From contig JAUSZU010000001.1 of NCBI GenBank assembly GCA_030817875.1, forward strand, positions 992,001 to 1,056,000: a stretch of 64,000 bases of DNA, read 5' to 3'. Positions 1 to 64,000 of this stretch are shown in pieces. Positions within the stretch are counted from its first letter, which is position 1, and the number at the start of each line of letters is the position of its first letter. The stretch is from Flavobacterium sp. W4I14 (GTDB lineage: Bacteria > Bacteroidota > Bacteroidia > Sphingobacteriales > Sphingobacteriaceae). Position numbers and translations under genes: made by a program. The notes under the pieces were generated by a model, which searched no databases, was not told the origin of the DNA, and was given only the letters and a program-made list of their open reading frames with translations.

Positions 1-432
1 GTTGAATAATATTTAATATTTAATCAGGAATTGTGGCTTGAAGTGATCTTTTTAGCGAAACCAGAGTTCCCAAAATGAGCTTTGTAGCCACCCCACTTGC
101 CAGAATATTAAACAGTAAACGAACAATATAATTAGCCACACATACTGTTTGTTTAGGTATATGGTATAATTCTTAACTAAATTACGTAACATGTTCATTT
201 ATTTTTGTTTTTTTAATGCAAACTTTAGTAGATTAAACTACTGATCACGCTAGAGCATTTTTGTTTTTTATTTGATAAGGATATGAAAATAGTATTTTTC
301 TAATGATCTAAATAGTTTTTTGTTCAATTCGGACGCAAGCGCATGTTATACAGACGTGTAAGGCCGCTACGACTTATTGATCTAATTCGATCTATCATCT
401 CCCCGCCGGAAATAACGGATCTAATCCACAGT
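1..432. other. AT-rich stretch without a supported gene
   Basis: No frame longer than a few dozen codons with protein-like composition was seen on either strand. The DNA is AT-rich and matches the decayed character of the following 7 kb. Confidence 0.4.
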
Positions 433-546
433 TTAGGAACGATAAAGGGCCGTAACGTGCGTATTTTCCAATGTGGTCTGGGTCATTTTCTCCTGGTCTG
501 TTAACCCTTGTGGCTGCTCTTCATTTTTGCTTTCTATGTTTGCCAT
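433..546 (-). CDS. Possible small peptide, 37 aa
   Basis: A short reverse-strand frame begins MANIESKNEEQPQG and ends at a TAA. It is hydrophilic, rich in Glu, Gln and Thr, with no membrane segment. A purine-rich CCGGAAGTT precedes the ATG. It lies downstream of a reverse-strand terminator at 754-784, so it would need its own promoter. I do not recognise it; in a region full of broken genes it may be chance or a gene fragment. Confidence 0.2.
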   Translation of the reverse strand: MANIESKNEEQPQGLTDQEKMTQTTLENTHVTALYRS

Positions 547-753
547 AACTTCCGGTTTGTCTAAGTAAACAATTTGAACAATTGTAGAGTTTGAGATATT
601 TGAATTATTGATTATGGCGATATGGCTGACCGTTACGGTACCCCAATATGGAACAGGCTTCGGCTTTAATTAAAAATAGCATTCCGCTATTGCTATTAGC
701 ATGTTGATTCCAGTTTGTTACAGCAGGTGTAAATAATATCCATCAAATGAAAA

Positions 754-784
754 AAGGGCTGCTGATCATTTGATCGCAGCCCTT
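754..784 (-). terminator. Rho-independent terminator (reverse strand)
   Basis: AAGGGCTGC (754-762) pairs perfectly with GCAGCCCTT (776-784). The 13-nt loop itself contains TGATCA...TGATC. Read on the reverse strand the hairpin is followed by a run of T, as expected for an intrinsic terminator. It sits at the 3' end of the degraded reverse-strand gene at 766-1175, suggesting that this was once a real transcription unit. Confidence 0.65.
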
Positions 785-1175
785 AATGATGCTTTAAAAA
801 TCAGTTGTATACGTTCTGACCGATAAGGCTGCAAAAGGTAAAAAGGTGTCCTGGTTGCCATTGTATTAAAGGAGCTGAAAACGAATAGGTTATCAAAATC
901 CTCTCTCGGATCCAGGTAGGCTTGCGCAGAAAAATAAAAGAAGTTACTCTTGATCTGCTCCAACAATGTCGCGGATAGTTAAACGGTGCTTTGCTAATGC
1001 AGAACTGGTATCCGATCGCTTCCATGTATAGCAGTTGGTTACCGAAGGAGTCTAGGAAATAAGGATAAGAAACAGATGGGAGACCATCGAACAGGAAAGC
1101 AAGGAAATGGAGCTCTAAGACTGTAAATAAACGCTGGGTGCCGGAATTGCTGGAAAATGTGGTACAGTGAAACAA
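766..1175 (-). pseudogene. Degraded reverse-strand gene, unidentified
   Basis: Two overlapping reverse frames (801-1175 and 766-966) each carry protein-like stretches that join into one sequence if a frameshift near 960 is allowed: SYPYFLDSFGNQLLYMEAIG in one frame, then YLDPREDFDNLFVFSSF in the other. Neither frame alone looks complete. The hairpin at 754-784 lies at the proper 3' position. I could not assign a family. It is best read as the C-terminal remnant of a larger protein. Confidence 0.35.
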
Positions 1176-1269
1176 TCCCTCGCGGGAAGTAGGTATTTAC
1201 TGTCCAACGAGAGGTCAACTGGATCCTTCACAATCATACCTGACAGAGTTATTATTTGATTAGTATCTT

Positions 1270-1587
1270 AATCTTGAGCAGGCTTATAAATCAAGTCAGG
1301 GCTTGGCCATTATACTCAGTAGGTACAAGGACAGGTTAGTTACCTTTAAAAAGCTGGCCATTTGGTATAATCAAGTAGAAGTTGCGGGATTCAAATCGTC
1401 GACACGATTTAAAAAACAATCCAGAACAACTACGGAAATCTTATTAGACTACTTTACAAATAGAAGCACCAAAGTATCTGCTGAATCTTTCATTGCTAAA
1501 ATAAATGTATTTATGTGACAGTTTAGGGGAATTGATATGTAAAATTTTTCTTGTTCAAATAGCTAAAATTTATACTTGGAATTACTC
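1270..1587 (+). pseudogene. ISAon1-type transposase remnant
   Basis: The translation resembles the C-terminal end of ISAon1-family transposases of Bacteroidota: an AYKSSQGLAIILSRYKDR-like segment, then LAIWYNQVEVAGFKS, then LDYFTNRSTKVSAESFIAKI. The last part corresponds to the family's NYFDNRSTNASAESFNAKIK signature, recalled from memory. Reading on through in-frame stops still gives QFRG and a degraded C-terminus, so several stops have accumulated. The catalytic N-terminal portion is absent and no terminal inverted repeats were recognised. It is a dead insertion-sequence fragment. Confidence 0.65.
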
Positions 1588-2107
1588 CCCAACTTTTTTG
1601 CTCGATCCCTGTAGCAAGGTATTCCGGATCAATTAGCATCGAGGTGTACACAGGCGTATTTTCCAAATAGGCTTTATCGACTTAATAGAGATATGCTTTC
1701 AGGTTTGCGATTCGATCAGTTATAGATGCTTTTGCTCTTCACTATGTTCAGGGGCACCGTCCATCGCAATTATTACTGATTAGCAAACTCAAAAAGGTTA
1801 CCTAACCGAACAATTTCAAAACTAAACTTGTGTGGTGGTTTTGTTGTTCGCTTACAGCGTAGGGATTACTTATTTATGGGTATAATCCCTATCAGGGGAT
1901 GGTGAAGAAAGTATTTCTGAGCTCAGTTATGGGCATTTTTAGCGTTTCATACGTTTACAATACCGGAAACATTTCGGCGAGTGAAAAATAACCAACCAAA
2001 ACGATGAGAAAAGAATTATTAATAGGGTCATTGCAGGATTTTTTATTATCATTGTTTAACTGGGTATAACCCGAAGGTCTACTTTATTTATGGCATAACA
2101 GAAGCTC
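1588..2107. other. Stretch without a supported gene
   Basis: All six frames are broken by frequent stops. No RNA gene, strong hairpin or repeat was noticed. It lies between the transposase remnant and a doubtful 218-codon frame. Confidence 0.4.
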
Positions 2108-2764
2108 TTGTTCCAGCCATATACATCCCTCTTTCCAAAATTCTTACCTTGTTTAGGTAAAGCCTTTTGCGAAAGCTCCTGCACTCATAGAGCGAGTAGG
2201 CAAAATCAGGTTTCCCTAAGCTATTTTTTTACCGAAAGTATTTTTAGGCCCTTGATACCTGAGGGTATGGTTTCTCAAAACCAGCTCCTGTCCGGCCCCT
2301 ATTCCAGGTCCCCAGCATCAACAGATGCGCCCGGCCTCGCTGAACCCAGCTTGGCATTCTCCAATGCTATATCATTATTCTCTAAAAGTATAAACGAGCG
2401 ACCGCAACTTTGGAATGTGATTAAGGGAGATGAAGATTGTCGGGAAAAAGCACCTGCCCTTATAGAAGGCCGAGAAACTAATTACCGATATACTTATAGA
2501 GGTTTGCTGCACCGTCAGGGAAAACGAGTTTATGGCAGGTCGAAACATAACAGTGGGGAAATAAGTGGGGAGGAACGTTGGATACTTGACAATGCCTTTG
2601 CACAGAAGCAAAGATTTTGGAACGATGTCAGGCTTATTTTAAAAACATACCAGTGCTATATGAGAAAGAAAACGTATAATGCTCCTGGCAAAAACAACAT
2701 AATGAATATGCCTGAGGTAACCTCTTCAAGCCAAAAAAATACCTTTTCGGAAAAAAGAGGATAA
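2108..2764 (+). CDS. Doubtful hypothetical protein, 218 aa
   Basis: The frame is open for 218 codons but its composition is odd: the first 90 residues are rich in Ser, Pro and Cys with no regular secondary-structure pattern. The last 120 are hydrophilic and look more protein-like (EERWILDNAFAQKQRFWNDV). The only obvious start is a TTG and no ribosome-binding site is evident. I do not recognise a family. It may be an accidental frame over decayed DNA, with the C-terminal third possibly a remnant. Confidence 0.2.
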   Translation: MFQPYTSLFPKFLPCLGKAFCESSCTHRASRQNQVSLSYFFTESIFRPLIPEGMVSQNQLLSGPYSRSPASTDAPGLAEPSLAFSNAISLFSKSINERPQLWNVIKGDEDCREKAPALIEGRETNYRYTYRGLLHRQGKRVYGRSKHNSGEISGEERWILDNAFAQKQRFWNDVRLILKTYQCYMRKKTYNAPGKNNIMNMPEVTSSSQKNTFSEKRG

Positions 2765-2920
2765 ATTCTATATAGCTACAATTTTTTCCCGATATTTAAA
2801 ACTACCCATCGGTTTGTATGGCTGGAAGACTACTATTAATTACTGATGCACTGTATGAAACGAACTGCTAATCTGGTAAATTTATCAGGTTACTTCGCGT
2901 TTGCTGAATATACATTGTAA

Positions 2921-3540
2921 ATGGAAGAAGATCTAACAACAGGCATAAAGAGGTCCTATTTCCATGAAATTATAGTCAATGGGAATGAAAGTGATTTTGA
3001 CCGGATTAATGAAATGGCCTCACTAATCTGCGACAGTAGGATTTCAGTGATTTCCTTTTCAGAGGTGCCGAAATTCAGCTTAAGGCGATTATGGGGCTCA
3101 GTGCAGGTGAAGTACCGGCTATCCTGCCATTATGCGCATATCCCTTAGATATGCCATGAAACCTTTAACGTAGCGGATATTCTTTCCGACAGTCGTTTTA
3201 ACGAACATCCGGAGGTAGGTGATGGGATAAAGATCAGGTTTTATGCAGGCTATCCCCTTAGAGATACTAACGGGACTGTTCTAGAGTCGTTATCGGTGAT
3301 GGATACATGCCCAAAGAAATCACAGCGCACAAAGAGACAGCTTTCACGACTTATCGGAGACATCGAATTCCTCATTCATGAAAGGATTAAAAAAGCTGAA
3401 ACCAAGAATATCAGCCTGCTCTTTGAACATTCTGATGACTGAATCTGTATGCTCGATAAGGACTTAAAATTTAACCGGATGAACCCAAGTTTTGCTACGA
3501 AATTTGGCTGGATGGAGCAGGAATTAATGTGAGGAACGGT
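2921..3540 (+). pseudogene. Broken GAF-PAS sensor kinase fragment
   Basis: The first 50 residues (DFDRINEMASLICDSRISVISF) are the start of a GAF domain of the type found in Bacteroidota sensor histidine kinases. After a frameshift near 3140 the GAF continues as ILSDSRFNEHPEV, IKIRFYAGYPLRDTNG and ESLSVMDT, then a linker helix. A PAS beginning follows after an in-frame TGA near 3440 (CMLDKDLKFNRMNPSFA). The sequence decays after the FGWMEQEL stretch, so the rest of the PAS and the kinase core are missing. With at least one frameshift and one stop it cannot make a functional protein. Confidence 0.75.
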
Positions 3541-3742
3541 GCCAATAAGATTTTTTTACAGCATATTTGGACTTCCTCTTAAGTTTATTATAACGATTCA
3601 ATGCCTTTTGGCAGCTGTAATCTTTTCTTTCCATGTATTAAACAACAGCAAGTATTTTCAACAAATCCTTGTTATCAAATTTAGAAATAAATTATGACTA
3701 AGATATTCATACTAAAGACAATAAAGAACGAAACTTTTCGCA

Positions 3743-3778
3743 TTGATCGTTGTCAACTATTGAGTTGATATTAGTCAA
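3743..3778 (+). promoter_or_regulatory. Two tandem FNR-like operator boxes
   Basis: TTGATCGTTGTCAA (3743-3756) and TTGATATTAGTCAA (3765-3778) both fit TTGAT-N4-GTCAA, one base from the perfect FNR palindrome TTGAT-N4-ATCAA. Their centres are exactly 22 bp apart, about two helical turns, so two dimers would bind on the same DNA face. They lie 61 bp upstream of the ATG at 3839 and about 460 bp upstream of the CRP/FNR-type regulator at 4235, whose recognition helix carries the FNR-like E-x-x-S-R pattern. Autoregulation is a reasonable inference. Confidence 0.6.
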
Positions 3779-3838
3779 TATTTATTTAAATTTTAATGAC
3801 AACCTTTGAGAATAACATCATTAAGATAAGTTTACAAA

Positions 3839-4162
3839 ATGGGTAGTTTGAATAATGACAGCACGACATCAACAGGTCTCAATGCACGCCGGTCAAAATA
3901 TACAGAAAATCTTTACCTTCAATTTTTGACTACCCGCCAAAAGCACTTCTCCATGAGGTTGAAATGTCGAAGTTTTTACCTCAATAGTGCATATTTAAGA
4001 CTGGTATTAGATCGTTTTAAGTCTTTTTTTAGGAAAAACTATCATCAAGTTAGGCTTATTAAAGTGGAGCTATTTTTGATGCTGATAGGATTAGTTCTAC
4101 TGGGATTTTTTCTGTCCACAGGAATTTTGCTGTCGTCGGCAAAAGAACTCTTCATCAGGTAG
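3839..4162 (+). CDS. Small single-pass membrane protein, 107 aa
   Basis: The N-terminal 70 residues are basic and hydrophilic. They are followed by one strong transmembrane segment (about residues 80-100, LFLMLIGLVLLGFFLSTGIL) and a short tail, so an N-in orientation with a positively charged cytoplasmic part is likely. It is the first gene after the tandem FNR-like boxes and ends 72 bp before the CRP/FNR-type regulator, so the two may share a transcript. I recognise no family. Confidence 0.5.
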   Translation: MGSLNNDSTTSTGLNARRSKYTENLYLQFLTTRQKHFSMRLKCRSFYLNSAYLRLVLDRFKSFFRKNYHQVRLIKVELFLMLIGLVLLGFFLSTGILLSSAKELFIR

Positions 4163-4234
4163 TTATTGATTAGTAATAACAATCACCTTTATCTATCAGT
4201 GATTGGACAGTCAAAAAGATGAAAAATAAAATCA

Positions 4235-5308
4235 ATGGAAGGATCTAAGATATTGATTATTCTCAAAGATTCCTGGCTCAGGGCCAAAATTTCAGATATA
4301 CTGGTGTTCAGTAAGTATGTAGTCGAGTTAACAGACAATGGAAAGCGGGCAATAGAGCTAGTAAAAGAACACCGGGTCGACTTAATTATCTGTGGAATTG
4401 ATTTATATGGAATTGATGGGTATGGAGTTGTGAGCATGTTAAATAAATTTGTCGATACTGCAGGAATTGGACTGATTATGTTATTAGAAACGTGGGACCA
4501 AACCGCATTACGCAGGGCAATGGAAATAGGTGCAGACGGTTATCTATCAACGGGTTTCGATGATGCCGAGCTTTTGAACCAGGTCGGGGTAAGGTTAAAG
4601 AAAAAGAGACTCCAGCAGAAACTTTTTCTAAAACAGCATTTTCAGGAAAGGAGCATGGTCAAATCGGGCAATGAAATGTTCTGGCTGGATGAGAAATTGG
4701 AGCGGCTCACAGCACGGCTCTTTAGAAAGAACCAGACTATCTATAATCAGGGTGAGTATCAGTCAGGTCTCTATTATCTGCTATCTGGCAATATAAAGAC
4801 TTTTATCTCAGATAGCTCGGGAAACCTCTTAATCACCAATATCTATGGCCCCGGAGAGTATTTTGGGCTCCAAGACTTTGCTTTGGGTTCTTATGTTTGT
4901 CACACCTCAAAAGCCATATCAGACGCTGAGATTGTTTCAATTCCGCTAAAAGATATTAATGAACTGATAGTTGAATATCCTTATGTATTAAAAGTTTTTG
5001 TTAAAAAACTTGCAGAATCGGTAAGAGATATGGAGGAACATGCATTGGCACTTGCGCATGCTTCAGTAAGAGAACGGGTGGCGGCGGCTATTATCAGACT
5101 TGCAAAGCAGGGAGGAAATTCTTTAGACAGACTTCGTGTCAGCCTCCCGAGAATTGATCTGGCAAATGTAATAGGCATAGCCTCAGAGACTTTAAGTAGG
5201 ATTCTTGGTGATTTTGCCCGTGAGGGACTGATAGAAAAGGACGCGAATGACATTCTCCTTAACAGTATCGAGAAACTTCGGAAAGTCAATAGAGGCAATG
5301 TCAGGTAA
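4235..5308 (+). CDS. Pseudo-receiver fused to CRP/FNR-type regulator
   Basis: A transcription factor of 357 residues. Residues 1-120 have the receiver fold pattern, but the conserved positions are lost: the phosphoacceptor Asp is Gly54 (DLIICGID), the acidic pair is reduced to K11-D12, and the usual Lys is Thr106 (GYLSTGF). Residues about 150-270 form a cyclic-nucleotide-binding-type beta roll. Residues about 275-345 form a winged HTH whose recognition helix reads SETLSRIL. E-x-x-S-R is the FNR arrangement that reads TTGAT, and two such boxes lie upstream. No FNR-type iron-sulfur cysteine cluster is present. The receiver is probably a phosphorylation-independent sensory or dimerization domain. 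What it senses is unknown. Confidence 0.8.
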   Translation: MEGSKILIILKDSWLRAKISDILVFSKYVVELTDNGKRAIELVKEHRVDLIICGIDLYGIDGYGVVSMLNKFVDTAGIGLIMLLETWDQTALRRAMEIGADGYLSTGFDDAELLNQVGVRLKKKRLQQKLFLKQHFQERSMVKSGNEMFWLDEKLERLTARLFRKNQTIYNQGEYQSGLYYLLSGNIKTFISDSSGNLLITNIYGPGEYFGLQDFALGSYVCHTSKAISDAEIVSIPLKDINELIVEYPYVLKVFVKKLAESVRDMEEHALALAHASVRERVAAAIIRLAKQGGNSLDRLRVSLPRIDLANVIGIASETLSRILGDFAREGLIEKDANDILLNSIEKLRKVNRGNVR

Positions 5309-5500
5309 ATTCATCTGTCTTGGCTAATATCTTCCGATAAGTATCTTCTAAAAAAAATCAGGGCTTCCATTGTCGATATTCATACTATTGCTTTAGATAA
5401 ATAAAGAACTACCATCAATTACTTTTATGTTTCTAGAGGTAAAAGAGAAAAGACAGGTTTTTGCAGCTTGTAAAAATATTGATACGTTTGATTAGATACA

Positions 5501-6113
5501 ATGAAAATTAAATCATTAAAAGAAATTAAATTATTTCTCAAATTTTTTCTGCCAATTATCGACAACACCCACCGACATGCATTGCGCTACGCTTTTAGGC
5601 ATTCTCTCTTTGCAGAGATTCCAGCCGGTAGCAAAGTTTTTGTAAATACATTTTTTGACTGCTCTGATAGCTTTATTGTCGTACTACAGGGGGTTGTTAG
5701 CGGATATATTTTTCAGTATCCAATGCCAAGGAGTGATGTTTGGTTGGGAATATCCAATAGTGTATATTTTAACGATAGCACAGTATATGAAACAAGAGGA
5801 TTCAATCTTGAGGCGCTGGAAGATTCTTTGCTATTGATAATACCCCACGAAGAGCTTGAAAGAGGCTGTGATAGTTATCCCGTATTAAGCCGCCTTTTTA
5901 GCCATTTGCTTTTTCCGAATGCAACAAGAGATCTCAACAACCGCGCAATGCTCTGTGAACTGGATGGGCCAGTAAACAAATTAAGAAATTTCAAAAAGAT
6001 TTACCCCAGTGTCTGGAAGAAAGTGCCTGAAAGGATCTATAGAAGTTATTTCAATCAGCCAGATCTTTAGTCGTATACCTGACAAAGCGAACTCGGCTCA
6101 TTTTACAATATGA
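5501..6113 (+). pseudogene. Frameshifted Crp/Fnr-like regulator
   Basis: Residues 1-150 fit the short (about 190-210 aa) Crp/Fnr-like proteins of Bacteroidota: a beta roll, then LEALEDSLLLIIPHEELE, then a dimerization helix. The open frame stops at 6068-6070 just after RIYRSYFNQPDL, where the HTH should begin. Shifting frame near 6050 reads SISQIFSRIPDKANS to a TGA at 6111-6113, which resembles the G-I-S-x-x-x-L-S-R-I recognition helix of this family. A single-base indel has therefore probably cut off the DNA-binding helix. As encoded, 189 residues could still fold as a beta roll. A sequencing error or programmed shift cannot be excluded. Confidence 0.6.
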
Positions 6114-6123
6114 ATATTTTACA

Positions 6124-6306
6124 TTGATTCCCAATATTACTGATCAATTAGCGCATTTAAGAATATGTCCAATTGAATTATTCTTAAAGATAATAGGTCT
6201 TTATGAGCTCAATTATCATTGCTTTTTGGTGTTTGTTCAGAAGAATAAGTATATCGAGTTTTACGAAAACTCTGGTTTTACTTTATTTAATGACTTGTCA
6301 GCGTAA
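6124..6306 (+). CDS. Doubtful ORF, 60 aa
   Basis: A TTG-started frame of 60 codons, rich in Ile, Leu, Phe and Tyr, with no recognised domain and no clear ribosome-binding site. It starts 10 bp after the restored end of the Crp/Fnr-like gene. It may be a chance frame or a remnant. Confidence 0.15.
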   Translation: MIPNITDQLAHLRICPIELFLKIIGLYELNYHCFLVFVQKNKYIEFYENSGFTLFNDLSA

Positions 6307-6740
6307 GCTAAAGCATTCCAGTTGAAACAATAATAGCGGCTGATCAAGGAAAAATAAATGTGATACATTTTGAGTATTAGGTCACCTAATTGGTGGCCTT
6401 TGTGTATATTTCAATGAATTGTAGCGGAATAATTAGTCATGTAAATGCAGAATGCACTGACACATTCCTTAAAATACCAACACAATCCTTGATTTTCTTT
6501 ATCTAACGGCAAAACCATCACAGCGGTATAGACATGAAGATATTCAGACGCTAAGGATAATTCGAACCCCATAATTGATATTAATGCCCTATTAGATGTA
6601 TTTTTTGAACAGATTTAAATATGGCTGATTAAGTTTTTGAGCAAAAGTCGGACGTAACCTATTGAAGTTGTAATTGTTTGTGCTTTAGTGTTCGGAGGCA
6701 AATTTGTTGAGCCTCATGAACAGAAAAAGTAGACATTATC
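6307..6740. other. Stretch without a supported gene
   Basis: Stops occur in all frames and no convincing structured element was noticed. It leads into the AAA+ ATPase remnant and probably holds its unrecognisable 5' part. Confidence 0.35.
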
Positions 6741-6744
6741 AGTC

Positions 6745-7330
6745 CTCCGGATGGTAAGGTCGGAAGGGTTACCTATGCAGATTAAGGGTGTACAAAAGGG
6801 CGATTTTGGCTGCAAAACCGGCTTAGGAAAATTATTCGAAAACCAGCTTGGAGGCAAAAAGCCTACTTTTTCTGGATGAATTCGATCAGGCCGGTAAGAC
6901 AAGGAATGCGGAGGACAGGGATGTGGGGAGCTCTGCAGGCTTGTGAACAGCCTGATCCAATTGATTGATTATTTTCAGGACGATGTGCTCCTGGCGCGCG
7001 CCAATCTCAGTCTTTATAGATTCGGCATTATTGCGGCGTTTTCAGCTTAATTTAGGCTTTTCGTTGCCATCAGAACATATCTTGGATAGATATTGCGATA
7101 AACTACTCTCAGGGTTCCCTCTGGAAATGAGGGATATCAACTGGAAATTTGATATCTCCTTACCGAGGTAAAGGATTATACCTTCACCACGCTTAAATCG
7201 TCACTTTTGGAGAAGTTGGAGCTTCAGGAGAAAAGCGCTTTACAGGAAAAAGAAAAAACAGCAGATGTTCAGATAAACAATAACCAGGACTCAGTAAAAT
7301 TGATGCGGATAAATGGCCTGATTATTTCTT
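6745..7330 (+). pseudogene. AAA+ ATPase remnant
   Basis: Pieces in several frames line up as one AAA+ ATPase of the central-domain type. A GKLFENQLGGKKP-like segment comes first, then Walker B LFLDEFDQAGKTRN near 6857-6900. After a shift, ELCRLVNSLIQLIDYFQDDV follows. A further shift gives DSALLRRFQLNLGFSLPSE, where the RR matches the arginine finger region, then the C-terminal lid FPLEMRDINWKFDIS. After the stop at 7171 another frame continues EVKDYTFTTLKSSLLEKLEL. At least three frameshifts make it non-functional. Walker A was not recognised. Confidence 0.65.
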
Positions 7331-7473
7331 TTACTGCCATGTGCAGAGCCGGTCATTGCCTCAATACAGGCTTTTTCATGCTATGAATCTAAGCTGTGAA
7401 AATATTTTATCCGATTTTCAGCCTCTTATCCTGAAGCATTTGACAATGTGCCTAATCTGTCTATTTTTGCCTG

Positions 7474-7803
7474 ATGACCGTAACCGTACTGGCTATATTA
7501 GAAACAGATTTTAAGCCTGAAAAGGCGTTAGCGAAAGTAATGAACGACCGTTTGGTCCGTATGGCGAAGGAACTTCAGGAGGTGCATTTCAAGCCCTTAT
7601 CGGGTAGGGGGGGTACAGATGATGACCTGGTGGTCTATATCAGCTACAACCCAAAATATAAGATCCGCTACCGCATTGTAAATGACGTGTCCGCAGATAT
7701 CGAATACTTTGTGGCTGAGTGCTGCGGACGGCTGGGATTTATCCTCTGGAGGGCTAACGCTATTGGGGTAAGCAGTGATGCTGGGCATCTGGATTATCAA
7801 TAG
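7474..7803 (+). CDS. Hypothetical protein, 109 aa
   Basis: The frame has good protein-like composition (NDRLVRMAKELQEVHFKP, then DLVVYISYNPKYKIRYRIV) with alternating beta and helical segments. It has no signal peptide or membrane segment. It lies after the AAA+ ATPase remnant; upstream reading in another frame (PEAFDNVPNLSIFA) hints that this may be the C-terminal piece of a larger broken gene. I do not recognise a family. Confidence 0.35.
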   Translation: MTVTVLAILETDFKPEKALAKVMNDRLVRMAKELQEVHFKPLSGRGGTDDDLVVYISYNPKYKIRYRIVNDVSADIEYFVAECCGRLGFILWRANAIGVSSDAGHLDYQ

Positions 7804-7907
7804 TTCTTTTTGCTTTCTACCTGAAATGTTTAGTTTTGGGACTGGAATACGGTTTCCTACAACAAAACAATTTATACCCGGGGCTTTTGGCCCTTTAAAA
7901 AACAGTT

Positions 7908-8087
7908 ATGGACAAATTCAAACAGGTACAGGAAGTGATTGCTTCAGTTGAAGCTGATGTAGCAAAATTTTATGATGGGGGAAACGGTGCAGCCGGCACG
8001 CGTGTGCGTAAAGCCATGCAGGACCTTAAAAACCTTGCCCAGGAGATCAGGGTTGAGGTTACGGAGAAAAAGAACAGCGCAAAATAA
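7908..8087 (+). CDS. Histone H1-like protein (HC1 family), 59 aa
   Basis: The 59-residue product begins MDKFKQVQEVIASVEADVAK, has FYDGGNGAAGTRVRKAMQDL in the middle and ends with a Lys-rich tail. This matches the short HC1-like histone H1 proteins common in Sphingobacteria, where the AAGTRxRKxLQDLK stretch is typical. Such proteins are thought to bind DNA non-specifically through basic helices. The ATG follows an A-rich leader, and an intrinsic terminator lies 26 bp after the stop, so it looks like a monocistronic, intact gene in an otherwise decayed area. Confidence 0.75.
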   Translation: MDKFKQVQEVIASVEADVAKFYDGGNGAAGTRVRKAMQDLKNLAQEIRVEVTEKKNSAK

Positions 8088-8112
8088 ACAGGAGACTGTT
8101 TTGGGAAATAAG

Positions 8113-8140
8113 ACCACTGATATAGATCAGTGGCTTTTTG
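8113..8140 (+). terminator. Rho-independent terminator of the HC1-like gene
   Basis: CCACTGAT (8114-8121) pairs perfectly with ATCAGTGG (8126-8133) around an ATAG loop, followed by CTTTTTG. It ends the transcript of the histone-like gene that stops at 8087. Confidence 0.85.
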
Positions 8141-8675
8141 TGTTTAGTTGGGAAGGTCATTGTTATTTGGGCAACGGCCGGGCTATCTGCTCGTAAGCCT
8201 TCATGCCTTATGCGCAGGCCAGGTATCCGCTGCTATCCCTGTTGCGGATTAATCAGTATATAGCAATTTGATTAGTTGAGCATTACTTAAAACTTCTATC
8301 TACCGGAATTACAGGGTATAAGGTTAGTTTGTGTACTTAAAGGAGGGGGAGGCGGAATGATCCGCTTTGCCATAGGACATCTATATAAAACCTCATTTTC
8401 ATTTTCATCTTTGATATCAAGGTATTTGCTCATTAGGGGTTCACAGGCTGTGTGCCATTTGCAAAATGATTTTTCTGTTGTCTGATCATTGTGGACCGTA
8501 AATTTTAGTGGTGTCAGCCTTAATGTGTACTTAAGGAACAACAAGAAGATGGGTGATTAACGCTGTTCATTCCTGTCGATGCTGTAGCTTTGTCCGTTTT
8601 TGTTTGGATTAATGTTGTGCTGCACCCTGACGCTGATTTTAAAACTTATACCCTTAATCTGATGTTCTCCTAATT
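8141..8675. other. Mostly non-coding stretch
   Basis: Only a doubtful reverse frame at 8296-8544 is open. Its product ends in a run of five prolines produced by a GGAGGGGGAGGCGG tract, and no ribosome-binding site or family was recognised. The rest probably holds the promoter of the gene at 8676. Confidence 0.3.
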
Positions 8676-9290
8676 ATGGAAACCAAAGCAATAAGTCACT
8701 GCCTTTCAAAACTTGGCAAATGGGCGGTTAAATATCGGAGAGGATTATTGATGGGGGGCATCCTTGGCTTTTCAGTCACGGCAGCCTATCTGCTTTCCAG
8801 CAAAAAGAAACAGGCGAGCCCTTTACAGCCAAAGAAAATAGGTATTAATATGGAAAGATATGTTTTTGATATCCAAACGGATGGAGGCCTGAAAGCTGCT
8901 GTGGTAGAAAGCGGCGGCGATTGCTATACGGTGACGCTGGATGGCAGGTATATTGGCAGCATGTGGCGAGACGAAGAACGCGTGATGCAGTGGAATACGC
9001 TGGATGAAGAGCTAACACCGCATCTTTCGGATATTGCAAGCCTGCTATCAGAAGCTTTTTCGCGCAAAGGCTTTCCTTCGCTGTTAAAAGGTGCTTATCC
9101 GGAAATTATTTCCACCGAGTGGAAAAGTACGGAAACGCTTGAAGTGGTGATATCACCGGAGACCGACCTGGAGGTATTCTCAACTTTCCTCAAAGATGAA
9201 GTATTGAACCTTGTGGATTTCGGAGAGCATTTGGACCTTATGGTAAAAAAAGCTGATAACGCCTATTTCGTGATTGTTGGGGTGAATTAG
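8676..9290 (+). CDS. Membrane-anchored hypothetical protein, 204 aa
   Basis: A basic N-terminus (KLGKWAVKYRRG) is followed by one hydrophobic segment at about residues 24-42 (LLMGGILGFSVTAAYLL) and a soluble domain from residue 58. The soluble part is acidic with alternating strands and helices; it might be anchored at the inner membrane, facing either side. A second Met at residue 59 (MERYVFDIQTDG) could give a soluble form. I recognise no family. It seems intact. Confidence 0.55.
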   Translation: METKAISHCLSKLGKWAVKYRRGLLMGGILGFSVTAAYLLSSKKKQASPLQPKKIGINMERYVFDIQTDGGLKAAVVESGGDCYTVTLDGRYIGSMWRDEERVMQWNTLDEELTPHLSDIASLLSEAFSRKGFPSLLKGAYPEIISTEWKSTETLEVVISPETDLEVFSTFLKDEVLNLVDFGEHLDLMVKKADNAYFVIVGVN

Positions 9291-9372
9291 ATTTTTTTGA
9301 TGTAACAAAGTCTGTATTTTCAAGTGAAGAAGATAAATCAAAACCAATTAATTCTATAATTGTTGGATAGAA

Positions 9373-9618
9373 ATGGAAGAACTAGCTTATACCTTCAAAG
9401 ATAAAAAAGGGGCGGAAATCACCTATACTATTGTAGAATATGCCTCCGAAGATATTTTTGACTTTATGCCCAATGGAGGAACAGTCTGCAGGGCACAAAA
9501 ACAGGATGGAAAATGGGTACAGCTTTCGGGTGCTGATACCGGGCCGGAAATCCTGCAGGAACTGGGTGGATTTCAAATCAGCTGTAACTGGAAAAGTTGC
9601 AGATGGAGCTTCCCTTGA
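9373..9618 (+). CDS. Hypothetical protein, 81 aa, possibly frameshifted
   Basis: The first 65 residues are a normal soluble acidic sequence (MEELAYTFKDKKGAEITYTI). The last 15 become Cys- and Trp-rich (SCNWKSCRWSFP), while the neighbouring frame over 9570-9676 stays protein-like (DFKSAVTGKVADGASLEKVQ). A small indel near 9570 may have altered the C-terminus. No family was recognised. Confidence 0.4.
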   Translation: MEELAYTFKDKKGAEITYTIVEYASEDIFDFMPNGGTVCRAQKQDGKWVQLSGADTGPEILQELGGFQISCNWKSCRWSFP

Positions 9619-9702
9619 AAAAGTTCAAGCGTTCGGGCATGGAAACATTGCTCTTCATAAAGGCTGTTCAGAATAGGGCAGATCAAGGTTGGGACATAAT
9701 GA

Positions 9703-10077
9703 CTATTTGTTATATTTTGGTTGGAGCAGCCAAATAGCCAGATGCTCCAGAGCTTCTGCCTCTCTTTTATCCCTACAGATACATATCCTGTAACGGCAGT
9801 GTTCCATAAAGTGAACCTTTGCGGCGGTTCTGTCTGCAAATGAGCCTTCCCTTAGCAGTTTTTTGACTAGGGTATGTGTAGATTCATGCTTGAGATCAGT
9901 CCCGAAGCGCACATGAAAGTTGTTTGTGCTGCCTATATAGAGGATTTCATTTTCATGGGAATAAATGATATAAACTCCGGTGATCTTTTTTTTTGAACTG
10001 ACCTCAATAAAGGAAATCTGTTCACTGCCGAGCAGTTGGCCGTAAAGGCCCTGCAGTAGTTCTATTGACGGATTCAC
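9703..10077 (-). CDS. GIY-YIG nuclease domain protein, 124 aa
   Basis: The GIY-YIG signature is clear: GVYIIYS (34-40) and LYIGSTNNFHVRF (46-58) with the conserved Arg57. EALEHLAIWLLQPKYN near the C-terminus carries the usual Glu and Asn. It is about the size of a lone catalytic domain with a short N-terminal helical extension. It lies only 7 bp after the PD-(D/E)XK gene at 10085-11068, in the same direction, so the two nucleases are very likely co-transcribed. The family includes homing, repair and restriction nucleases; the role here is unknown, with restriction or defence plausible. Confidence 0.8.
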   Translation of the reverse strand: MNPSIELLQGLYGQLLGSEQISFIEVSSKKKITGVYIIYSHENEILYIGSTNNFHVRFGTDLKHESTHTLVKKLLREGSFADRTAAKVHFMEHCRYRICICRDKREAEALEHLAIWLLQPKYNK

Positions 10078-10084
10078 AAAGTGC

Positions 10085-11068
10085 TTAATTGGACTGCACA
10101 GTATTGATCTGCGTGATAACCTGTTGCAGGATTGGCCTGTTTCTTACCATAATTTCTGCGAAATCGGCAATGGATGCTTCGTTACTGATTTTAGGGCCGT
10201 AAGTTAGGATCTTATGCCACTTGCTAGCTTTTGAGTAACTGCCCCATGTAATCCCAGAGGTATCAAGCCTTGAAAAATGATCGATAAATAATTGTTTGAG
10301 TTCATTTCTTAACTGGCTGTTAGCATCTTCGCTGTACATCCGGATCATGTAAATCCCGTCGAGTATCTCCTGGTAGACTTCGAATTCCTCGCCCTTGTAG
10401 TTAAAGCCTATCCACGAATGCTGGTCGTTCAGTATGACCGATCCGCCTGCCGCGTTGTTGACTGGGTAGATAAGGAACTGCTCCTGTGGAAGGAATTTAC
10501 TCATATGGTAGTATAGAGAATAGAAGCTGATGTCATTCTCCTTATCCAATCTTTTCCAAGCGGAAAGGATATGTTTATATTGTTCTTTGAGAGATGCCGA
10601 ATAACTTTCTGCCATCTGGGCAAGGGGAGATGAAGGGGCGCTTGTATTGAAATTTTCCAATGCCGAGATTAATTTGTCATAACCTATTTTCCGGCTTGTT
10701 GCCTTTGAATCCTTTATAATCCTGTCAAATTCATCACTCTGGTAGTGGATCAGGTCAGCCGTTCCCAAAAGAATATGTATTCCCTTGACGGTTTCCTTAG
10801 TTAAAAATTCGGTCTGCGCTTTAAGTTGCTGTTTGGAAAGTGTCGACCACATTTTAAGCTCAAGCAGGTAAAGCCACTTTTCTTCGGTGTTGCTCTTAAT
10901 ACCTATATCAAAACGTCCGCCTTCGGGTTCTAACACGATGTGGTAGTCATGCAGGTTTTCTCCGGTCAACAGATTGGCAAATTCCGGGGATTCCAGTAAA
11001 GTTTTAAGGATTAGTTGGTGCGTCAGCTCGTAGTTGATCGAACTAGAAAGGTAAAGATTAAATGGCAT
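10085..11068 (-). CDS. PD-(D/E)XK nuclease-like protein, 327 aa
   Basis: Residues 45-75 hold a recognisable core: EGGRFDIGI supplies Asp54 and LYLLELKMW supplies Glu70-x-Lys72, the D-x(n)-E-x-K layout of the PD-(D/E)XK fold. A Gln-rich helix (KQQLKAQTEFL) follows, as in many restriction-like enzymes. The C-terminal 170 residues are a separate alpha/beta region of unknown role. It is the first gene of a two-gene unit with the GIY-YIG protein. Two different nuclease folds in one operon suggest a DNA-targeting conflict system; this is inference. Confidence 0.65.
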   Translation of the reverse strand: MPFNLYLSSSINYELTHQLILKTLLESPEFANLLTGENLHDYHIVLEPEGGRFDIGIKSNTEEKWLYLLELKMWSTLSKQQLKAQTEFLTKETVKGIHILLGTADLIHYQSDEFDRIIKDSKATSRKIGYDKLISALENFNTSAPSSPLAQMAESYSASLKEQYKHILSAWKRLDKENDISFYSLYYHMSKFLPQEQFLIYPVNNAAGGSVILNDQHSWIGFNYKGEEFEVYQEILDGIYMIRMYSEDANSQLRNELKQLFIDHFSRLDTSGITWGSYSKASKWHKILTYGPKISNEASIADFAEIMVRNRPILQQVITQINTVQSN

Positions 11069-11242
11069 GAGTAGCGTATTAGTAATTATCGTTATAATTT
11101 ATATCCGTTCATCGGATAATCGTTTAAAAGTACAAATAAATAGCATTTATTTTTTTGGATCTTCATTGCCGATCCGCCGATTGCCGATATTTAACATTAT
11201 ATCATATGGGCTTTTGGGCTTATAGTCATTTTCATTAAGTAA

Positions 11243-11525
11243 TTAATTATTGGCAATATCTTCCGGGATTTTAAACGAAGCGTGTTTTTTGATAAAGCAA
11301 TTCATCTCGCCAAAGATTATACCGAACTGGCATTGATTTTTTGATGAAAGTGTCGACAAAGAGATTCCGGTCACCCGATCGGTTTCTCCACTACATAATT
11401 CTCTTCCCTCGGTTGATACAATGACGCATCAAGTATAATCTCAGAGGTGACGGGGCCTGTATGTCTACGATTTAAGAATACATTAAAGACAATATCCCGT
11501 ATTCTAGATTTATCCCTTGGTCGTG
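11243..11525 (-). pseudogene. Possible broken reverse-strand gene
   Basis: On the reverse strand one frame reads RPRDKSRIRDIVFNVFLNRR, then HTGPVTSEIILDASLY and EENYVVEKPIG, before a TGA. The next frame continues DRVTGISLSTLSSKNQCQFG, then IIFGEMNCF and SFKIPEDIANN, and ends at a TAA. Together they form a plausible protein of about 95 residues with one frameshift near 11375. It lies directly downstream of the KAP NTPase gene. The family is not recognised. Confidence 0.3.
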
Positions 11526-11561
11526 TTTTTAGTTAGCTGCTTATTTACGTTGTCTGATAAG

Positions 11562-13058
11562 TTATAAAAGATATTTTGCCATATTGAAATAATTCCAGAA
11601 AATGTAGTCGCTAAACTCATTGTTTTCAATTTCATCTTTATGCTTAATTAAAAATCGACAGAAAGAAGTCAGGATACCGCTGTCGGTATAATAAGATTCA
11701 TATTGCGATATTCTTTCATCATATACTTCCGCAAAATTATTCGGATGGCTGTGCGAAAAAATGAGGAGAAATTTTACAAAGCTGATTCGCTTACCTCCCG
11801 ATGTAACCGTTCTCCCACTTACTTCTGCTATCTTGGCACTTCTAATGTTCTGTATTTTGAAATTCTTCAGAACATCTGATGCTGTTGCAGGAGTGACTCT
11901 CGTATTTGTAACGGTTTCTCGTTGCAGTTTTACTATCGGGTCAAGCAGTTTAGCGAATTTTTCCTCATACTGTTCCAGTTCCTCAAACTGATCAGCATGG
12001 TTTTCATATAGGATGATAAAATATATACATAGGATCGTTTCCCAGATGTTTCCATTTTGATACTCCTGTCTGAAAATAACATTGGGAATAAAGCTTCGGA
12101 TCTCTTGAGGGATGGACGCGCTGATCTTGAAAGTATTTAAGATCTCATATTTGTTTAATATTTTTTTGATGTGCCTTGGGTTTGTCAGGCCGATCGATTT
12201 AAAGAAATCTTCAAGTAATTCTATGTGATCAGTAAAATACTGAGATAGGAATTTTGCCAGTGAAAATGTTTTCGGCATACTAAAACTGATGTCGAATACC
12301 TTTTCCAGGTATTCTTCAGACTTCACAACGTCTTTATATTTTGTAATTACTGCTTTGGTAATGGCGTCTTTGTCTAATCCTGCTAGAAAAACGGTCTTTT
12401 GTCCATAGGTAAAGAACAATTTTATTGCTGTTATCAGATTCAGAACATTTTCGGGTTCACACCTATCAAGGTCATCAACAAAAACAATAATCCTAGTTGC
12501 TTTTTTCTTTTTTAAGATCAGCTCTTCTATTGCCAAAAATGTTTTTTTGAAATCTTTGTTTTCTGTGAAAAAGCTCTTTTCTGACCGGTCTTCAAGTGCT
12601 TTGTCAAATGCTTCGACCGCATCCTTTCCTTCAAAAGCAAATTCAAATCCTTTGCTAATTGGATCGGAAATTTTAACGCTGACACCAGATGTAAAACCTT
12701 TCAGTAAAGCAATCGCATTTTTGCGAAAAGATTTTATTATGGAAAGATTCCCTTCCGTAATTTCTGAGGTCAGGGCATCACAAAGGGATAATGCAAGATT
12801 GTCGTCTTTCTCATGCGCCCATGCTTCAAAAAAAATAGGAAAATAGATTCCTTTGTCGATCTCCTTCTCAATATGCCGCATCAATGATGTCTTGCCGCTT
12901 CCCCAATTGCCATATAATGCGAGCATTTTATTGTGGAGAAGAGAATTTACATTAGTTTCGAGAAAAGACTTTATAGCGTCTGCTTTGATAATAAAATCAA
13001 ATGAATCTTCGGTTTTGTAGTCTTGGATTTCACGGTTTGCAGAGAGATTGGTTATCAT
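11562..13058 (-). CDS. KAP-family P-loop NTPase, 498 aa
   Basis: Walker A is GNWGSGKT (50-57) and the extended Walker B is FVDDLDRCEP (193-202), the VDDLDR form typical of KAP NTPases. FFEAWAHEKDDNLALSL after Walker A also fits the family. In bacteria KAP NTPases are often mobile-element or defence-associated STAND-like ATPases; many have inserted membrane segments, but no clear one is seen here. The C-terminal 190 residues are helical and unassigned. The gene diverges from the broken gene at 13159, sharing a roughly 100-bp control region. Its target or effector is not evident. Confidence 0.85.
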   Translation of the reverse strand: MITNLSANREIQDYKTEDSFDFIIKADAIKSFLETNVNSLLHNKMLALYGNWGSGKTSLMRHIEKEIDKGIYFPIFFEAWAHEKDDNLALSLCDALTSEITEGNLSIIKSFRKNAIALLKGFTSGVSVKISDPISKGFEFAFEGKDAVEAFDKALEDRSEKSFFTENKDFKKTFLAIEELILKKKKATRIIVFVDDLDRCEPENVLNLITAIKLFFTYGQKTVFLAGLDKDAITKAVITKYKDVVKSEEYLEKVFDISFSMPKTFSLAKFLSQYFTDHIELLEDFFKSIGLTNPRHIKKILNKYEILNTFKISASIPQEIRSFIPNVIFRQEYQNGNIWETILCIYFIILYENHADQFEELEQYEEKFAKLLDPIVKLQRETVTNTRVTPATASDVLKNFKIQNIRSAKIAEVSGRTVTSGGKRISFVKFLLIFSHSHPNNFAEVYDERISQYESYYTDSGILTSFCRFLIKHKDEIENNEFSDYIFWNYFNMAKYLL

Positions 13059-13158
13059 GGAGCGTTTAATCGTTTTTTAGATTTACGCTGCCAATTTAGT
13101 AAATACTTCTAGGTATTTGTAATAATTGCTACATTGTGTAAAATCTAAAACGCTCATC

Positions 13159-14126
13159 ATGACAAACGAAGAACAAAAGGATAAAGAAGAGTTACTAAGG
13201 TCGGCAAAGAATTACGGCCATAGTCTTACAAACGAAGAAGTAGAATATTTAAAAGAAATCACTGCGAGAGGAGATTTGAACTCTATAGTAAACTGTACTC
13301 GTACTCATCATTTTGGATTTTGCCGTTATTCGTTGATCATTCTAATGGAAAGATTCATCAACCGCATCATTGGTGGAAAAGCCTTGAGGGTCGAAGCGAT
13401 GAGTTTTCGTTTTCGGCAATTGACTTAGAAAATTTTGTTTATTCAAATTTTGAAAGACGACTTCCTAAAGATGAAAGTAAGCTTGAAAATGCAAAATCAC
13501 TGTTACGGATGAGTACAGGAATGGCGGAAGCGGAGTTAAGCCTCATTAACAATGTGGAAGAACTTAGGAAAGAGCAGGCGCTATTAAAGCAACTCCTTTT
13601 CAATCAAGCCTCGGCTGGTGTCAATATTGAGCGGAAGCAATTGATAACTATTAGCTTCTATCTGGATACCAATGAGCCAAAATCTATCTATAATGCGTAT
13701 CAGGCAGTACTCGACTATTTGACGGAAATGGGATATGAGACTGTGGTCGACTTTCCGGCAAAAAGTGGATCATGGATAAAGCAGATGATAAGCAGGAGCA
13801 AGGGGCCGTTGTCTGTTGGAGAGGTTGATGCCCAATTTGATATTCCATATCTAGCCTCTGTCAATGAAACGATCAAAACACTATCTGAGGCCGAGCTAAA
13901 TCAATCGGCGGCATTTTTGAATATTATCAAATCTCTCGAAAATATACCTAATGCAGTTATCAATATTCATTCACTAATTGTAGTAAAAACTACAAATGAA
14001 AATGGGGTAGTAAATATCCAGACAAGGACGCTTAATTTGGCCGAACTACAGATTATCAAAAATCAACCTGAGCTATTGCAACAGTCCCAGAAAATTATTT
14101 TTGAGTTGGTGAAAGGTACTCAGTAG
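13159..14126 (+). pseudogene. Frameshifted hypothetical gene
   Basis: The 5' part (MTNEEQKDKEELLRSAKNYG, then SLTNEEVEYLKEITARGDLN) and the 3' part (KIHQPHHWWKSLEG, then EFSFSAIDLENFVYSNFERR) lie in different frames. Both look like real protein; joining them with a shift between about 13290 and 13345 gives roughly 320 residues. The 3' part alone is open from about 13320 to 14126 and includes a 100-residue alpha/beta segment (TISFYLDTNEPKSIYNAYQA). Divergent from the KAP NTPase and possibly once its partner. The family is unknown; sequencing error is possible. Confidence 0.5.
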
Positions 14127-14458
14127 CTAAAAATCCATTTCCTTTATAGAATACATTAAGCCTTTTAACGAATTTTGATTGAAGAATGCAGGTTTTTACT
14201 GTCTGGCTGCGACGGCCCGGGATGCTCATCAAAAAAGAATAATTAAAACTTATTAAATGAAATTAAAAGCATCAATCGATCTTTTGAAGCGGAAGTAAAG
14301 TTGACCACTGGATCGTCAAATCGCAAGGATATTGAAAGCTATATCAAGAACAAAAAGAAAACCAATTAAAAAGGTAACTGTACTTTATTGCTCGACATCC
14401 ATACGGTTTTTTGAATCAATGTACATTGACAAATGAAATGCCAATAATTGAACGCATT
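14127..14458. other. Short gene-poor stretch
   Basis: A 36-codon piece near 14250-14368 (EIKSINRSFEAEVKLTTGSS) lacks a start and may be the tail of a lost gene. Nothing else was recognised before the terminator. Confidence 0.3.
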
Positions 14459-14490
14459 AAGGCGTAAGTCCAAAGACTTCCGCCTTTTTT
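14459..14490 (+). terminator. Rho-independent terminator
   Basis: AAGGCG (14459-14464) pairs with CGCCTT (14481-14486), and AAGTC with GACTT inside it around a CAAA loop, followed by TTTTTTG. It separates the accessory genes upstream from the DUF3606 and glycosylase genes. Confidence 0.8.
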
Positions 14491-14550
14491 GTACACTGCC
14501 TCCAAACTTTCGTCGGATAACCGATGTTTTAAGAATAAAAAGGAGCGCTT

Positions 14551-14931
14551 ATGCCTTGGTATAATGGGGATTTTCCGCCATCATATAAAAACCAGTCCCA
14601 ACCACTAAGGGAGAAAGCGGTGGAAATAGCAAATGCGCTATTGACTGAAGGAGTGGAAGAGGGAATTGCTATTGCCACCGGACTAAAAAGGGCAAGGCAG
14701 TATTTCGGAGAATCAGAAAAAGTGGAAAGCGACCTTAAGGACATTGCTAGCGATAAGGATACACTGGAGCCTGAAGACTTTGGAGTTACTGAGGGAACTA
14801 TAGATATCTCCGATCCCAAACAGTTAAGTTACTGGGCCGAACAGTTTCAGATCAGTACAGAAGAGCTTAAAGCAGTGGTCGCTATCCGTGGACAGAATCT
14901 TTCAGAAATCAAAAACTACCTCAAATCGTAA
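14551..14931 (+). CDS. DUF3606-type small protein, 126 aa
   Basis: The N-terminal 55 residues (MPWYNGDFPPSYKNQ, then REKAVEIANALLTEGVEEG and IAIATGLKRA) resemble the short plasmid-type domain seen in Bacteroidota proteins handling DNA. The C-terminal 55 (DISDPKQLSYWAEQFQISTE, then ELKAVVAIRG) match DUF3606, whose function is not established. The stop lies 4 bp before the ATG of the Fpg/Nei-like glycosylase, so both are probably translated from one mRNA. The pairing suggests a DNA-related role, by context only. Confidence 0.7.
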   Translation: MPWYNGDFPPSYKNQSQPLREKAVEIANALLTEGVEEGIAIATGLKRARQYFGESEKVESDLKDIASDKDTLEPEDFGVTEGTIDISDPKQLSYWAEQFQISTEELKAVVAIRGQNLSEIKNYLKS

Positions 14932-14935
14932 TAAC

Positions 14936-15703
14936 ATGGCCGAACTACCCGATCTTGAAGTCTTTGCGCGTATCCTCACCCGTAAATTTGGAGGCAAAGT
15001 GCTTGAAAAAGTTGATATTCCGGTTGATAAAAAACTAAATGTCCCTTCAAAAAAACTGAAAGAAAATCTTGAGGGCCATAAACTTTCTTTGGTAAAACGG
15101 TCGGGGAAAACTTTACAGTTCCATATCGGCGAAAGCGTACTCGGACTGCATCTGATGCTACGGGGAGAACTTGTTGAGCTAAATGATAAAGCAGCTAAAT
15201 TTACCATCATGAGTTTTCACTTTAAGGGTGGCAGTGGTTTTGCCGTGACAGACATGCAGAAACAGGCTACCCCGACCCTTGATCCGCCGGAGAGCGATGT
15301 TCCCGATGCATTGGTAATAGATTACCAATCACTGCTCAGATTGATAAAAGGAAAAAAGACTGTGATCAAATCCCTGCTCATGGATCAGAAGAAGATCCGG
15401 GGGATCGGAAATTCTTACGGTGATGAGATACTCTACCGTGCCGGCATTTCCCCTTTTTCTATTGCTGGCAAGATACCAGAGGATGATGTTAAAAGACTGC
15501 ATAAAAGTATGCACTCGGTGCTGGAAACTGCAATAAAGAAAATCGAAAAAGAAAACGGTGATGAGCTGCGTGGTGAACTCAGGGACTTTATGGAAATACA
15601 TGGAGCGGGTATCAAACAGACCAAAAAAGGCGAGGAAGTACTTCATGAAAAAATAGGTGGCAGAACAAGCTATTATACAAAATCCCAAAAACTTTTTGAC
15701 TGA
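14936..15703 (+). CDS. Fpg/Nei-family DNA glycosylase, atypical
   Basis: Start chosen at ATG 14936 because the family begins right at the N-terminal catalytic residue. The protein reads MAELPDLEVF where Fpg normally reads MPELPEVE, so the catalytic Pro is Ala2; Glu3 is kept. The H2TH region (KKIRGIGNSYGDEILYRAGI) is well conserved. The C-terminal zinc finger has lost all its Cys, ending GGRTSYYTKSQ, but the finger Arg is kept, as in zincless-finger relatives. Alanine-2 would be exposed after Met removal and its amine might still form a Schiff base, as Val2 does in NEIL3. It would repair oxidised bases; activity needs testing. Confidence 0.8.
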   Translation: MAELPDLEVFARILTRKFGGKVLEKVDIPVDKKLNVPSKKLKENLEGHKLSLVKRSGKTLQFHIGESVLGLHLMLRGELVELNDKAAKFTIMSFHFKGGSGFAVTDMQKQATPTLDPPESDVPDALVIDYQSLLRLIKGKKTVIKSLLMDQKKIRGIGNSYGDEILYRAGISPFSIAGKIPEDDVKRLHKSMHSVLETAIKKIEKENGDELRGELRDFMEIHGAGIKQTKKGEEVLHEKIGGRTSYYTKSQKLFD

Positions 15704-15711
15704 CCTGTGCC

Positions 15712-15828
15712 GTGAAGATCGCTACCTACAATATCAATGGGATCAATGGCCGATTAGCCATACTGCTGCGCTGGCTAAATGAAGCCATGTCGGATATTGT
15801 ATGCCTGCAGGAGCTTAAATGTGAGTAG
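15712..15828 (+). pseudogene. N-terminal fragment of exonuclease III (XthA-like)
   Basis: A GTG-started 38-residue frame reads VKIATYNINGINGRL, then WLNEAMSDIVCLQELK, which is the N-terminus of ExoIII/XthA including the metal-binding Asn (YNING) and Glu (QELK). It stops at TAG 15826-15828 and no further ExoIII sequence follows, so about 85 percent of the gene is missing. It begins 8 bp after the glycosylase stop, so a repair operon (DUF3606, glycosylase, ExoIII) appears to have been cut here. The insertion of the reverse-strand HEPN gene may mark the break. Confidence 0.8.
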
Positions 15829-15883
15829 GATGGAAAAATTTTCCGGATGTATTAATTTATTTGGAAGTTCTGTTTGCATACTT

Positions 15884-17251
15884 TTAATCATAGGCCTGCA
15901 TAATAGCATCTTCTATTTCCTGTAACAGCGACTGTTTACTTAGGTGTTGCTTTGTCTTGTTGATCAATGCTTCTAGGAGCATGACGACAATGTACTGTAA
16001 TTTTCTCAGGTTGTCCATGTCGAATCTTACCTCTTTTCCGTGATGTATTAGTTTGCTTCTGACATCATACATAATTTTGAGTAGTTCGATCGCCTGCTTT
16101 CTGTCCTCGATTTTCTTAAACACCAGCTTTGAGCAATAACGGCAGACTGATTCGATTATTGGACTATTTGTATTTAGTAGAAGCAAAGATTCGAGGATTG
16201 TAAATAGTTCAACGATTCTTTGATGGAGGCTGTGGATCGAAATTGCATTACCGAACCGTTTGATGCTGTTTACTATAAGGGACTGAAGTTCTGTCGGCTC
16301 ATCGGTGAGGTTTATAAGAAAGATGTGAAAGACGGCTAAGCCACGTTTTAGCATCTGAGTCCATTGTTTTTTACCAATGCGGTACCTTCCTTGTGGTCCG
16401 TACATGTTTATGGTAAATTCTTCAAGCTCATTTTCTGCCATCGTTAAAATAACTTCGCTCTGAGATGCAAATTTTACCCTAGAATCGATGTCAAATTTTA
16501 AACCTAGGTCTGGTAGATCTAACATATCTGAACACATTTTTAATATATCGACGGTAAGCGAACAATATTCTAAAGCTATCTCTTCTGCTTTTTGAACTTC
16601 AGCAACCACATCAAATGAAACGAAGACTTTTCCTTGATATTTATTACGGATGTGTGAGTAGCTGTCCTCATTTGAAGTAGACCCTTGTTCAGCATTGTGC
16701 TGTTTGAGTTTGTTAAAATAGTCTTCTGTGAAAAAATCGAATTTCGCCTTACCAATTTCAAAAGCATTGTCGATATCCAAGTTGACTATTGGGAACCGTA
16801 TGCGGCGATTCTTACACACCATTAAAAACTCATCTAGCAAAAATGTAGATAATGTTTTTTCTGCTCTATTTTCCTTATGGGTTTTTACAAGCCATTTAAA
16901 AATCTTATTTTCTATAAAATCTTCGCTGATTTTATATACTATCGATTTTTCTTCGCTGGCAGTTGCAGCAAGCTTCTTAACCCTTAAATAATCGAGGCCA
17001 TTGAACCCTATGGAACGGTTATTGTAAACTTCCTTTTTGTATTCATGCCCTGTACGATCGTATGCTGATTCAATGTGTGGGGAATCAACCATCTTTTCTG
17101 TGAGATCCAGGGCAATTTTTTCATGGATAGAACCTGAAGGAGTCCGCTTTGGGCTTTTGTTAACAGGTTGAAGTATTTTGTCTTCAATAAGTGCAAGTAA
17201 TCTAAAGCCTTCATCATCGATGTATTGTCGTTTTTGCTCCTTAAAGTTCAT
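15884..17251 (-). CDS. HEPN-domain protein (ApeA-like), 455 aa
   Basis: The C-terminal 150 residues are helical and contain DVRSKLIHHGKEV, giving the R-x4-H motif of HEPN ribonucleases (Arg398, His403). The layout, with a large uncharacterised N-terminal region and C-terminal HEPN, resembles Apea-like HEPN proteins, some of which are single-gene anti-phage defences acting on RNA. The N-terminal part has no recognised motif. No toxin-antitoxin partner is adjacent. It lies between the truncated ExoIII fragment and the first 178-bp repeat, as a later insertion would. Function inferred. Confidence 0.6.
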   Translation of the reverse strand: MNFKEQKRQYIDDEGFRLLALIEDKILQPVNKSPKRTPSGSIHEKIALDLTEKMVDSPHIESAYDRTGHEYKKEVYNNRSIGFNGLDYLRVKKLAATASEEKSIVYKISEDFIENKIFKWLVKTHKENRAEKTLSTFLLDEFLMVCKNRRIRFPIVNLDIDNAFEIGKAKFDFFTEDYFNKLKQHNAEQGSTSNEDSYSHIRNKYQGKVFVSFDVVAEVQKAEEIALEYCSLTVDILKMCSDMLDLPDLGLKFDIDSRVKFASQSEVILTMAENELEEFTINMYGPQGRYRIGKKQWTQMLKRGLAVFHIFLINLTDEPTELQSLIVNSIKRFGNAISIHSLHQRIVELFTILESLLLLNTNSPIIESVCRYCSKLVFKKIEDRKQAIELLKIMYDVRSKLIHHGKEVRFDMDNLRKLQYIVVMLLEALINKTKQHLSKQSLLQEIEDAIMQAYD

Positions 17252-17421
17252 GGATTAAAGGTGGGTTAAATTAGGTTGAATAAATGACTAGCATTTGTTT
17301 TATAACAAATTTAATCTTTTTCAAATATGTTTACGAGAACTACACTCATCCGTCCATGAATCTAACGGAAAAAATGAGGATGTGGTGTGTTGTAACAGAA
17401 GACACAAAAAAGGCAACGATA

Positions 17422-17599
17422 TTTCCAATCGAAACGGATAAAAAGGCCGTGAATTTCGGGCGCTCCTTTCTCTGCGAGCGCATAATGTCCTGGCTTCGCC
17501 AGAACACCCTCCGGGACTTATAGCTCTCCGTTCTCTATGCACCCGTTTTTCAGGACTTTCTTTTTTTCCGTTTTTTCTTTTGAAAAGATTTTTTGGGAA
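17422..17599 (+). repeat. 178-bp structured repeat, copy 1
   Basis: About 97 percent identical to 35310-35488 (five substitutions and one T indel). It contains hairpins GCGCTC (17460-17465)/GAGCGC (17476-17481) and CTGGC-TTC-GCCAG (17490-17502), then long pyrimidine tracts. It ends 78 bp before the DUF3560 gene. Two of the five substitutions fall in hairpin loops. Reverse-strand frames across it are not believed to be genes. Possible roles: 5' leader, terminator or antiterminator, or a single-strand promoter used on transfer. Confidence 0.85.
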
Positions 17600-17677
17600 G
17601 GGACGGGAAGAAGATAATTAATAGGGTTTTTATTTTTAGAGACGGTATGGTGCAGCCGAGGAATTGCATTTTGGATT

Positions 17678-18454
17678 ATGAAACATGATTTTCATCAACG
17701 CAGGGAAAACCGCATTGCAGGTGCGGAAGAAAAAGCTTCAAAGAATGAAGCTGAGTCGGACAGGCTGTATCAGTTAAGTCAGAAAATGGCGGATGCGATC
17801 CCGATGGGTCAGCCTATCCTTATCGGGCATCATTCCGAAAAGTCTGACCGCAGGTATAGGGATAAAATATCTGGAGCAATGAAGCGGTCGGTTGAGGCAG
17901 ATAATAAAGCTGCATATTATGCAGATAAGGCGGACAGCATTAAAAATAACGATGCCATCTTTTCGGACGACCCTGAGGCTGTGGCAAAACTGGAAGAAAA
18001 ACTGAACAGTTTAAAGGAGATGCAGGATTTTATGAAGGCGGCCAATAACTGCATTAGAAAGGATGATAAGGCGGGTTTTTTAAAACTAAAGTATGGTAAT
18101 GCTAAGATGTGGGAAGAGCTTATACAGGATAAGTTCGGGGGTAAAGGGTTTGCCCATTTTACCTTAACAAATAATAGTGCCAATATCAGGCGTATTGAAA
18201 AAAGGTTGTTGGCTTTAAAGAAACAGGGGCAGACCGTGGCAGTTGATGCAGTAATCAACGGGGTGCGTATTTTGGAGAACAGGGAGGCCAACCGCCTTCA
18301 GCTTTTTTTCGATGGAAAGCCCGTGCAGGAGGTAATCGCACGGCTAAAACAGCACGGTTTCCGTTGGTGCAGATCGGAGGGCGCATGGCAACGGCACATC
18401 AGTAACAATGCACTTTATTGGGGCAGGATCATAGCCGGAACGGTAGAAGCATAA
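17678..18454 (+). CDS. DUF3560 domain protein, 258 aa
   Basis: The sequence opens RRENRIAGAEEKASKNEAES, and the first 110 residues are a long charged coiled-coil-like helix, as is usual for DUF3560. GQPILIGHHSEKSDRRYRDK (residues about 48-67) is the family's most recognisable stretch. The C-terminal 60 (VQEVIARLKQHGFRWCRSEG, then AWQR) form a small domain often found on mobile elements. DUF3560 proteins occur in plasmids and conjugative elements, near ssb and anti-restriction genes; their activity is not established. It follows the first 178-bp repeat and precedes a 59-residue gene. Confidence 0.85.
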   Translation: MKHDFHQRRENRIAGAEEKASKNEAESDRLYQLSQKMADAIPMGQPILIGHHSEKSDRRYRDKISGAMKRSVEADNKAAYYADKADSIKNNDAIFSDDPEAVAKLEEKLNSLKEMQDFMKAANNCIRKDDKAGFLKLKYGNAKMWEELIQDKFGGKGFAHFTLTNNSANIRRIEKRLLALKKQGQTVAVDAVINGVRILENREANRLQLFFDGKPVQEVIARLKQHGFRWCRSEGAWQRHISNNALYWGRIIAGTVEA

Positions 18455-18643
18455 GCAAGTTTTTGGACGGGCAGGTTGCTCTAACTACCCCCTTTTTATG
18501 GTAGGTTAAGAGTTAATAATTAGTTAGGCCACAATTGGCCTAGCTGATTTAAGGGGTTTAGACGCCATCGTGTTTAGCCCGAGAAAGACGGGGGAATTTG
18601 AATACTTATAATTAAATTTTCTGTATAGGAACAAAATAAAATT

Positions 18644-18823
18644 ATGATGAAAGTTATAGATCTTGCAGGCAGGCCGATCAGGGTGAACGATCTGGAAGCA
18701 GCAATTAAACAGGCAGACCGTTATAAAAGCCAATATCATGAAGACCCGAGGTTTGCAGCGCTGGACAAAAGGCTCCGTGCATATTGGGAGGATTTTTATC
18801 AAAAACTGATTGTTTTAAGGTGA
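18644..18823 (+). CDS. Small mobile-element protein, 59 aa
   Basis: ATG at 18644 opens a 59-residue acidic and basic helical protein: MMKVIDLAGRPIRVNDLEAA, then QYHEDPRFAALDKRLRAYWE. The pattern, short strand followed by two helices with HEDP and AYW motifs, is one I associate with small genes of Bacteroidota conjugative elements, of unknown function. It follows the DUF3560 gene in the same direction, 189 bp apart, with an A-rich leader ending ACAAAATAAAATT. Confidence 0.6.
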   Translation: MMKVIDLAGRPIRVNDLEAAIKQADRYKSQYHEDPRFAALDKRLRAYWEDFYQKLIVLR

Positions 18824-18834
18824 TGGATGGAAAT

Positions 18835-18882
18835 GGCTTCCGGCCGTCCGCAGGACGGCCGGAAGCCTCGCGTCCTGCGGAC
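18835..18882 (+). promoter_or_regulatory. Two mutually exclusive hairpins
   Basis: GGCTTCCGGCCGTCC (18835-18849) pairs with all 15 bases of 18853-18867 around a GCA loop. GTCCGCAGGAC (18846-18856), which includes that loop, is also the exact complement of GTCCTGCGGAC (18872-18882), so only one hairpin can form at a time. There is no T tract, so it is not a standard terminator. It starts 11 bp after the stop of the 59-residue gene. An attenuator, RNA-stability element or protein-binding palindrome are options. Confidence 0.6.
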
Positions 18883-19286
18883 TCTCGGCTGGAATAATCC
18901 ATCAGCTCCTAGATGTGACCGGTTTCTGTCTGCGGTTGCATTCGGTCTTCGCTAATTTTTAAATTCCACGGAACCAGATAAATGATCTAAATGTAATCGT
19001 GCAGTATTCGAGTTTGCTTTCAAACGTTTCCGACGCTCAAAATGTATCATCACCCTCACGGTTTTAGGTGTAAATTTCAGAAGCATTTTATTTCCTGTTT
19101 GCCGGATCAGCGGTGATGAGGTAGGGTTTTTCAAACTGAAGATCGCGAGTTATGATAAGGATGCTTGTTCTTTTGATCTCCTTTAATACTAAATACAAGT
19201 GGAAGCAATTTATAGTTACGGTTGAAGTTAAATTAATTGAATTATTTAATGCAATCTGGCTGCCTACCCGAGTGCTTAACAGGATG
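18883..19286. other. Stretch without a supported gene
   Basis: Short reverse frames exist (18952-19134 and 19088-19306) but show no recognisable protein or ribosome-binding site. It separates forward genes of the mobile element from the reverse LigD gene. Confidence 0.35.
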
Positions 19287-22118
19287 TCAATTCGATGATC
19301 CCTCAAGTAATTTTCCTAAAATTTTGGTATTGCTTGCTGTGATTTTTTTATCCAACAGATCAGCCCAGAGATCGCCTTTTTGCAATAACCTGGCATTGAT
19401 GGTATCGATTGTAAAGTCTGTGGGTTTGAGTTCTAATGTCAGTTCTTCCCATTCGAGCGGCGTTGAGAGGGTTGGCAATTTGCCGGGGCGTACTGAGTAG
19501 GCGCAGGCAAGGGTATCGGCCTCGTCGTTTTGGGAAAAATCAACAAATAGTTTATTGCCACGATGTTCAATGGACACTTCGATCGTGGCGATTTTAGGGA
19601 CACGTTTTTGGATCTCCGCGCAGATCTGTTCCGCTAAGTTTCTGGCCTGTGGAAAGCTGAATCCTTTGCAGGGAATAAAGATGTGGATGCCGGTTTTGCC
19701 GGAAGTTTTAACAAAAGCGGTAAGCTTCTGCTCATCAAAGTACTCCTTTGCTGCCAGCGCTGTTCTAACGGCCTTTTTAAAATCCTCATCCGATGGATCT
19801 AGGTCAATGGCAATAAAATCAGGTTCTAGCGGATGTGCGGTGGTGGAATTCCATGGATTCAGGTCAATACAGCCCAGGTTGATCAGCCAGAGTAAGGCAG
19901 GAAGGTTATTGCAGACGGCATAATCGATCACATCGGCCTTGCCTTTAGCTTTATGTTTACGCTTAGTGGAAAATATATCAAGAAAGTCGGGCTGATGGCC
20001 TTCCATATCCTTGATATAAAAGCCTGGAGCCTGAGCAGCAAGGTTTTTAATGTGCAGGGAAAGTGGCCGGTCTTTCAGGTAAGGCAAAATATATTGTGCT
20101 ATGCTGTTGTAATAACTGATCAGTTGCGCCTTATTAGTGCTCGTCCACAGCTTTTTTTCAATGTTGGTCAACTGTAAGCTTTGCTTTTCTACTTCGATTG
20201 TGCCCTCTGATTTGATCTTTTCTTCAAAGACTTTGTGCCAGTTGCTTTCTTTGGGCAGTGAACCACGGGTGGATCTCTTGTTTTTGGATTTTGGAAAAAG
20301 TTCGCCGACGGTCTGATGTTTATGCTGGGGCCGGGAACTGGTCTGAGCATTCCCATGTCCATCCAGCTGTTCCCGATTGATTGCTTCTTGTTCGCTATGA
20401 TTGTTAGCCCCGGGTTCATCCAGGTGTGTAGCATGGTTGCTCTGCCAGACTTTCGAATGGCTGTCCATGGCCACTTCCAGCAAGGTGTTACCTGAGATTA
20501 CTGAACGGTCTTTTTTTGTGATATCCGTTTCCAGCTCATGGCCATCTTTTACCTTGGTCAACAGCCATGAATTTCGTCCTTCTTCCTCTTCCTTTATCCG
20601 GGTGATATTAAATTCTCCTTTGAGTTTTTTCCCGTGCAGAATAATGCTTAATGAGTTTTTATAATAGTGGGAGAGTAGCCAGTGTTCCTGCGCTTTTTTG
20701 CCTTTGATCTTTTCTGCAGGTTCATAGGTTCCGTTATCCCAGACCAATACCGTGCCGCCGCCATACTGGCCTTTGGGAATGATGCCTTCGAAATCTTTAT
20801 AGTCGTAAGGATGGTCTTCAACCGCCATAGCTAGCCGATGGTCTTCGGGATTCATTGAAGGTCCTTTGGGAACCGCCCATGATTTGAGTACCCCGCGCAT
20901 TTCAAGCCGGAAATCATAATGCAGGTGCGAAGCGTCATGTTTCTGGACGACAAAGATCAGCTTTTCGCTGTCCGTATTGCCGCCTTGCGGCTCAGGTGTC
21001 TGATTAAAAGATCGCTTTTGCCGATAGGTTTCCAGTTCTGGTTTGCCGGCATTCTGTTTAGCAGGATCATCAGGCGTATCGCCGTAGCTGCTTTCATCTT
21101 GATCATTTTCTTGATTTGCTGCTTGTTTTTCAATCACTTCTTCTACCTGTTCCGCCTCTTTGGGTACTTCCCGTACCACATCTTTCGGGTTTTTATCTTT
21201 ACGGAAGCCTAGAAAGGTGGCTGGTTTTCTGATCCTGCCGGATTTTGTCCATGTGGCAAATTCAAAATTGGCTACCAGCGTTGGTTGGACATAATGGATT
21301 TTAGCGCCTTTGGTATCCAGGATTTTGTTGGCAAAGGGTGATTTGTCAGTTTCAACGGCCTGGAGCATTTTTAAGATGCCGGGCATTTCGGACTGTTTAT
21401 AGCCTCCGCCAGACCTGCCGATCCATTGAAGTTTGCCATTTTCATAAGCGCCAAATAGAAGGGAGCGGAACGAGCGTGACTTATCGGACTCCGCCCAGCC
21501 GCCGATCACGAATTCCTGCCGTTTACGTGTGGGTACTTTCAGCCAGTTGTAGCTACGGTCACCCGGTATATAAGGACTATCTCTCTTTTTAGCCACAATC
21601 CCTTCCAGGTTATCGCGCAGTGCATTTTCATACAGTTCCTTTCCATCTTCAAAACTCCCGCTAAATAGAAAAATTTCATCCTCTTTTACCAGTGCTTCCA
21701 GCAGCTCCTTGCGCTGGTAAAGCGGTAGTTCCATGAGATTGTTGCCATCCAGAAACAGCAGGTCAAAAACACAATAACGGATCGGTGTACGTTTTCCGTT
21801 GTAGAGTTGCAGGGCATCAAAATCAGGTTTGCCTCCGGAGTTAAGCACCACTACCTCACCGTCGATCATCAGCTCATGATCCAGGTTTTCAAGGGCCTCA
21901 GCGATCAGGGGATATTTTTTGGTATAATCGAGACCGCTGCGGGAATTCATACGGACTTTCCCGTTTTCTACCTTTGAAATGATCCGGTAACCATCCCATT
22001 TGAGCTCATAAAGGTATTCTTCACTTTCCACAGGGGCTTTAACCAGTGTACAGAGCATAGGATCAATATGCTCTGGCATGTTGTTAACCTTTGCGATATG
22101 TTTTTTTCGGCCTACCAT
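19287..22118 (-). CDS. ligD: ATP-dependent DNA ligase D (LigD), 943 aa
   Basis: Multifunctional end-joining enzyme. The ligase domain is N-terminal: catalytic Lys40 in ELKWDGYR, motif IDGEVVVL, and LEGIVAKKRDSPY. The 3'-phosphoesterase follows at about 385-550 (FVVQKHDASHLHYDFRLEM, with the HxxHYD-type metal site). The primase-polymerase domain is at about 650-910 (FIAIDLDPSDEDF acidic metal residues, SGKTGIHIFIPCKG). The order is Lig-PE-Pol, unlike M. tuberculosis (Pol-PE-Lig) or P. aeruginosa (PE-Lig-Pol). A low-complexity linker joins the second and third domains. LigD normally works with Ku to repair double-strand breaks, but no Ku gene is visible in this window. Starts inside the 3' end of the 98-aa gene. 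Confidence 0.95.
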   Translation of the reverse strand: MVGRKKHIAKVNNMPEHIDPMLCTLVKAPVESEEYLYELKWDGYRIISKVENGKVRMNSRSGLDYTKKYPLIAEALENLDHELMIDGEVVVLNSGGKPDFDALQLYNGKRTPIRYCVFDLLFLDGNNLMELPLYQRKELLEALVKEDEIFLFSGSFEDGKELYENALRDNLEGIVAKKRDSPYIPGDRSYNWLKVPTRKRQEFVIGGWAESDKSRSFRSLLFGAYENGKLQWIGRSGGGYKQSEMPGILKMLQAVETDKSPFANKILDTKGAKIHYVQPTLVANFEFATWTKSGRIRKPATFLGFRKDKNPKDVVREVPKEAEQVEEVIEKQAANQENDQDESSYGDTPDDPAKQNAGKPELETYRQKRSFNQTPEPQGGNTDSEKLIFVVQKHDASHLHYDFRLEMRGVLKSWAVPKGPSMNPEDHRLAMAVEDHPYDYKDFEGIIPKGQYGGGTVLVWDNGTYEPAEKIKGKKAQEHWLLSHYYKNSLSIILHGKKLKGEFNITRIKEEEEGRNSWLLTKVKDGHELETDITKKDRSVISGNTLLEVAMDSHSKVWQSNHATHLDEPGANNHSEQEAINREQLDGHGNAQTSSRPQHKHQTVGELFPKSKNKRSTRGSLPKESNWHKVFEEKIKSEGTIEVEKQSLQLTNIEKKLWTSTNKAQLISYYNSIAQYILPYLKDRPLSLHIKNLAAQAPGFYIKDMEGHQPDFLDIFSTKRKHKAKGKADVIDYAVCNNLPALLWLINLGCIDLNPWNSTTAHPLEPDFIAIDLDPSDEDFKKAVRTALAAKEYFDEQKLTAFVKTSGKTGIHIFIPCKGFSFPQARNLAEQICAEIQKRVPKIATIEVSIEHRGNKLFVDFSQNDEADTLACAYSVRPGKLPTLSTPLEWEELTLELKPTDFTIDTINARLLQKGDLWADLLDKKITASNTKILGKLLEGSSN

Positions 22119-22408
22119 ACCTCGGTATTGTCTGCTTTATAAACGTCCTTAACATATTGAATAACCTCATCTTCCTGCGATGGCCCGGCCAGTCGATTGC
22201 CAAGATGGGTATCCCAATCCACAATTGCCGTTAGCGGAGAATCTCCGCACCCAAAAACCCCAACCTTTGGATCAGGTCCCAATAGACAGCAGAAGCTATC
22301 GCCATCTTTCCATACCAATGGCCTCAGTTTCTGTGCGCTCTTCGGTAATTCTTTTTTACTGAAGTCAATTTTCACTTTTACTGAATCCTCGACATTCATC
22401 TGTTCCAT
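22112..22408 (-). CDS. Hypothetical protein upstream of LigD, 98 aa
   Basis: Small soluble protein (LVWKDGDSFCCLLGPDPKVG, then VFGCGDSPLTAIVDWD) with three Cys and no membrane segment. Its last codons overlap the LigD start by 7 bp (GTATGGTAG), so translation of LigD is probably coupled to it. Similar small ORFs with GDSFCCLLGPDP are familiar from Bacteroidota genomic islands but have no known function. It may be an accessory to the end-joining enzyme, by position only. Confidence 0.6.
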   Translation of the reverse strand: MEQMNVEDSVKVKIDFSKKELPKSAQKLRPLVWKDGDSFCCLLGPDPKVGVFGCGDSPLTAIVDWDTHLGNRLAGPSQEDEVIQYVKDVYKADNTEVW

Positions 22409-22532
22409 AACAGTATTCTTTAAGCTATAAACAGTTTTATCTGTTCATCGGTTTTATGACTTTTTGACTCCGATAAAAACCGAAACAGGAATCAGCTTGT
22501 TATATCTACACATTTACCTAAATTTTAGAATT

Positions 22533-22691
22533 ATGCCAAGAGGAACAAAAGTGGAGCGGAATTCAGTATCGAACCAACCACACGAAATTAAATACGAAGC
22601 AAATAAGCTGGATGTAAAATCTTCTGATATCAAGGACGCTAAAAAAAGCGGTTCGAATCAGCGAAAAGACATTGAAAAAAAAATAAAATAA
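22533..22691 (+). CDS. Small basic protein, 52 aa
   Basis: ATG at 22533 starts MPRGTKVERNSVSNQPHEIK; an upstream in-frame extension from 22464 looks non-coding. The product is very rich in Lys, Asp, Ser and Asn, lacks hydrophobic core residues and is probably disordered. The ATAAGCC...GGCTTAT hairpin just after the stop could terminate transcription. Divergent from the LigD unit, so the intervening 125 bp may hold both promoters. No family recognised. Confidence 0.5.
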   Translation: MPRGTKVERNSVSNQPHEIKYEANKLDVKSSDIKDAKKSGSNQRKDIEKKIK

Positions 22692-22890
22692 GCCTCAAAG
22701 GGCTTATTAAGCTAAAAACTTTTTGATAATATTTTGCGCTTGCCAGAGGGGGGGCAGTATTTAATTGTCTACAGGAGCCTAGATTTGGATCGCCGCCTTT
22801 CCAGGTTCCATCATTATTAAAGCTGAAAAGTGCTAATGTGGCTTGGCGATCTTATCTAAGGTTGATGAGGCCGTTGCGGGATCAGCCAGT

Positions 22891-23514
22891 TTACCTCATT
22901 AGGTAAACTGGTTTACCCGATTCAGAAATGCGGAAAGTCAGGTTGATCCTTGGGCCGACACTGCGGGCAGTTTTGGGTACATGGTGTTCATAATGATCCT
23001 GCATGTTGTCATCCATGAGCAGAAAACTTCCATGGGTTAGTGGTATATCCAGCCCTGCAATGTCTTTTCTGAATTTGTGGCGTACCTTGAAAATCCTGGT
23101 ATCTCCAAAAGTTACCGATGCAATGTGATGATGTTTGCCGTCAGCAGGAAGCGTATCACTATGCCAGGCGACTGAATCCTTTCCATCACGGTACAGATTT
23201 AACAGCACCCGGTCGAAGCTGATACCACAAACATTTTCTATTGCTTGTTTGATCTCCAACAAGACAGGTGTCCACCGATGACCGTTCTCGCCACCATAAT
23301 ACGCGGTTAAGCGCGGATCAATCACCATCTTATCATACATTTTTCGCATGCGCTGTTGCCATGGTGTTTCGGCCAAAAGAATTTTATAGTAATTGTCTGC
23401 CTCGTTCTTGTTAAAAAAATGCTGCCACAGCCGCAGTTCAGTACTGGGCATATTGAAATCCGTGTACCTCTTTATGCCTCCGTCAAATAATGCTGTTTCT
23501 CCAAAAAGGTTCAT
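22891..23514 (-). CDS. alkB: AlkB-like Fe(II)/2-oxoglutarate dioxygenase
   Basis: 207 residues, usual for this family. The iron ligands are His118 and Asp120 (VAWHSD) and His177 (DHYEHHVPK); 2-oxoglutarate binding Arg is Arg189, with Arg195 in the same RINLTFR motif. LNLYRDGKDSVAWHSD is the highly conserved substrate lid. The enzyme removes methyl groups from N1-methyladenine and N3-methylcytosine in DNA by oxidative demethylation. Its upstream region has an operator-like palindrome nearly the same as that before imuA, suggesting a shared DNA-damage response. Confidence 0.9.
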   Translation of the reverse strand: MNLFGETALFDGGIKRYTDFNMPSTELRLWQHFFNKNEADNYYKILLAETPWQQRMRKMYDKMVIDPRLTAYYGGENGHRWTPVLLEIKQAIENVCGISFDRVLLNLYRDGKDSVAWHSDTLPADGKHHHIASVTFGDTRIFKVRHKFRKDIAGLDIPLTHGSFLLMDDNMQDHYEHHVPKTARSVGPRINLTFRISESGKPVYLMR

Positions 23515-23543
23515 GTGATAAAATTACAATTCTTAATTTAAAA

Positions 23544-23558
23544 ACTAAAAATTTTAGT
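23544..23558. promoter_or_regulatory. Operator-like palindrome upstream of alkB
   Basis: ACTAAAA-A-TTTTAGT is a perfect 7-bp inverted repeat lying 30 bp upstream of the alkB start. Read on the reverse strand it overlaps a TAGTTTTT that resembles the -7 element TAnnTTTG. It differs by one base from ACTAATAATTTTAGT before imuA. Confidence 0.5.
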
Positions 23559-23723
23559 AAAAATTGACGCTTTCATGAATTTACTTTTATGATAATTTAC
23601 TTCTGATATCCAGGCGTAATCACGCTATTATGAATAGCTTATGCATTATTACTAGCTGCTATCAGCCTTTTTTTGGTATTCTGCTCTCCACATAAATTAA
23701 ATGTTTTCCACATTTTGATAATT

Positions 23724-23748
23724 ACTAATAATTTTAGTATTAGTTTTG
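23724..23748 (+). promoter_or_regulatory. Palindrome overlapping the imuA promoter
   Basis: ACTAATA-N7-TATTAGT (23724-23744) is a perfect inverted repeat. Its left 15 bases, ACTAATAATTTTAGT, match the alkB palindrome at 14 of 15 positions. It overlaps TAGTTTTG (23741-23748), a perfect TAnnTTTG -7 element, with TTTTG upstream at 23713-23717 as a possible -33. This is where a repressor such as LexA would bind; the repressor is not identified here. Confidence 0.55.
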
Positions 23749-23797
23749 TTGTTTCATTTAGGATGCTCATTAAAAGGCATAAAATAAGGAGGGGAAA

Positions 23798-24535
23798 ATG
23801 AAAGCAAGCAGGGAATTGATCGATAAGTTGCAACAGGACATCCTGCTGTGGCAGGGCCTTAAACCCCAGGTGGCTGGAAAAGCCGACGCTATTGGCTTAG
23901 GTGCGATAGAGACTGCATTTCCCAATGGCGTTTTTCCCAAAAAGGCAATCCATGAATTTATTACCATTGCGCCTGAAGACTCAGCAGCGACCGATGGTTT
24001 TATTGGTGGCCTGCTGGCTATCCTGATGAAAGACGGTGCCGCCTGTGTCTGGATCAGTACCGCAAGAAAACTGTTTCCCCTTTCCCTGCGCCTTTTCAAC
24101 GCGGATCCCGAACGCATTATTTTCATGGACGTACAAACAGAAAAGGATGTCTTGTGGATCATGGAAGAATCTTTGAAATGCAAAGGACTCGCTGTGGTCG
24201 TTGCTGAACTCAGCGATCTGAGCTTGATAGAATCCCGCAGGTTACAGCTTGCTGTAGAACAGAGTGGCGTTACCGGATTTATCCTGCGTAAAGATGAGCG
24301 TAAAACTGCAAGTACTGTAGCCACCGCGAGGTGGAAAATTTCTCCATTACCGAGTCTGACCGAAAGGGGAATGCCAGGGCTTGGTTTCCCGCGCTGGCAG
24401 GTAGAATTGCTAAAAGTAAGAAGCGGTAAACCCGGCAGCTGGGTAATGGAATGGGCTGGGGATGCCTTCAGGCAGCTTGAGCCAGAACAACAGCATGCAA
24501 TATGGTCTGAACCAAAACAAAGACAGATTGGATAG
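23798..24535 (+). CDS. imuA: ImuA, mutasome RecA-like protein
   Basis: 245 residues, matching Bacteroidota ImuA: KLQQDILLWQGLKP at the start, IHEFITIAPEDSAATDGFIG where RecA-like proteins carry the P-loop area (no classic Walker A), and LGFPRWQVELLKVR-GKPGSW at the end. ImuA acts with ImuB and DnaE2 in error-prone translesion synthesis after DNA damage, though its biochemical job is unclear. First gene of imuA-imuB-dnaE2, with 8- and 6-bp gaps. A candidate damage-responsive operator lies upstream. Confidence 0.85.
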   Translation: MKASRELIDKLQQDILLWQGLKPQVAGKADAIGLGAIETAFPNGVFPKKAIHEFITIAPEDSAATDGFIGGLLAILMKDGAACVWISTARKLFPLSLRLFNADPERIIFMDVQTEKDVLWIMEESLKCKGLAVVVAELSDLSLIESRRLQLAVEQSGVTGFILRKDERKTASTVATARWKISPLPSLTERGMPGLGFPRWQVELLKVRSGKPGSWVMEWAGDAFRQLEPEQQHAIWSEPKQRQIG

Positions 24536-24543
24536 GTGCAATT

Positions 24544-26052
24544 ATGCAAAAGCGTTATGTTTCAATATGGTTCCGCCACCTGCTGGCTGACTGGCAGCTT
24601 ATCCGCCGCCCTGAATTAAAGGACGTGCCTTTTGTTTTTGCTGCGCCTGATCATGGGCGCAATATGATTACCGCGGTTAGTCCTCTTGCTAGTGCGCAGG
24701 GAATAGAAGTTGGAATGAAAGCCGCGGATGCCAAAGCCATCTGTCCGGGCCTGGAACTACTGGATGATAAAGCAGGCAGGACGGCATCGCTCCTAAAAGT
24801 CATTGGGGAATGGTGTATTAGATATTCTCCTATTGTGATGGTGGATGATTTTTCTACGGATGGTCTCTTTATGGATATCAGCGGATGCAGCCACCTTTGG
24901 GGAGGAGAAAGGGAATACCTGAAAGAGATCGTTTCCAGATTGAAAACAAAAGGTTATACCGTCAGGCTGGCTATGGCGGACACGCCTGGTGCCGCATGGG
25001 CAATTTCCCGCTTTGGAACAGTCACGCCACTTATCCCGCCAGGCGATCACCAAACAGCATTATTGCCTTTGCCCCCAGAGGCCTTACGCCTTGATGAAAT
25101 TACATTGAACAAACTCCGTAAACTGGGCTTTTACCAGATCAAAAGTTTTATCGGCATGCCCCGCTCGGTATTGCGCAGGCGTTTCGGTGACGACTTTCTA
25201 ACGCGCCTTGCCCAGGCTTTGGGCAGCGCTGATGAAATTTTACAACCCTTAAAGGTGCCTGAGCCTTTCCAGCAGCGTTTGCCCTGTCTGGAACCAATTA
25301 AAACAAGAAACGGGATTGAAATAGCGATCACTAAACTGTTGGAAAATCTGTGTTTGCACCTGCAAAATGAAGGGAAAGGACTGCGCAGCGCGGTATTGAC
25401 CTGCTACCGGATTGACGGCAGGGTGATTCAGGTTAATGTTGGTACCAATGCGGCAACGCATAACGTAAGCCATTTGTTCAAGCTTTTTCAGCTCAAAATC
25501 GATCAGATCCGCCCGGCACTGGGCATTGAGCTGTTTGTACTGGATGCGCCGAAAGTGGATGAAGTAATCCCAGGCCAGGAAGCGTTATGGACTACTAAGC
25601 CCGGACTAAACGATCAGAGTGTGATCCGCCTGCTTGACCGTGTAGCAGGAAAAGTAGGAACAGGGGTAATCCACCGCTATATTCCAGCTACGCACTACTG
25701 GCCCGAACGCTCGGTAAAAAACTGCATGACTACCACTGAGAAAGCAACAACAGCTTGGCGCTTAGATAATCCACGCCCGACCGAACTGCTTTCACAGCCC
25801 GAGGCGATAGAAGTAATGGCGCTGATCCCCGATCATCCCCCTAAGTTTTTTATTTACAAGGGCGCCAAACACGATGTGGTAAAAGCTGACGGGCCGGAAC
25901 GTATCGAACGGGAATGGTGGATGGATAAAGGGGATCACCGGGACTATTACCAGGTAGAAGATGAGCAGGGCAGAAGGTACTGGCTGTTCCGTTTAGGGCA
26001 CTATGATGGCGGTCAAAAATACAAATGGTTTATTCATGGATTTTTTGCTTAA
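24544..26052 (+). CDS. imuB: ImuB, inactive Y-family polymerase-like protein
   Basis: 502 residues with Y-family polymerase architecture. The first catalytic site is SIWFRHLLADW instead of an Asp-containing FFAxVE, and the second reads FSTDGLFMDISG instead of SxDE, so the metal-binding acids are lost, as expected for ImuB. SVLRRRFGDDFLTRL is the HhH or thumb part. The C-terminus (DHRDYYQVEDEQGRRYWLF) is the usual ImuB tail that contacts the clamp and DnaE2. It serves as an adaptor in the mutasome. Located between imuA and dnaE2. Confidence 0.9.
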   Translation: MQKRYVSIWFRHLLADWQLIRRPELKDVPFVFAAPDHGRNMITAVSPLASAQGIEVGMKAADAKAICPGLELLDDKAGRTASLLKVIGEWCIRYSPIVMVDDFSTDGLFMDISGCSHLWGGEREYLKEIVSRLKTKGYTVRLAMADTPGAAWAISRFGTVTPLIPPGDHQTALLPLPPEALRLDEITLNKLRKLGFYQIKSFIGMPRSVLRRRFGDDFLTRLAQALGSADEILQPLKVPEPFQQRLPCLEPIKTRNGIEIAITKLLENLCLHLQNEGKGLRSAVLTCYRIDGRVIQVNVGTNAATHNVSHLFKLFQLKIDQIRPALGIELFVLDAPKVDEVIPGQEALWTTKPGLNDQSVIRLLDRVAGKVGTGVIHRYIPATHYWPERSVKNCMTTTEKATTAWRLDNPRPTELLSQPEAIEVMALIPDHPPKFFIYKGAKHDVVKADGPERIEREWWMDKGDHRDYYQVEDEQGRRYWLFRLGHYDGGQKYKWFIHGFFA

Positions 26053-26058
26053 AACAAA

Positions 26059-29000
26059 ATGGAATACAGCGAATTACAGGCCACTTCAAATTTCAGCTTC
26101 CTGCGCGGAGCTTCCCATCCCAATGAGCTCATTGATCAGGCGGCAGTATATGGCTATAAAAAAATTGCCATCACCGACCGCAATACCCTGGCAGGAATTG
26201 TACGGGGGCATGCTGCGGCCAAAGAGAAAGACATTCAGATTATGCCTGCCTGCAGGTTAGATCTATTGGACGGGCCGAGCCTCCTGGCTTATCCAACAGA
26301 CCGTGAAGCCTATGGGCGGCTTTCGGCATTACTGACCAAAGGCAATCTCCGCGCTGAAAAAGGCAAATGCCATCTGCATAGAGCTGATGTTTATGAACAT
26401 GCCAAAGGCATGCTGTTTACCGTAGTCATGCCAGGAGTGCTGAACCGCCATTTTAATTTTGAGGATTCTTTTGTTAAACACATCGGTGAATATAAAGAGG
26501 CTTTATCAGGGCAGCTTTATCTTTCTGCTACACGCAGTTACCTGGGCAATGATGACAAACTGATCTTTCGTATCCGCCAGCTTTCAGACTGGTATGATAT
26601 TCCTGTTGTAGCCACTGGTGATGTACATTACCATGAACCAGAACGCCGGGAATTACAGGATATTTTAACCTGCGTGAGGGAAAAGTGTACCATCCAGGAA
26701 GCAGGATTCCGTTTGCACCAGAACGCCGAACGTTACCTAAAACCCGTAGAAGAAATGCACCGCCTGTTCCGTAGATACCCCGAGGCGATCCGCAATACCA
26801 TGAAAATATCGGAAGCCTGCACTTTTTCCTTGGATGAACTCAAATATGTATATCCCGAAGAAATCAATCAAAGCGGCCGCTCTCCGCTGGAAGAACTCGA
26901 ACATCTGACCTGGAAAGGTGCGCATGAGTTTTATGGAGCAGTTATCCCTGAAAAAGTGGTAAATATGGTTAACTATGAGATGGAATTTGTCAAAAAAATG
27001 GATTACGCCAATTATTTTCTTTTTGTGGAAGACATTGTTAGGGAAGCACGTAGCCGTAATATTTTATGCCAGGGCCGCGGATCAGCGGCAAACTCGGCGA
27101 TCTGTTTCTGTCTGGGGATTACTTCGGTTAACCCTATGAAGTTTGACTTGCTTTTTGAGCGTTTTATTTCGCCGGCGAGGAACGAACCGCCGGATATTGA
27201 TGTGGATTTTGAGCATGAAAGGCGTGAAGAAATTATCCAGTATATCTACAACAAGTATGGCCGTGACCGTGCTGCCATTGTCGCTACCGTTACCCAGCTC
27301 CACCAGAAAGGAGCAATCAGGGATGTTGGAAAAGCAATGGGTTTATCGGTTGATACCATTAACCGCCTTTCCGGTTCCCTTTGGGAATATACCGATGAAT
27401 GGTTTGAAGGCGAAAGGGTAACAGAATCTGGTTTGAACCCACAGGATCCGCACTTAAAAAAGACACTGGAACTCACCGCTCAGATGATGGGCTTTCCACG
27501 CCAGTTAGGACAACATACCGGGGGATTTGTGGTGACCAACGGAAAACTGACCGATCTATGCCCGATCCTGAATGCCCGTATGGAAGACCGTACCAATATC
27601 GAGTGGAACAAAGATGATATTGATGCACTTGGCTTTCTAAAGGTAGATGTGCTGGCACTGGGCATGCTCACCTGCATCCGTAAAGCATTTGATCTTTGCA
27701 AACAGCATTATGGGCTAAACCTGACTTTGGCCAATATCCCCCAGGATGATCCCGAGGTTTATGATATGATCTGTTTAGCCGATACACTCGGCGTTTTCCA
27801 GATTGAAAGCCGGGCGCAGATGTCCATGCTGCCAAGGCTAAAACCCAGGGAGTTTTATGACCTCGTGATCGAAGTAGCTATCGTACGGCCAGGCCCGATC
27901 CAGGGTGATATGGTCCATCCTTACCTCAGACGCAGAAACGGGGAAGAAGCCATCGAATATCCAATGCCTGAACTCAAGGAAATATTGGGCAGAACGCTGG
28001 GTGTGCCGCTTTTCCAGGAACAGGCCATGAAAATTGCCATTGTTGCCGCAGGCTTTACCCCAGCTGAAGCCGATGGACTGCGGCGCAGCATGGCAACCTT
28101 TAAATTTAAGGGTATGGTAAACCAGTACGAGAAAATGCTGATCGATGGCATGATGAAAAAAGGCTATACCGAAGAATTTGCCAAACGCATCTTCAAACAG
28201 CTCGAAGGTTTCGGAAGCTATGGTTTTCCCGAAAGCCATGCCGCGAGTTTCGCCCTCCTGGTGTATGTGTCCTGCTGGCTGAAACATTATTATCCGGATA
28301 CATTTGCAGCGGCGTTGCTCAACAGTTTGCCTATGGGGTTTTATCAGCCGGCCCAGATCGTGATCGATGCGCAAAAACATAACGTGGAGGTGCGTCCGGC
28401 GGATATCAACTATTCTACCTGGGATAACCTTTTGGAAGAAAAATCCGGAAAGTATTATGCCATGCGTTTGGGTTTCCGCCAGATCAAAGGCATACGGCAG
28501 GACGATATGGAAATGTTGGTAGACAGGCGCGGAAAAGGTTATCAGACCATTACCGCTTTGCGTGATGCAGGTATTTCTATTGCTACTTTGGAACGCTTAG
28601 CTGATGCCGATGCTTTTCGCTCTATTGGTCTGGATAGGAGGAAAGCGCTTTGGGAAGTATCTGCATTGCAGGATATGCCCGAGGAAATATTCAAAGGGCA
28701 GCCATCCGAGAGTTTACTGGAAGCCCAGGTATCGCTGCCACTGATGAGTGAGGGTGAGCATGTTGTTCAGGATTATAACACGGTTGGGCTCTCGCTAAAA
28801 GCGCATCCGGTAAGCTTTATCCGTCCGCAACTGGAAATGCTACGGATTCTATCCACCCATCAGATCAACAATGTGGCCACGGATGGGCAGCTGGTTAAAG
28901 TTGCAGGTCTGGTACTGGTCCGGCAGCGTCCTGGAACTGCCGGAGGGGTTTGCTTTATTACCATTGAAGATGAAACCGGTTTTACCAACTTGGTCGTATT

Positions 29001-29289
29001 TGAAAAACTGTTCGAAAAATACCGTAAGGAAATCCTGCATGCACGGTTGCTAATGGTGGAGGGGCGGTTACAGCGCGAAGGACTCGTTGTGCATGTGATT
29101 GTTAGTAAATGCATCGACCTCACCAAGATGCTGGGTAAACTGGTACAGCGCGAGCAGGATAATCTGCCGGTGTTGACTTCTTTAAAGGCGGATCAGAATG
29201 ATGCCCCTTATCCAGCGCAGAATAAGCGTGCTCAGGTCCGCCAGGATGTTGCTAAAGACGCTTTCCATGGTGGAAGAAACTTCAAATAG
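26059..29289 (+). CDS. dnaE2: Error-prone DNA polymerase III alpha, DnaE2
   Basis: 1076 residues, normal DnaE2 size. The PHP domain is N-terminal (ELQATSNFSFLRGASHPNEL, AITDRNTLAG). The palm has GRGSAANS and the catalytic PDIDVDFEHERRE. HTGGFVV lies in the palm/fingers; VDVLALGML with EVAIVRPGPIQG in the fingers and GSYGFPESHAASFALL near the helix-hairpin-helix region complete the pattern. A C-terminal OB fold (VAGLVLVRQRPGTAGGVCFI) is present. It extends DNA past lesions with low fidelity, with ImuA and ImuB. Stop at 29287-29289 with no gene following in the operon. Confidence 0.95.
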   Translation: MEYSELQATSNFSFLRGASHPNELIDQAAVYGYKKIAITDRNTLAGIVRGHAAAKEKDIQIMPACRLDLLDGPSLLAYPTDREAYGRLSALLTKGNLRAEKGKCHLHRADVYEHAKGMLFTVVMPGVLNRHFNFEDSFVKHIGEYKEALSGQLYLSATRSYLGNDDKLIFRIRQLSDWYDIPVVATGDVHYHEPERRELQDILTCVREKCTIQEAGFRLHQNAERYLKPVEEMHRLFRRYPEAIRNTMKISEACTFSLDELKYVYPEEINQSGRSPLEELEHLTWKGAHEFYGAVIPEKVVNMVNYEMEFVKKMDYANYFLFVEDIVREARSRNILCQGRGSAANSAICFCLGITSVNPMKFDLLFERFISPARNEPPDIDVDFEHERREEIIQYIYNKYGRDRAAIVATVTQLHQKGAIRDVGKAMGLSVDTINRLSGSLWEYTDEWFEGERVTESGLNPQDPHLKKTLELTAQMMGFPRQLGQHTGGFVVTNGKLTDLCPILNARMEDRTNIEWNKDDIDALGFLKVDVLALGMLTCIRKAFDLCKQHYGLNLTLANIPQDDPEVYDMICLADTLGVFQIESRAQMSMLPRLKPREFYDLVIEVAIVRPGPIQGDMVHPYLRRRNGEEAIEYPMPELKEILGRTLGVPLFQEQAMKIAIVAAGFTPAEADGLRRSMATFKFKGMVNQYEKMLIDGMMKKGYTEEFAKRIFKQLEGFGSYGFPESHAASFALLVYVSCWLKHYYPDTFAAALLNSLPMGFYQPAQIVIDAQKHNVEVRPADINYSTWDNLLEEKSGKYYAMRLGFRQIKGIRQDDMEMLVDRRGKGYQTITALRDAGISIATLERLADADAFRSIGLDRRKALWEVSALQDMPEEIFKGQPSESLLEAQVSLPLMSEGEHVVQDYNTVGLSLKAHPVSFIRPQLEMLRILSTHQINNVATDGQLVKVAGLVLVRQRPGTAGGVCFITIEDETGFTNLVVFEKLFEKYRKEILHARLLMVEGRLQREGLVVHVIVSKCIDLTKMLGKLVQREQDNLPVLTSLKADQNDAPYPAQNKRAQVRQDVAKDAFHGGRNFK

Positions 29290-29516
29290 TTGTTGTATTT
29301 CAATCCCTATTTAAAACCATACTACGCACCGAGGCGCTAGAACCGCATATAATGATGAAATATTGTTCCATCCACAGCATCAAACTTGGACTAAATATTG
29401 AAGCCATCGATACTAAGAAGCTATTATTATTATTATTATTAATTTATTAAAATATGGTTTGTTTTTTGAGACAGGTTTAATTATTTTCACTTATGGATCT
29501 AGAAATCTATAATGGA

Positions 29517-31397
29517 TTAGAAGGGAAGGTCATCGTCATATATCTCATCAACCTCGAATTGAACTTCTTTCAAAGGACCTTTCCATAAATATGTATTATC
29601 TCGAAATCCAAAAGTTTCTAACTTCCCCAATTCAGGCTTAAAGTTTAATTTTAGTTGTTCAGATGGAACCGCAAACTTATTAGCAATTAAATCACGTAAA
29701 CTATCAATACTAGGAAAATATTGTTCATGTACATCTTGAGCTTTATTCTGAATCAATAATTCCTCGTCCATTACTTTCACAGACTCTATCACTTGAATGT
29801 CTCCTAAAATCAAGTTTTCATCAAGATAGTGTTCAATGCTAAACTCAAGTATCTGAGGATCGATGTCAGGCAACAATAATAGGTATTCTTGATACTCTGC
29901 CAATTTCGCTCTTATAAACTCAATTACTTCTTTAAATTCCTGTTTTGACTGCATATCATATACAGCCTCTATGAAGCCAGTTTTATAGTCACCTTCTCTA
30001 AATTTTCCATTTCCATTAAAGAAAATCTCGTAAAACATACCTGCAGCCAAGCATTGTTCGGTGAAAGGTGGAAAAAAAATTGCTTCTTTTAAATTTAAAA
30101 TGAAATCCATAGCTTCCCAAGAACCGCCACAAGCTGATTGGTAGATATTTCTACCTAATACGAACCAATCATCACGATTAAACTCGTCATTAAATATATT
30201 ACGCGGGAGATTATATATTGATTGAATGGCAGGATTTTGCGTGTACCAGTCATAAGTCCGTAATTCTTCAATTATTTTTCCTATTTCTGTGCTGTTGTAT
30301 TCGAAATATTCGGAATCTGAATAAGCTTCTTCACTAAAATCTTCGATTTGAACTTGTTGGCTCTCGACATCGCTATTATTTTTAATTTCTAGCTTATTCA
30401 GTGTTTCATTTTTGCCATCCTCTCCTCTTTTCTCAACGACATCAATATCATATTCATCTGCTTTGTCTTCGGAATGAACAATTTGGAGTGCTTTTGCTAG
30501 CTCAAAAATATTTTTTGATCCCTTACTAAGCAAGACCTGAGTCAATGTTTCAGTATTAATGATATAAAAATCATTTGAACCACTATATAATTTGAATTCA
30601 TAGACCAGCCTAGTGTCGGCAATAGAAAGGGTTTGATTTGATATGGGTTTAGGTAATCCTGAATGAATAATCTGACTTGGCATGTACATCCAATCAACTT
30701 TATTATCGTTACTCAAAAAAATAACCTTCCTAATATTATTTATTCTAATATAGTCTAATACCTCCTGCCAAATAATAAGGTCTCCGGTAGCATTAAAATC
30801 TTTATAAATATCTTTAAAACCTGGCGGCAGTTGGGCGGCAAATCTATTAGGCCCATTAATAGAAGTAAGATTAACAAGGTCGTATATATTACTCTGTAGC
30901 ACAGTGCTTGAGAATCGTGAACTAATTTCATTGTGTATATCATTTATATAAGCTTCTTTATTGCTATTTGAAGCATTACTAAAGTTTGCAAGTTTCTTAT
31001 ATATACTGTCAAGATCTTTATGATAGTCATCAATGTTATTATATCCAATGCCTTTAACATTATTTTCAGAGACATGCATTTTCAGATAACGCATTGCTTC
31101 TTTGAAATCTTTACTAATAGAATTTAATTTTGTTCCTGCACTCAGATATTCTTTTGTTTGACCCTTAACATATTTTTTTGAATATTCGTTAAGAGCCCAT
31201 GCTGGAGTTTTAACGCGTTCTTTTTTTATTAGTGGGTCTATCCAATCAAAAAACTCATTACGAGCAGATTCATATAATCTGAAGAATTGTGCTAGAATGT
31301 TGGTGTCGATAAAAATTATACATTCTTCATCTTCAATAAGTTTAGCAATCTGTTCGAAATATTTGTCTTTATCTAGAATACTGAGAGGAAATTCCAT
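29517..31397 (-). CDS. Large PIN-like domain protein, 626 aa
   Basis: The N-terminus holds IIFIDTNILAQFFRLYES (residues 27-44, catalytic Asp31 with Asn33) and FDWIDPLIKKERVKTPAWAL, as in the PIN_8-like family; a later segment (FLSNDNKVDWMYMP) supplies the Asp cluster of PIN ribonucleases. The middle is a Glu- and Asp-rich linker; the C-terminal 240 residues are uncharacterised and acidic. PIN domains cut RNA (or flap DNA) using metals. It follows the nuclease-ImmA/IrrE gene by 73 bp in the same direction, probably as one unit. Suspected phage-defence role; not proven. Confidence 0.65.
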   Translation of the reverse strand: MEFPLSILDKDKYFEQIAKLIEDEECIIFIDTNILAQFFRLYESARNEFFDWIDPLIKKERVKTPAWALNEYSKKYVKGQTKEYLSAGTKLNSISKDFKEAMRYLKMHVSENNVKGIGYNNIDDYHKDLDSIYKKLANFSNASNSNKEAYINDIHNEISSRFSSTVLQSNIYDLVNLTSINGPNRFAAQLPPGFKDIYKDFNATGDLIIWQEVLDYIRINNIRKVIFLSNDNKVDWMYMPSQIIHSGLPKPISNQTLSIADTRLVYEFKLYSGSNDFYIINTETLTQVLLSKGSKNIFELAKALQIVHSEDKADEYDIDVVEKRGEDGKNETLNKLEIKNNSDVESQQVQIEDFSEEAYSDSEYFEYNSTEIGKIIEELRTYDWYTQNPAIQSIYNLPRNIFNDEFNRDDWFVLGRNIYQSACGGSWEAMDFILNLKEAIFFPPFTEQCLAAGMFYEIFFNGNGKFREGDYKTGFIEAVYDMQSKQEFKEVIEFIRAKLAEYQEYLLLLPDIDPQILEFSIEHYLDENLILGDIQVIESVKVMDEELLIQNKAQDVHEQYFPSIDSLRDLIANKFAVPSEQLKLNFKPELGKLETFGFRDNTYLWKGPLKEVQFEVDEIYDDDLPF

Positions 31398-31470
31398 GGC
31401 ACCGATAAAATAGGTTAAACTTGTTAATTATATTCGTTTTGTGAGACAACTTGATTTTATTATCCTTTTA

Positions 31471-32907
31471 TTAAAATGGCGGATCATCTTCAAATTCCTT
31501 TTTAGGCTGAATCGGTTGCACGTAGTTGATTTCCATCTGGTTCAAAGCCCTGAGCATGATTTGCCCGATTGGCTTGGCATGCACGCTGACTTCATTGGAA
31601 ATCCGGTTAGGTCTCCTGAAACCTGGACCATAGGTTAATAAACCCATATCAGCAAGGCGGTATTCCATGACCCTATGGCTTACTCCGAAATATTTACTTA
31701 AATGGTCAATAGTCAAAAGAAAATTAGTCCAGTTCTCCGCATCATTGTTGACGTATACATGGTTTGGTCTACGCCTTTCTCTTTTACTTTGGCAATCGAT
31801 CAACCGCACGACAGTGTTTAATTGCGGCATCATCAAGCATGCAGCAAATTTGTTTGCCTGCCACTCTATCCAGTTACGGTCATTGACCAATACATATTTC
31901 CCCATAATGGGGTCATAGATGGAATCCGATTGGCTGTCATAAACAGATTGTTCCATGGAAAGATGAGCGTGGAGAAAGTAATGAGCGACTTCATGCGCCA
32001 GTACAAAGGCAAAACGGTCTGTGCCTTGAAGGCTGGAATCAATAATGATTTTCTTTTCCTTAGCCATGCACATGCCCAGTATCTCACGGTTCTTAGGCTG
32101 TTCGATGGCTTCAATGGATATGTCAAGCTGATGTTTTGCTTTAAGGTAGTCTATAAAGCTTTCCGCATTCACACCAAGGTGGTGGTTGCGTATGTTTAGA
32201 TTGAAGTCGTCCAGCAGATTTTCGGCCATTCTTTCAAGTAAATCCCCAGATAAACGTCCTACGCCTGTGATTTCGGAGCTTTCCGTGGCTTTTCCGGAAA
32301 GATTGCCCATTAATGCGTGACGGATAAACCTTTCAATTAATTCCGGCCAGTCGATGTCTTCCATATGCTGATGGATGCCTAGACTGCTTAATTCGTTCAG
32401 GAAGCTCAGTTTTTCCAATTGGGCTGCAATCTGCGCGAAATCAGTATCGATCAGTGAATTCTTGCGCTTTCTTGAACTATAGATTTTGGTATTGTGGCTG
32501 TCTTCGTCAACTTTGATCCAGACAATCTTATGTGCTTTAACCAATTTTTCAGCTTTTGGCTGAAGATTGGTCGTGCTAATGAATATGGGATGAAGATTCC
32601 ATCCGCCAATGGACTGCATATTCTGAATAAATTCACCGACATCATTCCCAGGTATGGTGGTCTGATAATCCTTCAGTTCCACCAAAAAAATCATAATTGG
32701 TTTTTCTTTGGGGTTTAGCCGCACTTCAACGCTCATGTCAAATTCGATCCATCCGCCCAATATTTTAGATTTATAACGGGGTTTCAACCTGAACTTGCAG
32801 CAATTTGGCAGTACACCAAAACGTCCATCTTCAAATGCGGATTTTAGTAACTGAAATCCTTTCTTTTCAAATGCATTTCCCCTGCCGACTGTATTGTTTT
32901 TATTCAT
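31471..32907 (-). CDS. PD-(D/E)XK domain fused to ImmA/IrrE peptidase
   Basis: Residues 1-140 look like a restriction-endonuclease fold: WIEFDMSVEV supplies Asp57 and FLVELKDYQT supplies Glu77-x-Lys79. Residues about 235-430 are an ImmA/IrrE zinc peptidase: AFVLAHEVAHYFLH (HEVAH, 305-309) and WIEWQANKFAACLMMP, the third ligand. An HTH-like stretch follows (LSKYFGVSHRVMEYRLADMG). ImmA/IrrE enzymes cleave repressors after phage or damage signals. The nuclease fold could recognise DNA instead of cutting. It is the first gene of a two-gene unit with the PIN protein. Confidence 0.75.
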   Translation of the reverse strand: MNKNNTVGRGNAFEKKGFQLLKSAFEDGRFGVLPNCCKFRLKPRYKSKILGGWIEFDMSVEVRLNPKEKPIMIFLVELKDYQTTIPGNDVGEFIQNMQSIGGWNLHPIFISTTNLQPKAEKLVKAHKIVWIKVDEDSHNTKIYSSRKRKNSLIDTDFAQIAAQLEKLSFLNELSSLGIHQHMEDIDWPELIERFIRHALMGNLSGKATESSEITGVGRLSGDLLERMAENLLDDFNLNIRNHHLGVNAESFIDYLKAKHQLDISIEAIEQPKNREILGMCMAKEKKIIIDSSLQGTDRFAFVLAHEVAHYFLHAHLSMEQSVYDSQSDSIYDPIMGKYVLVNDRNWIEWQANKFAACLMMPQLNTVVRLIDCQSKRERRRPNHVYVNNDAENWTNFLLTIDHLSKYFGVSHRVMEYRLADMGLLTYGPGFRRPNRISNEVSVHAKPIGQIMLRALNQMEINYVQPIQPKKEFEDDPPF

Positions 32908-33475
32908 GCGGTTAACCTATTGATTGCAAGGGCTAAGATAGCGAAGAGTTTTCAGGAATGTTTTAACAGTTACTAGTTGTTTGTTAACAAATTGAGGTAT
33001 AATTCGACATAGAGTAAGTCTCTTCTTTTCAAACGTAACGAACCATCCCATGCTTAATTATATTAACATCCAGCATTCAACATTTAGATGTGAGGTGGAT
33101 ATTGAGATTTCTTCTGGGTATTCAATATATTTCCATGTGCCATCATTCATAAAGGGTATAGGTTAGTTTTATGTGCTTAATTATAGCTAAAAAATATGGC
33201 CATATTTTGGCGATTGCTTCATTTGTTTCTGCAATAACAGCTGATTGGATATTCCGATTGACAAATGAAATTTTTCACATTAATAGTGCTGTATCGTTTT
33301 TAGAGACAGTTTCTAATATACAATAATACTATTTATGAACCAATATCGCCCTTTAGTTTGTAGGCTCGATTCTAAGTTGACGATCGAAGAGAGCGTATTT
33401 TATGCGAGCCTCTCCTTAATGATTTGAATTTTCACGAAAAAACTTGGATATTACCATTAAAAATAATCTCACATT
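32908..33475. other. Intergenic stretch without a supported gene
   Basis: Stops in every frame. It lies between divergent units (ImmA/IrrE reverse, HNH forward) and should hold both promoters. No strong hairpin or repeat was noticed. Confidence 0.4.
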
Positions 33476-34713
33476 ATGAAGGCACTACCAGCGAAAACAT
33501 TCGTTCCAAAAGAGAAAAATTCTTTCGGTATTTGCATCTGGTGCGAGCAGAAAAGACCATTTAATAAGGCTCATATAATCCCTAAGTCGCTATTAACCAA
33601 AAATCATCCCCATAATTATTTAAATAATAGCGTTTGCCAGTCTTGTAATTCATATTTCGGGAAATTTGAGCAATGGTTGAGTAAAAATTCGTTGCTTAGA
33701 ATTTATAAAGACGATAAGTGGCGCAAATCAGGGAAGAAATCCACAATAGATAGCTTACCAATCCTATTATATGAGCCTGAATTACATGAATGGCTAATTA
33801 TACATTCTCGAACTGGAGCGTCGCCATTATCCCAACTGATTCTGACAAATAGGGGAACCCTAGCTCTGTTCCATAGTAGTATGAGCCACGAGTTGGAAAT
33901 AATCAATGATGCGATTAAAAAGAAAGTATTTTTATCTGACGTAAAACAAGATTTTCCAGATAATTTTTCTCCTAGAGCTATTATTAGTAATGATCAAGTG
34001 ATTTTATTAGGGAATAGTGAAAATGATATTCAAAGATTTCTCAGAGAAGTAGATACAAATGCTATTTACAATCAAAATAAGGGTGACTTAAGTGGTTACA
34101 CGGTATCATTTTTAGGGGAAAATCAGGTCGATGCTGAAAAGCAACTTCAGTTATTTTCTAAATGGTCAAGGGAAATTTGGACTATTTACTCTACTAAGAT
34201 TGGTTATGAATTCCTAGCGTTAGTTTATGGTGCAGATTTCGTCCTGGATAATAATTTTCAGCGTCTTAGACGTTGGGTTCTTGACCATACATTATCGGAA
34301 ATCAACGATATTGTAGAATGTGCATTACGAAACCCTGCGTTTTCTTTTCCGTTTCAAAATGATGAATTGGAGGTTGAGAGCACTCCGTTAAAACCAAACC
34401 CAACAAAATACTTGAACCAGGTCAGGATATCTCAGTTCTAGTAAATAATTTTGAGAAAACTGTAGATTTAGAAGTTAGAATTGGATGGTTGCCACCAGTT
34501 AAAATAATCATGAATGGCGACATTTTTGATGAACCAACTATAACTTTAGTATCCTATCAATTTAAGCAATCGGAGTTAACATTTAGTAAAGTATGTTCTT
34601 TCGAAGAAAAAACACACTTGTTATTTTTAAAGGATGTCAATGAAAGTTTTTTTGAAAAGTACAGCAAGTTTTTAGTGAAATTTAACCAACACAATAAAAG
34701 TTGGGGAGACTAA
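33476..34713 (+). pseudogene. HNH endonuclease gene with a frameshift
   Basis: The zinc-HNH pattern is clear: CIWC (Cys20, Cys23), KAHIIPKSL (His33), NNSVCQSCNSYFGKFE (Cys54, Cys57). The open frame stops at 34441, but the neighbouring frame continues without a break as KILEPGQDISVLVNNFEKTV, then DLEVRIGWLPPVKIIM, and on to a TAA at 34713. A one-base change near 34400-34410 (CCCAACAAAATAC) has therefore split a roughly 410-residue protein. The HNH half is intact and could be active. HNH proteins of this style occur in restriction and defence loci. Confidence 0.7.
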
Positions 34714-34734
34714 TTTTTTATTTTCAATCTAGTT

Positions 34735-35185
34735 GAACATTGAATTCTACGAGGTGTTTACGTCTTACTTTAGATGCAGATTGTAAACCAGAATTAGTCC
34801 TCTCTCTGATCAATCTTGTTCATACTCGGCTAGTGTAGCCATAACATTTAAAAAAGTCGACCGTCAATCGTTGAAGTATCAAGCCCATCGGTCACCCCTC
34901 TAATTATAAATCCTTGTTCACTTAATCGTAAAACTAAATCAATGATATGCTTTAAGCTTCTTTCCATATGGTCCAATCTCAACGACAACTAATTCATCAC
35001 CTTTTCGAAACTGAGCAATCATTTTATCGAGCTCCGGACGAACCTTCGTTGCTCCGGAAATTGTTTCTCTAAAAATGATTTTACATCCCGCCTTTTCGAG
35101 TGCTCCAATTTGCAGATTTAAATTTATGTTCTGTGCTAGAAACCCTGCCGTATCCGGTCTTCATCATTGTATCATTAAAACGTTC
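34735..35185 (-). pseudogene. Serine recombinase (Hin/Pin-type) remnant
   Basis: Reverse-strand pieces in different frames align with a DNA-invertase-type recombinase: LNLQIGALEKAGCKIIFRET, ISGATKVRPELDKMIAQFRK, GDELVV, TDGLDTSTIDG, FLNVMATLAEYEQD and LIRERTNSGLQSA. These form most of the catalytic domain, yet the frames shift repeatedly and the catalytic Ser region is scrambled. No C-terminal HTH is left. It is a dead mobile-element gene next to the second 178-bp repeat and may record how this cargo arrived. Confidence 0.75.
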
Positions 35186-35309
35186 CTTTGTAATTTAATA
35201 AACTGTGTTTTGTGATACAAGTTTTTGGGAAAATAGGCTTGATAGATTTGATTCAGTTCCATGCGGATTTCATAATCTCATAATACCACCGTTTAAATAG
35301 GATACACTC

Positions 35310-35488
35310 TTTCCAATTGAAACGGATAAAAAGGCCGTGAATTTCGGGCGCTCCATTCTCTGCGAGCGCATAATGTCCTGGCTGCGCCAGAACACCCTCC
35401 GGGACTTATAGCTCTCCGTTCTCTCTGCACCCGTTTTTCCGGACTTTCTTTTTTTCCGTTTTTTCTTTTGAAAAGATTTTTTTGGGAA
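35310..35488 (+). repeat. 178-bp structured repeat, copy 2
   Basis: About 97 percent identical to 17422-17599, with the same hairpins; the second has CTGGC-TGC-GCCAG, changed only in the loop. It ends 42 bp before the SSB start codon, parallel to copy 1 before the DUF3560 gene. Direct orientation of both copies means recombination could excise the 17.9 kb between them. Confidence 0.85.
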
Positions 35489-35530
35489 AAGGGAAAGAAA
35501 TAAAAATGTAAAACATAAAATTTTTTGATC

Positions 35531-35998
35531 ATGGAAATTACAGGAAGATTGACCGCAGATGCAATGGTAAAAGCCATTAGTGGAGAAAGGAAAGTGGTAA
35601 ACTTTTCGATTGCAATCAATGACAGCTACAGAAGTGGTGGCGAACAGAAAAAAATCACGACCTATTTTGACTGTTCGTACTGGTTGAACACAGGTATTGC
35701 CGAATACCTTAAAAAAGGCGGTTGGGTTCAGCTTTATGGCAGGGTGGGCGTAAATGCCTATATCAATGGGGGCGGTGAGGCTAAAGCCTCGTTCACTTTT
35801 CATACCTCAGAAGTAAAAATCTTAGGTGCTATAGGAAGTATCTCAAACGGCCGTGGAAGTGTAAGCGGGTCAGAAAGTGGTGTAAAGACAGGCGCGCCAA
35901 AAAGTAGGAGTGAACGCGATAGCAAGGTACGTACGGAAAAAACACAGGTTGGCAATGTAGGAACATTTGAGGGCATTGACGGAGACATTCCCTTTTAA
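35531..35998 (+). CDS. ssb: Single-stranded DNA-binding protein
   Basis: 155 residues from ATG 35531. The OB fold is recognisable (MEITGRLTADAMVKAISGER, VVNFSIAINDSYR, YFDCSYWLN, LKKGGWVQLYGRVG). A flexible Ser/Lys-rich linker follows, and the acidic tail ends in DGDIPF, the partner-binding tip. The version is the mobile-element type typical of Bacteroidota conjugative elements. It coats DNA entering as a single strand during transfer. It follows repeat copy 2 and precedes the DUF932 gene by 68 bp. Confidence 0.95.
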   Translation: MEITGRLTADAMVKAISGERKVVNFSIAINDSYRSGGEQKKITTYFDCSYWLNTGIAEYLKKGGWVQLYGRVGVNAYINGGGEAKASFTFHTSEVKILGAIGSISNGRGSVSGSESGVKTGAPKSRSERDSKVRTEKTQVGNVGTFEGIDGDIPF

Positions 35999-36066
35999 AA
36001 GGGTTGCTTTTTAATCCATAGTTATCACTCTTATTTTAATCAAAACGTTAATCTAATTTTTTTATC

Positions 36067-37152
36067 ATGGCACATAACCTTAATTACAACAGCAGAACAG
36101 ATAAACACAGTTTTTTTTCGGTAAAGGAAAAAGCATGGCATGGACTGGGTAAGATAGTGGAATCTTATCCCACCTCTGCCGAAGCGCTAAAATTTGCAGG
36201 CTTGGACTATAACGTAGAGAAACGTCCGCTATTTACTGTTGATTCCCGTAACCTCGTTACTTTTCAGAGCAAAGATTCTGGGGAGCTGAATGATGCTTTT
36301 ATGCCCGATATTTTAGTGCCTAACTTTTATTCAACCGTTAGGACGGATACAGAGGATGTTCTCGGAGTGGTGGGCAAGGATTATAAAGTAGTACAGAATA
36401 TAGAGGCATTTTCTTTTTTTGACAGTATTGTTGGCGGTGGTGAGGGCATCCTTTATGAAACCGCAGGGGCTTTGGGCAAAGGGGAACGCATTTTTATTAC
36501 CGCTAAACTGCCCTCTTATATCAAGGTTGGAAAGGATGACCTTATCGAACAATACCTCTTTCTGACCACTTCACATGATGGCTTCGGTAGCATTACGGCC
36601 GCTTTCACCCCTGTGCGCATCGTATGCAACAATACGCTTAATGCCGCATTAAAAAATTCATCAAATGTTGTCCGAATCCGTCATTCTTCGGGTGCTAACG
36701 ACAGGCTTAAACAGGCGCACACCCTTATGGGTATTTCGGGCAGGATAGGAGATGAAATGGAGCAGTTATTTAACCGATGGGCAAATGTCCGCATTACCGA
36801 TGCCGACCTAAAAAAACTGGTGCAGACAGCAATGGCTCCAAACAGGGAGGTTTTGGACAAACTGCAAAAAGGGCTGATCGATGAGGCTTCAAGTGTCTAT
36901 AAAAATATCGTGGATGAAGTCTATGGCTATGCCGTGAGCGCACCCTCACAGCAGACCGATACCGCAAGAGGTACATTGTTCGGTGCATATAATGCGGTAA
37001 CAGGCTACTATCAGAATGCCCGAAAGTTCAAGGATGGAGAAGCAAAGTTTAAATCCATAATCGAGGGAACGGCCAAGCAGAGGGGACAGTCAGCGTTTGA
37101 CCTGTGCCTTGAGCTTGGAAAAAGCGGCAATGTTGCCTTTCAGTTGAATTAA
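36067..37152 (+). CDS. DUF932 (phage/plasmid-like) protein, 361 aa
   Basis: The start MAHNLNYNSRTDKHSFFSVK-EKAWHGLG and segments such as TSHDGFGSITAAFTPVRIVC and NNTLNAAL match the DUF932 family. These proteins are frequent on plasmids and conjugative elements, usually beside ssb as here, and have no established function. Full family length, no membrane segment. The order ssb-DUF932 followed by the PRTRC genes supports an element-maintenance or establishment role. Confidence 0.9.
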   Translation: MAHNLNYNSRTDKHSFFSVKEKAWHGLGKIVESYPTSAEALKFAGLDYNVEKRPLFTVDSRNLVTFQSKDSGELNDAFMPDILVPNFYSTVRTDTEDVLGVVGKDYKVVQNIEAFSFFDSIVGGGEGILYETAGALGKGERIFITAKLPSYIKVGKDDLIEQYLFLTTSHDGFGSITAAFTPVRIVCNNTLNAALKNSSNVVRIRHSSGANDRLKQAHTLMGISGRIGDEMEQLFNRWANVRITDADLKKLVQTAMAPNREVLDKLQKGLIDEASSVYKNIVDEVYGYAVSAPSQQTDTARGTLFGAYNAVTGYYQNARKFKDGEAKFKSIIEGTAKQRGQSAFDLCLELGKSGNVAFQLN

Positions 37153-37198
37153 TAACCAAACGGGGGCGGTTTTACCGCTCCCACTAAAACTTAAGACC

Positions 37199-37420
37199 AT
37201 GAGCATTTTAACAGATCATACGGAATACAGGGCTTTGTTCGCAATTGCACAGACCTTATCACATTTTGAGCGATTGTCAGATATGGGCGTTTCAGCAGGG
37301 GATGCCATTCGCATCCGTCATGCGGAGAACATCATTAAAGATGTGATCGGCAACAATGGATATGAGATTTTATATAAAAGCAATAGTGTAGCACTTAGAA
37401 AAATAAAGGAGGTAAAATAA
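37199..37420 (+). CDS. Small element-associated protein, 73 aa
   Basis: An all-helical protein (EYRALFAIAQTLSHFERLSD) with no recognised catalytic motif. Its TAA overlaps the following ATG (TAATG at 37418-37422), so translation is coupled to the PRTRC protein E gene. Seen next to DUF932 and PRTRC genes, it is likely part of the same functional group, but its role is unknown. Confidence 0.6.
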   Translation: MSILTDHTEYRALFAIAQTLSHFERLSDMGVSAGDAIRIRHAENIIKDVIGNNGYEILYKSNSVALRKIKEVK

Positions 37421-37971
37421 TGAGAACTAATTTTTTTCAAGCCATACAGCGCCTTAACGGTGTTGGCGTATGGGTATTTAATATATCATTTTCGGCAGAA
37501 AATGAAATGGTGGTTTCGGTTATGCTAAAGGATAAGGCGGTCAATGACGGAAAATATCCGATACCGCCGATGGTTTACAGGGGAACCCCACAGGAAATAG
37601 ATGAGGGTATATTTGATGCACTTGTTGAGCCTGTTAAGGAAACCAATAGCTTATTTGCCAATATTTCAGCGTACAATAAAGGGCTTGCCGAGGCAAGGGC
37701 AAAGATTACGGTAAAGGCCAAGAGCGATAAAAACATAGCTGAAAAATCTGTCGAAAATACCAAGGTCGCTGATCCTGCAGAAGAGCCTATGCAGGAAAGG
37801 CCAAAATTCGAGGATGTGTTGGCCGAAATCAATAACCTGAATGCAGAATGTAAATATGCCGATGCACTTGCACTGCTTCCTGCGGCAGAAAGCTATCCCG
37901 AGAAAAAAACGGAAATCGAGAAGCTGAAAAAAGAACTGGAATGGAAAAGCAAACAGCTGTCCTTATTGTAA
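37420..37971 (+). CDS. PRTRC system protein E
   Basis: The N-terminal 80 residues (MRTNFFQAIQRLNGVGVWVF, DKAVNDGKYPIPPMVYRGTP) match PRTRC protein E as I know it. A Lys- and Glu-rich linker leads to a helical C-terminus. PRTRC (ParB-related, ThiF-related cassette) sets occur on plasmids and conjugative elements, with an unestablished role. Fits by position ahead of proteins C, B and ThiF. Confidence 0.75.
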   Translation: MRTNFFQAIQRLNGVGVWVFNISFSAENEMVVSVMLKDKAVNDGKYPIPPMVYRGTPQEIDEGIFDALVEPVKETNSLFANISAYNKGLAEARAKITVKAKSDKNIAEKSVENTKVADPAEEPMQERPKFEDVLAEINNLNAECKYADALALLPAAESYPEKKTEIEKLKKELEWKSKQLSLL

Positions 37972-37990
37972 AACCTAAAATTTAAATATT

Positions 37991-38209
37991 ATGTTGAGTG
38001 CAAGCCTATTACCAAGGCTGTTCGTCCTTAAAGAAAGGGAACAGGACATCCGCTTATCTGACCCATCGGGGACTTTCAGTCCCGAACAGGTCATGGATTT
38101 CTATTCGGGAACATACCCGATTTTGACTACAGCCAAGATCGAAGGCCCCGAAATCACAGGGGATGAAATCGAGTACAGGTTTATAACCAAACTCGGAACT
38201 AAGGGATAA
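37991..38209 (+). CDS. PRTRC system protein C
   Basis: 72 residues. LPRLFVLKEREQDIRLSDPS and SPEQVMDFYSGTYPILTTAK are typical of PRTRC protein C, and the length is normal. It lies 19 bp after the protein E gene and 2 bp before a 56-residue ORF, so these are read from one message. Confidence 0.85.
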   Translation: MLSASLLPRLFVLKEREQDIRLSDPSGTFSPEQVMDFYSGTYPILTTAKIEGPEITGDEIEYRFITKLGTKG

Positions 38210-38211
38210 AC

Positions 38212-38382
38212 ATGAAAAGGAGGACAAGATGCATCAGAACCAAGCCCTACACCAAGGAGTATTATCTGCACCAACAGCTCGCACGCTTCGTGCAGAACCT
38301 AGACCATACGCCCGATCTTTCAGAGATCAGAAGCACTCAGCGAAAACCTGCACCATTGAGCCTTGTCGAAATGGTTTTCTGA
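38212..38382 (+). CDS. Small basic protein within the PRTRC cassette, 56 aa
   Basis: ATG at 38212 lies 2 bp after the protein C stop. The product begins MKRRTRCIRTKPYTKEYYLH and continues QQLARFVQNLDHTPDLSEIR. Its protein-like helices with Lys and Arg contrast with the other frame across the same bases, which reads as Ala-, Arg- and Pro-rich nonsense. It therefore decides the start of the next gene, which should be 38400 and not 38229. Probably a DNA-binding or structural helper; family not known. Confidence 0.65.
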   Translation: MKRRTRCIRTKPYTKEYYLHQQLARFVQNLDHTPDLSEIRSTQRKPAPLSLVEMVF

Positions 38383-38399
38383 ATTTCAATTTTACACCT

Positions 38400-39407
38400 A
38401 TGGTCAAAGATATTCCAGAGGAACTCCGTAACAGAAAAAAAACGGAACAGGATTTTTTTAACTCGGTCGAAAACCTGTGCAAACTCTATGGGATTTGTAT
38501 GGATAGATATGATTCAGCACCATATCCACAGAATATAGCCATCACATTTAATGCGCTGAATGAAAAATTAGGGGCAATTGATCAGGAAATTGCCCTTAAC
38601 CTGATGGCTTGGGAAGATAAGACGACCTGTTTAGTCACCGTAAAAAAATACGATACAGGCATGACCCTTTTCTATCTGCCCGTTGAACCCCTGTACAGGC
38701 TTTTGCAGGACAGGCAGAGGAAGCCCACCGCAGAACTTTTGCTGTCGGTCTGTGCCTACCTCTATCAGACCGCAGGGGTTTCCTATCATACAGAGGACAG
38801 CAGTTATTTAAGCTATATCTATAATATGGTGGAAGAATGGAATCTTGAACCCGAATGCTTTGAGCAGGAGGGAGAGCAGGAAATTTTTCTTAGTGAGATC
38901 ACCTACATCAGGAAATCGGGGGAAGAGCTACTAGGTAAAATCGGTAATCCCCGACACCTAAAAGCCTTAAAGAAAAGGTGCGACAGATTTCAACCTATGG
39001 GCGAGACAGAAGAAAAGCTGAAAGATATTGCCGATAGGGTTTGCACGTTAATGTTTGATTATCCCGACCGCTCGATTATGAACAGTATATATAACGGTGC
39101 ATTTGCGTCAGATTCTGATGCAGATGGGCTGATCACTGCCGATCAGTACATTTCTTTTTTTTGGAGCAGTTCGGACTGCCTTTACGATCAGCTGATGGAT
39201 TCGGTAAATGCGGAACTAAATGAGATCGGTTCGATAGATGAGCCTGTGAGTGTTCAGTTTTTTGATACCCCACAACCCGCCATTTCCCATGATCTCTCCT
39301 TTGAAAGCCGCTTTTTTGATCTCCTTCATGATATATCGGATAACCTAAACAGTTTTGAATATGAAAAACATTACACAACTACTGAACAAGATTTATCAGC
39401 CGTATAA
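38400..39407 (+). CDS. PRTRC-associated protein, 335 aa
   Basis: I chose ATG 38400 (MVKDIPEELRNRKKTEQDFF) because the preceding bases code for the 56-aa gene in another frame. The sequence is acidic and mostly helical, with no membrane segment or known active site (LYFLPVEPLYRLLQDR-like core, ALNLMAWEDKTTCLVTVKKY). Its position between proteins C and B is where Bacteroidota cassettes carry a variable gene. Its 3' end overlaps the protein B gene by 47 bp. Confidence 0.65.
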   Translation: MVKDIPEELRNRKKTEQDFFNSVENLCKLYGICMDRYDSAPYPQNIAITFNALNEKLGAIDQEIALNLMAWEDKTTCLVTVKKYDTGMTLFYLPVEPLYRLLQDRQRKPTAELLLSVCAYLYQTAGVSYHTEDSSYLSYIYNMVEEWNLEPECFEQEGEQEIFLSEITYIRKSGEELLGKIGNPRHLKALKKRCDRFQPMGETEEKLKDIADRVCTLMFDYPDRSIMNSIYNGAFASDSDADGLITADQYISFFWSSSDCLYDQLMDSVNAELNEIGSIDEPVSVQFFDTPQPAISHDLSFESRFFDLLHDISDNLNSFEYEKHYTTTEQDLSAV

Positions 39408-40074
39408 AGCTTTGTTATTTTATCGGTCAGAAAGCGAAAATGATCATTATGTCGAAAGCTATGACATAGACAGTTTTGGCAAACCGATAAATGCACATCC
39501 ACTCTCGGTAAAGGAAAGCGAAAGGCTTGCCAAGGCTTTGAAAAATTCTACTGAAAAAAGCTCACGGTTTCTACAGCCCGAAGGACTGATCCCCGAAAAC
39601 GTACTTTATATCAATGGGAAAGGTGATGGATGCGCGGTATGGTTTACCAAAGAGTGTAGAAAATATCTCCATTTTAGAAAAGAACTCGGTATTTCAGATG
39701 GGGAAGCTTCGCTGCCGCCATTATTATGGAAAGCGACAAGATCGCAGGTATGGATTTGGGCATTGGAAAAAAATGAACGACCCGATTATTCTGCAAAGCT
39801 ATACTTTTCGCCATTCTTCAACTCTTATACTGATGGCAGGGTTTGCATGGGAAACGTAAATATCAATATTCCCCAAGGGTGCAGACTGGAAAAGTTTATT
39901 ACGGATTGGGAACGTTATTATTTTGCCTCCGCTTTCAGTCATCTATTGGATGATGTATCGCCAGTTAAAACCAATGTTGTTCAGCTTTGGAAAAAACTGA
40001 TCGGAAAAAATAAAACCTTTCCTAAAAACCTGCTCAAGAAGTCAAACCAAAAACTTAACGATCTTTTAATATGA
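39361..40074 (+). CDS. PRTRC system protein B
   Basis: Started at ATG 39361 (MKNITQLLNKIYQPYKALLF) within the previous gene. LYINGKGDGCAVWFTKECRK, SLPPLLWKATRSQVWIWALE and SFFNSYTDGRVCMGNVNI-like stretches match PRTRC protein B. Its stop overlaps the ThiF gene as ATGA, so the two proteins are probably made in equal amounts. Confidence 0.85.
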   Translation: MKNITQLLNKIYQPYKALLFYRSESENDHYVESYDIDSFGKPINAHPLSVKESERLAKALKNSTEKSSRFLQPEGLIPENVLYINGKGDGCAVWFTKECRKYLHFRKELGISDGEASLPPLLWKATRSQVWIWALEKNERPDYSAKLYFSPFFNSYTDGRVCMGNVNINIPQGCRLEKFITDWERYYFASAFSHLLDDVSPVKTNVVQLWKKLIGKNKTFPKNLLKKSNQKLNDLLI

Positions 40075-40853
40075 ACAGCGAAAAAAAACGGGTACACATC
40101 GTACCTCCATATCTTTTGAATCCTACCAATCCGATTTCTGTAAATCTCATTGGCGCAGGAGGGACAGGCAGTCAGATGCTTACTGCACTTGCGCGGATAA
40201 ACCACTCACTTAATACCCTTGGCCATGCAGGGTTGCATGTACGGGTGTTTGATGATGATTTAGTGCAACCTGCAAATCTAGCGAGGCAGTTATTTACCGA
40301 GAACGAGATAGGGCTTAATAAGGGAGTGGCATTGATCAACCGCATCAACCGCTTTTTTGGAACCAACTGGAAAGCTGTTTCCGAGCGTTTCACAAAGGGA
40401 AAGAATTCCGCCGCAAACATCACCCTTTGCTGTGTTGATACAATCGGGGCAAGAATAGAGATTGATGAAATACTGCATGCCAAACAAAAACAGACCCAAA
40501 GGGATAGCAATATTTACTTCTTAGATTTCGGTAACAGCAAAGATTCGGGGCAGATGGTGCTTTCAACGGTTGGAGAGATCAAACAAGCCCAGTCGGAGAG
40601 GTTTGCTACTATTGGGATCCTGCCCTCACTAGTGGACGATTATCGGGAGATGTTGGCAGAAGGAGGAGAACTGGATGAAACACCAAGCTGTTCGCTTGCC
40701 GAGGCATTGAACAAACAGGATCTTTTTATCAACTCAGTTTTAGCCAATATGGGTGCATCGTTTCTGTGGCAGATGTTGCGGGTTGGGATCATAGAGAACC
40801 GTGGTTTCTTTCTTAACCTTGGAAGTTTCCGCACTCAGCAGATACCAGTATAA
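40071..40853 (+). CDS. PRTRC ThiF-family protein
   Basis: Residues 22-60 hold a nucleotide-binding fold: VNLIGAGGTGSQ (GxGGxGS) and HVRVFDDDLVQPANLARQLF, the E1/ThiF/MoeB acidic site. The internal CCVDTIGAR is also typical. ThiF/E1 proteins adenylate a partner C-terminus; no ubiquitin-like partner is seen here. The zinc-binding Cys pairs of true E1s were not found. The 260-residue length agrees with PRTRC ThiF proteins. It is the last gene of the cassette, before a GC-rich hairpin. Confidence 0.9.
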   Translation: MNSEKKRVHIVPPYLLNPTNPISVNLIGAGGTGSQMLTALARINHSLNTLGHAGLHVRVFDDDLVQPANLARQLFTENEIGLNKGVALINRINRFFGTNWKAVSERFTKGKNSAANITLCCVDTIGARIEIDEILHAKQKQTQRDSNIYFLDFGNSKDSGQMVLSTVGEIKQAQSERFATIGILPSLVDDYREMLAEGGELDETPSCSLAEALNKQDLFINSVLANMGASFLWQMLRVGIIENRGFFLNLGSFRTQQIPV

Positions 40854-40874
40854 GTTTTTTGAAAATCGTCCGGC

Positions 40875-40891
40875 GGCGGGCTTCGCCCGCC
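40875..40891 (+). terminator. GC-rich hairpin after the PRTRC cassette
   Basis: GGCGGGC-TTC-GCCCGCC is a perfect 7-bp stem with a 3-nt loop, 22 bp after the ThiF stop. Only a short CAATTTTC follows, so it is a weak intrinsic terminator or an mRNA-stabilising hairpin. Confidence 0.6.
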
Positions 40892-41045
40892 CAATTTTCG
40901 GCATCGGTTTTCCATGGCACAATTGCCCGGTCAAAAACCGACTGCCGCTTTTAAGATGTACCTAAATTGGCAATGTAGTCTTTTAATGAGTTGGACTCAC
41001 TAAGTATTTATGGTATTTGTTCATTTTATTGAGTTATCTACTTAT

Positions 41046-41354
41046 TCAATCATTATCGTAGATATCATATTCACTGCTAGAAAGTACCTCGAATTTTTTG
41101 TAAAATTCGCCCCGATGGTAAAACATGTAGGTAAGCGGGCTGGTCTTTAAGCCTGTTCCAACTATATGCCAGTCTGATTCACATATTATCTCCATCAATT
41201 GGTCTTCCGTAAAATTGTATATATCTTCATTTTGCACATAAATCAGTATACAGTTGTTTTTTCCTGCGGTTACCAGCCATCCGCGCTGACTGAAATATTC
41301 GGCCAGGAGTAACGCTCTCGCCTTAACATAATCGCTTGACTCATTTATTTCCAT
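41046..41354 (-). CDS. Hypothetical protein, 102 aa
   Basis: Soluble alpha/beta protein (YVKARALLLAEYFSQRGWLV, IYNFTEDQLMEIICESDWHI) without membrane segment, ending in an acidic tail DIYDND. It lies between the PRTRC cassette and the LytTR genes and faces the cassette. No family recognised. Confidence 0.5.
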   Translation of the reverse strand: MEINESSDYVKARALLLAEYFSQRGWLVTAGKNNCILIYVQNEDIYNFTEDQLMEIICESDWHIVGTGLKTSPLTYMFYHRGEFYKKFEVLSSSEYDIYDND

Positions 41355-41722
41355 GTAAACAAAATAAATAAAAAACCTGAAACTTAAAAATCTTGCTTCA
41401 GCCAGGGTAAGGTGAAGGGGGAGCAGCTGAGATCTGAATCATTTTACTTTATAGTTGGAGGGTGGGCTAAGCCTGATTATTTGAAAAGCATGCTTGGTAT
41501 TTACGCTTAAAGCATATCCCGCGTTTATAAAGCAAAAAGGGATAATCAAATTAATGATTACCCCCATCTAAATTAACGCTCTCAACTGAAAGTTGATGTA
41601 AGGCTCTCACCCCTTACAAAACAATTATACGCAAAAAAAGGCTAATCGGTTTTAATGCAAGAAATAACTTCCGCATACGCGCCATCTACAAGGCAAAGTT
41701 GAGCTAGTCCAAATAACATTCT
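41355..41722. other. Intergenic stretch without a supported gene
   Basis: No open frame or obvious RNA. It holds the upstream region of the 102-residue gene and the 3' end region of the reverse-strand gene at 41723. Confidence 0.4.
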
Positions 41723-42295
41723 TTAAAGCTTATAGATGTAACTTACTTTTCGTTTTGTGTATTGATACGCATTATTTTTGTCCTGCATGGCCAGTTCGTC
41801 GATATAGCGGTTTGCCAGAACTTTATAGTTATCGAACAACTCCTTCCGTGAAATCATCTGCGCATTATTGAACATCCAGGATTCATCGCCCGTAAAACGG
41901 TAGCAGAGTTCACTATAAATTTGTGCCCTGAGTTGCTTTGCCCTGAAGTCTTTCATGCCTATTTTTATTGCTTTTTCTATCTGCTCTTTTGCCTTGGTTA
42001 GATTTTCTAAAGTTCCTTTAGTACGTTGATATGGCTCTGCCAGCATTTGGTTATGCGTATAATATATCAGCGCGCGATAGAAAAGACTGGTTGTATCATC
42101 GGGGTTCCTGATGAGGTTTTTATCCAGGCTATCTGCCACCTTTGCGTATTTCCCCTTGGGCGGTACATTCAGCAGGTTATCTTCAACGGTAACAAGTAGG
42201 CCATTTACAGACCTTGTCTGGGGAAGCTGCCCCCAAGATGATAGGAAACTAAATAAGCCAGCTATTAAGATAATTTTTGTGGTCAGTATTTTCAT
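41723..42295 (-). CDS. Exported TPR-like protein, 190 aa
   Basis: I set the start at 42295 because MKILTTKIILIAGLFSFLSS begins a clear signal peptide; the longer frame adds 22 residues without it. The mature part has helical repeats resembling TPRs (DTTSLFYRALIYYTHNQMLA, TKAKEQIEKAIKIGMKDFRA). It lies 62 bp after the sensor kinase gene in the same direction, so it may be the third gene of the LytTR unit. Probably periplasmic; function unknown. Confidence 0.6.
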   Translation of the reverse strand: MKILTTKIILIAGLFSFLSSWGQLPQTRSVNGLLVTVEDNLLNVPPKGKYAKVADSLDKNLIRNPDDTTSLFYRALIYYTHNQMLAEPYQRTKGTLENLTKAKEQIEKAIKIGMKDFRAKQLRAQIYSELCYRFTGDESWMFNNAQMISRKELFDNYKVLANRYIDELAMQDKNNAYQYTKRKVSYIYKL

Positions 42296-42357
42296 ATAAT
42301 GATAGATTTTGATACAGTTATAAAAGGCTGAAAATGGTTCGTTATCTAAATAGGCCA

Positions 42358-43431
42358 TCAATCGGTTCTTACTTTGATTTCAATTTCAAAATATTGCTCT
42401 CTAATCCCATAATGCATTCTTGCAGCGCTTCCATATGCTATCTCCAACCTTTGGCGTATGTTTTCCAATCCCTTGTGCATGCTGGTTGCCCTGCTTTTTC
42501 TATTCGGTAGGTTTCGTGATTGTATGGTAAGGAATTCGCCGCAGTGGTTTATTGCTAATTTGGCGGGATGTTGGGGATCAAGAAAGATTCCGTGTTTAAA
42601 TATGTTCTCGGCAAGGGTTACCAGTACAAGGGGAATGAACTTTATCTTTTCTATGCCGTCCCCTATTTCAAAAGTAAGGCTAAGTTTCTCCTCAAACCGT
42701 GTACTGTGAAGCATGATCAGGCTTTTTACTTGGTTAATCTCTTCTTTCAGGGGGATAGTGGACTCTGTGAATTCACAGTCTATACTATAACGCATGATAT
42801 CGGATAAGGTCATTACTGCTTCAGCTGCTTTTGGCGAGCTGGCCAATATGTCCTGATAGATAAAGCTAAGTGTATTGAAGAGTAGGTGTGGGTTGATCTG
42901 TGCCTTTAGGTAGGAATTTCTAGACTGTTCGAGTTTTGCCTCCATTTCACTTTTGGAAAGCTCGATCTGGAAACTGGCTTTTTCAGCAGCCTCTCTGGTC
43001 TTCACCTCTTTAAGATGAACGAGAAATAGATAATAAAAGGCTGCATTTCCCATAAATAGCGCGGCCCGATATAACACACCAAGAACATATTTATGACCCA
43101 TCTCGAGTTCCTGAACAGTCTTCCAGGACTGGTGCTTCAGAATCCTGGTATCTACGATGTAATTCACAAGTAGATAACATAAAAATGTAAAGCCGCCAAT
43201 TAGGGGAAGTTTCCATACCCAGTGAACGTTGGCTCTGAATATTATAGGATAGGCCCAATGTGCACAGAAATAAAAGAGCAAAATATTTATGATGTAATGG
43301 ATAATATAGCTTTCAGTATCACCGAACAGGCCAGTGGAAAAGCCGACAATAAATATCTCGCATAGGATAAAGACTGTCCATCCGATCAGGTGGACCTTTT
43401 GCTTTTTTATAAAATTTAGAATAATGTTCAT
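42358..43431 (-). CDS. LytS-type sensor histidine kinase, 357 aa
   Basis: Start chosen at 43431 (MNIILNFIKKQKVHLIGWTV); the upstream extension is Cys-rich and not signal-like. Four hydrophobic segments in the first 150 residues form a membrane sensor. A coiled coil leads to the phosphorylation site YLKAQINPHLLFNTLSFIYQ (His in NPHLLFN). The ATP site reads VLVTLAENIFKHG, then GLENIRQRLEIAYG. It is a His_kinase (LytS/YehU) family protein that would phosphorylate the LytTR regulator encoded upstream. Confidence 0.9.
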   Translation of the reverse strand: MNIILNFIKKQKVHLIGWTVFILCEIFIVGFSTGLFGDTESYIIHYIINILLFYFCAHWAYPIIFRANVHWVWKLPLIGGFTFLCYLLVNYIVDTRILKHQSWKTVQELEMGHKYVLGVLYRAALFMGNAAFYYLFLVHLKEVKTREAAEKASFQIELSKSEMEAKLEQSRNSYLKAQINPHLLFNTLSFIYQDILASSPKAAEAVMTLSDIMRYSIDCEFTESTIPLKEEINQVKSLIMLHSTRFEEKLSLTFEIGDGIEKIKFIPLVLVTLAENIFKHGIFLDPQHPAKLAINHCGEFLTIQSRNLPNRKSRATSMHKGLENIRQRLEIAYGSAARMHYGIREQYFEIEIKVRTD

Positions 43432-43680
43432 CACGGCTATAATCGCATTGGTCACCCCTGAATTATCCCCGGTGTAATAACTTTTTTCTGGCGTTTTTCT
43501 GCCCCTAGTTTCAGGGAATAAACTATGAAACACCAGCAGAAAAGGCTGAAGAAAAAAACAGTTTTTATCTTCCGCACGGCAGGGGACCGAAATCTCCAGA
43601 GCACTGATCCAACTGTGACCAGTCTCACCATTACCGTTACCGGGACACATATCAATGTAGACCGTTAAATTTAAGATCTG

Positions 43681-44409
43681 TTATATCCGGCCGGTTAACA
43701 AAGTCTTTTCTTCTAAAAACTTCAAAAGACCACTTTTATAAGTGCCCCCCATCTGTACCTGATACCCCTGGCCCAGATTTATGGTGTTGCCCACTATCTT
43801 CTGGATTTTATCTGCATTGATTACATGCGAACGGTGTACCCTGTAAAAAAGATCTTTGCAGAAAATTTTTTCAACTTCCTTTAAGGTCAGATACACGAGC
43901 TCCTTTTTATCGGCAGTAACCATACTGACATAGTTTTTTGCACTTTCAAAGTACAGGATCTCTTGCTTGTCGATCCTGGATAGCTTTCCCTTTTCACCGG
44001 TCTTAAAGAATTTGATGTTTTTCCCCTCTCCATCGGTTTTGGAAAGTTCGTTATCTATTATACCCATGACCGTTTGGGTAAATTTAGCGAGGTTAATCGG
44101 TTTGAGCAGATAATGGTTGGCCCTGACTTCAAAGGCTTCAAGTGATCTGTTATAAGCACTTGTAAAGATAATGGATCTGGCCTTTGGCCTGAGTTCCTTC
44201 GCGAGTTCTATGCCTGAAATATGTGGCATTTCAATGTCCAGGAAAATAATGTCAATGTCGTCCTCAGCGGTGATTCCCGAAAGGGCTTCAAGCGGATTGT
44301 TGAAGGTTTTGAACAGTTCAAGATTGGGCATTGAACCGATGTACGTTTTGAGTAGCGAAATTGCGTGTTTCTCATCGTCGATGATCACGCATCTTACCTT
44401 ATTTTTCAT
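43681..44409 (-). CDS. LytTR-type response regulator, 242 aa
   Basis: The receiver domain (1-120) is complete: acidic pair in IIDDEKHA, phosphoacceptor Asp58 in IIFLDIEMP, Thr in IIFTSAY, Lys in YLLKPI. The C-terminal LytTR DNA-binding domain reads ILYFESAKNYVSMVTADKKE, then FYRVHRSHVINADKI. It precedes the sensor kinase gene (about 250 bp) on the same strand, forming a cognate pair. Such pairs in this group often control nearby envelope or uptake genes; the SusC/SusD locus starts 1 kb away. Confidence 0.9.
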   Translation of the reverse strand: MKNKVRCVIIDDEKHAISLLKTYIGSMPNLELFKTFNNPLEALSGITAEDDIDIIFLDIEMPHISGIELAKELRPKARSIIFTSAYNRSLEAFEVRANHYLLKPINLAKFTQTVMGIIDNELSKTDGEGKNIKFFKTGEKGKLSRIDKQEILYFESAKNYVSMVTADKKELVYLTLKEVEKIFCKDLFYRVHRSHVINADKIQKIVGNTINLGQGYQVQMGGTYKSGLLKFLEEKTLLTGRI

Positions 44410-44509
44410 AGGCTATAGGGATGATTTGATATTTCTTTGTTTACTTCATTTTCTTATTTATTGTTAAAGGTGAATAATAAGGATATTTTGGTTTTCTAAT
44501 TGGTATTTA

Positions 44510-44782
44510 TTAATTGTCGGAAGAATTGCCACTCATGGTTGTGTAAAAACTGTCTCCATGATCTTGAATTATTTCATTTAGGCTAATTTCCAGTCCTTCG
44601 CAAATTTCGAGCAAAGTTGACATCATGAAATCTTCTTTAGCGTTTTCGATGTCGCTAATTTTTGAACGATCAATCTTGTCGCAAAGAATAGCAAGGGCTT
44701 GTTGTGATAGCCCTCTTGAAATTCGGAAATGGCGAACATTTTTTCCTATAATTTCAAAATACTTTTCATCACGCGCTCTCAT
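44510..44782 (-). CDS. XRE-type HTH regulator, 90 aa
   Basis: I chose ATG 44782 (MRARDEKYFEIIGKNVRHFR); an earlier start would put the first 19 residues over an operator-like palindrome. The HTH is LSQQALAILCDKIDRSKISD, then IENAKEDFMM, followed by a short tail. This size matches small phage-like repressors. GGCAATATTGCC lies 38 bp upstream and could be its own operator. Confidence 0.8.
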   Translation of the reverse strand: MRARDEKYFEIIGKNVRHFRISRGLSQQALAILCDKIDRSKISDIENAKEDFMMSTLLEICEGLEISLNEIIQDHGDSFYTTMSGNSSDN

Positions 44783-44819
44783 TGGGATGAAATTCCAACT
44801 AATCTGAAAATATGTTCGT

Positions 44820-44831
44820 GGCAATATTGCC
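44820..44831. promoter_or_regulatory. 12-bp perfect palindrome upstream of the XRE gene
   Basis: GGCAATATTGCC is perfectly self-complementary and lies 38 bp upstream of the chosen start of the XRE regulator. A repressor dimer binding here could block its own promoter. Confidence 0.45.
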
Positions 44832-44839
44832 ACAATCAA

Positions 44840-45426
44840 TCTTTTTTTGTATCTTTATCGTTGAAGTAGGTATACCTTAATATCAACTCAACATTTTTTT
44901 GGTGTTAATTAAAGAGTCTCGACTGCAAATTCTGACAATTGCTATTGGAAGAGACAATAGATTAATGCCCATGACGATATTTTGCGTACTTTCGTACACT
45001 CTATAGCGTTATGGGCTCTATTGTATATCGTTCCAAGGTCGTCAGAAACCTGCAGCCCGGTATTTAGAGCCCAGCTATAGTGCTTTTCATTCCTAGAGAC
45101 TCGTATATAACCAATACGAGCATGAAGAAAAATAATCTATTATTTCAACAAACTGACCAATCTTTTGGATGTGAATTATTTTGCTTTGGCCTCGGTATCC
45201 TTATTTTCTTATCGTCCCGTTTTTCTTCCCTAAGTTCATGCCCATTCGATAGAATGTATGCATTGAAACCAAAAAATCCTGAATGATGTTACTTCTGCCT
45301 ACAGGTGGCAACGCTTAAATTTCATTATGGATTAGGTATTGGTTCTTAAACCATCTGTAGGTATTTCTATTTGATCTAAAATTGCTTTTGGGTCTGGTTT
45401 CCTTTTAATCAACTAACTGAACAATT
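44840..45426. other. Intergenic stretch upstream of the SusC gene
   Basis: The region holds promoter space for the XRE gene and for the TlpA-SusC gene. A 68-codon forward frame at 45080-45286 shows no recognisable protein and is not supported. AGGTATACCT at 44868-44877 is a short palindrome of unknown value. Confidence 0.35.
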
Positions 45427-48400
45427 ATGAAAAAATCGATAATTTTTATCGGAATGGCTGTGCTATGCCTTTTTTTTAAGGGGTATACGCAAAGCAAAAA
45501 ACAAGAAATTGATAGTCCTTATGGAAAAATCCCATTGAAGGTGGGGGAAAAGGTTCCAGACTTTCTGTTTCAACATCTGGTGAATGGTGATAGAAAGCCA
45601 TTGACTTTGTCTTCACTAAAAGGTAAGGCTTTGATCCTGGATTTTTGGGGGACCTGGTGCAGTAGTTGCATCAAGGGTTTTCCAAAGATGGAAAAATATC
45701 AGGAGAAGTATGGTAAGAATCTACAGGTGCTGTTGGTCAATGACTCAAATGTTGATTCTGTGGAAAATATCGCTCTGTTTCTGGAAAAGAGGATAGCGGA
45801 TGGTGAGGAGGTCCACTTGCCGGTAATTTCGGAAAGGACTTTTACGCAGCTCCTTTTTCCCCATAAGCTTTATCCCCATGTGGTTTGGATCGGGGCGGAC
45901 AGGCGTTTGAAGGCGGTGACCAATGCCAGGGCGGTGACGGATGAAAATATTGCCAGGCTTATCGCCGGTCTGGATCTTGTTATATCGGTTAAGGAATTTT
46001 TTAAGATGATGGGATTGATAAACAAATATTTGTGGAGGTCCGGTATTTCTTTGGTTGCTTTTTTTCTGATGTTTTTTCTGCAGGTTTCCAGCTCATTGGC
46101 TCAGGTTGAAGGTAGCAGGCCTAAGGTCAATCTCGCTTTGCTTAAGGGGAACGTGTTTGCTCCGGACCTCAGTAGGGTGCAGATTTTTATAAGGGCGAAA
46201 TCCAGTATCAGTACATCGGCCGATTCGCTGGGGAATTTTTCGATACCGATCAGAAAGTTTCCCGATACGGTTACGATATCGGCCTTTGGGTATTTTACCA
46301 CGACGCGGATCATCAGAAATCTCTCCGATGCCGATCAGCCCGTAAAAATCAGACTGGTGCCGGACATTAAGGATCTTGGGCAGGTTGAGATCAATACAGG
46401 TTATCAAAAGGTGCGGCCAAATGAAATAAACGGTACAGTTTCGGTGGTGGATGAAAAGCGGCTTAATGCACGGACGGGGACGAATATCCTCGATCGGATT
46501 ATTGGGCAGTCTTCGGGTGTGCTGCTTAATGTGGGCAAAGCAAACGGTAACCCGCAGAATAAGACGGGTATTTCGGTCAGGGGCCTAGGTACAATCAATG
46601 GCCCCTTGGATCCGCTGATTGTGCTGGATGGATTTATTTATGATGGAGATATTGCCAATATAAATCCGTTTGATATTGAAAATATATCAATTTTAAAGGA
46701 TGCCTCTGCTGCTTCCATATGGGGCGCCAGAGCGGGCAATGGCGTGATCGTTATTACTTCCAAGAAAGGCCGTGTTAATCAGGCGGCAACAATCAGTTTC
46801 ACCGCAAACGCTACTTTGAGGGCGCTACCGGAGCTTACGAAGGTTTCACAGATGAGTTCGTCTGATTATATAGATGTAGAAAAACTGCTTTTCGGTAAAG
46901 GTTTCTTTGATAACCAGATAGGGACAGGATATCAGTCGCTGACACCTGTGGTGGAACTTTTGCTAGCCGAACGGTCAGGGAAGATAAGTTCCAAACAGGT
47001 TAACCTGGAACTGGAGAAGCTAAAAACAGTTGATTTGAGAAGGGAATACCTTGATGAATTTAATACCAATGCATTGATGCAGCAGTATGGTGTCAATATC
47101 AGGGGAGGAAGTCCTAAGCATGCCTATACTGTTTCAGGAGCTTATGATAATGTCAAGGAGCAGAATTTTGCACGGTCACACCGATATAACTTGAGGGTAA
47201 GTGACGACTTTAAACTTTATGAAAAGTTGAGTCTTTCTACTAATCTATATATAAACTCTTCCGGTTCACATTCAGGTGCGCCTGAATACGGGGTGCTGGC
47301 CTATGCCAACCGCCAGCCTCCTTATGTTAGGCTGCAGGGGGAGAATGGGGAACCGCTGCGCTGGGCACAGGTTTACAGGCCGTCCTTTACGGATACCTTG
47401 GGTAGGGGAAGGTTATTGGACTGGAATTACTTTCCTACCGAAGAATATAAGCATGCTTATAACACTTCTTCCAGACGGGATATATTCGGAAGCCTTTTGC
47501 TTAAATACCAAATATTCGATTACCTAAGTCTGGATGTGAGTTATCAGCAGCAGAGCCAAAGTTCCAGGGTTTCCTATATTTCTGATGCAGAGAGCTTTTA
47601 TGCACGGAATCTGGTCAATTCTTTCAGTCAGATCATTCCCTCTACGGGCACGCTGAGATACAATATCCCACGAGGGGGAACGCTCCGGACCACGGACGAG
47701 GAGGTCAGTTCGGCAACAGGGAGGGTTCAGGTGAGTTTCGATAAACTCTTTGGTGTTCATTCCCTAAATGTAATTGCCGGAACTGAAGCTAGGCAGAGTG
47801 ATACCAAAGCTAACGCCAATATGTTTTATGGTTATCAGGAAGATCCGCTGAGCTTTGGGAATGTAGACTATACGGGTATTTTCCAGGATTTTGTTACGGG
47901 AAATTCAATGCAGATCGGATCGGCGGATGCGCTATCGAGTTTAAAATATAGGTTCATTAGTATGTACGCTAATGTTGGTTATACCTATAAGGGCAAGTAT
48001 ACATTCTCGGGCAGTATCAGGCGGGATGGCTCGAATATTTTCGGGGCGAATACCAATAACCGTTGGAAACCGTTGTGGTCTGCAGGTTTGGGCTGGACCG
48101 TTTCAGATGAGGGTTTTTACCATATTGACTGGCTGCCTGTGCTGCGCATTACTGGGACATTTGGCTACAGTGGCAACGTGGATCTGACCAGAACGGCATT
48201 ACCTGTTGGTGTTTATGGTACAAATGCAGTTTTAGGGCTTCCATTTGCCAGGATCAGGAGCATTAATAATCCTGATCTGAGGTGGGAGAAACTCTCTCAG
48301 TTTAACCTCATGCTGAATTTTGCTTCAAAAGGGCAAAGGTTAAGTGGTTCGCTTTCTTACTTTCTGAAAAAGGGAACCGATCTCTATGGACTTGCTGATT

Positions 48401-49272
48401 ATGATTATACGACCTGGGGCGGTGCTCCTCAACTTACGCGCAATGTTGCTGATATGAAGGGTTATGGAATAGATGCTGAGCTGCATAGTAAGAATATATC
48501 AGCAGGCTCTTTCAACTGGAGTACGGATCTTTATTACAATTTCAACAGAAGTGAAACGGTGAAATATCTGGAAAGGAATATAAACGCACTGGCCAGTTTA
48601 TTGGGCGCGGGTGCGTCGATCAATCCGATAGTGGGTAAACCGCTTTATGCGATTTCTGCCTATAAATGGGGAGGACTTGATGCATCGGGTAATCCGCAGG
48701 GATATCTCAATGGTAAGTTGAGCACAGATTACGCGGCGATGCTGAACGAGGCGAATCTGACAGGGGGAAATCTTAAATATTTCGGGTCAGCATCACCGGA
48801 ACATTTTGGCTCACTGGTCAATACCTTCAGGTATAAGTCTTTTGGCGTTTCCTTTAATATTTCTTATAGGTTGGGTTATTATGCAATGAAAAAGACCATA
48901 GAATATTCTACTCTGGTAAATTCCGGGATCGGACATGCTGATTTTGCCAATCGTTGGCAGAAGCCTGGAGATGAACTGCTGACTACCGTCCCGGCATTTA
49001 TCTATCCGCTTAATACATCCAGGGATTCTTTTTATTCAGTAGCAGAACCCAATGTGATACGGGCAGATAATATCCGACTTGAATATGTGAATTTCAGCTG
49101 GCTTGTAAATACGATAAAGTGGAAGTTCCCTTTCCGTAACCTGGAGTGTTTTCTGAATGCTGCCAATCTTGGCCTATTATGGAAGGCTGATCAATCTGTT
49201 GCTGATCCGGATTTTCAGAATCAGATTTTGGCTACTAAGGCTTACACACTGGGTGTTAGGGGTACGTTTTAA
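45427..49272 (+). CDS. TlpA-thioredoxin / SusC TonB-dependent receptor fusion
   Basis: One frame of 1281 codons encodes two proteins in a row. Residues 1-190: a signal peptide and a TlpA-like thioredoxin with ILDFWGTWCSSCIKGFPKM (W-C-S-S-C, 77-81). Residues 194-1281: a SusC/RagA outer-membrane receptor that begins with its own signal peptide (MMGLINKYLWRSGISLVAFF, LQVSSSLAQ), then a carboxypeptidase-like domain, the plug (RGLGTINGPLDPLIVLDGFI, ENISILKDASAASIWGARAG) and the barrel ending LGVRGTF. Met194 at 46006 has TAAGGA about 10 bp upstream, so a separate SusC could start there. A lost stop codon between neighbouring genes would explain the fusion. The receptor imports a nutrient with SusD, downstream. 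Confidence 0.85.
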   Translation: MKKSIIFIGMAVLCLFFKGYTQSKKQEIDSPYGKIPLKVGEKVPDFLFQHLVNGDRKPLTLSSLKGKALILDFWGTWCSSCIKGFPKMEKYQEKYGKNLQVLLVNDSNVDSVENIALFLEKRIADGEEVHLPVISERTFTQLLFPHKLYPHVVWIGADRRLKAVTNARAVTDENIARLIAGLDLVISVKEFFKMMGLINKYLWRSGISLVAFFLMFFLQVSSSLAQVEGSRPKVNLALLKGNVFAPDLSRVQIFIRAKSSISTSADSLGNFSIPIRKFPDTVTISAFGYFTTTRIIRNLSDADQPVKIRLVPDIKDLGQVEINTGYQKVRPNEINGTVSVVDEKRLNARTGTNILDRIIGQSSGVLLNVGKANGNPQNKTGISVRGLGTINGPLDPLIVLDGFIYDGDIANINPFDIENISILKDASAASIWGARAGNGVIVITSKKGRVNQAATISFTANATLRALPELTKVSQMSSSDYIDVEKLLFGKGFFDNQIGTGYQSLTPVVELLLAERSGKISSKQVNLELEKLKTVDLRREYLDEFNTNALMQQYGVNIRGGSPKHAYTVSGAYDNVKEQNFARSHRYNLRVSDDFKLYEKLSLSTNLYINSSGSHSGAPEYGVLAYANRQPPYVRLQGENGEPLRWAQVYRPSFTDTLGRGRLLDWNYFPTEEYKHAYNTSSRRDIFGSLLLKYQIFDYLSLDVSYQQQSQSSRVSYISDAESFYARNLVNSFSQIIPSTGTLRYNIPRGGTLRTTDEEVSSATGRVQVSFDKLFGVHSLNVIAGTEARQSDTKANANMFYGYQEDPLSFGNVDYTGIFQDFVTGNSMQIGSADALSSLKYRFISMYANVGYTYKGKYTFSGSIRRDGSNIFGANTNNRWKPLWSAGLGWTVSDEGFYHIDWLPVLRITGTFGYSGNVDLTRTALPVGVYGTNAVLGLPFARIRSINNPDLRWEKLSQFNLMLNFASKGQRLSGSLSYFLKKGTDLYGLADYDYTTWGGAPQLTRNVADMKGYGIDAELHSKNISAGSFNWSTDLYYNFNRSETVKYLERNINALASLLGAGASINPIVGKPLYAISAYKWGGLDASGNPQGYLNGKLSTDYAAMLNEANLTGGNLKYFGSASPEHFGSLVNTFRYKSFGVSFNISYRLGYYAMKKTIEYSTLVNSGIGHADFANRWQKPGDELLTTVPAFIYPLNTSRDSFYSVAEPNVIRADNIRLEYVNFSWLVNTIKWKFPFRNLECFLNAANLGLLWKADQSVADPDFQNQILATKAYTLGVRGTF

Positions 49273-49289
49273 CCAAATAATGGATAAAT

Positions 49290-50657
49290 ATGAAAAAAAT
49301 ATATGTTTTGTTATCTATAGCCGTGATGACTATAATGACATTTGCTGGTTGCAAGAAATATTTGGATGTCAAGTCTGATGCGAAGCTGGTGGTTCCTGGC
49401 ACCATTGCTGACCTCCAAGGGATACTCGATGATGCAACCCTCATGAATCTGGCCAGGACACCATCTTATGGGGAAAATTCCTGTGATGATTTCTTTTTGC
49501 CAAAAGTAAATTACGATGCAATTTCGGAAAAGATGCAGGATATCTATAGATGGAAAAAAAGTCCATACCGTTTTGCCAATGACTGGTCGACAGCTTATCT
49601 GCCGATATATAATGCCAATCTTTGTCTGGATCTCTTAGGTGGTATTGTGCGGACTTCACAAAATGGCAGAGACTGGGACAATGTGAAAGGCTCGGCACTG
49701 TTTTTCAGAAGTTATTATTTCTATTTTCTTACAGTAAATTTTGGGGCTGCCTATGATGGGACAGGTTCTCCAACTGATCTAGGTATTGTGCTTAGGCTCG
49801 TTTCTGATTTTAATGTAAGATCGGTTCGGTCCAGCGTTAAGGACTGCCTGGATAGGGTTATCGCTGATACAAAAGAATCTCTTTCTCTATTACCTGAGAC
49901 GCCTTTGAATCAGTTGCGACCGTCCAGGGCAGCAGCTTTTGCACTTCTTTCAAGAGTTTATCTTTATATGAATGACTATGAGCATGCGGCGATATATGCT
50001 GATGAGTGCCTGAAAATAAAAGGAGGGTTAATGGATTATAATGGGGATCCGGATATTATTGGCTTGGATCAGAATATCCCTTTTAGAAAGTTCAACAAGG
50101 AAACGATATTTTATACTGAAATGTATTCAGGTTTTGGATTGCTGAATACAACCAGGGCTAAGATCGATACTGCACTATATGCCTCGTATTCCGCTAATGA
50201 TCTCCGTAAGCGAGCATTTTTCCGCTCCAACGGCGTTTATCAACAGTTCAAGGGAAGCTACAGTTCCAGCGCAACGGGTTTTTTCAGTGGTTTTGCCACT
50301 GATGAACTTTACCTCACCCGGGCGGAAGGCAGAGCCGTTACAGGAAACATAGGTGGGGCGATAGATGATCTTAACTTGCTGTTAAGATCAAGGTGGAAGA
50401 ATACTGTTGCCTATGTTCCTGCTGCTGCATCTAATATTGCAGATGCACTTAGCAGAATCCGCGCTGAGCGGCGGAAAGAGCTCTTGATGAGGAATATCAG
50501 GTGGTCTGATATCAAACGGCTGAACAAAATAGGAGCCGGGATAATATTGAGGAGGTCTGTCAATGGAGCGGTATCTGAGCTTTTACCGAATGCGTCTTTT
50601 TATGCGCTTCCCCTGCCGGAAGATATTATAGAGGAAACAGGTATTCCACAGAATTGA
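49290..50657 (+). CDS. RagB/SusD-family outer-membrane lipoprotein
   Basis: The signal peptide ends in the lipobox TFAGC (Cys21), followed by KKYLDV typical of SusD proteins. WSTAYLPIYNANLCLD and the TPR-like ALLSRVYLYMNDYEHAAIYA match the family. The C-terminal end includes RIRAERRKELLMRNIRWSDI, the usual RRKEL-RW-D pattern. It caps the SusC barrel and binds the nutrient, encoded 17 bp upstream. The substrate is unknown; no glycan-degrading gene is next to the pair. Confidence 0.95.
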   Translation: MKKIYVLLSIAVMTIMTFAGCKKYLDVKSDAKLVVPGTIADLQGILDDATLMNLARTPSYGENSCDDFFLPKVNYDAISEKMQDIYRWKKSPYRFANDWSTAYLPIYNANLCLDLLGGIVRTSQNGRDWDNVKGSALFFRSYYFYFLTVNFGAAYDGTGSPTDLGIVLRLVSDFNVRSVRSSVKDCLDRVIADTKESLSLLPETPLNQLRPSRAAAFALLSRVYLYMNDYEHAAIYADECLKIKGGLMDYNGDPDIIGLDQNIPFRKFNKETIFYTEMYSGFGLLNTTRAKIDTALYASYSANDLRKRAFFRSNGVYQQFKGSYSSSATGFFSGFATDELYLTRAEGRAVTGNIGGAIDDLNLLLRSRWKNTVAYVPAAASNIADALSRIRAERRKELLMRNIRWSDIKRLNKIGAGIILRRSVNGAVSELLPNASFYALPLPEDIIEETGIPQN

Positions 50658-50716
50658 ATTTAGGTTTAGTTAATGGCAAGGCAGGGCCGGATGGCCCTGA
50701 CCTTGTTAATAGCTGG

Positions 50717-51094
50717 TTAAAAGGTTTTATTTACATAATCAGCTGCTGGGTCGTCGGATCCGGAAATATAGTATCGGCTTGAAGTTGACTCAAGGGCCTG
50801 TAAGTCGGCTTCTGTTTTCAAAGTACTGCCTGATAGGTAGTCAGAATCAATGGTTACAGAACAGGCAACTTCGGGTTCGCTGTCACATCCGCCGGTATTC
50901 GGGGTTGTGTTCCAGTTGCTTTCAGTGGTCACGTTGGCCTGACTGAAATCCGGACCATGGTAATAGACCGTTACAGGGATGCGTTTACCGGTTTTGGCAG
51001 AGGTAGGGTTTGTGAATGCAGATTGGGTAATCACCAATGCAATTCCGAAAACTAAGGCTAAAAAGCCTGACGAGATTTTTTTTAAATTTTTCAT
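50717..51094 (-). CDS. Secreted DUF6520-like protein, 125 aa
   Basis: A Lys-rich N-terminus, then a signal peptide (KISSGFLALVFGIALVITQS-AF). The mature part is Thr- and Ser-rich with two Cys (GGCDSEPEVACSV). The layout resembles the small DUF6520-type proteins often found near LytTR and SusC/D genes in Bacteroidota. Convergent with SusD. Probably secreted or lipid-free periplasmic; function unknown. Confidence 0.55.
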   Translation of the reverse strand: MKNLKKISSGFLALVFGIALVITQSAFTNPTSAKTGKRIPVTVYYHGPDFSQANVTTESNWNTTPNTGGCDSEPEVACSVTIDSDYLSGSTLKTEADLQALESTSSRYYISGSDDPAADYVNKTF

Positions 51095-51212
51095 GTTAAA
51101 GTTGTTTTTTACATTTTGGTATGTGGCTGGGCCACTTTAATTTAAGTGATTAATTATTGCTGGACCTTTCGGTCTGGGCCAGGTACTTTACTTCCCTGAG
51201 CGTCCCGGATAC

Positions 51213-51641
51213 TTATACCTGCCGAGGCCTCCTTTCTTTAATTATCGATAAACTAATCGCAGTTATATTGAGGGCAAAGAAGAATAGGTTGAAGATCAAA
51301 TGGTTTCTCCAACTTAAAGTCTTGATTATGCCCCCACAACTGCAGGGTATTTTTGGATAAAATCCTGTAAGGACCAATAGGGTATAAACCGTAAAACTGC
51401 CTATTATTATCAGGGATAGAACTAAAGCAATCCTCAAGGTTATTTTGATACAAAGCAAAACCGCCGTAAAAACCTCCATGATGGGGATTGTATACTTTAA
51501 AACACCAGTTACAAGCGGTGAAAAATTTTGCAGTGTGAGTTGGTGTTCAAATGAAATGAAGTCCAATAATTTGGAGCCTCCAGTATAGATCCAGAGGATT
51601 ATAAGCAGGCTTGAAGCAAATTTTATAATACGTTCTTTCAT
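51213..51641 (-). CDS. MauE/DoxX-like membrane protein, 142 aa
   Basis: Four hydrophobic segments (SSLLIILWIYTGGSKLLDF, GVLKYTIPIMEVFTAVLLCI, IALVLSLIIIGSFTVYTLLV, LIFNLFFFALNITAISLSII). The loop motif PKIPCSCGGI before the last segment is typical of MauE-like proteins linked to redox partners and thioredoxin-like proteins. It fits the TlpA-type domain in the receptor fusion 2 kb away and may pass electrons or help disulfide handling; inferred. Confidence 0.75.
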   Translation of the reverse strand: MKERIIKFASSLLIILWIYTGGSKLLDFISFEHQLTLQNFSPLVTGVLKYTIPIMEVFTAVLLCIKITLRIALVLSLIIIGSFTVYTLLVLTGFYPKIPCSCGGIIKTLSWRNHLIFNLFFFALNITAISLSIIKERRPRQV

Positions 51642-51754
51642 TTTTTTCCTGATTACAGATCAAAATTGAGCATACCCAGACTGTTTTAAGGTTCCTGCTT
51701 AGGAACAAATGCATATCGGGATTTAGATTTTAGTTCCTGAAGTGGAACTGATGA

Positions 51755-52339
51755 CTATTTATTGTTGAAGTATTTATTCTTCAGTGTACTGAGTGTATGG
51801 GCATGCATGCCAATTGAATCGGCTATATCTATCGATGGGGCCAACTGAAATATATTTGGATGGAGTTTTAACAATGTAGCCAAGCGGTCATCTGATTTTA
51901 CATTTTTGATGTCGAATGCCAGGTGAAAAAGTTCTGTGAAATTATTTACGGTGATTCCTTCGATCACTTTGTGGAATTCTGGGAACAGTTTGTAAAGGTT
52001 GTGGAGGTGGCCCGAGGGGATTGCCATCAATGTAGCTCCACCGATGGTCGCTGTCTTTAACTGAAAGTCTTCCTGGTTCCTTTCGAGGAACTGTGGCAGC
52101 ATCGTGCCTTCAAAATGGAAAAGCAGTAGGGATCTTCCTGGTTCAACCTTACTTTCCAGTTTTGTTTTTAATGTCCCTTTACTGATGAATATCAGCGGGT
52201 AATCCTTCCAATGTGATGTTTCAATAGGCTTATTGTCCGTTAAACAGATCTCCCTTAAAACAACTTTTAAATAAGCCCGTAATGGGCTGGTTAATGGATG
52301 GTATCCATTAAGTTTTGCGTAAAATGATTCGTAATCCAT
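51755..52339 (-). CDS. Crp/Fnr-like regulator, 194 aa
   Basis: The length and pattern fit Bacteroidota Crp/Fnr-like proteins: a beta roll (PLIFISKGTLKTKLESKVEP-G), then a dimerization helix. The C-terminal HTH is short (IADSIGMHAHTLSTLKNKYF), with a degenerate recognition helix lacking the usual LSRIR. A shared GTGGTA-N5-TACCAC palindrome is 42 bp upstream of the start, a likely operator for this gene. Confidence 0.7.
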   Translation of the reverse strand: MDYESFYAKLNGYHPLTSPLRAYLKVVLREICLTDNKPIETSHWKDYPLIFISKGTLKTKLESKVEPGRSLLLFHFEGTMLPQFLERNQEDFQLKTATIGGATLMAIPSGHLHNLYKLFPEFHKVIEGITVNNFTELFHLAFDIKNVKSDDRLATLLKLHPNIFQLAPSIDIADSIGMHAHTLSTLKNKYFNNK

Positions 52340-52380
52340 GTTTTTAAATCCAAATAAAAAGGATTTTGATGCTTGGTCAA

Positions 52381-52397
52381 GTGGTACTTTCTACCAC
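52381..52397. promoter_or_regulatory. GTGGTA-N5-TACCAC palindrome, copy 1
   Basis: GTGGTACTTTCTACCAC is a perfect 6-bp inverted repeat with 5-bp spacer. It lies 42 bp upstream of the Crp/Fnr-like start and is followed by a further direct half-site (GTACCACCCCG). The same sequence pattern occurs at 53842-53858. Confidence 0.6.
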
Positions 52398-52535
52398 CCC
52401 GTACCACCCCGTTAAAATGTATTATAAAAAGTAAATTTTTGGGTTTTCAAAAATCTAGATTTATGTGAACGGCTAATGCGGATAAATTAATGGGTTAGGA
52501 GAATAATTAACAGACCGTGTTGAATTTACATGGAA

Positions 52536-53660
52536 TTAGTATTGGCCTTGAGCTTTCGCAAGCATCTGTGCGAGTTTATCGCTAACAATACCGATGTCAA
52601 CAGGACTTGGAACGTAATAGCCGTTACTGAAACTTTTCTCTGAAATTCTTTCCGTTTCAGTTGTACTGACATGCGAAATAATGTATTCATGTACCCTTTT
52701 AGCCTTGCGCTCGGTTATGATACCCACTTCTACCGCAAGAAATATAAGGTAGGCCAATTGTTTTACCGAAAGTGAGACTTTATATTTAGCGTCAAGTATC
52801 CCTGAATTCATCAGTTCTGAGTTAAGGAAATCAAGTTGTTTCATAAAGTCCAGTTCAGATTCGATCACCTGGAGCAGTGAACGGTTTATTTGCGGTAGAA
52901 GAGGATTATAGGAAATAATGTTTTCACTTGGTATCTGAGAGATCTGCTTTTTCAGAAAGACAAGTTCCCTATAATGTTCTGAAATGGTAACAGAATCCCT
53001 AAGTTTTCCGCTTATATTATGTATGTAATATTCAAAGAAACTGGGATGGTTAAATTTCCAGGAAATTAGGTTATTTATCAGTGTTTCCTTTTGAACATGC
53101 TTTTTTACATGCTGGTTAAGATAATGAAGTAGCTGGTTGCTGAATGCTAAATGCAGAAAGCGTGGGGGATCTGCCAGCCTTAAATATAGTGCATCTATCA
53201 ATATTTCGATGAGTTCCTGGTCTATACTGGATTCTTTAAACAGTAAAAGATATTCTTCAATTTTTATATCAAGTTGTTTCACATGGTCTGAAATTGTCTT
53301 TTTGGTTAAAACGGAGTTGCAATCAAACTGGTCGAGGAAATAAGTGTGTATGTGCCAAATGACGGTCTCTATTCCATTTAGCATTATTTCTAGTAGCTTT
53401 TCCTGATCGTCTGACAGGTCTTCCTTGAATGAAACAATGTCTTCTATTTCCTTTGCCGTCCTTGTTAAGGCCCCAAGCTGAAAGCGGATAAAATCGATGA
53501 AGGTAGAAATGTCATCCGGTTGATGGGTATCTATCTTTTTAATTATTCTTTGGGTTTCTTCCTTTATGCCTGTGTGCATCATTAACTCGTCATCATCCAG
53601 ATCAAGGTTGTTGTTTATGAGATAGATAATCTGTCTAAAATAATCCAGTTGAAAATCCAT
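52536..53660 (-). CDS. RteC-like conserved helical protein, 374 aa
   Basis: An all-helical protein without membrane segments. The C-terminal 80 residues (LSVKQLAYLIFLAVEVGIIT, HVSTTETERISEKSFSNGYY) match the winged-helix end I associate with RteC-related proteins of Bacteroidota conjugative elements, where RteC regulates excision and transfer. It lies near an excisionase-like HTH gene, consistent with element control. The N-terminal 250 residues are unassigned, so the family call is tentative. Confidence 0.45.
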   Translation of the reverse strand: MDFQLDYFRQIIYLINNNLDLDDDELMMHTGIKEETQRIIKKIDTHQPDDISTFIDFIRFQLGALTRTAKEIEDIVSFKEDLSDDQEKLLEIMLNGIETVIWHIHTYFLDQFDCNSVLTKKTISDHVKQLDIKIEEYLLLFKESSIDQELIEILIDALYLRLADPPRFLHLAFSNQLLHYLNQHVKKHVQKETLINNLISWKFNHPSFFEYYIHNISGKLRDSVTISEHYRELVFLKKQISQIPSENIISYNPLLPQINRSLLQVIESELDFMKQLDFLNSELMNSGILDAKYKVSLSVKQLAYLIFLAVEVGIITERKAKRVHEYIISHVSTTETERISEKSFSNGYYVPSPVDIGIVSDKLAQMLAKAQGQY

Positions 53661-53840
53661 ATTTGAAAATTTTGGAGGCGTTAAATTTTCTCCTAAATTT
53701 AGTTGTGATATTGCTTTTTAGTAAATAAACTACACTAGCCGTTATCCTGAAGGGATGAATAGCGCTATTGCCGTGATAAATTTATTAGGTAAGGTTTTTT
53801 AACGATTATATAGACTGGCTCATATTGCGTGTAAAAATGG

Positions 53841-53859
53841 GGTGGTAACTTTTACCACC
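53841..53859. promoter_or_regulatory. GTGGTA-N5-TACCAC palindrome, copy 2
   Basis: GGTGGTAA-CTT-TTACCACC is a perfect 8-bp inverted repeat. Its core GTGGTA-ACTTT-TACCAC matches copy 1 outside the spacer. It lies about 100 bp upstream of the HTH gene at 53959. Confidence 0.6.
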
Positions 53860-53958
53860 GTATTGCAACTTGACACTTTGATCATAGATTATTCTTTTTG
53901 CATCAACTGTTTATTGTATCAAAACCAGATTTTTCTATCTGATTTAACGGAAACCGAT

Positions 53959-54234
53959 ATGGAAAAACTAAACGCAATCCTGGACGTTTTGCTCAAAATT
54001 TATGAACTTATGCAACTGATATACAATAAGTCTTATGGCCAATTAAAACTGCCAGAGGATCAGATGCTGACCCGGCTTGAGGTGATGGAGTATCTTGGGA
54101 TAAGTGAAAGCACTTATAAGAGAAAGGTAAGAAAGGGGATCTTGAAGCCAAGTAAGCTACCAGGTGGGGACAGGTTTTATAAGAGTGAGCTGAAAGAGGA
54201 GTTTTTAGAAAGTAAGAGAAGGGGGCGGGTATAA
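53959..54234 (+). CDS. Excisionase-like HTH protein, 91 aa
   Basis: I chose ATG 53959 (MEKLNAILDVLLKIYELMQL); earlier in-frame codons cross the palindrome at 53841-53859 and do not look coding. The C-terminal half is an HTH_17-type domain: LTRLEVMEYLGISESTYKRK, then GILKPSKLPGGDRFYK. Such proteins serve as excisionase or direction factors on Bacteroidota elements. The stop codon overlaps a palindrome (54233-54249). It could bind the GTGGTA-N5-TACCAC site upstream. Confidence 0.75.
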   Translation: MEKLNAILDVLLKIYELMQLIYNKSYGQLKLPEDQMLTRLEVMEYLGISESTYKRKVRKGILKPSKLPGGDRFYKSELKEEFLESKRRGRV

Positions 54235-54249
54235 AGCACACTGTGCTTT
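54233..54249. terminator. 17-bp palindrome at the HTH gene stop
   Basis: AAAGCACA-C-TGTGCTTT is perfectly symmetric and overlaps the TAA of the HTH gene. It lacks a T tract, so it may be a binding site rather than a terminator. Confidence 0.35.
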
Positions 54250-54425
54250 CAGAGTTATAACACGGTGATGTTTATACTAATGTTAAACCCTTTGTAAGTA
54301 AATGTTGCAAATTTGGAACGTTTATAGAAACGCCGGAGAAATATCATGATAAATCCGCTCTGCTGCAATGTCTTGGAATCGCGTAATCAGAAAACAATAA
54401 GACGCAAAAAAACTCTTTATGCACC

Positions 54426-54454
54426 TTGTCCATTGTGGTAGTGCTTTAAATTTG
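54426..54454 (+). promoter_or_regulatory. Bacteroidota-type promoter of the caspase operon
   Basis: TTG (54426-54428) and TAAATTTG (54447-54454) match the -33 TTG and -7 TAnnTTTG elements with an 18-bp gap. The caspase ATG is 48 bp downstream, leaving a short leader. Confidence 0.5.
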
Positions 54455-54501
54455 GTTTATTTGTTTATCTAATTTCTCATTTAAATATTAAAAACGCTTT
54501 C

Positions 54502-56250
54502 ATGAAAAAATGCGCTGTTGTTATCGGAGTAAATAAAACGGGTAAACTACCTACGCTTTCTGCTGCGGCAAGTGGTGCAAGAGATTTTGCAGCATGGGCG
54601 AAATCGCAGGATTATGATACTGTTTTGCTTACAGATGAAGGTAAGGCGGTATCTGTCAAGGAGATCAAGGCCGCTATCAGGAATTTTGTTGATAAGCAGG
54701 CTTATGGTTCAATGATCATTTTTTTCTCTGGACATGGTATCCTGAAAAGTGCTTTAGATGAGCAGTGGCTGCTTTCGGATGCTCCGGATGACCTCAATGA
54801 GGCGGTGAATGTTCAGCCTTCATCCATGTTTGCGAGAAGGTCGGGAATTCCGCATATCGTTTTTATTTCTGATTCCTGTAGATCCAGGCCGGATAATCCG
54901 TTGCTGAGTGAAATGCTAGGGTCTGTAATCTTTCCAAATATTGAACCGAAGGATCAACAGGTTGATTTAGATATGTTTTATGCGGCTAGTCCTGGAAACC
55001 CAGCGCATGAGGTTGCTACCGATGTTTCATTCAAAAATTTCAAGGGTATTTACACAGAATGCATGCTTGAAGCACTCTATGGTAAAGTCCCCGAGGTTAT
55101 GAGAAAAATCAAGGAGAGGAGAAAAGAGTTTAATGCTGTTATGCCTTATGAGCTCAAGATGTATTTAAGTAGGGCTGTACCAACTGCTGCGGAAAAGATT
55201 AGCATCAGGCTCAGTCAAAATCCACATTCAGAAGTAACTTCGAGAGATCCAAAGCACCTTTCGAAATTTGCAATTGAAAGGCTTGATGCACCTTCAATGG
55301 AGTTAATCAACTGGAACAGTAGGCTTGGCCATAAGTCCAAAGAATTGGAAGAACCATTGATGCATTCTAGCCCACCTAAGTCTTTAGACAGGTTGATTAA
55401 ATATAATGATGTCTTTGACATGGAAGTGAAGATGCATGAAGAATTGGAACTGTTGCCATTGACGGAAATGATCTTGAGTGCAAACGATCTCCCCATTGGT
55501 GATTTTGAATCCGGTTTTGTGATTACTGGGTTAAATTTCATGGATCAGGTTATTCCACTTAATGATTTCGATGTAACACTTGCAGATGGGTATTTTCTTA
55601 TAGGTCTGAAAAAAATGTCTAGAAAGACACATCTGCTATGGAAGTTGCCAAATGGTGGCAGTGTGCCTTTTGCTGTACTGAAAGGTTATGTTGGAGTGGC
55701 GGTCTTTAAAGAAGATACGCTTGTCAATATTAATTATAGGCCGAGCGGGTCGAATCCCTTTTTTCCTAATACCTATATTCCATCTGGATTGGAAAAAAAA
55801 CGGGCGCTGATCGCTGCTAAAAGTTCGCATGGGTTATTCCGTATCTCGGAAGATAAAGACCGGTTGATCAGTTCTGCCAGTTATCTTCGAAGTGATAAGA
55901 AATACGATCCTACACTTGGGCTGTACTCAGCGTACGCTTATGCCCAGGCAGGGAGTATGAATAACGTCGCTTCCGTATTTTCTTATATGAAAAAGGAATC
56001 TACCAGGATACCATTCGATGTGGCCATGCTGTATGAGTTCTCAGGTATTGATATAAATGTGGATCTGGGTATAATAAGCTCACCGTTCTGTCCTATGCTT
56101 AGTCAGGGTTGGTCATATTTGGCAGTTGATCCTGACCGGTTTGATAAAGAACTGATTTGGCTGAATAGGCATAGGGTACCTGGGCTCTGGACGACATTTA
56201 CAAAAGAGGGTACACGCTTAGTTGAAGAACGTTATAATCAAGGGGAATGA
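54502..56250 (+). CDS. Caspase-like protease (peptidase C14), 582 aa
   Basis: The N-terminal 230 residues are a caspase-fold domain. MKKCAVVIGVNKTGKLPTLS starts it, catalytic His78 lies in IIFFSGHGI and Cys126 in IVFISDSCRS, with LLSDAPDDLNEA between. The remaining 350 residues include beta-rich segments (SGFVITGLNFMDQVIPLNDF) without a recognised fold, perhaps the sensor or substrate-recruiting part. Its stop overlaps the hydrolase ATG as ATGA. Bacterial caspase-like enzymes activate effectors, such as gasdermins, by cutting them in antiviral cell-death systems. Here the natural targets are the co-encoded hydrolase or the neighbouring membrane protein; inferred. Confidence 0.8.
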   Translation: MKKCAVVIGVNKTGKLPTLSAAASGARDFAAWAKSQDYDTVLLTDEGKAVSVKEIKAAIRNFVDKQAYGSMIIFFSGHGILKSALDEQWLLSDAPDDLNEAVNVQPSSMFARRSGIPHIVFISDSCRSRPDNPLLSEMLGSVIFPNIEPKDQQVDLDMFYAASPGNPAHEVATDVSFKNFKGIYTECMLEALYGKVPEVMRKIKERRKEFNAVMPYELKMYLSRAVPTAAEKISIRLSQNPHSEVTSRDPKHLSKFAIERLDAPSMELINWNSRLGHKSKELEEPLMHSSPPKSLDRLIKYNDVFDMEVKMHEELELLPLTEMILSANDLPIGDFESGFVITGLNFMDQVIPLNDFDVTLADGYFLIGLKKMSRKTHLLWKLPNGGSVPFAVLKGYVGVAVFKEDTLVNINYRPSGSNPFFPNTYIPSGLEKKRALIAAKSSHGLFRISEDKDRLISSASYLRSDKKYDPTLGLYSAYAYAQAGSMNNVASVFSYMKKESTRIPFDVAMLYEFSGIDINVDLGIISSPFCPMLSQGWSYLAVDPDRFDKELIWLNRHRVPGLWTTFTKEGTRLVEERYNQGE

Positions 56251-57119
56251 AAGTTATTATGATACATGGCCGCGATCAGCAGGGACAGGATCCTTCGGCT
56301 TTAAAGAAAACTTGGATAGACACTTTTGAAAAAGGTCTCACAATTCAGGGTCTGGCAATTCCATCCGATTTAGATTTTGTGTTTCCGTTTTATGGTGATC
56401 TTCTGGATGGACTGATAAGAGAAGTGGCAGATCCGGCAACTCTCGATGGTGTGATTGCCAAGGGAGATATCGTTCCGGGAGAACTTTCTTTCTATTATGA
56501 CCTAGTCAACGAACTAGCTGAACAGGCAGGCGTTACTGATGCACAAATCAGTGAGCATTTTAAAGCTAATTATAAAGAGCGTGGGGTGTTGAACTGGGAA
56601 TGGGTGCAGTCTATTTTAAAGGTACTGGATCGGAGTAGCGGCATGGGAGATTTTTCGGTTCGGAAGTTTACTTATGATGTCTTTATGTATTTAACGGTAC
56701 CTGCTATTAGGAAGAAAATCAATGAATTTGTTTTGAGTGCTTTTAATGAAGAACCTTCCGTAGTAATTGGGCATTCTTTGGGTTCTGTTGTCGGTTACGA
56801 CGTACTTCGGAACAATGATTTCCTGAATGTTAAAAAATATATCACCATCGGTTCTCCTTTGGGTGTAAAAGCGGTTAGATCAAAATTAACGACGCCCCTT
56901 GTGATGCCTGAGTGCATAGAGAGTGGATGGTATAATGCCTATGATGAACGTGATTTTGTTGCGCTAAAGCCGCTGGATGAGCGGAACTTTAGTGTTGAAC
57001 CATCTATTGTTAACAGTAACCATGTCAAGAATCAAACAGATAATAGACATGGTATTGAAGGGTATCTCAATGACGCTGTTGTGGCGAAAGAAATCTATGA
57101 TGCTTTGGGAGATAGATGA
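56247..57119 (+). CDS. Alpha/beta hydrolase (lipase-like), 290 aa
   Basis: KVIMIHGRDQQGQDP at the start is the oxyanion region of alpha/beta hydrolases; the nucleophile elbow is VVIGHSLGS with Ser177. YNAYDERDFVALKPL gives a candidate acid and NRHGIEGYL a candidate His, completing the triad. A helical insertion at residues 60-140 may cover the active site. No signal peptide, so it acts in the cytoplasm. It is translated directly after the caspase-like protease and could be its regulated effector (lipid or ester cleavage); substrate unknown. Confidence 0.75.
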   Translation: MKVIMIHGRDQQGQDPSALKKTWIDTFEKGLTIQGLAIPSDLDFVFPFYGDLLDGLIREVADPATLDGVIAKGDIVPGELSFYYDLVNELAEQAGVTDAQISEHFKANYKERGVLNWEWVQSILKVLDRSSGMGDFSVRKFTYDVFMYLTVPAIRKKINEFVLSAFNEEPSVVIGHSLGSVVGYDVLRNNDFLNVKKYITIGSPLGVKAVRSKLTTPLVMPECIESGWYNAYDERDFVALKPLDERNFSVEPSIVNSNHVKNQTDNRHGIEGYLNDAVVAKEIYDALGDR

Positions 57120-57138
57120 GCAAGATCGAACAATCGAG

Positions 57139-58854
57139 CTATTTTCCGGCATATTTTCTGAACGCTGCAATGGTCTGATAAACACCGTAACCGACAAATA
57201 TCCTTGCCAGCATTATCACTAGGAATGCCTTCCATCCATCGGCCTGCTCTAGCTGGGACTTATATAGAGGGAATGAGGCTAAAAATTCAGAAAAGGAGTC
57301 AATACCAACGTGTATGGCATATCTTGTTTGTGTGAACGTATATTTTAAGGAGAAGCTGAATAGGGATGACTTTAGGCTGATTTCGAATATGATATACATT
57401 AACAACGATATGGTTAGTGTAAAAAATATGCCTCTGATCCAGCTTAATCCATGATTGTTAGAGATGTAGTTAAGATTGAGTAGGATTTTGTCCCATCCCC
57501 AGCTAGTTTCTTTCCTCAGGTAGTGCATTTCCCTTGATTTATAAAGTAGCGCTGCACTGCGGTTTCCCTGTTTTTCCATTGCCTGTTTTAACTGTCGGTA
57601 GTTTTCTCTGTGATAGGTGTTGTCATTGATCTTTTCATCTGTTGGGATCTCGTAACCATATTTCGGGTCACGGGTGCCAATCTGGATCCTGGGAGGAAGA
57701 ATAGAGTTTGAAAGGATGATATTGCTTACTTCGCTTCTGGCGATAACGAGTTCTCCAAATTTTCTGAAATCCACATTTACGAATTCAGTCCTATCGATGT
57801 TTGAATCGAATATAATCATCACGTGGTGCTGGTAGACCAGTCGAAGGTTGGCGAAGGTGAGCTTATTGTAATTGAGGAAATCTTTGATCGTTATGGTATG
57901 GGTTTCTGTATTCCGGAATACAATATTGCCGAAGTTACTGCATCCAACTGTGATGGAAGAGACGATGATGTCTTCGAAAATAATGTTTCCACGGATTACG
58001 CCACTGATATCGCAGGAGAAATAGTGATCTGTACTTCTGGGTGAATCACCTGATTTGTGGCATTCAAAACTGCTCTGAAAATCGCAATCGTTTATGGAAA
58101 CGCCAGAAATGTTCCCGTTACTGGACATACTGACGCGTTGTTTGGCTATTGTAGCACTAAGCGATATATAATCACAGCGAAAAAGTTCAAAAAATATAAG
58201 CATCTGGTTAAATGCTGTTCTGTGTGTATTTAATGATCCTCCGGAGTCTGAAGCTCTGAAGTCTACGCGCTCATTGAATGTGCAGGAGTCTATTGCCATC
58301 ATGTTAAACTTCAGCTGTTCACCTTCTAAGCTTACCGTACCGTTGAAAATCCCGGAAGAAAAGAATATGCGTTCAATATCGCAGTCTAGTAACGTTAGCG
58401 AGCTGTTAACCTCCTTGACTTTAAAGTTGATTTCATCAGCTGCTATCCTGCTTAATATCAACTCTGTCGGTGTGTCACTACTAAGATTTACATTTCCTGT
58501 GAAAGTGATCGTTTCATATTTTCCGCTAAAGAGTGCAATTTTCTGAAATACTGGACTGTTAAAAATTAGGTCATTCTCAAATCTACAGTCTATGAGAGTA
58601 ATGCTGGCTTGGAATTGACATTTGTTGAATAAAACGGCAGCCTTAAATGTGCAATTCATAAAAATCAAGTCGTTTTCGAAAATAGTCCCATTGAAGGTCA
58701 CTTTATCATCAAAAATGCAATTTGTGAGCCCTCTTAGGTTAGTCAACTCCGTATCTGTATAACTAATGGCTTGAGTAATGTGATAATCTTTGGCACCGCC
58801 TTGAGTAATCTCGCGACTAAATTTTAAAAAGGTTATCGATGAGGTGCTGGTCAT
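57139..58854 (-). CDS. Pentapeptide-like repeat protein with membrane tail, 571 aa
   Basis: Residues about 30-400 carry many strands of the A/F-L/N-x-x pattern (TNCIFDDKVTFNGTIFENDL, FMNCTFKAAVLFNKCQFQAS), as in pentapeptide repeat beta helices. Residues about 425-465 are a Lys- and Arg-rich helix (REMHYLRKETSWGWDKILLN). After residue 470 three hydrophobic segments follow (WIRGIFFTLTISLLMYIIFE, ending VIMLARIFVGYGVYQTIAAF). The gene is convergent with the caspase-hydrolase pair, 19 bp apart. It could be a membrane effector or a sensor; a channel is possible. Confidence 0.65.
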   Translation of the reverse strand: MTSTSSITFLKFSREITQGGAKDYHITQAISYTDTELTNLRGLTNCIFDDKVTFNGTIFENDLIFMNCTFKAAVLFNKCQFQASITLIDCRFENDLIFNSPVFQKIALFSGKYETITFTGNVNLSSDTPTELILSRIAADEINFKVKEVNSSLTLLDCDIERIFFSSGIFNGTVSLEGEQLKFNMMAIDSCTFNERVDFRASDSGGSLNTHRTAFNQMLIFFELFRCDYISLSATIAKQRVSMSSNGNISGVSINDCDFQSSFECHKSGDSPRSTDHYFSCDISGVIRGNIIFEDIIVSSITVGCSNFGNIVFRNTETHTITIKDFLNYNKLTFANLRLVYQHHVMIIFDSNIDRTEFVNVDFRKFGELVIARSEVSNIILSNSILPPRIQIGTRDPKYGYEIPTDEKINDNTYHRENYRQLKQAMEKQGNRSAALLYKSREMHYLRKETSWGWDKILLNLNYISNNHGLSWIRGIFFTLTISLLMYIIFEISLKSSLFSFSLKYTFTQTRYAIHVGIDSFSEFLASFPLYKSQLEQADGWKAFLVIMLARIFVGYGVYQTIAAFRKYAGK

Positions 58855-59466
58855 ATCTGTTTTGAATTATTCCGCTCTAATCTCGGAAAATGTAGGGTTA
58901 AACTAAACCTGAACTTATTAACAAATCCGTTTTGGTTTTCTTTTTTTGTGGTTAGTTCTGCTTTTGCTACGAATAATTTTCGGTTTTACCCAAAGCAGTA
59001 GTAGTATCATTCGTAGTGAAAATGCCTATCTATCAGGTCACTATCAGCTCATATAACGGCCAATTTAGGCCATTTCGGGCCAAAAATTTCATCCCGCTAA
59101 ATTACTGGATACGTTTGGTCAATGAAACGGGGTAACCTGTTTTAAGAATAACTGGATAACAATCTAAAAATTACCTGGATCCATGGTGTCGTCATCGAAG
59201 ATGCGGTTCCAAATGATCAAGTAAAAGATTCTCTTCAAAGGATAGTCTTTTGTGCTAACGAGAATAGATAGGTGTCATGCACCTGTTCTTTGAAATTGTG
59301 GGATGAAGCATTATTCCGTGAGGAGCGGAAAATTCTGCGAAGTTGAGATCATTTCAATATTACGAAAGCGCAGAGGCAGGCGACGGCCAGGTCAGTATAG
59401 ACTTACGTGAGTAATCCCGGTATACCTTATTGAAGACTTGTTTTTTTGTTTTTAGTTTAGGTGGGA
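58855..59466. other. Long intergenic stretch
   Basis: No supported gene. TAACCTGT-TTTAAGAA-TAACTGGA at 59133-59156 resembles the octamer repeats at 60123. The region may hold part of the transfer origin, because it lies before the MobC-like gene, but no nick site can be assigned by eye. Confidence 0.35.
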
Positions 59467-59489
59467 GGGGCCATTTGGCCCCTTTTTTT
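59467..59489 (+). terminator. Rho-independent terminator before the mobilization genes
   Basis: GGGGCC (59467-59472) and GGCCCC (59477-59482) pair around ATTT, followed by TTTTTTT. It would insulate the mobilization genes from upstream forward transcription. Confidence 0.85.
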
Positions 59490-59699
59490 ATGTCCTGATT
59501 TTTAGTAAATAAACGGAAAGTCAATTTTACATATGTAGGAGCTTGCAAATAAACCTTTAGTTTTTTTATACCCGCAAGATGTCTTTTTGTCGGACAATAA
59601 TCCGGGGGATTATGCCCACAAAAAGAATCTTGCCCCAATGCGGAGCATTTGGGGGATGAGAAAACTCGCAACTCGTTTTCTCTTTTAGAAGATATTGGT

Positions 59700-60110
59700 A
59701 TGGAAGGAAAGAATAAACAGATCGGACGGCCTCACAAAAAAACCGGCAAAAGAACCAGAAAAATCAGTGTGCGGTTTTCGGAAGAAGAATTTAGTTCTAT
59801 CTTATCCCTAGAAAGACTTCTTGGGCTTAAAAGGACCGATATCATCAGAAAACGGGTGCTAGAGGTGAACCTTCAGTTAGTTTTTGATGGTCGTTCGGTT
59901 TTGGCGAGCATTGATCAGATAGGACTTGAACTTTCCAGGACCGGAAATAATATCAATCAACTTGCTAGGTACGCCAACATACTGAACAAGCAGCGGGTGC
60001 TCTCGCCGGTAATCTTTAGCCGGTATTATAAAGAGCTTGATAGACATTCCCTGCTATTACAAAATCTCAATCTGGAAATTAAGAAAATGATAAAAATGAT
60101 GGGTGGCTAA
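59700..60110 (+). CDS. MobC-like relaxosome accessory protein, 136 aa
   Basis: I chose ATG 59700 (MEGKNKQIGRPHKKTGKRTR); a TTG 51 bp earlier would add 17 poorly conserved residues. The middle (KISVRFSEEEFSSILSLERL) is a ribbon-helix-helix-like DNA-binding part. LELSRTGNNINQLARYANIL is the MobC (Bacteroidota MobA-type) signature. It would bind the transfer origin and guide the relaxase encoded 255 bp downstream. Confidence 0.8.
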   Translation: MEGKNKQIGRPHKKTGKRTRKISVRFSEEEFSSILSLERLLGLKRTDIIRKRVLEVNLQLVFDGRSVLASIDQIGLELSRTGNNINQLARYANILNKQRVLSPVIFSRYYKELDRHSLLLQNLNLEIKKMIKMMGG

Positions 60111-60122
60111 TCTTTTACGGTT

Positions 60123-60362
60123 AATATAGTTGTCTGTATAACCTGTTATGCTGTTTTATTGTTACTCTGTTATGCGGTTGCGGAACTTCAGCGTTAGCTT
60201 GCTAACCTGTTTGTAGTCTAACTGGTTATCTGGTTTTAGATGTAGCCCGAGAGCTAGCTATATTGCTAACCGGTTGTAGACAGTACGGTTTAGCTGCGAT
60301 GCCAGTTATCTTGTCCCTTTGTTTTAAAGTGATCTGGTGAGCAGGTTGCATAGTCGCTTAGT
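60123..60362 (+). repeat. Degenerate array of thirty 8-bp units
   Basis: The whole gap between the MobC-like stop and the relaxase ATG divides into 30 octamers in one phase. Positions 7-8 are GT in 19 of 30 units, where about two would be expected; position 1 is T in 22 and position 2 is A in 17. Examples: TAACCTGT (60139, 60203), TATGCTGT, TACTCTGT, TAACTGGT, TATCTGGT, TAACCGGT. The consensus is close to TA-N-C-T-G-G-T. Best guess is a relaxosome or partition protein binding array. Confidence 0.7.
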
Positions 60363-60365
60363 TAT

Positions 60366-61493
60366 ATGATCGTAAAGATACTCGGCTCCTCTGCAACTTT
60401 TGCCGGGGTAAGATATAACCATGAGAAGATGCGGTCTGGCAAGGGTGAACTTTTAAAGGTTCGGAATTTCGGTAGCCTAATGGGACTGGACAGGATCGGT
60501 CCACAGGATTATATTAATTACCTGAAAGCGGTTTCAAATGAAAATAAGAGGGTAAGTAAACCCCAGTTCCATGCGGTGATCTCTGCTAAAGGTAAATCTG
60601 TTTCAAAAGATGAGCTCTTGCATACCGCGGAAAAGTGGATGGCACAAATGGGCTACGGTGAAAATCCATATCTGGTGATCTTTCATACCGATACTGAAAA
60701 TAACCATGTACACATCGTATCGACCAGGATCGATAAGAACGGTAGGAAGACTTCTTCGGCCTTTGAAAAGCTCCGCTCAGTCAGGGCATTATCTATTGTG
60801 ATGAAACGTGAAAAGGCTGACCTGACAATGCTTGATAAGTTGTTGGGATATAATTTTGCTAGTGTTTCACAAGTACGTACGCTTCTGGAAAACTCGGGCT
60901 TTGAGGTCCGTTTTGAAAAAGAAAACATCGAAGTATCCCATTCCGGAGAATTGATTTCAACCTTAAAGGCTTCAGATATTGAATCTTTATGCCAGGATGT
61001 GGGTATCGATAAGAACAGGTGTCGACAGCTGAAAGCTATTTTTTCAAAAATACTGACCGAGAGGTTATCCAAGAATGATTTTTCTTCTCCAAAAACTGAT
61101 CTAAGAGCAGGACTACAGGAATTTTCCATGATGGTCAAAAAGAAGACAGGTGCTGAATTGATTTTTCACAGTAAAGACAATAAAATTCCCTATGGGTATA
61201 CCATCATAGACCATCCCGGTAAATCGGTGATGAAAGGTTCCGAAGTGATGCACCTTAGGGATATCATTTCGTTTTTGAATCTTGAGGATCAAAAAGATCT
61301 AATGCCTAAGGGCTACAGGATTTCTCTTGCAGACCCTGCCGTTGAGGTCAGTTATATTCTTTCTGCCTTGGAGGATGTTGGTTTCTACGAAGAGCCAATC
61401 AGGACATTTGATCTTCAGGAAGACATCGATGATGAGGCCATTCTTGGGCGCAACCGTCAACGAAAAGGCAAGGCCCGGACAAATACCCGTTAA
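60366..61493 (+). CDS. Relaxase/mobilization nuclease (MobB-type), 375 aa
   Basis: VRYNHEKM carries the YN-x-x-K motif with candidate catalytic Tyr17. FHAVIS gives His69 and NNHVHIVSTRID supplies His114 and His116, the H-x-H metal-binding motif of MOBP-type relaxases. A C-terminal region (residues 230-375) has no recognised domain. It nicks the transfer origin and covalently carries the strand into the recipient. The ATG follows directly on the octamer array. Confidence 0.9.
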   Translation: MIVKILGSSATFAGVRYNHEKMRSGKGELLKVRNFGSLMGLDRIGPQDYINYLKAVSNENKRVSKPQFHAVISAKGKSVSKDELLHTAEKWMAQMGYGENPYLVIFHTDTENNHVHIVSTRIDKNGRKTSSAFEKLRSVRALSIVMKREKADLTMLDKLLGYNFASVSQVRTLLENSGFEVRFEKENIEVSHSGELISTLKASDIESLCQDVGIDKNRCRQLKAIFSKILTERLSKNDFSSPKTDLRAGLQEFSMMVKKKTGAELIFHSKDNKIPYGYTIIDHPGKSVMKGSEVMHLRDIISFLNLEDQKDLMPKGYRISLADPAVEVSYILSALEDVGFYEEPIRTFDLQEDIDDEAILGRNRQRKGKARTNTR

Positions 61494-61512
61494 ATTTTGA
61501 AACTTTTTTATT

Positions 61513-62151
61513 ATGCTAATTATTATTGGAAACCAGAAGGGAGGAGCGGGGAAAAGTACGCTCACCCTTTTATTGGCCAACTTTTTAACGCTGGTCAAAA
61601 GGCGGAAGGTGACCGTTATCGATATGGACTATCAGCAGTCGCTTTCCCAGAAATATGAAAAGGCCAAACTGGCTGAAACACCAGAGCATTATGAGATCAT
61701 TGCCGCCGGACTGGAACATTTTCCTTCCATGTACACCGTACTAAGCCAGAGCAGAGAACATATCGTGATCATTGATCTGCCCGGGAAACTGGATGATGAC
61801 GGGCTTATCCCGGTATTCAGTTCAGCAGATCTGGTACTGTGTCCGTTTTCTTATGACGAGTTCAGTTTCGATTCAACCGTTCTTTTTTCAGTCGTGCTGA
61901 AAAAGATCAACCCATCAGGGCATCTGGTCTTTATCCCGAACCGCGTCAAGGGAAATGTTAGGTATGATACAGCTACTGAAGTAGAACAACAGCTTTCTAG
62001 GTTCGGGAAAATTACGGCTCCGATATCCGACCGCGTGGATTTCCAGCGGACCGATACCGCCCAGACCCCCTTGTCCCTTTTTCCTGTCATTGTACCCGTA
62101 TTTGATCAGATCTACGCCGATCATATAGAAGCTACCGCAGTTAAAACTTAA
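61513..62151 (+). CDS. ParA-family ATPase (TraA-like), 212 aa
   Basis: Walker A of the deviant ParA type, GNQKGGAGKST (6-16), with both Lys; VTVIDMDYQQSL and IVIIDLPGKLDDD follow. In CTnDOT-like elements a ParA-like protein starts the tra operon. It may place the relaxosome or segregate the element. The small DUF3408-like gene follows with no gap. Confidence 0.9.
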   Translation: MLIIIGNQKGGAGKSTLTLLLANFLTLVKRRKVTVIDMDYQQSLSQKYEKAKLAETPEHYEIIAAGLEHFPSMYTVLSQSREHIVIIDLPGKLDDDGLIPVFSSADLVLCPFSYDEFSFDSTVLFSVVLKKINPSGHLVFIPNRVKGNVRYDTATEVEQQLSRFGKITAPISDRVDFQRTDTAQTPLSLFPVIVPVFDQIYADHIEATAVKT

Positions 62152-62517
62152 ATGCAATTTATGAAAGCAGGAATCAAAACGTTGGCCGATGAACTCAGAA
62201 AAAGCATCAGGCCACCTGAAATTATGCCTACAAATAAAGATCCCATTGAGCGTGATAAAAGTGCAGGCAAGGAGGGGAAAGGGATCAAAAAGGAACTGGA
62301 CATTATCATCCTGATCAGAGAGTTTGACTGTTCCGGCAATAACCACATGCTGCATCCCAGACTGAACAACAGAACAGTACAGTTGCTCAATAGGCTAAAG
62401 CTGGCTTCGGGCCTGGATATGAACCGGGTAATTGCTTTTGCCCTGCACCAGCTTTTTGAGCAGCATCCCGAAATTAAAAAGTTTATTAAGACATCATTAG
62501 AAAATTTTGAACTATGA
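62152..62517 (+). CDS. DUF3408-like conjugation protein (TraB-like), 121 aa
   Basis: The N-terminal half is a charged, probably disordered linker. The C-terminal part (NRTVQLLNRLKLASGLDMNR, VIAFALHQLFEQHPEIKKFI) resembles DUF3408, seen directly after ParA in Bacteroidota tra operons. A ribbon-helix-helix-like DNA-binding role is suspected. An alternative start is ATG 62161. Its 3' end overlaps the next gene as ATGA. Confidence 0.65.
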   Translation: MQFMKAGIKTLADELRKSIRPPEIMPTNKDPIERDKSAGKEGKGIKKELDIIILIREFDCSGNNHMLHPRLNNRTVQLLNRLKLASGLDMNRVIAFALHQLFEQHPEIKKFIKTSLENFEL

Positions 62518-62831
62518 GCTGGATACAATTCCTGTCCTGGATGCTGTGCATCTATGCATTTTATTATTCAGGGCTTATCGCTTTCGATCTTTCCAGGAAC
62601 AGAAAGCAGACCTATGCGGAAAACGAAAATGAGACCACAGTGGTTATTGATCTTCCCGAGCCTGAAAAGGTGTCGCTCAAAGAGATTGAAGATGAAGAGA
62701 TTGATTATTTTCTGGATGATGGGGAACTGGAAGAGCCCCCGATCGTATTTTCCGGAGGGGTTTCCATCAAAGAACTGTTTGCCCTGGCCCGTTCAGAAAC
62801 CATAGAGTACACTTCTTCGGTGTCGTTCTAG
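62514..62831 (+). CDS. Small tra protein with N-terminal membrane segment, 105 aa
   Basis: One membrane segment at 4-25 (IQFLSWMLCIYAFYYSGLIA) and an acidic cytoplasmic tail (EIEDEEIDYFLDDGELEEPP). By position and size it corresponds to TraC of CTnDOT-like elements, although that name is not proven by sequence here. It overlaps the DUF3408-like gene by 4 bp. Confidence 0.6.
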   Translation: MSWIQFLSWMLCIYAFYYSGLIAFDLSRNRKQTYAENENETTVVIDLPEPEKVSLKEIEDEEIDYFLDDGELEEPPIVFSGGVSIKELFALARSETIEYTSSVSF

Positions 62832-62833
62832 CG

Positions 62834-63130
62834 ATGAAAGTAAGATGTTTGATGTTCATGGTCATCTGTGTGCTGACCTGGACTGTGGCTGGCGCACAAC
62901 CCGGAATTGCGGAAATGCAACAGGCTCGAAGTTTTATCAGGGAATCATTTTTTTCCATGAGGGACCTGTCACTTGTATTGGCTGCACTCATTTCGATTAT
63001 TGGCGCAGTCCATGTGTACCATAAGATGCAGATGGGGAAAGATGTGAGTGCCGATATCCCGGCATGGTTCTTTTCAGCACTTTTTATCATTGTCATCCAT
63101 ATTGTACTGGTGCACGTCTTCGGGCTCTGA
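62834..63130 (+). CDS. Small membrane tra protein (TraD-like), 98 aa
   Basis: A signal peptide (CLMFMVICVLTWTVAGAQ), then two membrane segments (LSLVLAALISIIGAVHVYHK and FFSALFIIVIHIVLVHVFGL). Its layout is like DUF4134 proteins and it may be a paralogue of the next gene. Second-last gene before a terminator-like hairpin. Confidence 0.6.
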   Translation: MKVRCLMFMVICVLTWTVAGAQPGIAEMQQARSFIRESFFSMRDLSLVLAALISIIGAVHVYHKMQMGKDVSADIPAWFFSALFIIVIHIVLVHVFGL

Positions 63131-63144
63131 GTCAAAGTTTCCTG

Positions 63145-63165
63145 ACCGCCGTAAGCGGTTTTTTT
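63145..63165 (+). terminator. Terminator or attenuator inside the tra operon
   Basis: ACCGC (63145-63149) pairs with GCGGT (63155-63159) around CGTAA, followed by six T. It lies 15 bp after the TraD-like stop and before the DUF4134 gene, so it may reduce downstream tra expression. Confidence 0.65.
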
Positions 63166-63196
63166 ATTTCATAACCATTCAATAAATCCCAATCAA

Positions 63197-63505
63197 ATGA
63201 AAAAAATCAAAAATTTAAGATTCATTATTTTTTTATACCTGTGCACGATCAATGGATACGTTATGGCACAGAGTGGAGTAAACGGCCTGAACACGGCTAC
63301 CAGCACACTTAAAACTTATGTAGATCCGGCAACCAACATTGCCCTGGTAATCGGTGGGCTGGTCGGCATTGTAGGTGGGATCCGCGTATATTCCAAATGG
63401 AACAGCGGAGATCAGGACATTAATAAGGAGCTAATGGGCTGGGGAGGCTCCTGTCTTTTTCTGGTTCTTTCATCCCTTATCGTTAAAGCTTTTTTTGGCC
63501 TGTAA
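63197..63505 (+). CDS. traE: DUF4134 conjugation protein, TraE
   Basis: A signal peptide (FIIFLYLCTINGYVMAQSG), then the DUF4134 core: GVNGLNTATSTLKTYVDPAT, NIALVIGGLVGIVGGIRVYS and the second membrane segment. This pilin-like (VirB2-like) subunit of Bacteroidota conjugation machines is known as TraE in CTnDOT. Its length and order are typical. Confidence 0.9.
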   Translation: MKKIKNLRFIIFLYLCTINGYVMAQSGVNGLNTATSTLKTYVDPATNIALVIGGLVGIVGGIRVYSKWNSGDQDINKELMGWGGSCLFLVLSSLIVKAFFGL

Positions 63506-63507
63506 AA

Positions 63508-63816
63508 GTGGAAAGGCTTTTTCCCGTTTACAGGGGCCTACAGCGGCCATTGACCTATAAAGGTTTTAAGGGACGATTTATTTATTGGGGCGTGGGTATC
63601 CTGCTGCTCTCGCTGGTTATCGGTGCGCTGACCATGGCGCTCATCAATATGTATGTAGGAGCGATCATTATGCTCTCGCTGGTCATCGGCGGCTTTTTTT
63701 ACATCGGGATCTGCCAGAAAAAGGGACTTCACAACAAGACGCGTTCTGTTGGGATCTATCTCCAGACCAACCATCTTTCAAAAATCAATCTTTATGGTAA
63801 GACAAAAAGAATTTAG
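63508..63816 (+). CDS. traF: DUF4133 conjugation protein, TraF
   Basis: GTG start at 63508 (VERLFPVYRGLQRPLTYKGF). Two membrane segments (FIYWGVGILLLSLVIGALTM and GAIIMLSLVIGGFFYIGICQ) match DUF4133, the VirB3-like part of the transfer channel. It overlaps the TraG start by 23 bp. Confidence 0.85.
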   Translation: MERLFPVYRGLQRPLTYKGFKGRFIYWGVGILLLSLVIGALTMALINMYVGAIIMLSLVIGGFFYIGICQKKGLHNKTRSVGIYLQTNHLSKINLYGKTKRI

Positions 63817-64000
63817 GGTACCCTATTTGGGGATCGATATCGGTGCTGAACTGGATATTTTATACGGACTCAATGGAGAATTCTCCGTGCTGATCGATAT
63901 TACAAACCCAGTGCTCAGGTTTGGCGGAGATACCGTGGCCTATGATAATTTTCATGAGCTATTTGCAAACCTGGCCAGGGTCATTGGAGAAGGCCATGTT
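63794..64000 (+). CDS. traG: TraG-family conjugation ATPase, N-terminal part
   Basis: ATG at 63794 opens MVRQKEFRVPYLGIDIGAEL, then ILYGLNGEFSVLIDITNPVL and so on. This is the N-terminus of Bacteroidota TraG (VirB4-like) ATPases, which drive pilus and channel assembly. Only 69 codons fit before the window ends, so the Walker motifs lie outside. Position after DUF4133 is conserved. Confidence 0.85.
   Translation, partial: MVRQKEFRVPYLGIDIGAELDILYGLNGEFSVLIDITNPVLRFGGDTVAYDNFHELFANLARVIGEGHV

Follow-up and report, generated by a model that had tools for sequence, protein, structure and literature searches.

In the window, i.e., the whole stretch of 64,000 nucleotides that was analyzed, a gap of 255 bp (60111-60365) that is phase-locked at 8 bp separates the genes mobA and relaxase, and the question is what such a gap is for. 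The upstream gene, mobA (59700-60110, plus strand), encodes a NikA/MobC-like ribbon-helix-helix (RHH) relaxosome protein, RHH1 (PF21983, E 6e-8; PF05713, E 1e-6); its ORF is open from a TTG at 59649, and the first ATG is at 59700. The downstream gene (60366-61493, plus strand) encodes a MOBP-type relaxase (PF03432, E 9e-20), a distant MobB of Bacteroidota that stays below the cut-off of NF041325 (E 2e-30). Next is a gene for a ParA ATPase with the deviant Walker A motif KGGAGKS (61513-62151, plus strand; CbiA, E 2e-11; ParA_partition NF041546, E 5e-19), of which the match to VirC1 (PF07015, E 2e-4) was weak and below the cut-off. Directly after parA lies the gene for RHH2 (62152-62517, plus strand), a protein predicted from a fold model with weak scores to be an RHH DNA-binding protein and proposed here to bind the gap. 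Two DUF4134 conjugation genes (62834-63505, plus strand) place the gap within a conjugative element. The region 5' of the mob genes (54502-58854) encodes a caspase-like peptidase, an alpha/beta-hydrolase-like protein and a pentapeptide-repeat membrane protein, which possibly have a cargo or defence role.

A sequence-only reading had proposed a strict 8-bp register for 60123-60362. Autocorrelation and a phase statistic bore this out, and the array is longer than claimed, because its limits could be extended to 60115-60365 (plus strand). It consists of about 31 contiguous units of approximately TATCTGGT, i.e., GTTA at every 8 bp, without a single phase break, and a cyclic HMM detected 0 frameshifts. 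The self-match of the gap was raised at shifts of 8, 16, 24, 32 and 40 only (z 3.6-4.6). The phase chi-square excess was 113.3, compared to a maximum of 39.8 among 5000 dinucleotide-preserving shuffles, and, thus, none of the 5000 shuffles reproduced the periodicity. The array was unique in the window: outside the gap, none of 15,858 stretches of 150 bp from the 64 kb reached z8 = 5, and the best had a z8 of 3.7. The recount of GT at unit positions 7-8 (19 of 30 units) and of T at position 1 (22 of 30) was exact, and the perfect copies TAACCTGT were found at 60139 and 60203. The similar run noticed at 59133-59156 is also real and corresponds to an inverted copy of five units at 59127-59166 (minus strand; PWM score 19.1, versus about 12 for the best unrelated site). 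Tandem Repeats Finder did not detect the window array, because its units are too divergent. A coding repeat was ruled out, since a period of 8 is not divisible by 3 and the gap contains no ORF of at least 60 aa. A structured RNA was also rejected, the fold z of the array being -0.5 and no Rfam family coming close to its curated score.

The same gap was compared in three Pedobacter loci (L032-L034), the relaxases of which are 89, 83 and 65% identical to that of the window. The homologous elements carry a periodic gap too. The gap lengths are 263, 263 and 247 bp, versus 255 bp in the window, so that all four are 7 modulo 8, and the phase z values of the three relatives were 16.5, 7.7 and 7.3. 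In a phase-locked alignment the window array was 94% identical to that of the nearest relative and 51-58% identical, i.e., near-saturated, to the other two, and the substitutions were only modestly uneven across the phase positions. In L006/L036 (relaxase 47-49% identical) the gap has 312 bp and a z of 20.7. The phase therefore outlives the sequence of the array, which supports the earlier proposal of selection on spacing. The alternative, a neutral tandem repeat that arose by slippage and then decayed through mutations, could explain the gain or loss of a single 8-bp unit that distinguishes the window from its nearest relative, but not that the phase was kept at 51-58% identity, and the recognisable near-identical units of such a repeat were not seen by Tandem Repeats Finder.

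To define the distribution of the array, 64 related relaxase loci of Sphingobacteriaceae were used, and an array was called at z8 > 7. It was present in 55 of the 64 loci, at most 2.5 kb 5' of the relaxase gene; for the control periods 5, 7, 10, 11, 13 and 14 the medians were near 3-4. The arrays have lengths of 136-580 bp and contain 17-72 units, mostly with 0-1 phase breaks in the cyclic 8-state HMM. Their location is either the gap between mobA and relaxase, a site about 0.4 kb 5' of mobA or, if a gene is inserted, a site some 2 kb 5' of the relaxase gene. The unit consensus varies by element, e.g., agATATaC, CTAATTAG, GTTAtct (window) or tGtTa..t, and the dinucleotide with the strongest phase lock is TA in 34 of the 55 arrays. 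In most arrays the unit appeared to be roughly palindromic (mean correlation 0.78, versus 0.58 for permuted columns), which is suggestive; palindromy was absent from four arrays of the mob-relaxase-gap class. In one locus (L093) a stretch on the 5' side of the relaxase gene, at a distance of about 2.96 kb, has a period of 7 bp (z 15).

The window also contains a candidate oriT (59574-59690; DNA fold z -5.4). It is composed of an imperfect inverted repeat, GCAAGATGTCTTTT..AAAAAGAATCTTGC, at 59574-59633, upstream of mobA, and a hairpin, GAGAAAAC-TCGCAACTC-GTTTTCTC, at 59658-59682, which has TCGCAACTC as its loop. At least one oriT-like motif was found in 63 of the 64 relatives, and a similar inverted repeat with the TCGCAACTC hairpin is present in an element of B. 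fragilis (L137:2930-2992) and is thus common to Pedobacter and Bacteroides. We infer that the inverted repeat is the transfer origin. Arrays 5' of the oriT-like repeat end at a median distance of 128 bp from it. In 13 of the 18 loci in which the array is more than 1.4 kb (1.4-2.1 kb) away from the relaxase gene, it lies 81-127 bp from the repeat, and, thus, the array moves with the oriT-like repeat and not with the relaxase gene. In ten loci, including the window, the array is 3' of the repeat, mostly between mobA and relaxase. The linkage is looser in some cases: the array of the window starts about 430 bp 3' of the repeat, and those of L085, L087, L089 and L092 are at a distance of about 1 kb from it. 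On the whole, the linkage agrees with the initial suggestion that the gap sits at a transfer origin or relaxosome site. At L081, units of about 21 bp (CTGCAAGATTTGTTTTGCCAC) form a nearly perfect tandem repeat at -760 to -665 from the relaxase gene, which directly precedes the oriT-like repeat and duplicates one of its arms.

Arrays were not confined to Sphingobacteriaceae. The CTnDOT-type sample comprised 19 MobB loci of several families that were above the NF041325 cut-off (L096-L114). A z8 above 6.5 was obtained for 16 of these, and two more had values of about 6. Where parA is present, the array is flanked by mobA on one side and by a divergent parA-DUF3408 operon on the other, and ParA-type and DUF3408 proteins are annotated in the Bacteroidales records. 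Arrays were also found on plasmids, i.e., B. fragilis pBFY46 (z 13) and p214_V8GG_COL1 (z 11.6) and those of B. ovatus BFG-107 (z 14.2), Prevotella nigrescens (z 19.7) and Pedobacter (pA27BH1, z 9.5), and a Parabacteroides plasmid was marginal (z 6.0). In pBFY46 (L136:974-3141) mobC is separated from the relaxase gene by an ISBf3 transposase gene that adjoins the array, and the phase is kept on the relaxase side. No array was detected in Pontibacter Paks1 and on a Persicobacter plasmid; Pontibacter has a ParA, yet no 8-bp array. The 19 MobB-like loci without an adjacent ParA-RHH2 pair (L116-L134) also had no array (best z8 4.7), and several of them do have a detectable MobA relative. One of these (L127, C1:2750304-2751545) is a second MobB-type relaxase locus of the genome from which the window stems.

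RHH2 had no Pfam match of its own, a profile search of the PDB yielded nothing, and hhalign found no homology between MobA and RHH2. The full-length model had a pLDDT of 51 and was too poor for use. The C-terminal 68 residues reached a pLDDT of 79 and form an extended segment followed by three helices. The top structural matches were mostly RHH proteins (CopG, Arc, MatP, antitoxins). Their scores were low, which may be expected for about 43 aligned residues, and no Foldseek E was below 1. RHH2 occupies the position that is held by DUF3408 in Bacteroides elements; the strand-helix-helix regions of the two could be aligned weakly (E 0.036), and BLASTP gave no match. RHH2 is predicted to be an RHH protein with strand-helix-helix topology, and an RHH fold and a corresponding role are predicted also for DUF3408.

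Next, the presence of the array was compared with that of ParA. In 103 loci, both were present in 69 cases and both absent in 21, while nine loci had only ParA and four only the array (Fisher p 3e-11, which is optimistic, as the loci are related). Three of the nine ParA-only loci had a z8 near 6, one (L059) looks degenerate, and the other five (L058, L064, L076, L079, L082) have arrays with a pitch of 15 bp in the last 180-300 bp before the relaxase gene. Their z15 values of 4.1 to 19.8 are the top five of all 64 loci, L064 being weak at 4.1. Exactly these five loci encode an RHH2 in which the predicted strand is followed by QTAQ. Since their MobA proteins belong to the KIDARF type and are close to those of L036, L038, L044 and other 8-bp loci, the pitch follows RHH2. 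For the neutral repeat these results are again difficult, because array presence is tied to ParA-RHH2 and dozens of elements have different unit sequences, but one pitch. Slippage followed by drift, which the sequence-only reading had offered as an alternative, is thus unsupported as a complete account, since under drift the phase would be lost, and neither the presence of arrays nor their unit sequence and pitch would be linked to RHH proteins; a purely neutral origin is highly improbable.

It was less clear which of the two RHH proteins the unit sequence follows. In Sphingobacteriaceae, motif distance correlated with the distances of RHH2 (0.41), MobA (0.37), relaxase (0.28) and ParA (0.26). 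Given RHH2, the correlations were 0.00 for relaxase, -0.10 for ParA and 0.21 for MobA, and RHH2 retained 0.27 given MobA. When only the RHH domains were used, MobA was slightly better than RHH2 (partial correlation 0.42 versus 0.30). Reading by hand had indicated that the unit sequence follows RHH2 alone, but this was not upheld by the domain-level statistics in this family, and L081 is an exception, having RHH2 and MobA of the ATAT type, yet an array of the AATTAGC type. In 16 CTnDOT-type loci the correlation was 0.27 for RHH2 (p 0.010), 0.13 for MobA (p 0.14) and 0.19 for ParA (p 0.04), the last becoming negative given RHH2. The Sphingobacteriaceae data thus speak no less for the RHH domain of MobA than for RHH2 as array binder. 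Binding by this MobC-like protein is possible: MobA would then occupy the array as an extended accessory site of the relaxosome, and ParA-RHH2 would be a passenger of the operon. MobA is a Pfam-confirmed RHH protein that adjoins the array, and the partial correlation of its RHH domain given RHH2 fits this scenario. However, the mob loci with a MobC-like protein but without ParA-RHH2 lack arrays, the CTnDOT-type motif is tracked by RHH2 and not by MobA, and the 15-bp pitch goes with an RHH2 subgroup and not with a MobA type. We regard the MobA scenario as unlikely, and RHH2, a protein that the sequence-only reading had not named, as the better candidate and the likelier, though not proven, array binder.

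Taken together, the array is probably a contiguous cis site for an RHH protein, most likely RHH2, and a ParB-parS-like partner of ParA beside the transfer origin. The gap is therefore read, from the precedents of pSM19035, VirC1/VirC2 and R388, as the DNA component of a ParA-RHH complex at the transfer origin, and we infer binding, cooperativity, ParA activation and an effect on transfer. About 31 contiguous 8-bp sites would each be occupied by one RHH dimer, most likely of RHH2. Because adjacent dimers would have to touch, the spacing would be under strict selection, and single units could be weak and free to drift; in a cooperative chain of small dimers each contact would be weak and replaceable, but the spacing would not. 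The filled array would serve as partner of the ParA ATPase and adjoin the transfer origin, and the array-bound ParA would position the element and dock the relaxosome at the secretion channel, like VirC1/VirC2 at overdrive. Partition of the excised element and autorepression of the operon may be further functions of this complex.

Two simpler roles have to be weighed against this ParB-parS-like role at the transfer origin. The array could be a plain partition centromere (parS) of the excised or replicating element without any role in transfer, as ParA, an RHH protein and contiguous repeats are the anatomy of pSM19035 (PMC9499535) and some array carriers are plasmids. However, the array is always located in the mob region, often at a fixed distance from the oriT-like repeat, and about 2-3 kb from parA in the displaced class; in addition, partition and transfer roles are compatible, as in R388 stb and NAH7. 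A role in partition only is thus rather unlikely. Alternatively, the array could be an operator for repression of the mob/parA operon. It is 5' of, or within, an operon that contains or faces parA-RHH2 in the layouts that were inspected, and par centromeres commonly serve as operators too. Arrays of 136-580 bp far exceed the need of a repression operator, however, and no Bacteroidota promoter-like pair was found inside the window array, so that an operator role is quite improbable.

A tentative extension, in which we have considerably less confidence, is that the pitch is set by the structure of the RHH protein and the unit is an element-specific address, by which ParA-RHH would recognize its own element among co-residents and deliver only its relaxosome, and that the arrays form an undescribed class in Bacteroidota. 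CTnDOT-type elements and related ones disseminate antibiotic resistance and other genes among gut Bacteroidota, and we know of no reason why ParA and DUF3408 proteins are encoded beside their mob genes. The arrays give these proteins a concrete candidate DNA partner, and a candidate RHH-ParA array may help DNA transfer between cells, also for elements of gut Bacteroides. In addition, a natural series of arrays with many unit sequences and two pitches may help to work out how RHH proteins set the spacing of their sites.

RHH proteins on sites spaced by 8 bp are known from the met boxes of MetJ and from ParG/parH of TP228, and met operators have a TA step at the box junctions. In both cases the sites are far fewer than in the arrays and lie outside transfer regions. 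No description of such arrays in Bacteroidota was found in open full-text papers, most subscription journals being outside the scope of the search. As far as searched, long arrays phased at 8 or 15 bp that are spread over conjugative elements of Bacteroidota, and in which unit and pitch covary with RHH proteins, are thus undescribed in open papers, and their parts are of known kinds.

In form the array resembles the centromere of pSM19035, and in setting the overdrive of Agrobacterium. On pSM19035, delta/omega parS consists of 7-10 contiguous 7-bp repeats bound by an RHH-type ParB, which needs at least four contiguous repeats for ParA activation, and gaps abolish activation (PMC9499535). A ParA ATPase, a small protein that is predicted here to be of the RHH kind and unspaced contiguous repeats are shared, and the window array contains at least four contiguous unspaced repeats (about 31 units without phase break). 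In contrast to pSM19035, the pitch is 8 bp (or 15 bp) instead of 7 bp, there are 17-72 degenerate units, the arrays are situated in the mob region of conjugative elements, and the unit is element-specific; the pSM19035 unit WATCACW is not matched by the window unit. In Agrobacterium, overdrive is the binding site of VirC1, which acts with VirC2 to promote the assembly of the relaxosome and its docking (PMC4285021, PMC4949242). The likeness comprises a ParA-like protein with a small partner, a putative enhancer by the relaxase site and the context of type IV secretion (PMC4285021). The ParA of Bacteroides pBFY46 scored 25.5 bits against VirC1 (PF07015), which is over the cut-off of 24. Pfam and PDB sequence searches revealed no relation between RHH2 and the VirC2 family, with which it would share only the predicted RHH-like fold; furthermore, the arrays are much longer than overdrive. 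StbA of R388 is a binder of repeats beside oriT that connects stability and transfer, so that, together with the ParA-like StbB, a repeat-binding protein and an ATPase are again found beside oriT (PMC3098194); the stbDRs, however, are two sets of five 9-bp repeats with 2-bp spacers and not a contiguous array of 8-bp units. Partition proteins, i.e., ParB and ParR, stimulate transfer also in NAH7, via sites at or near oriT, but these are 18-bp inverted repeats with a KorA-like ParR and without a phased array (PMC12421886).
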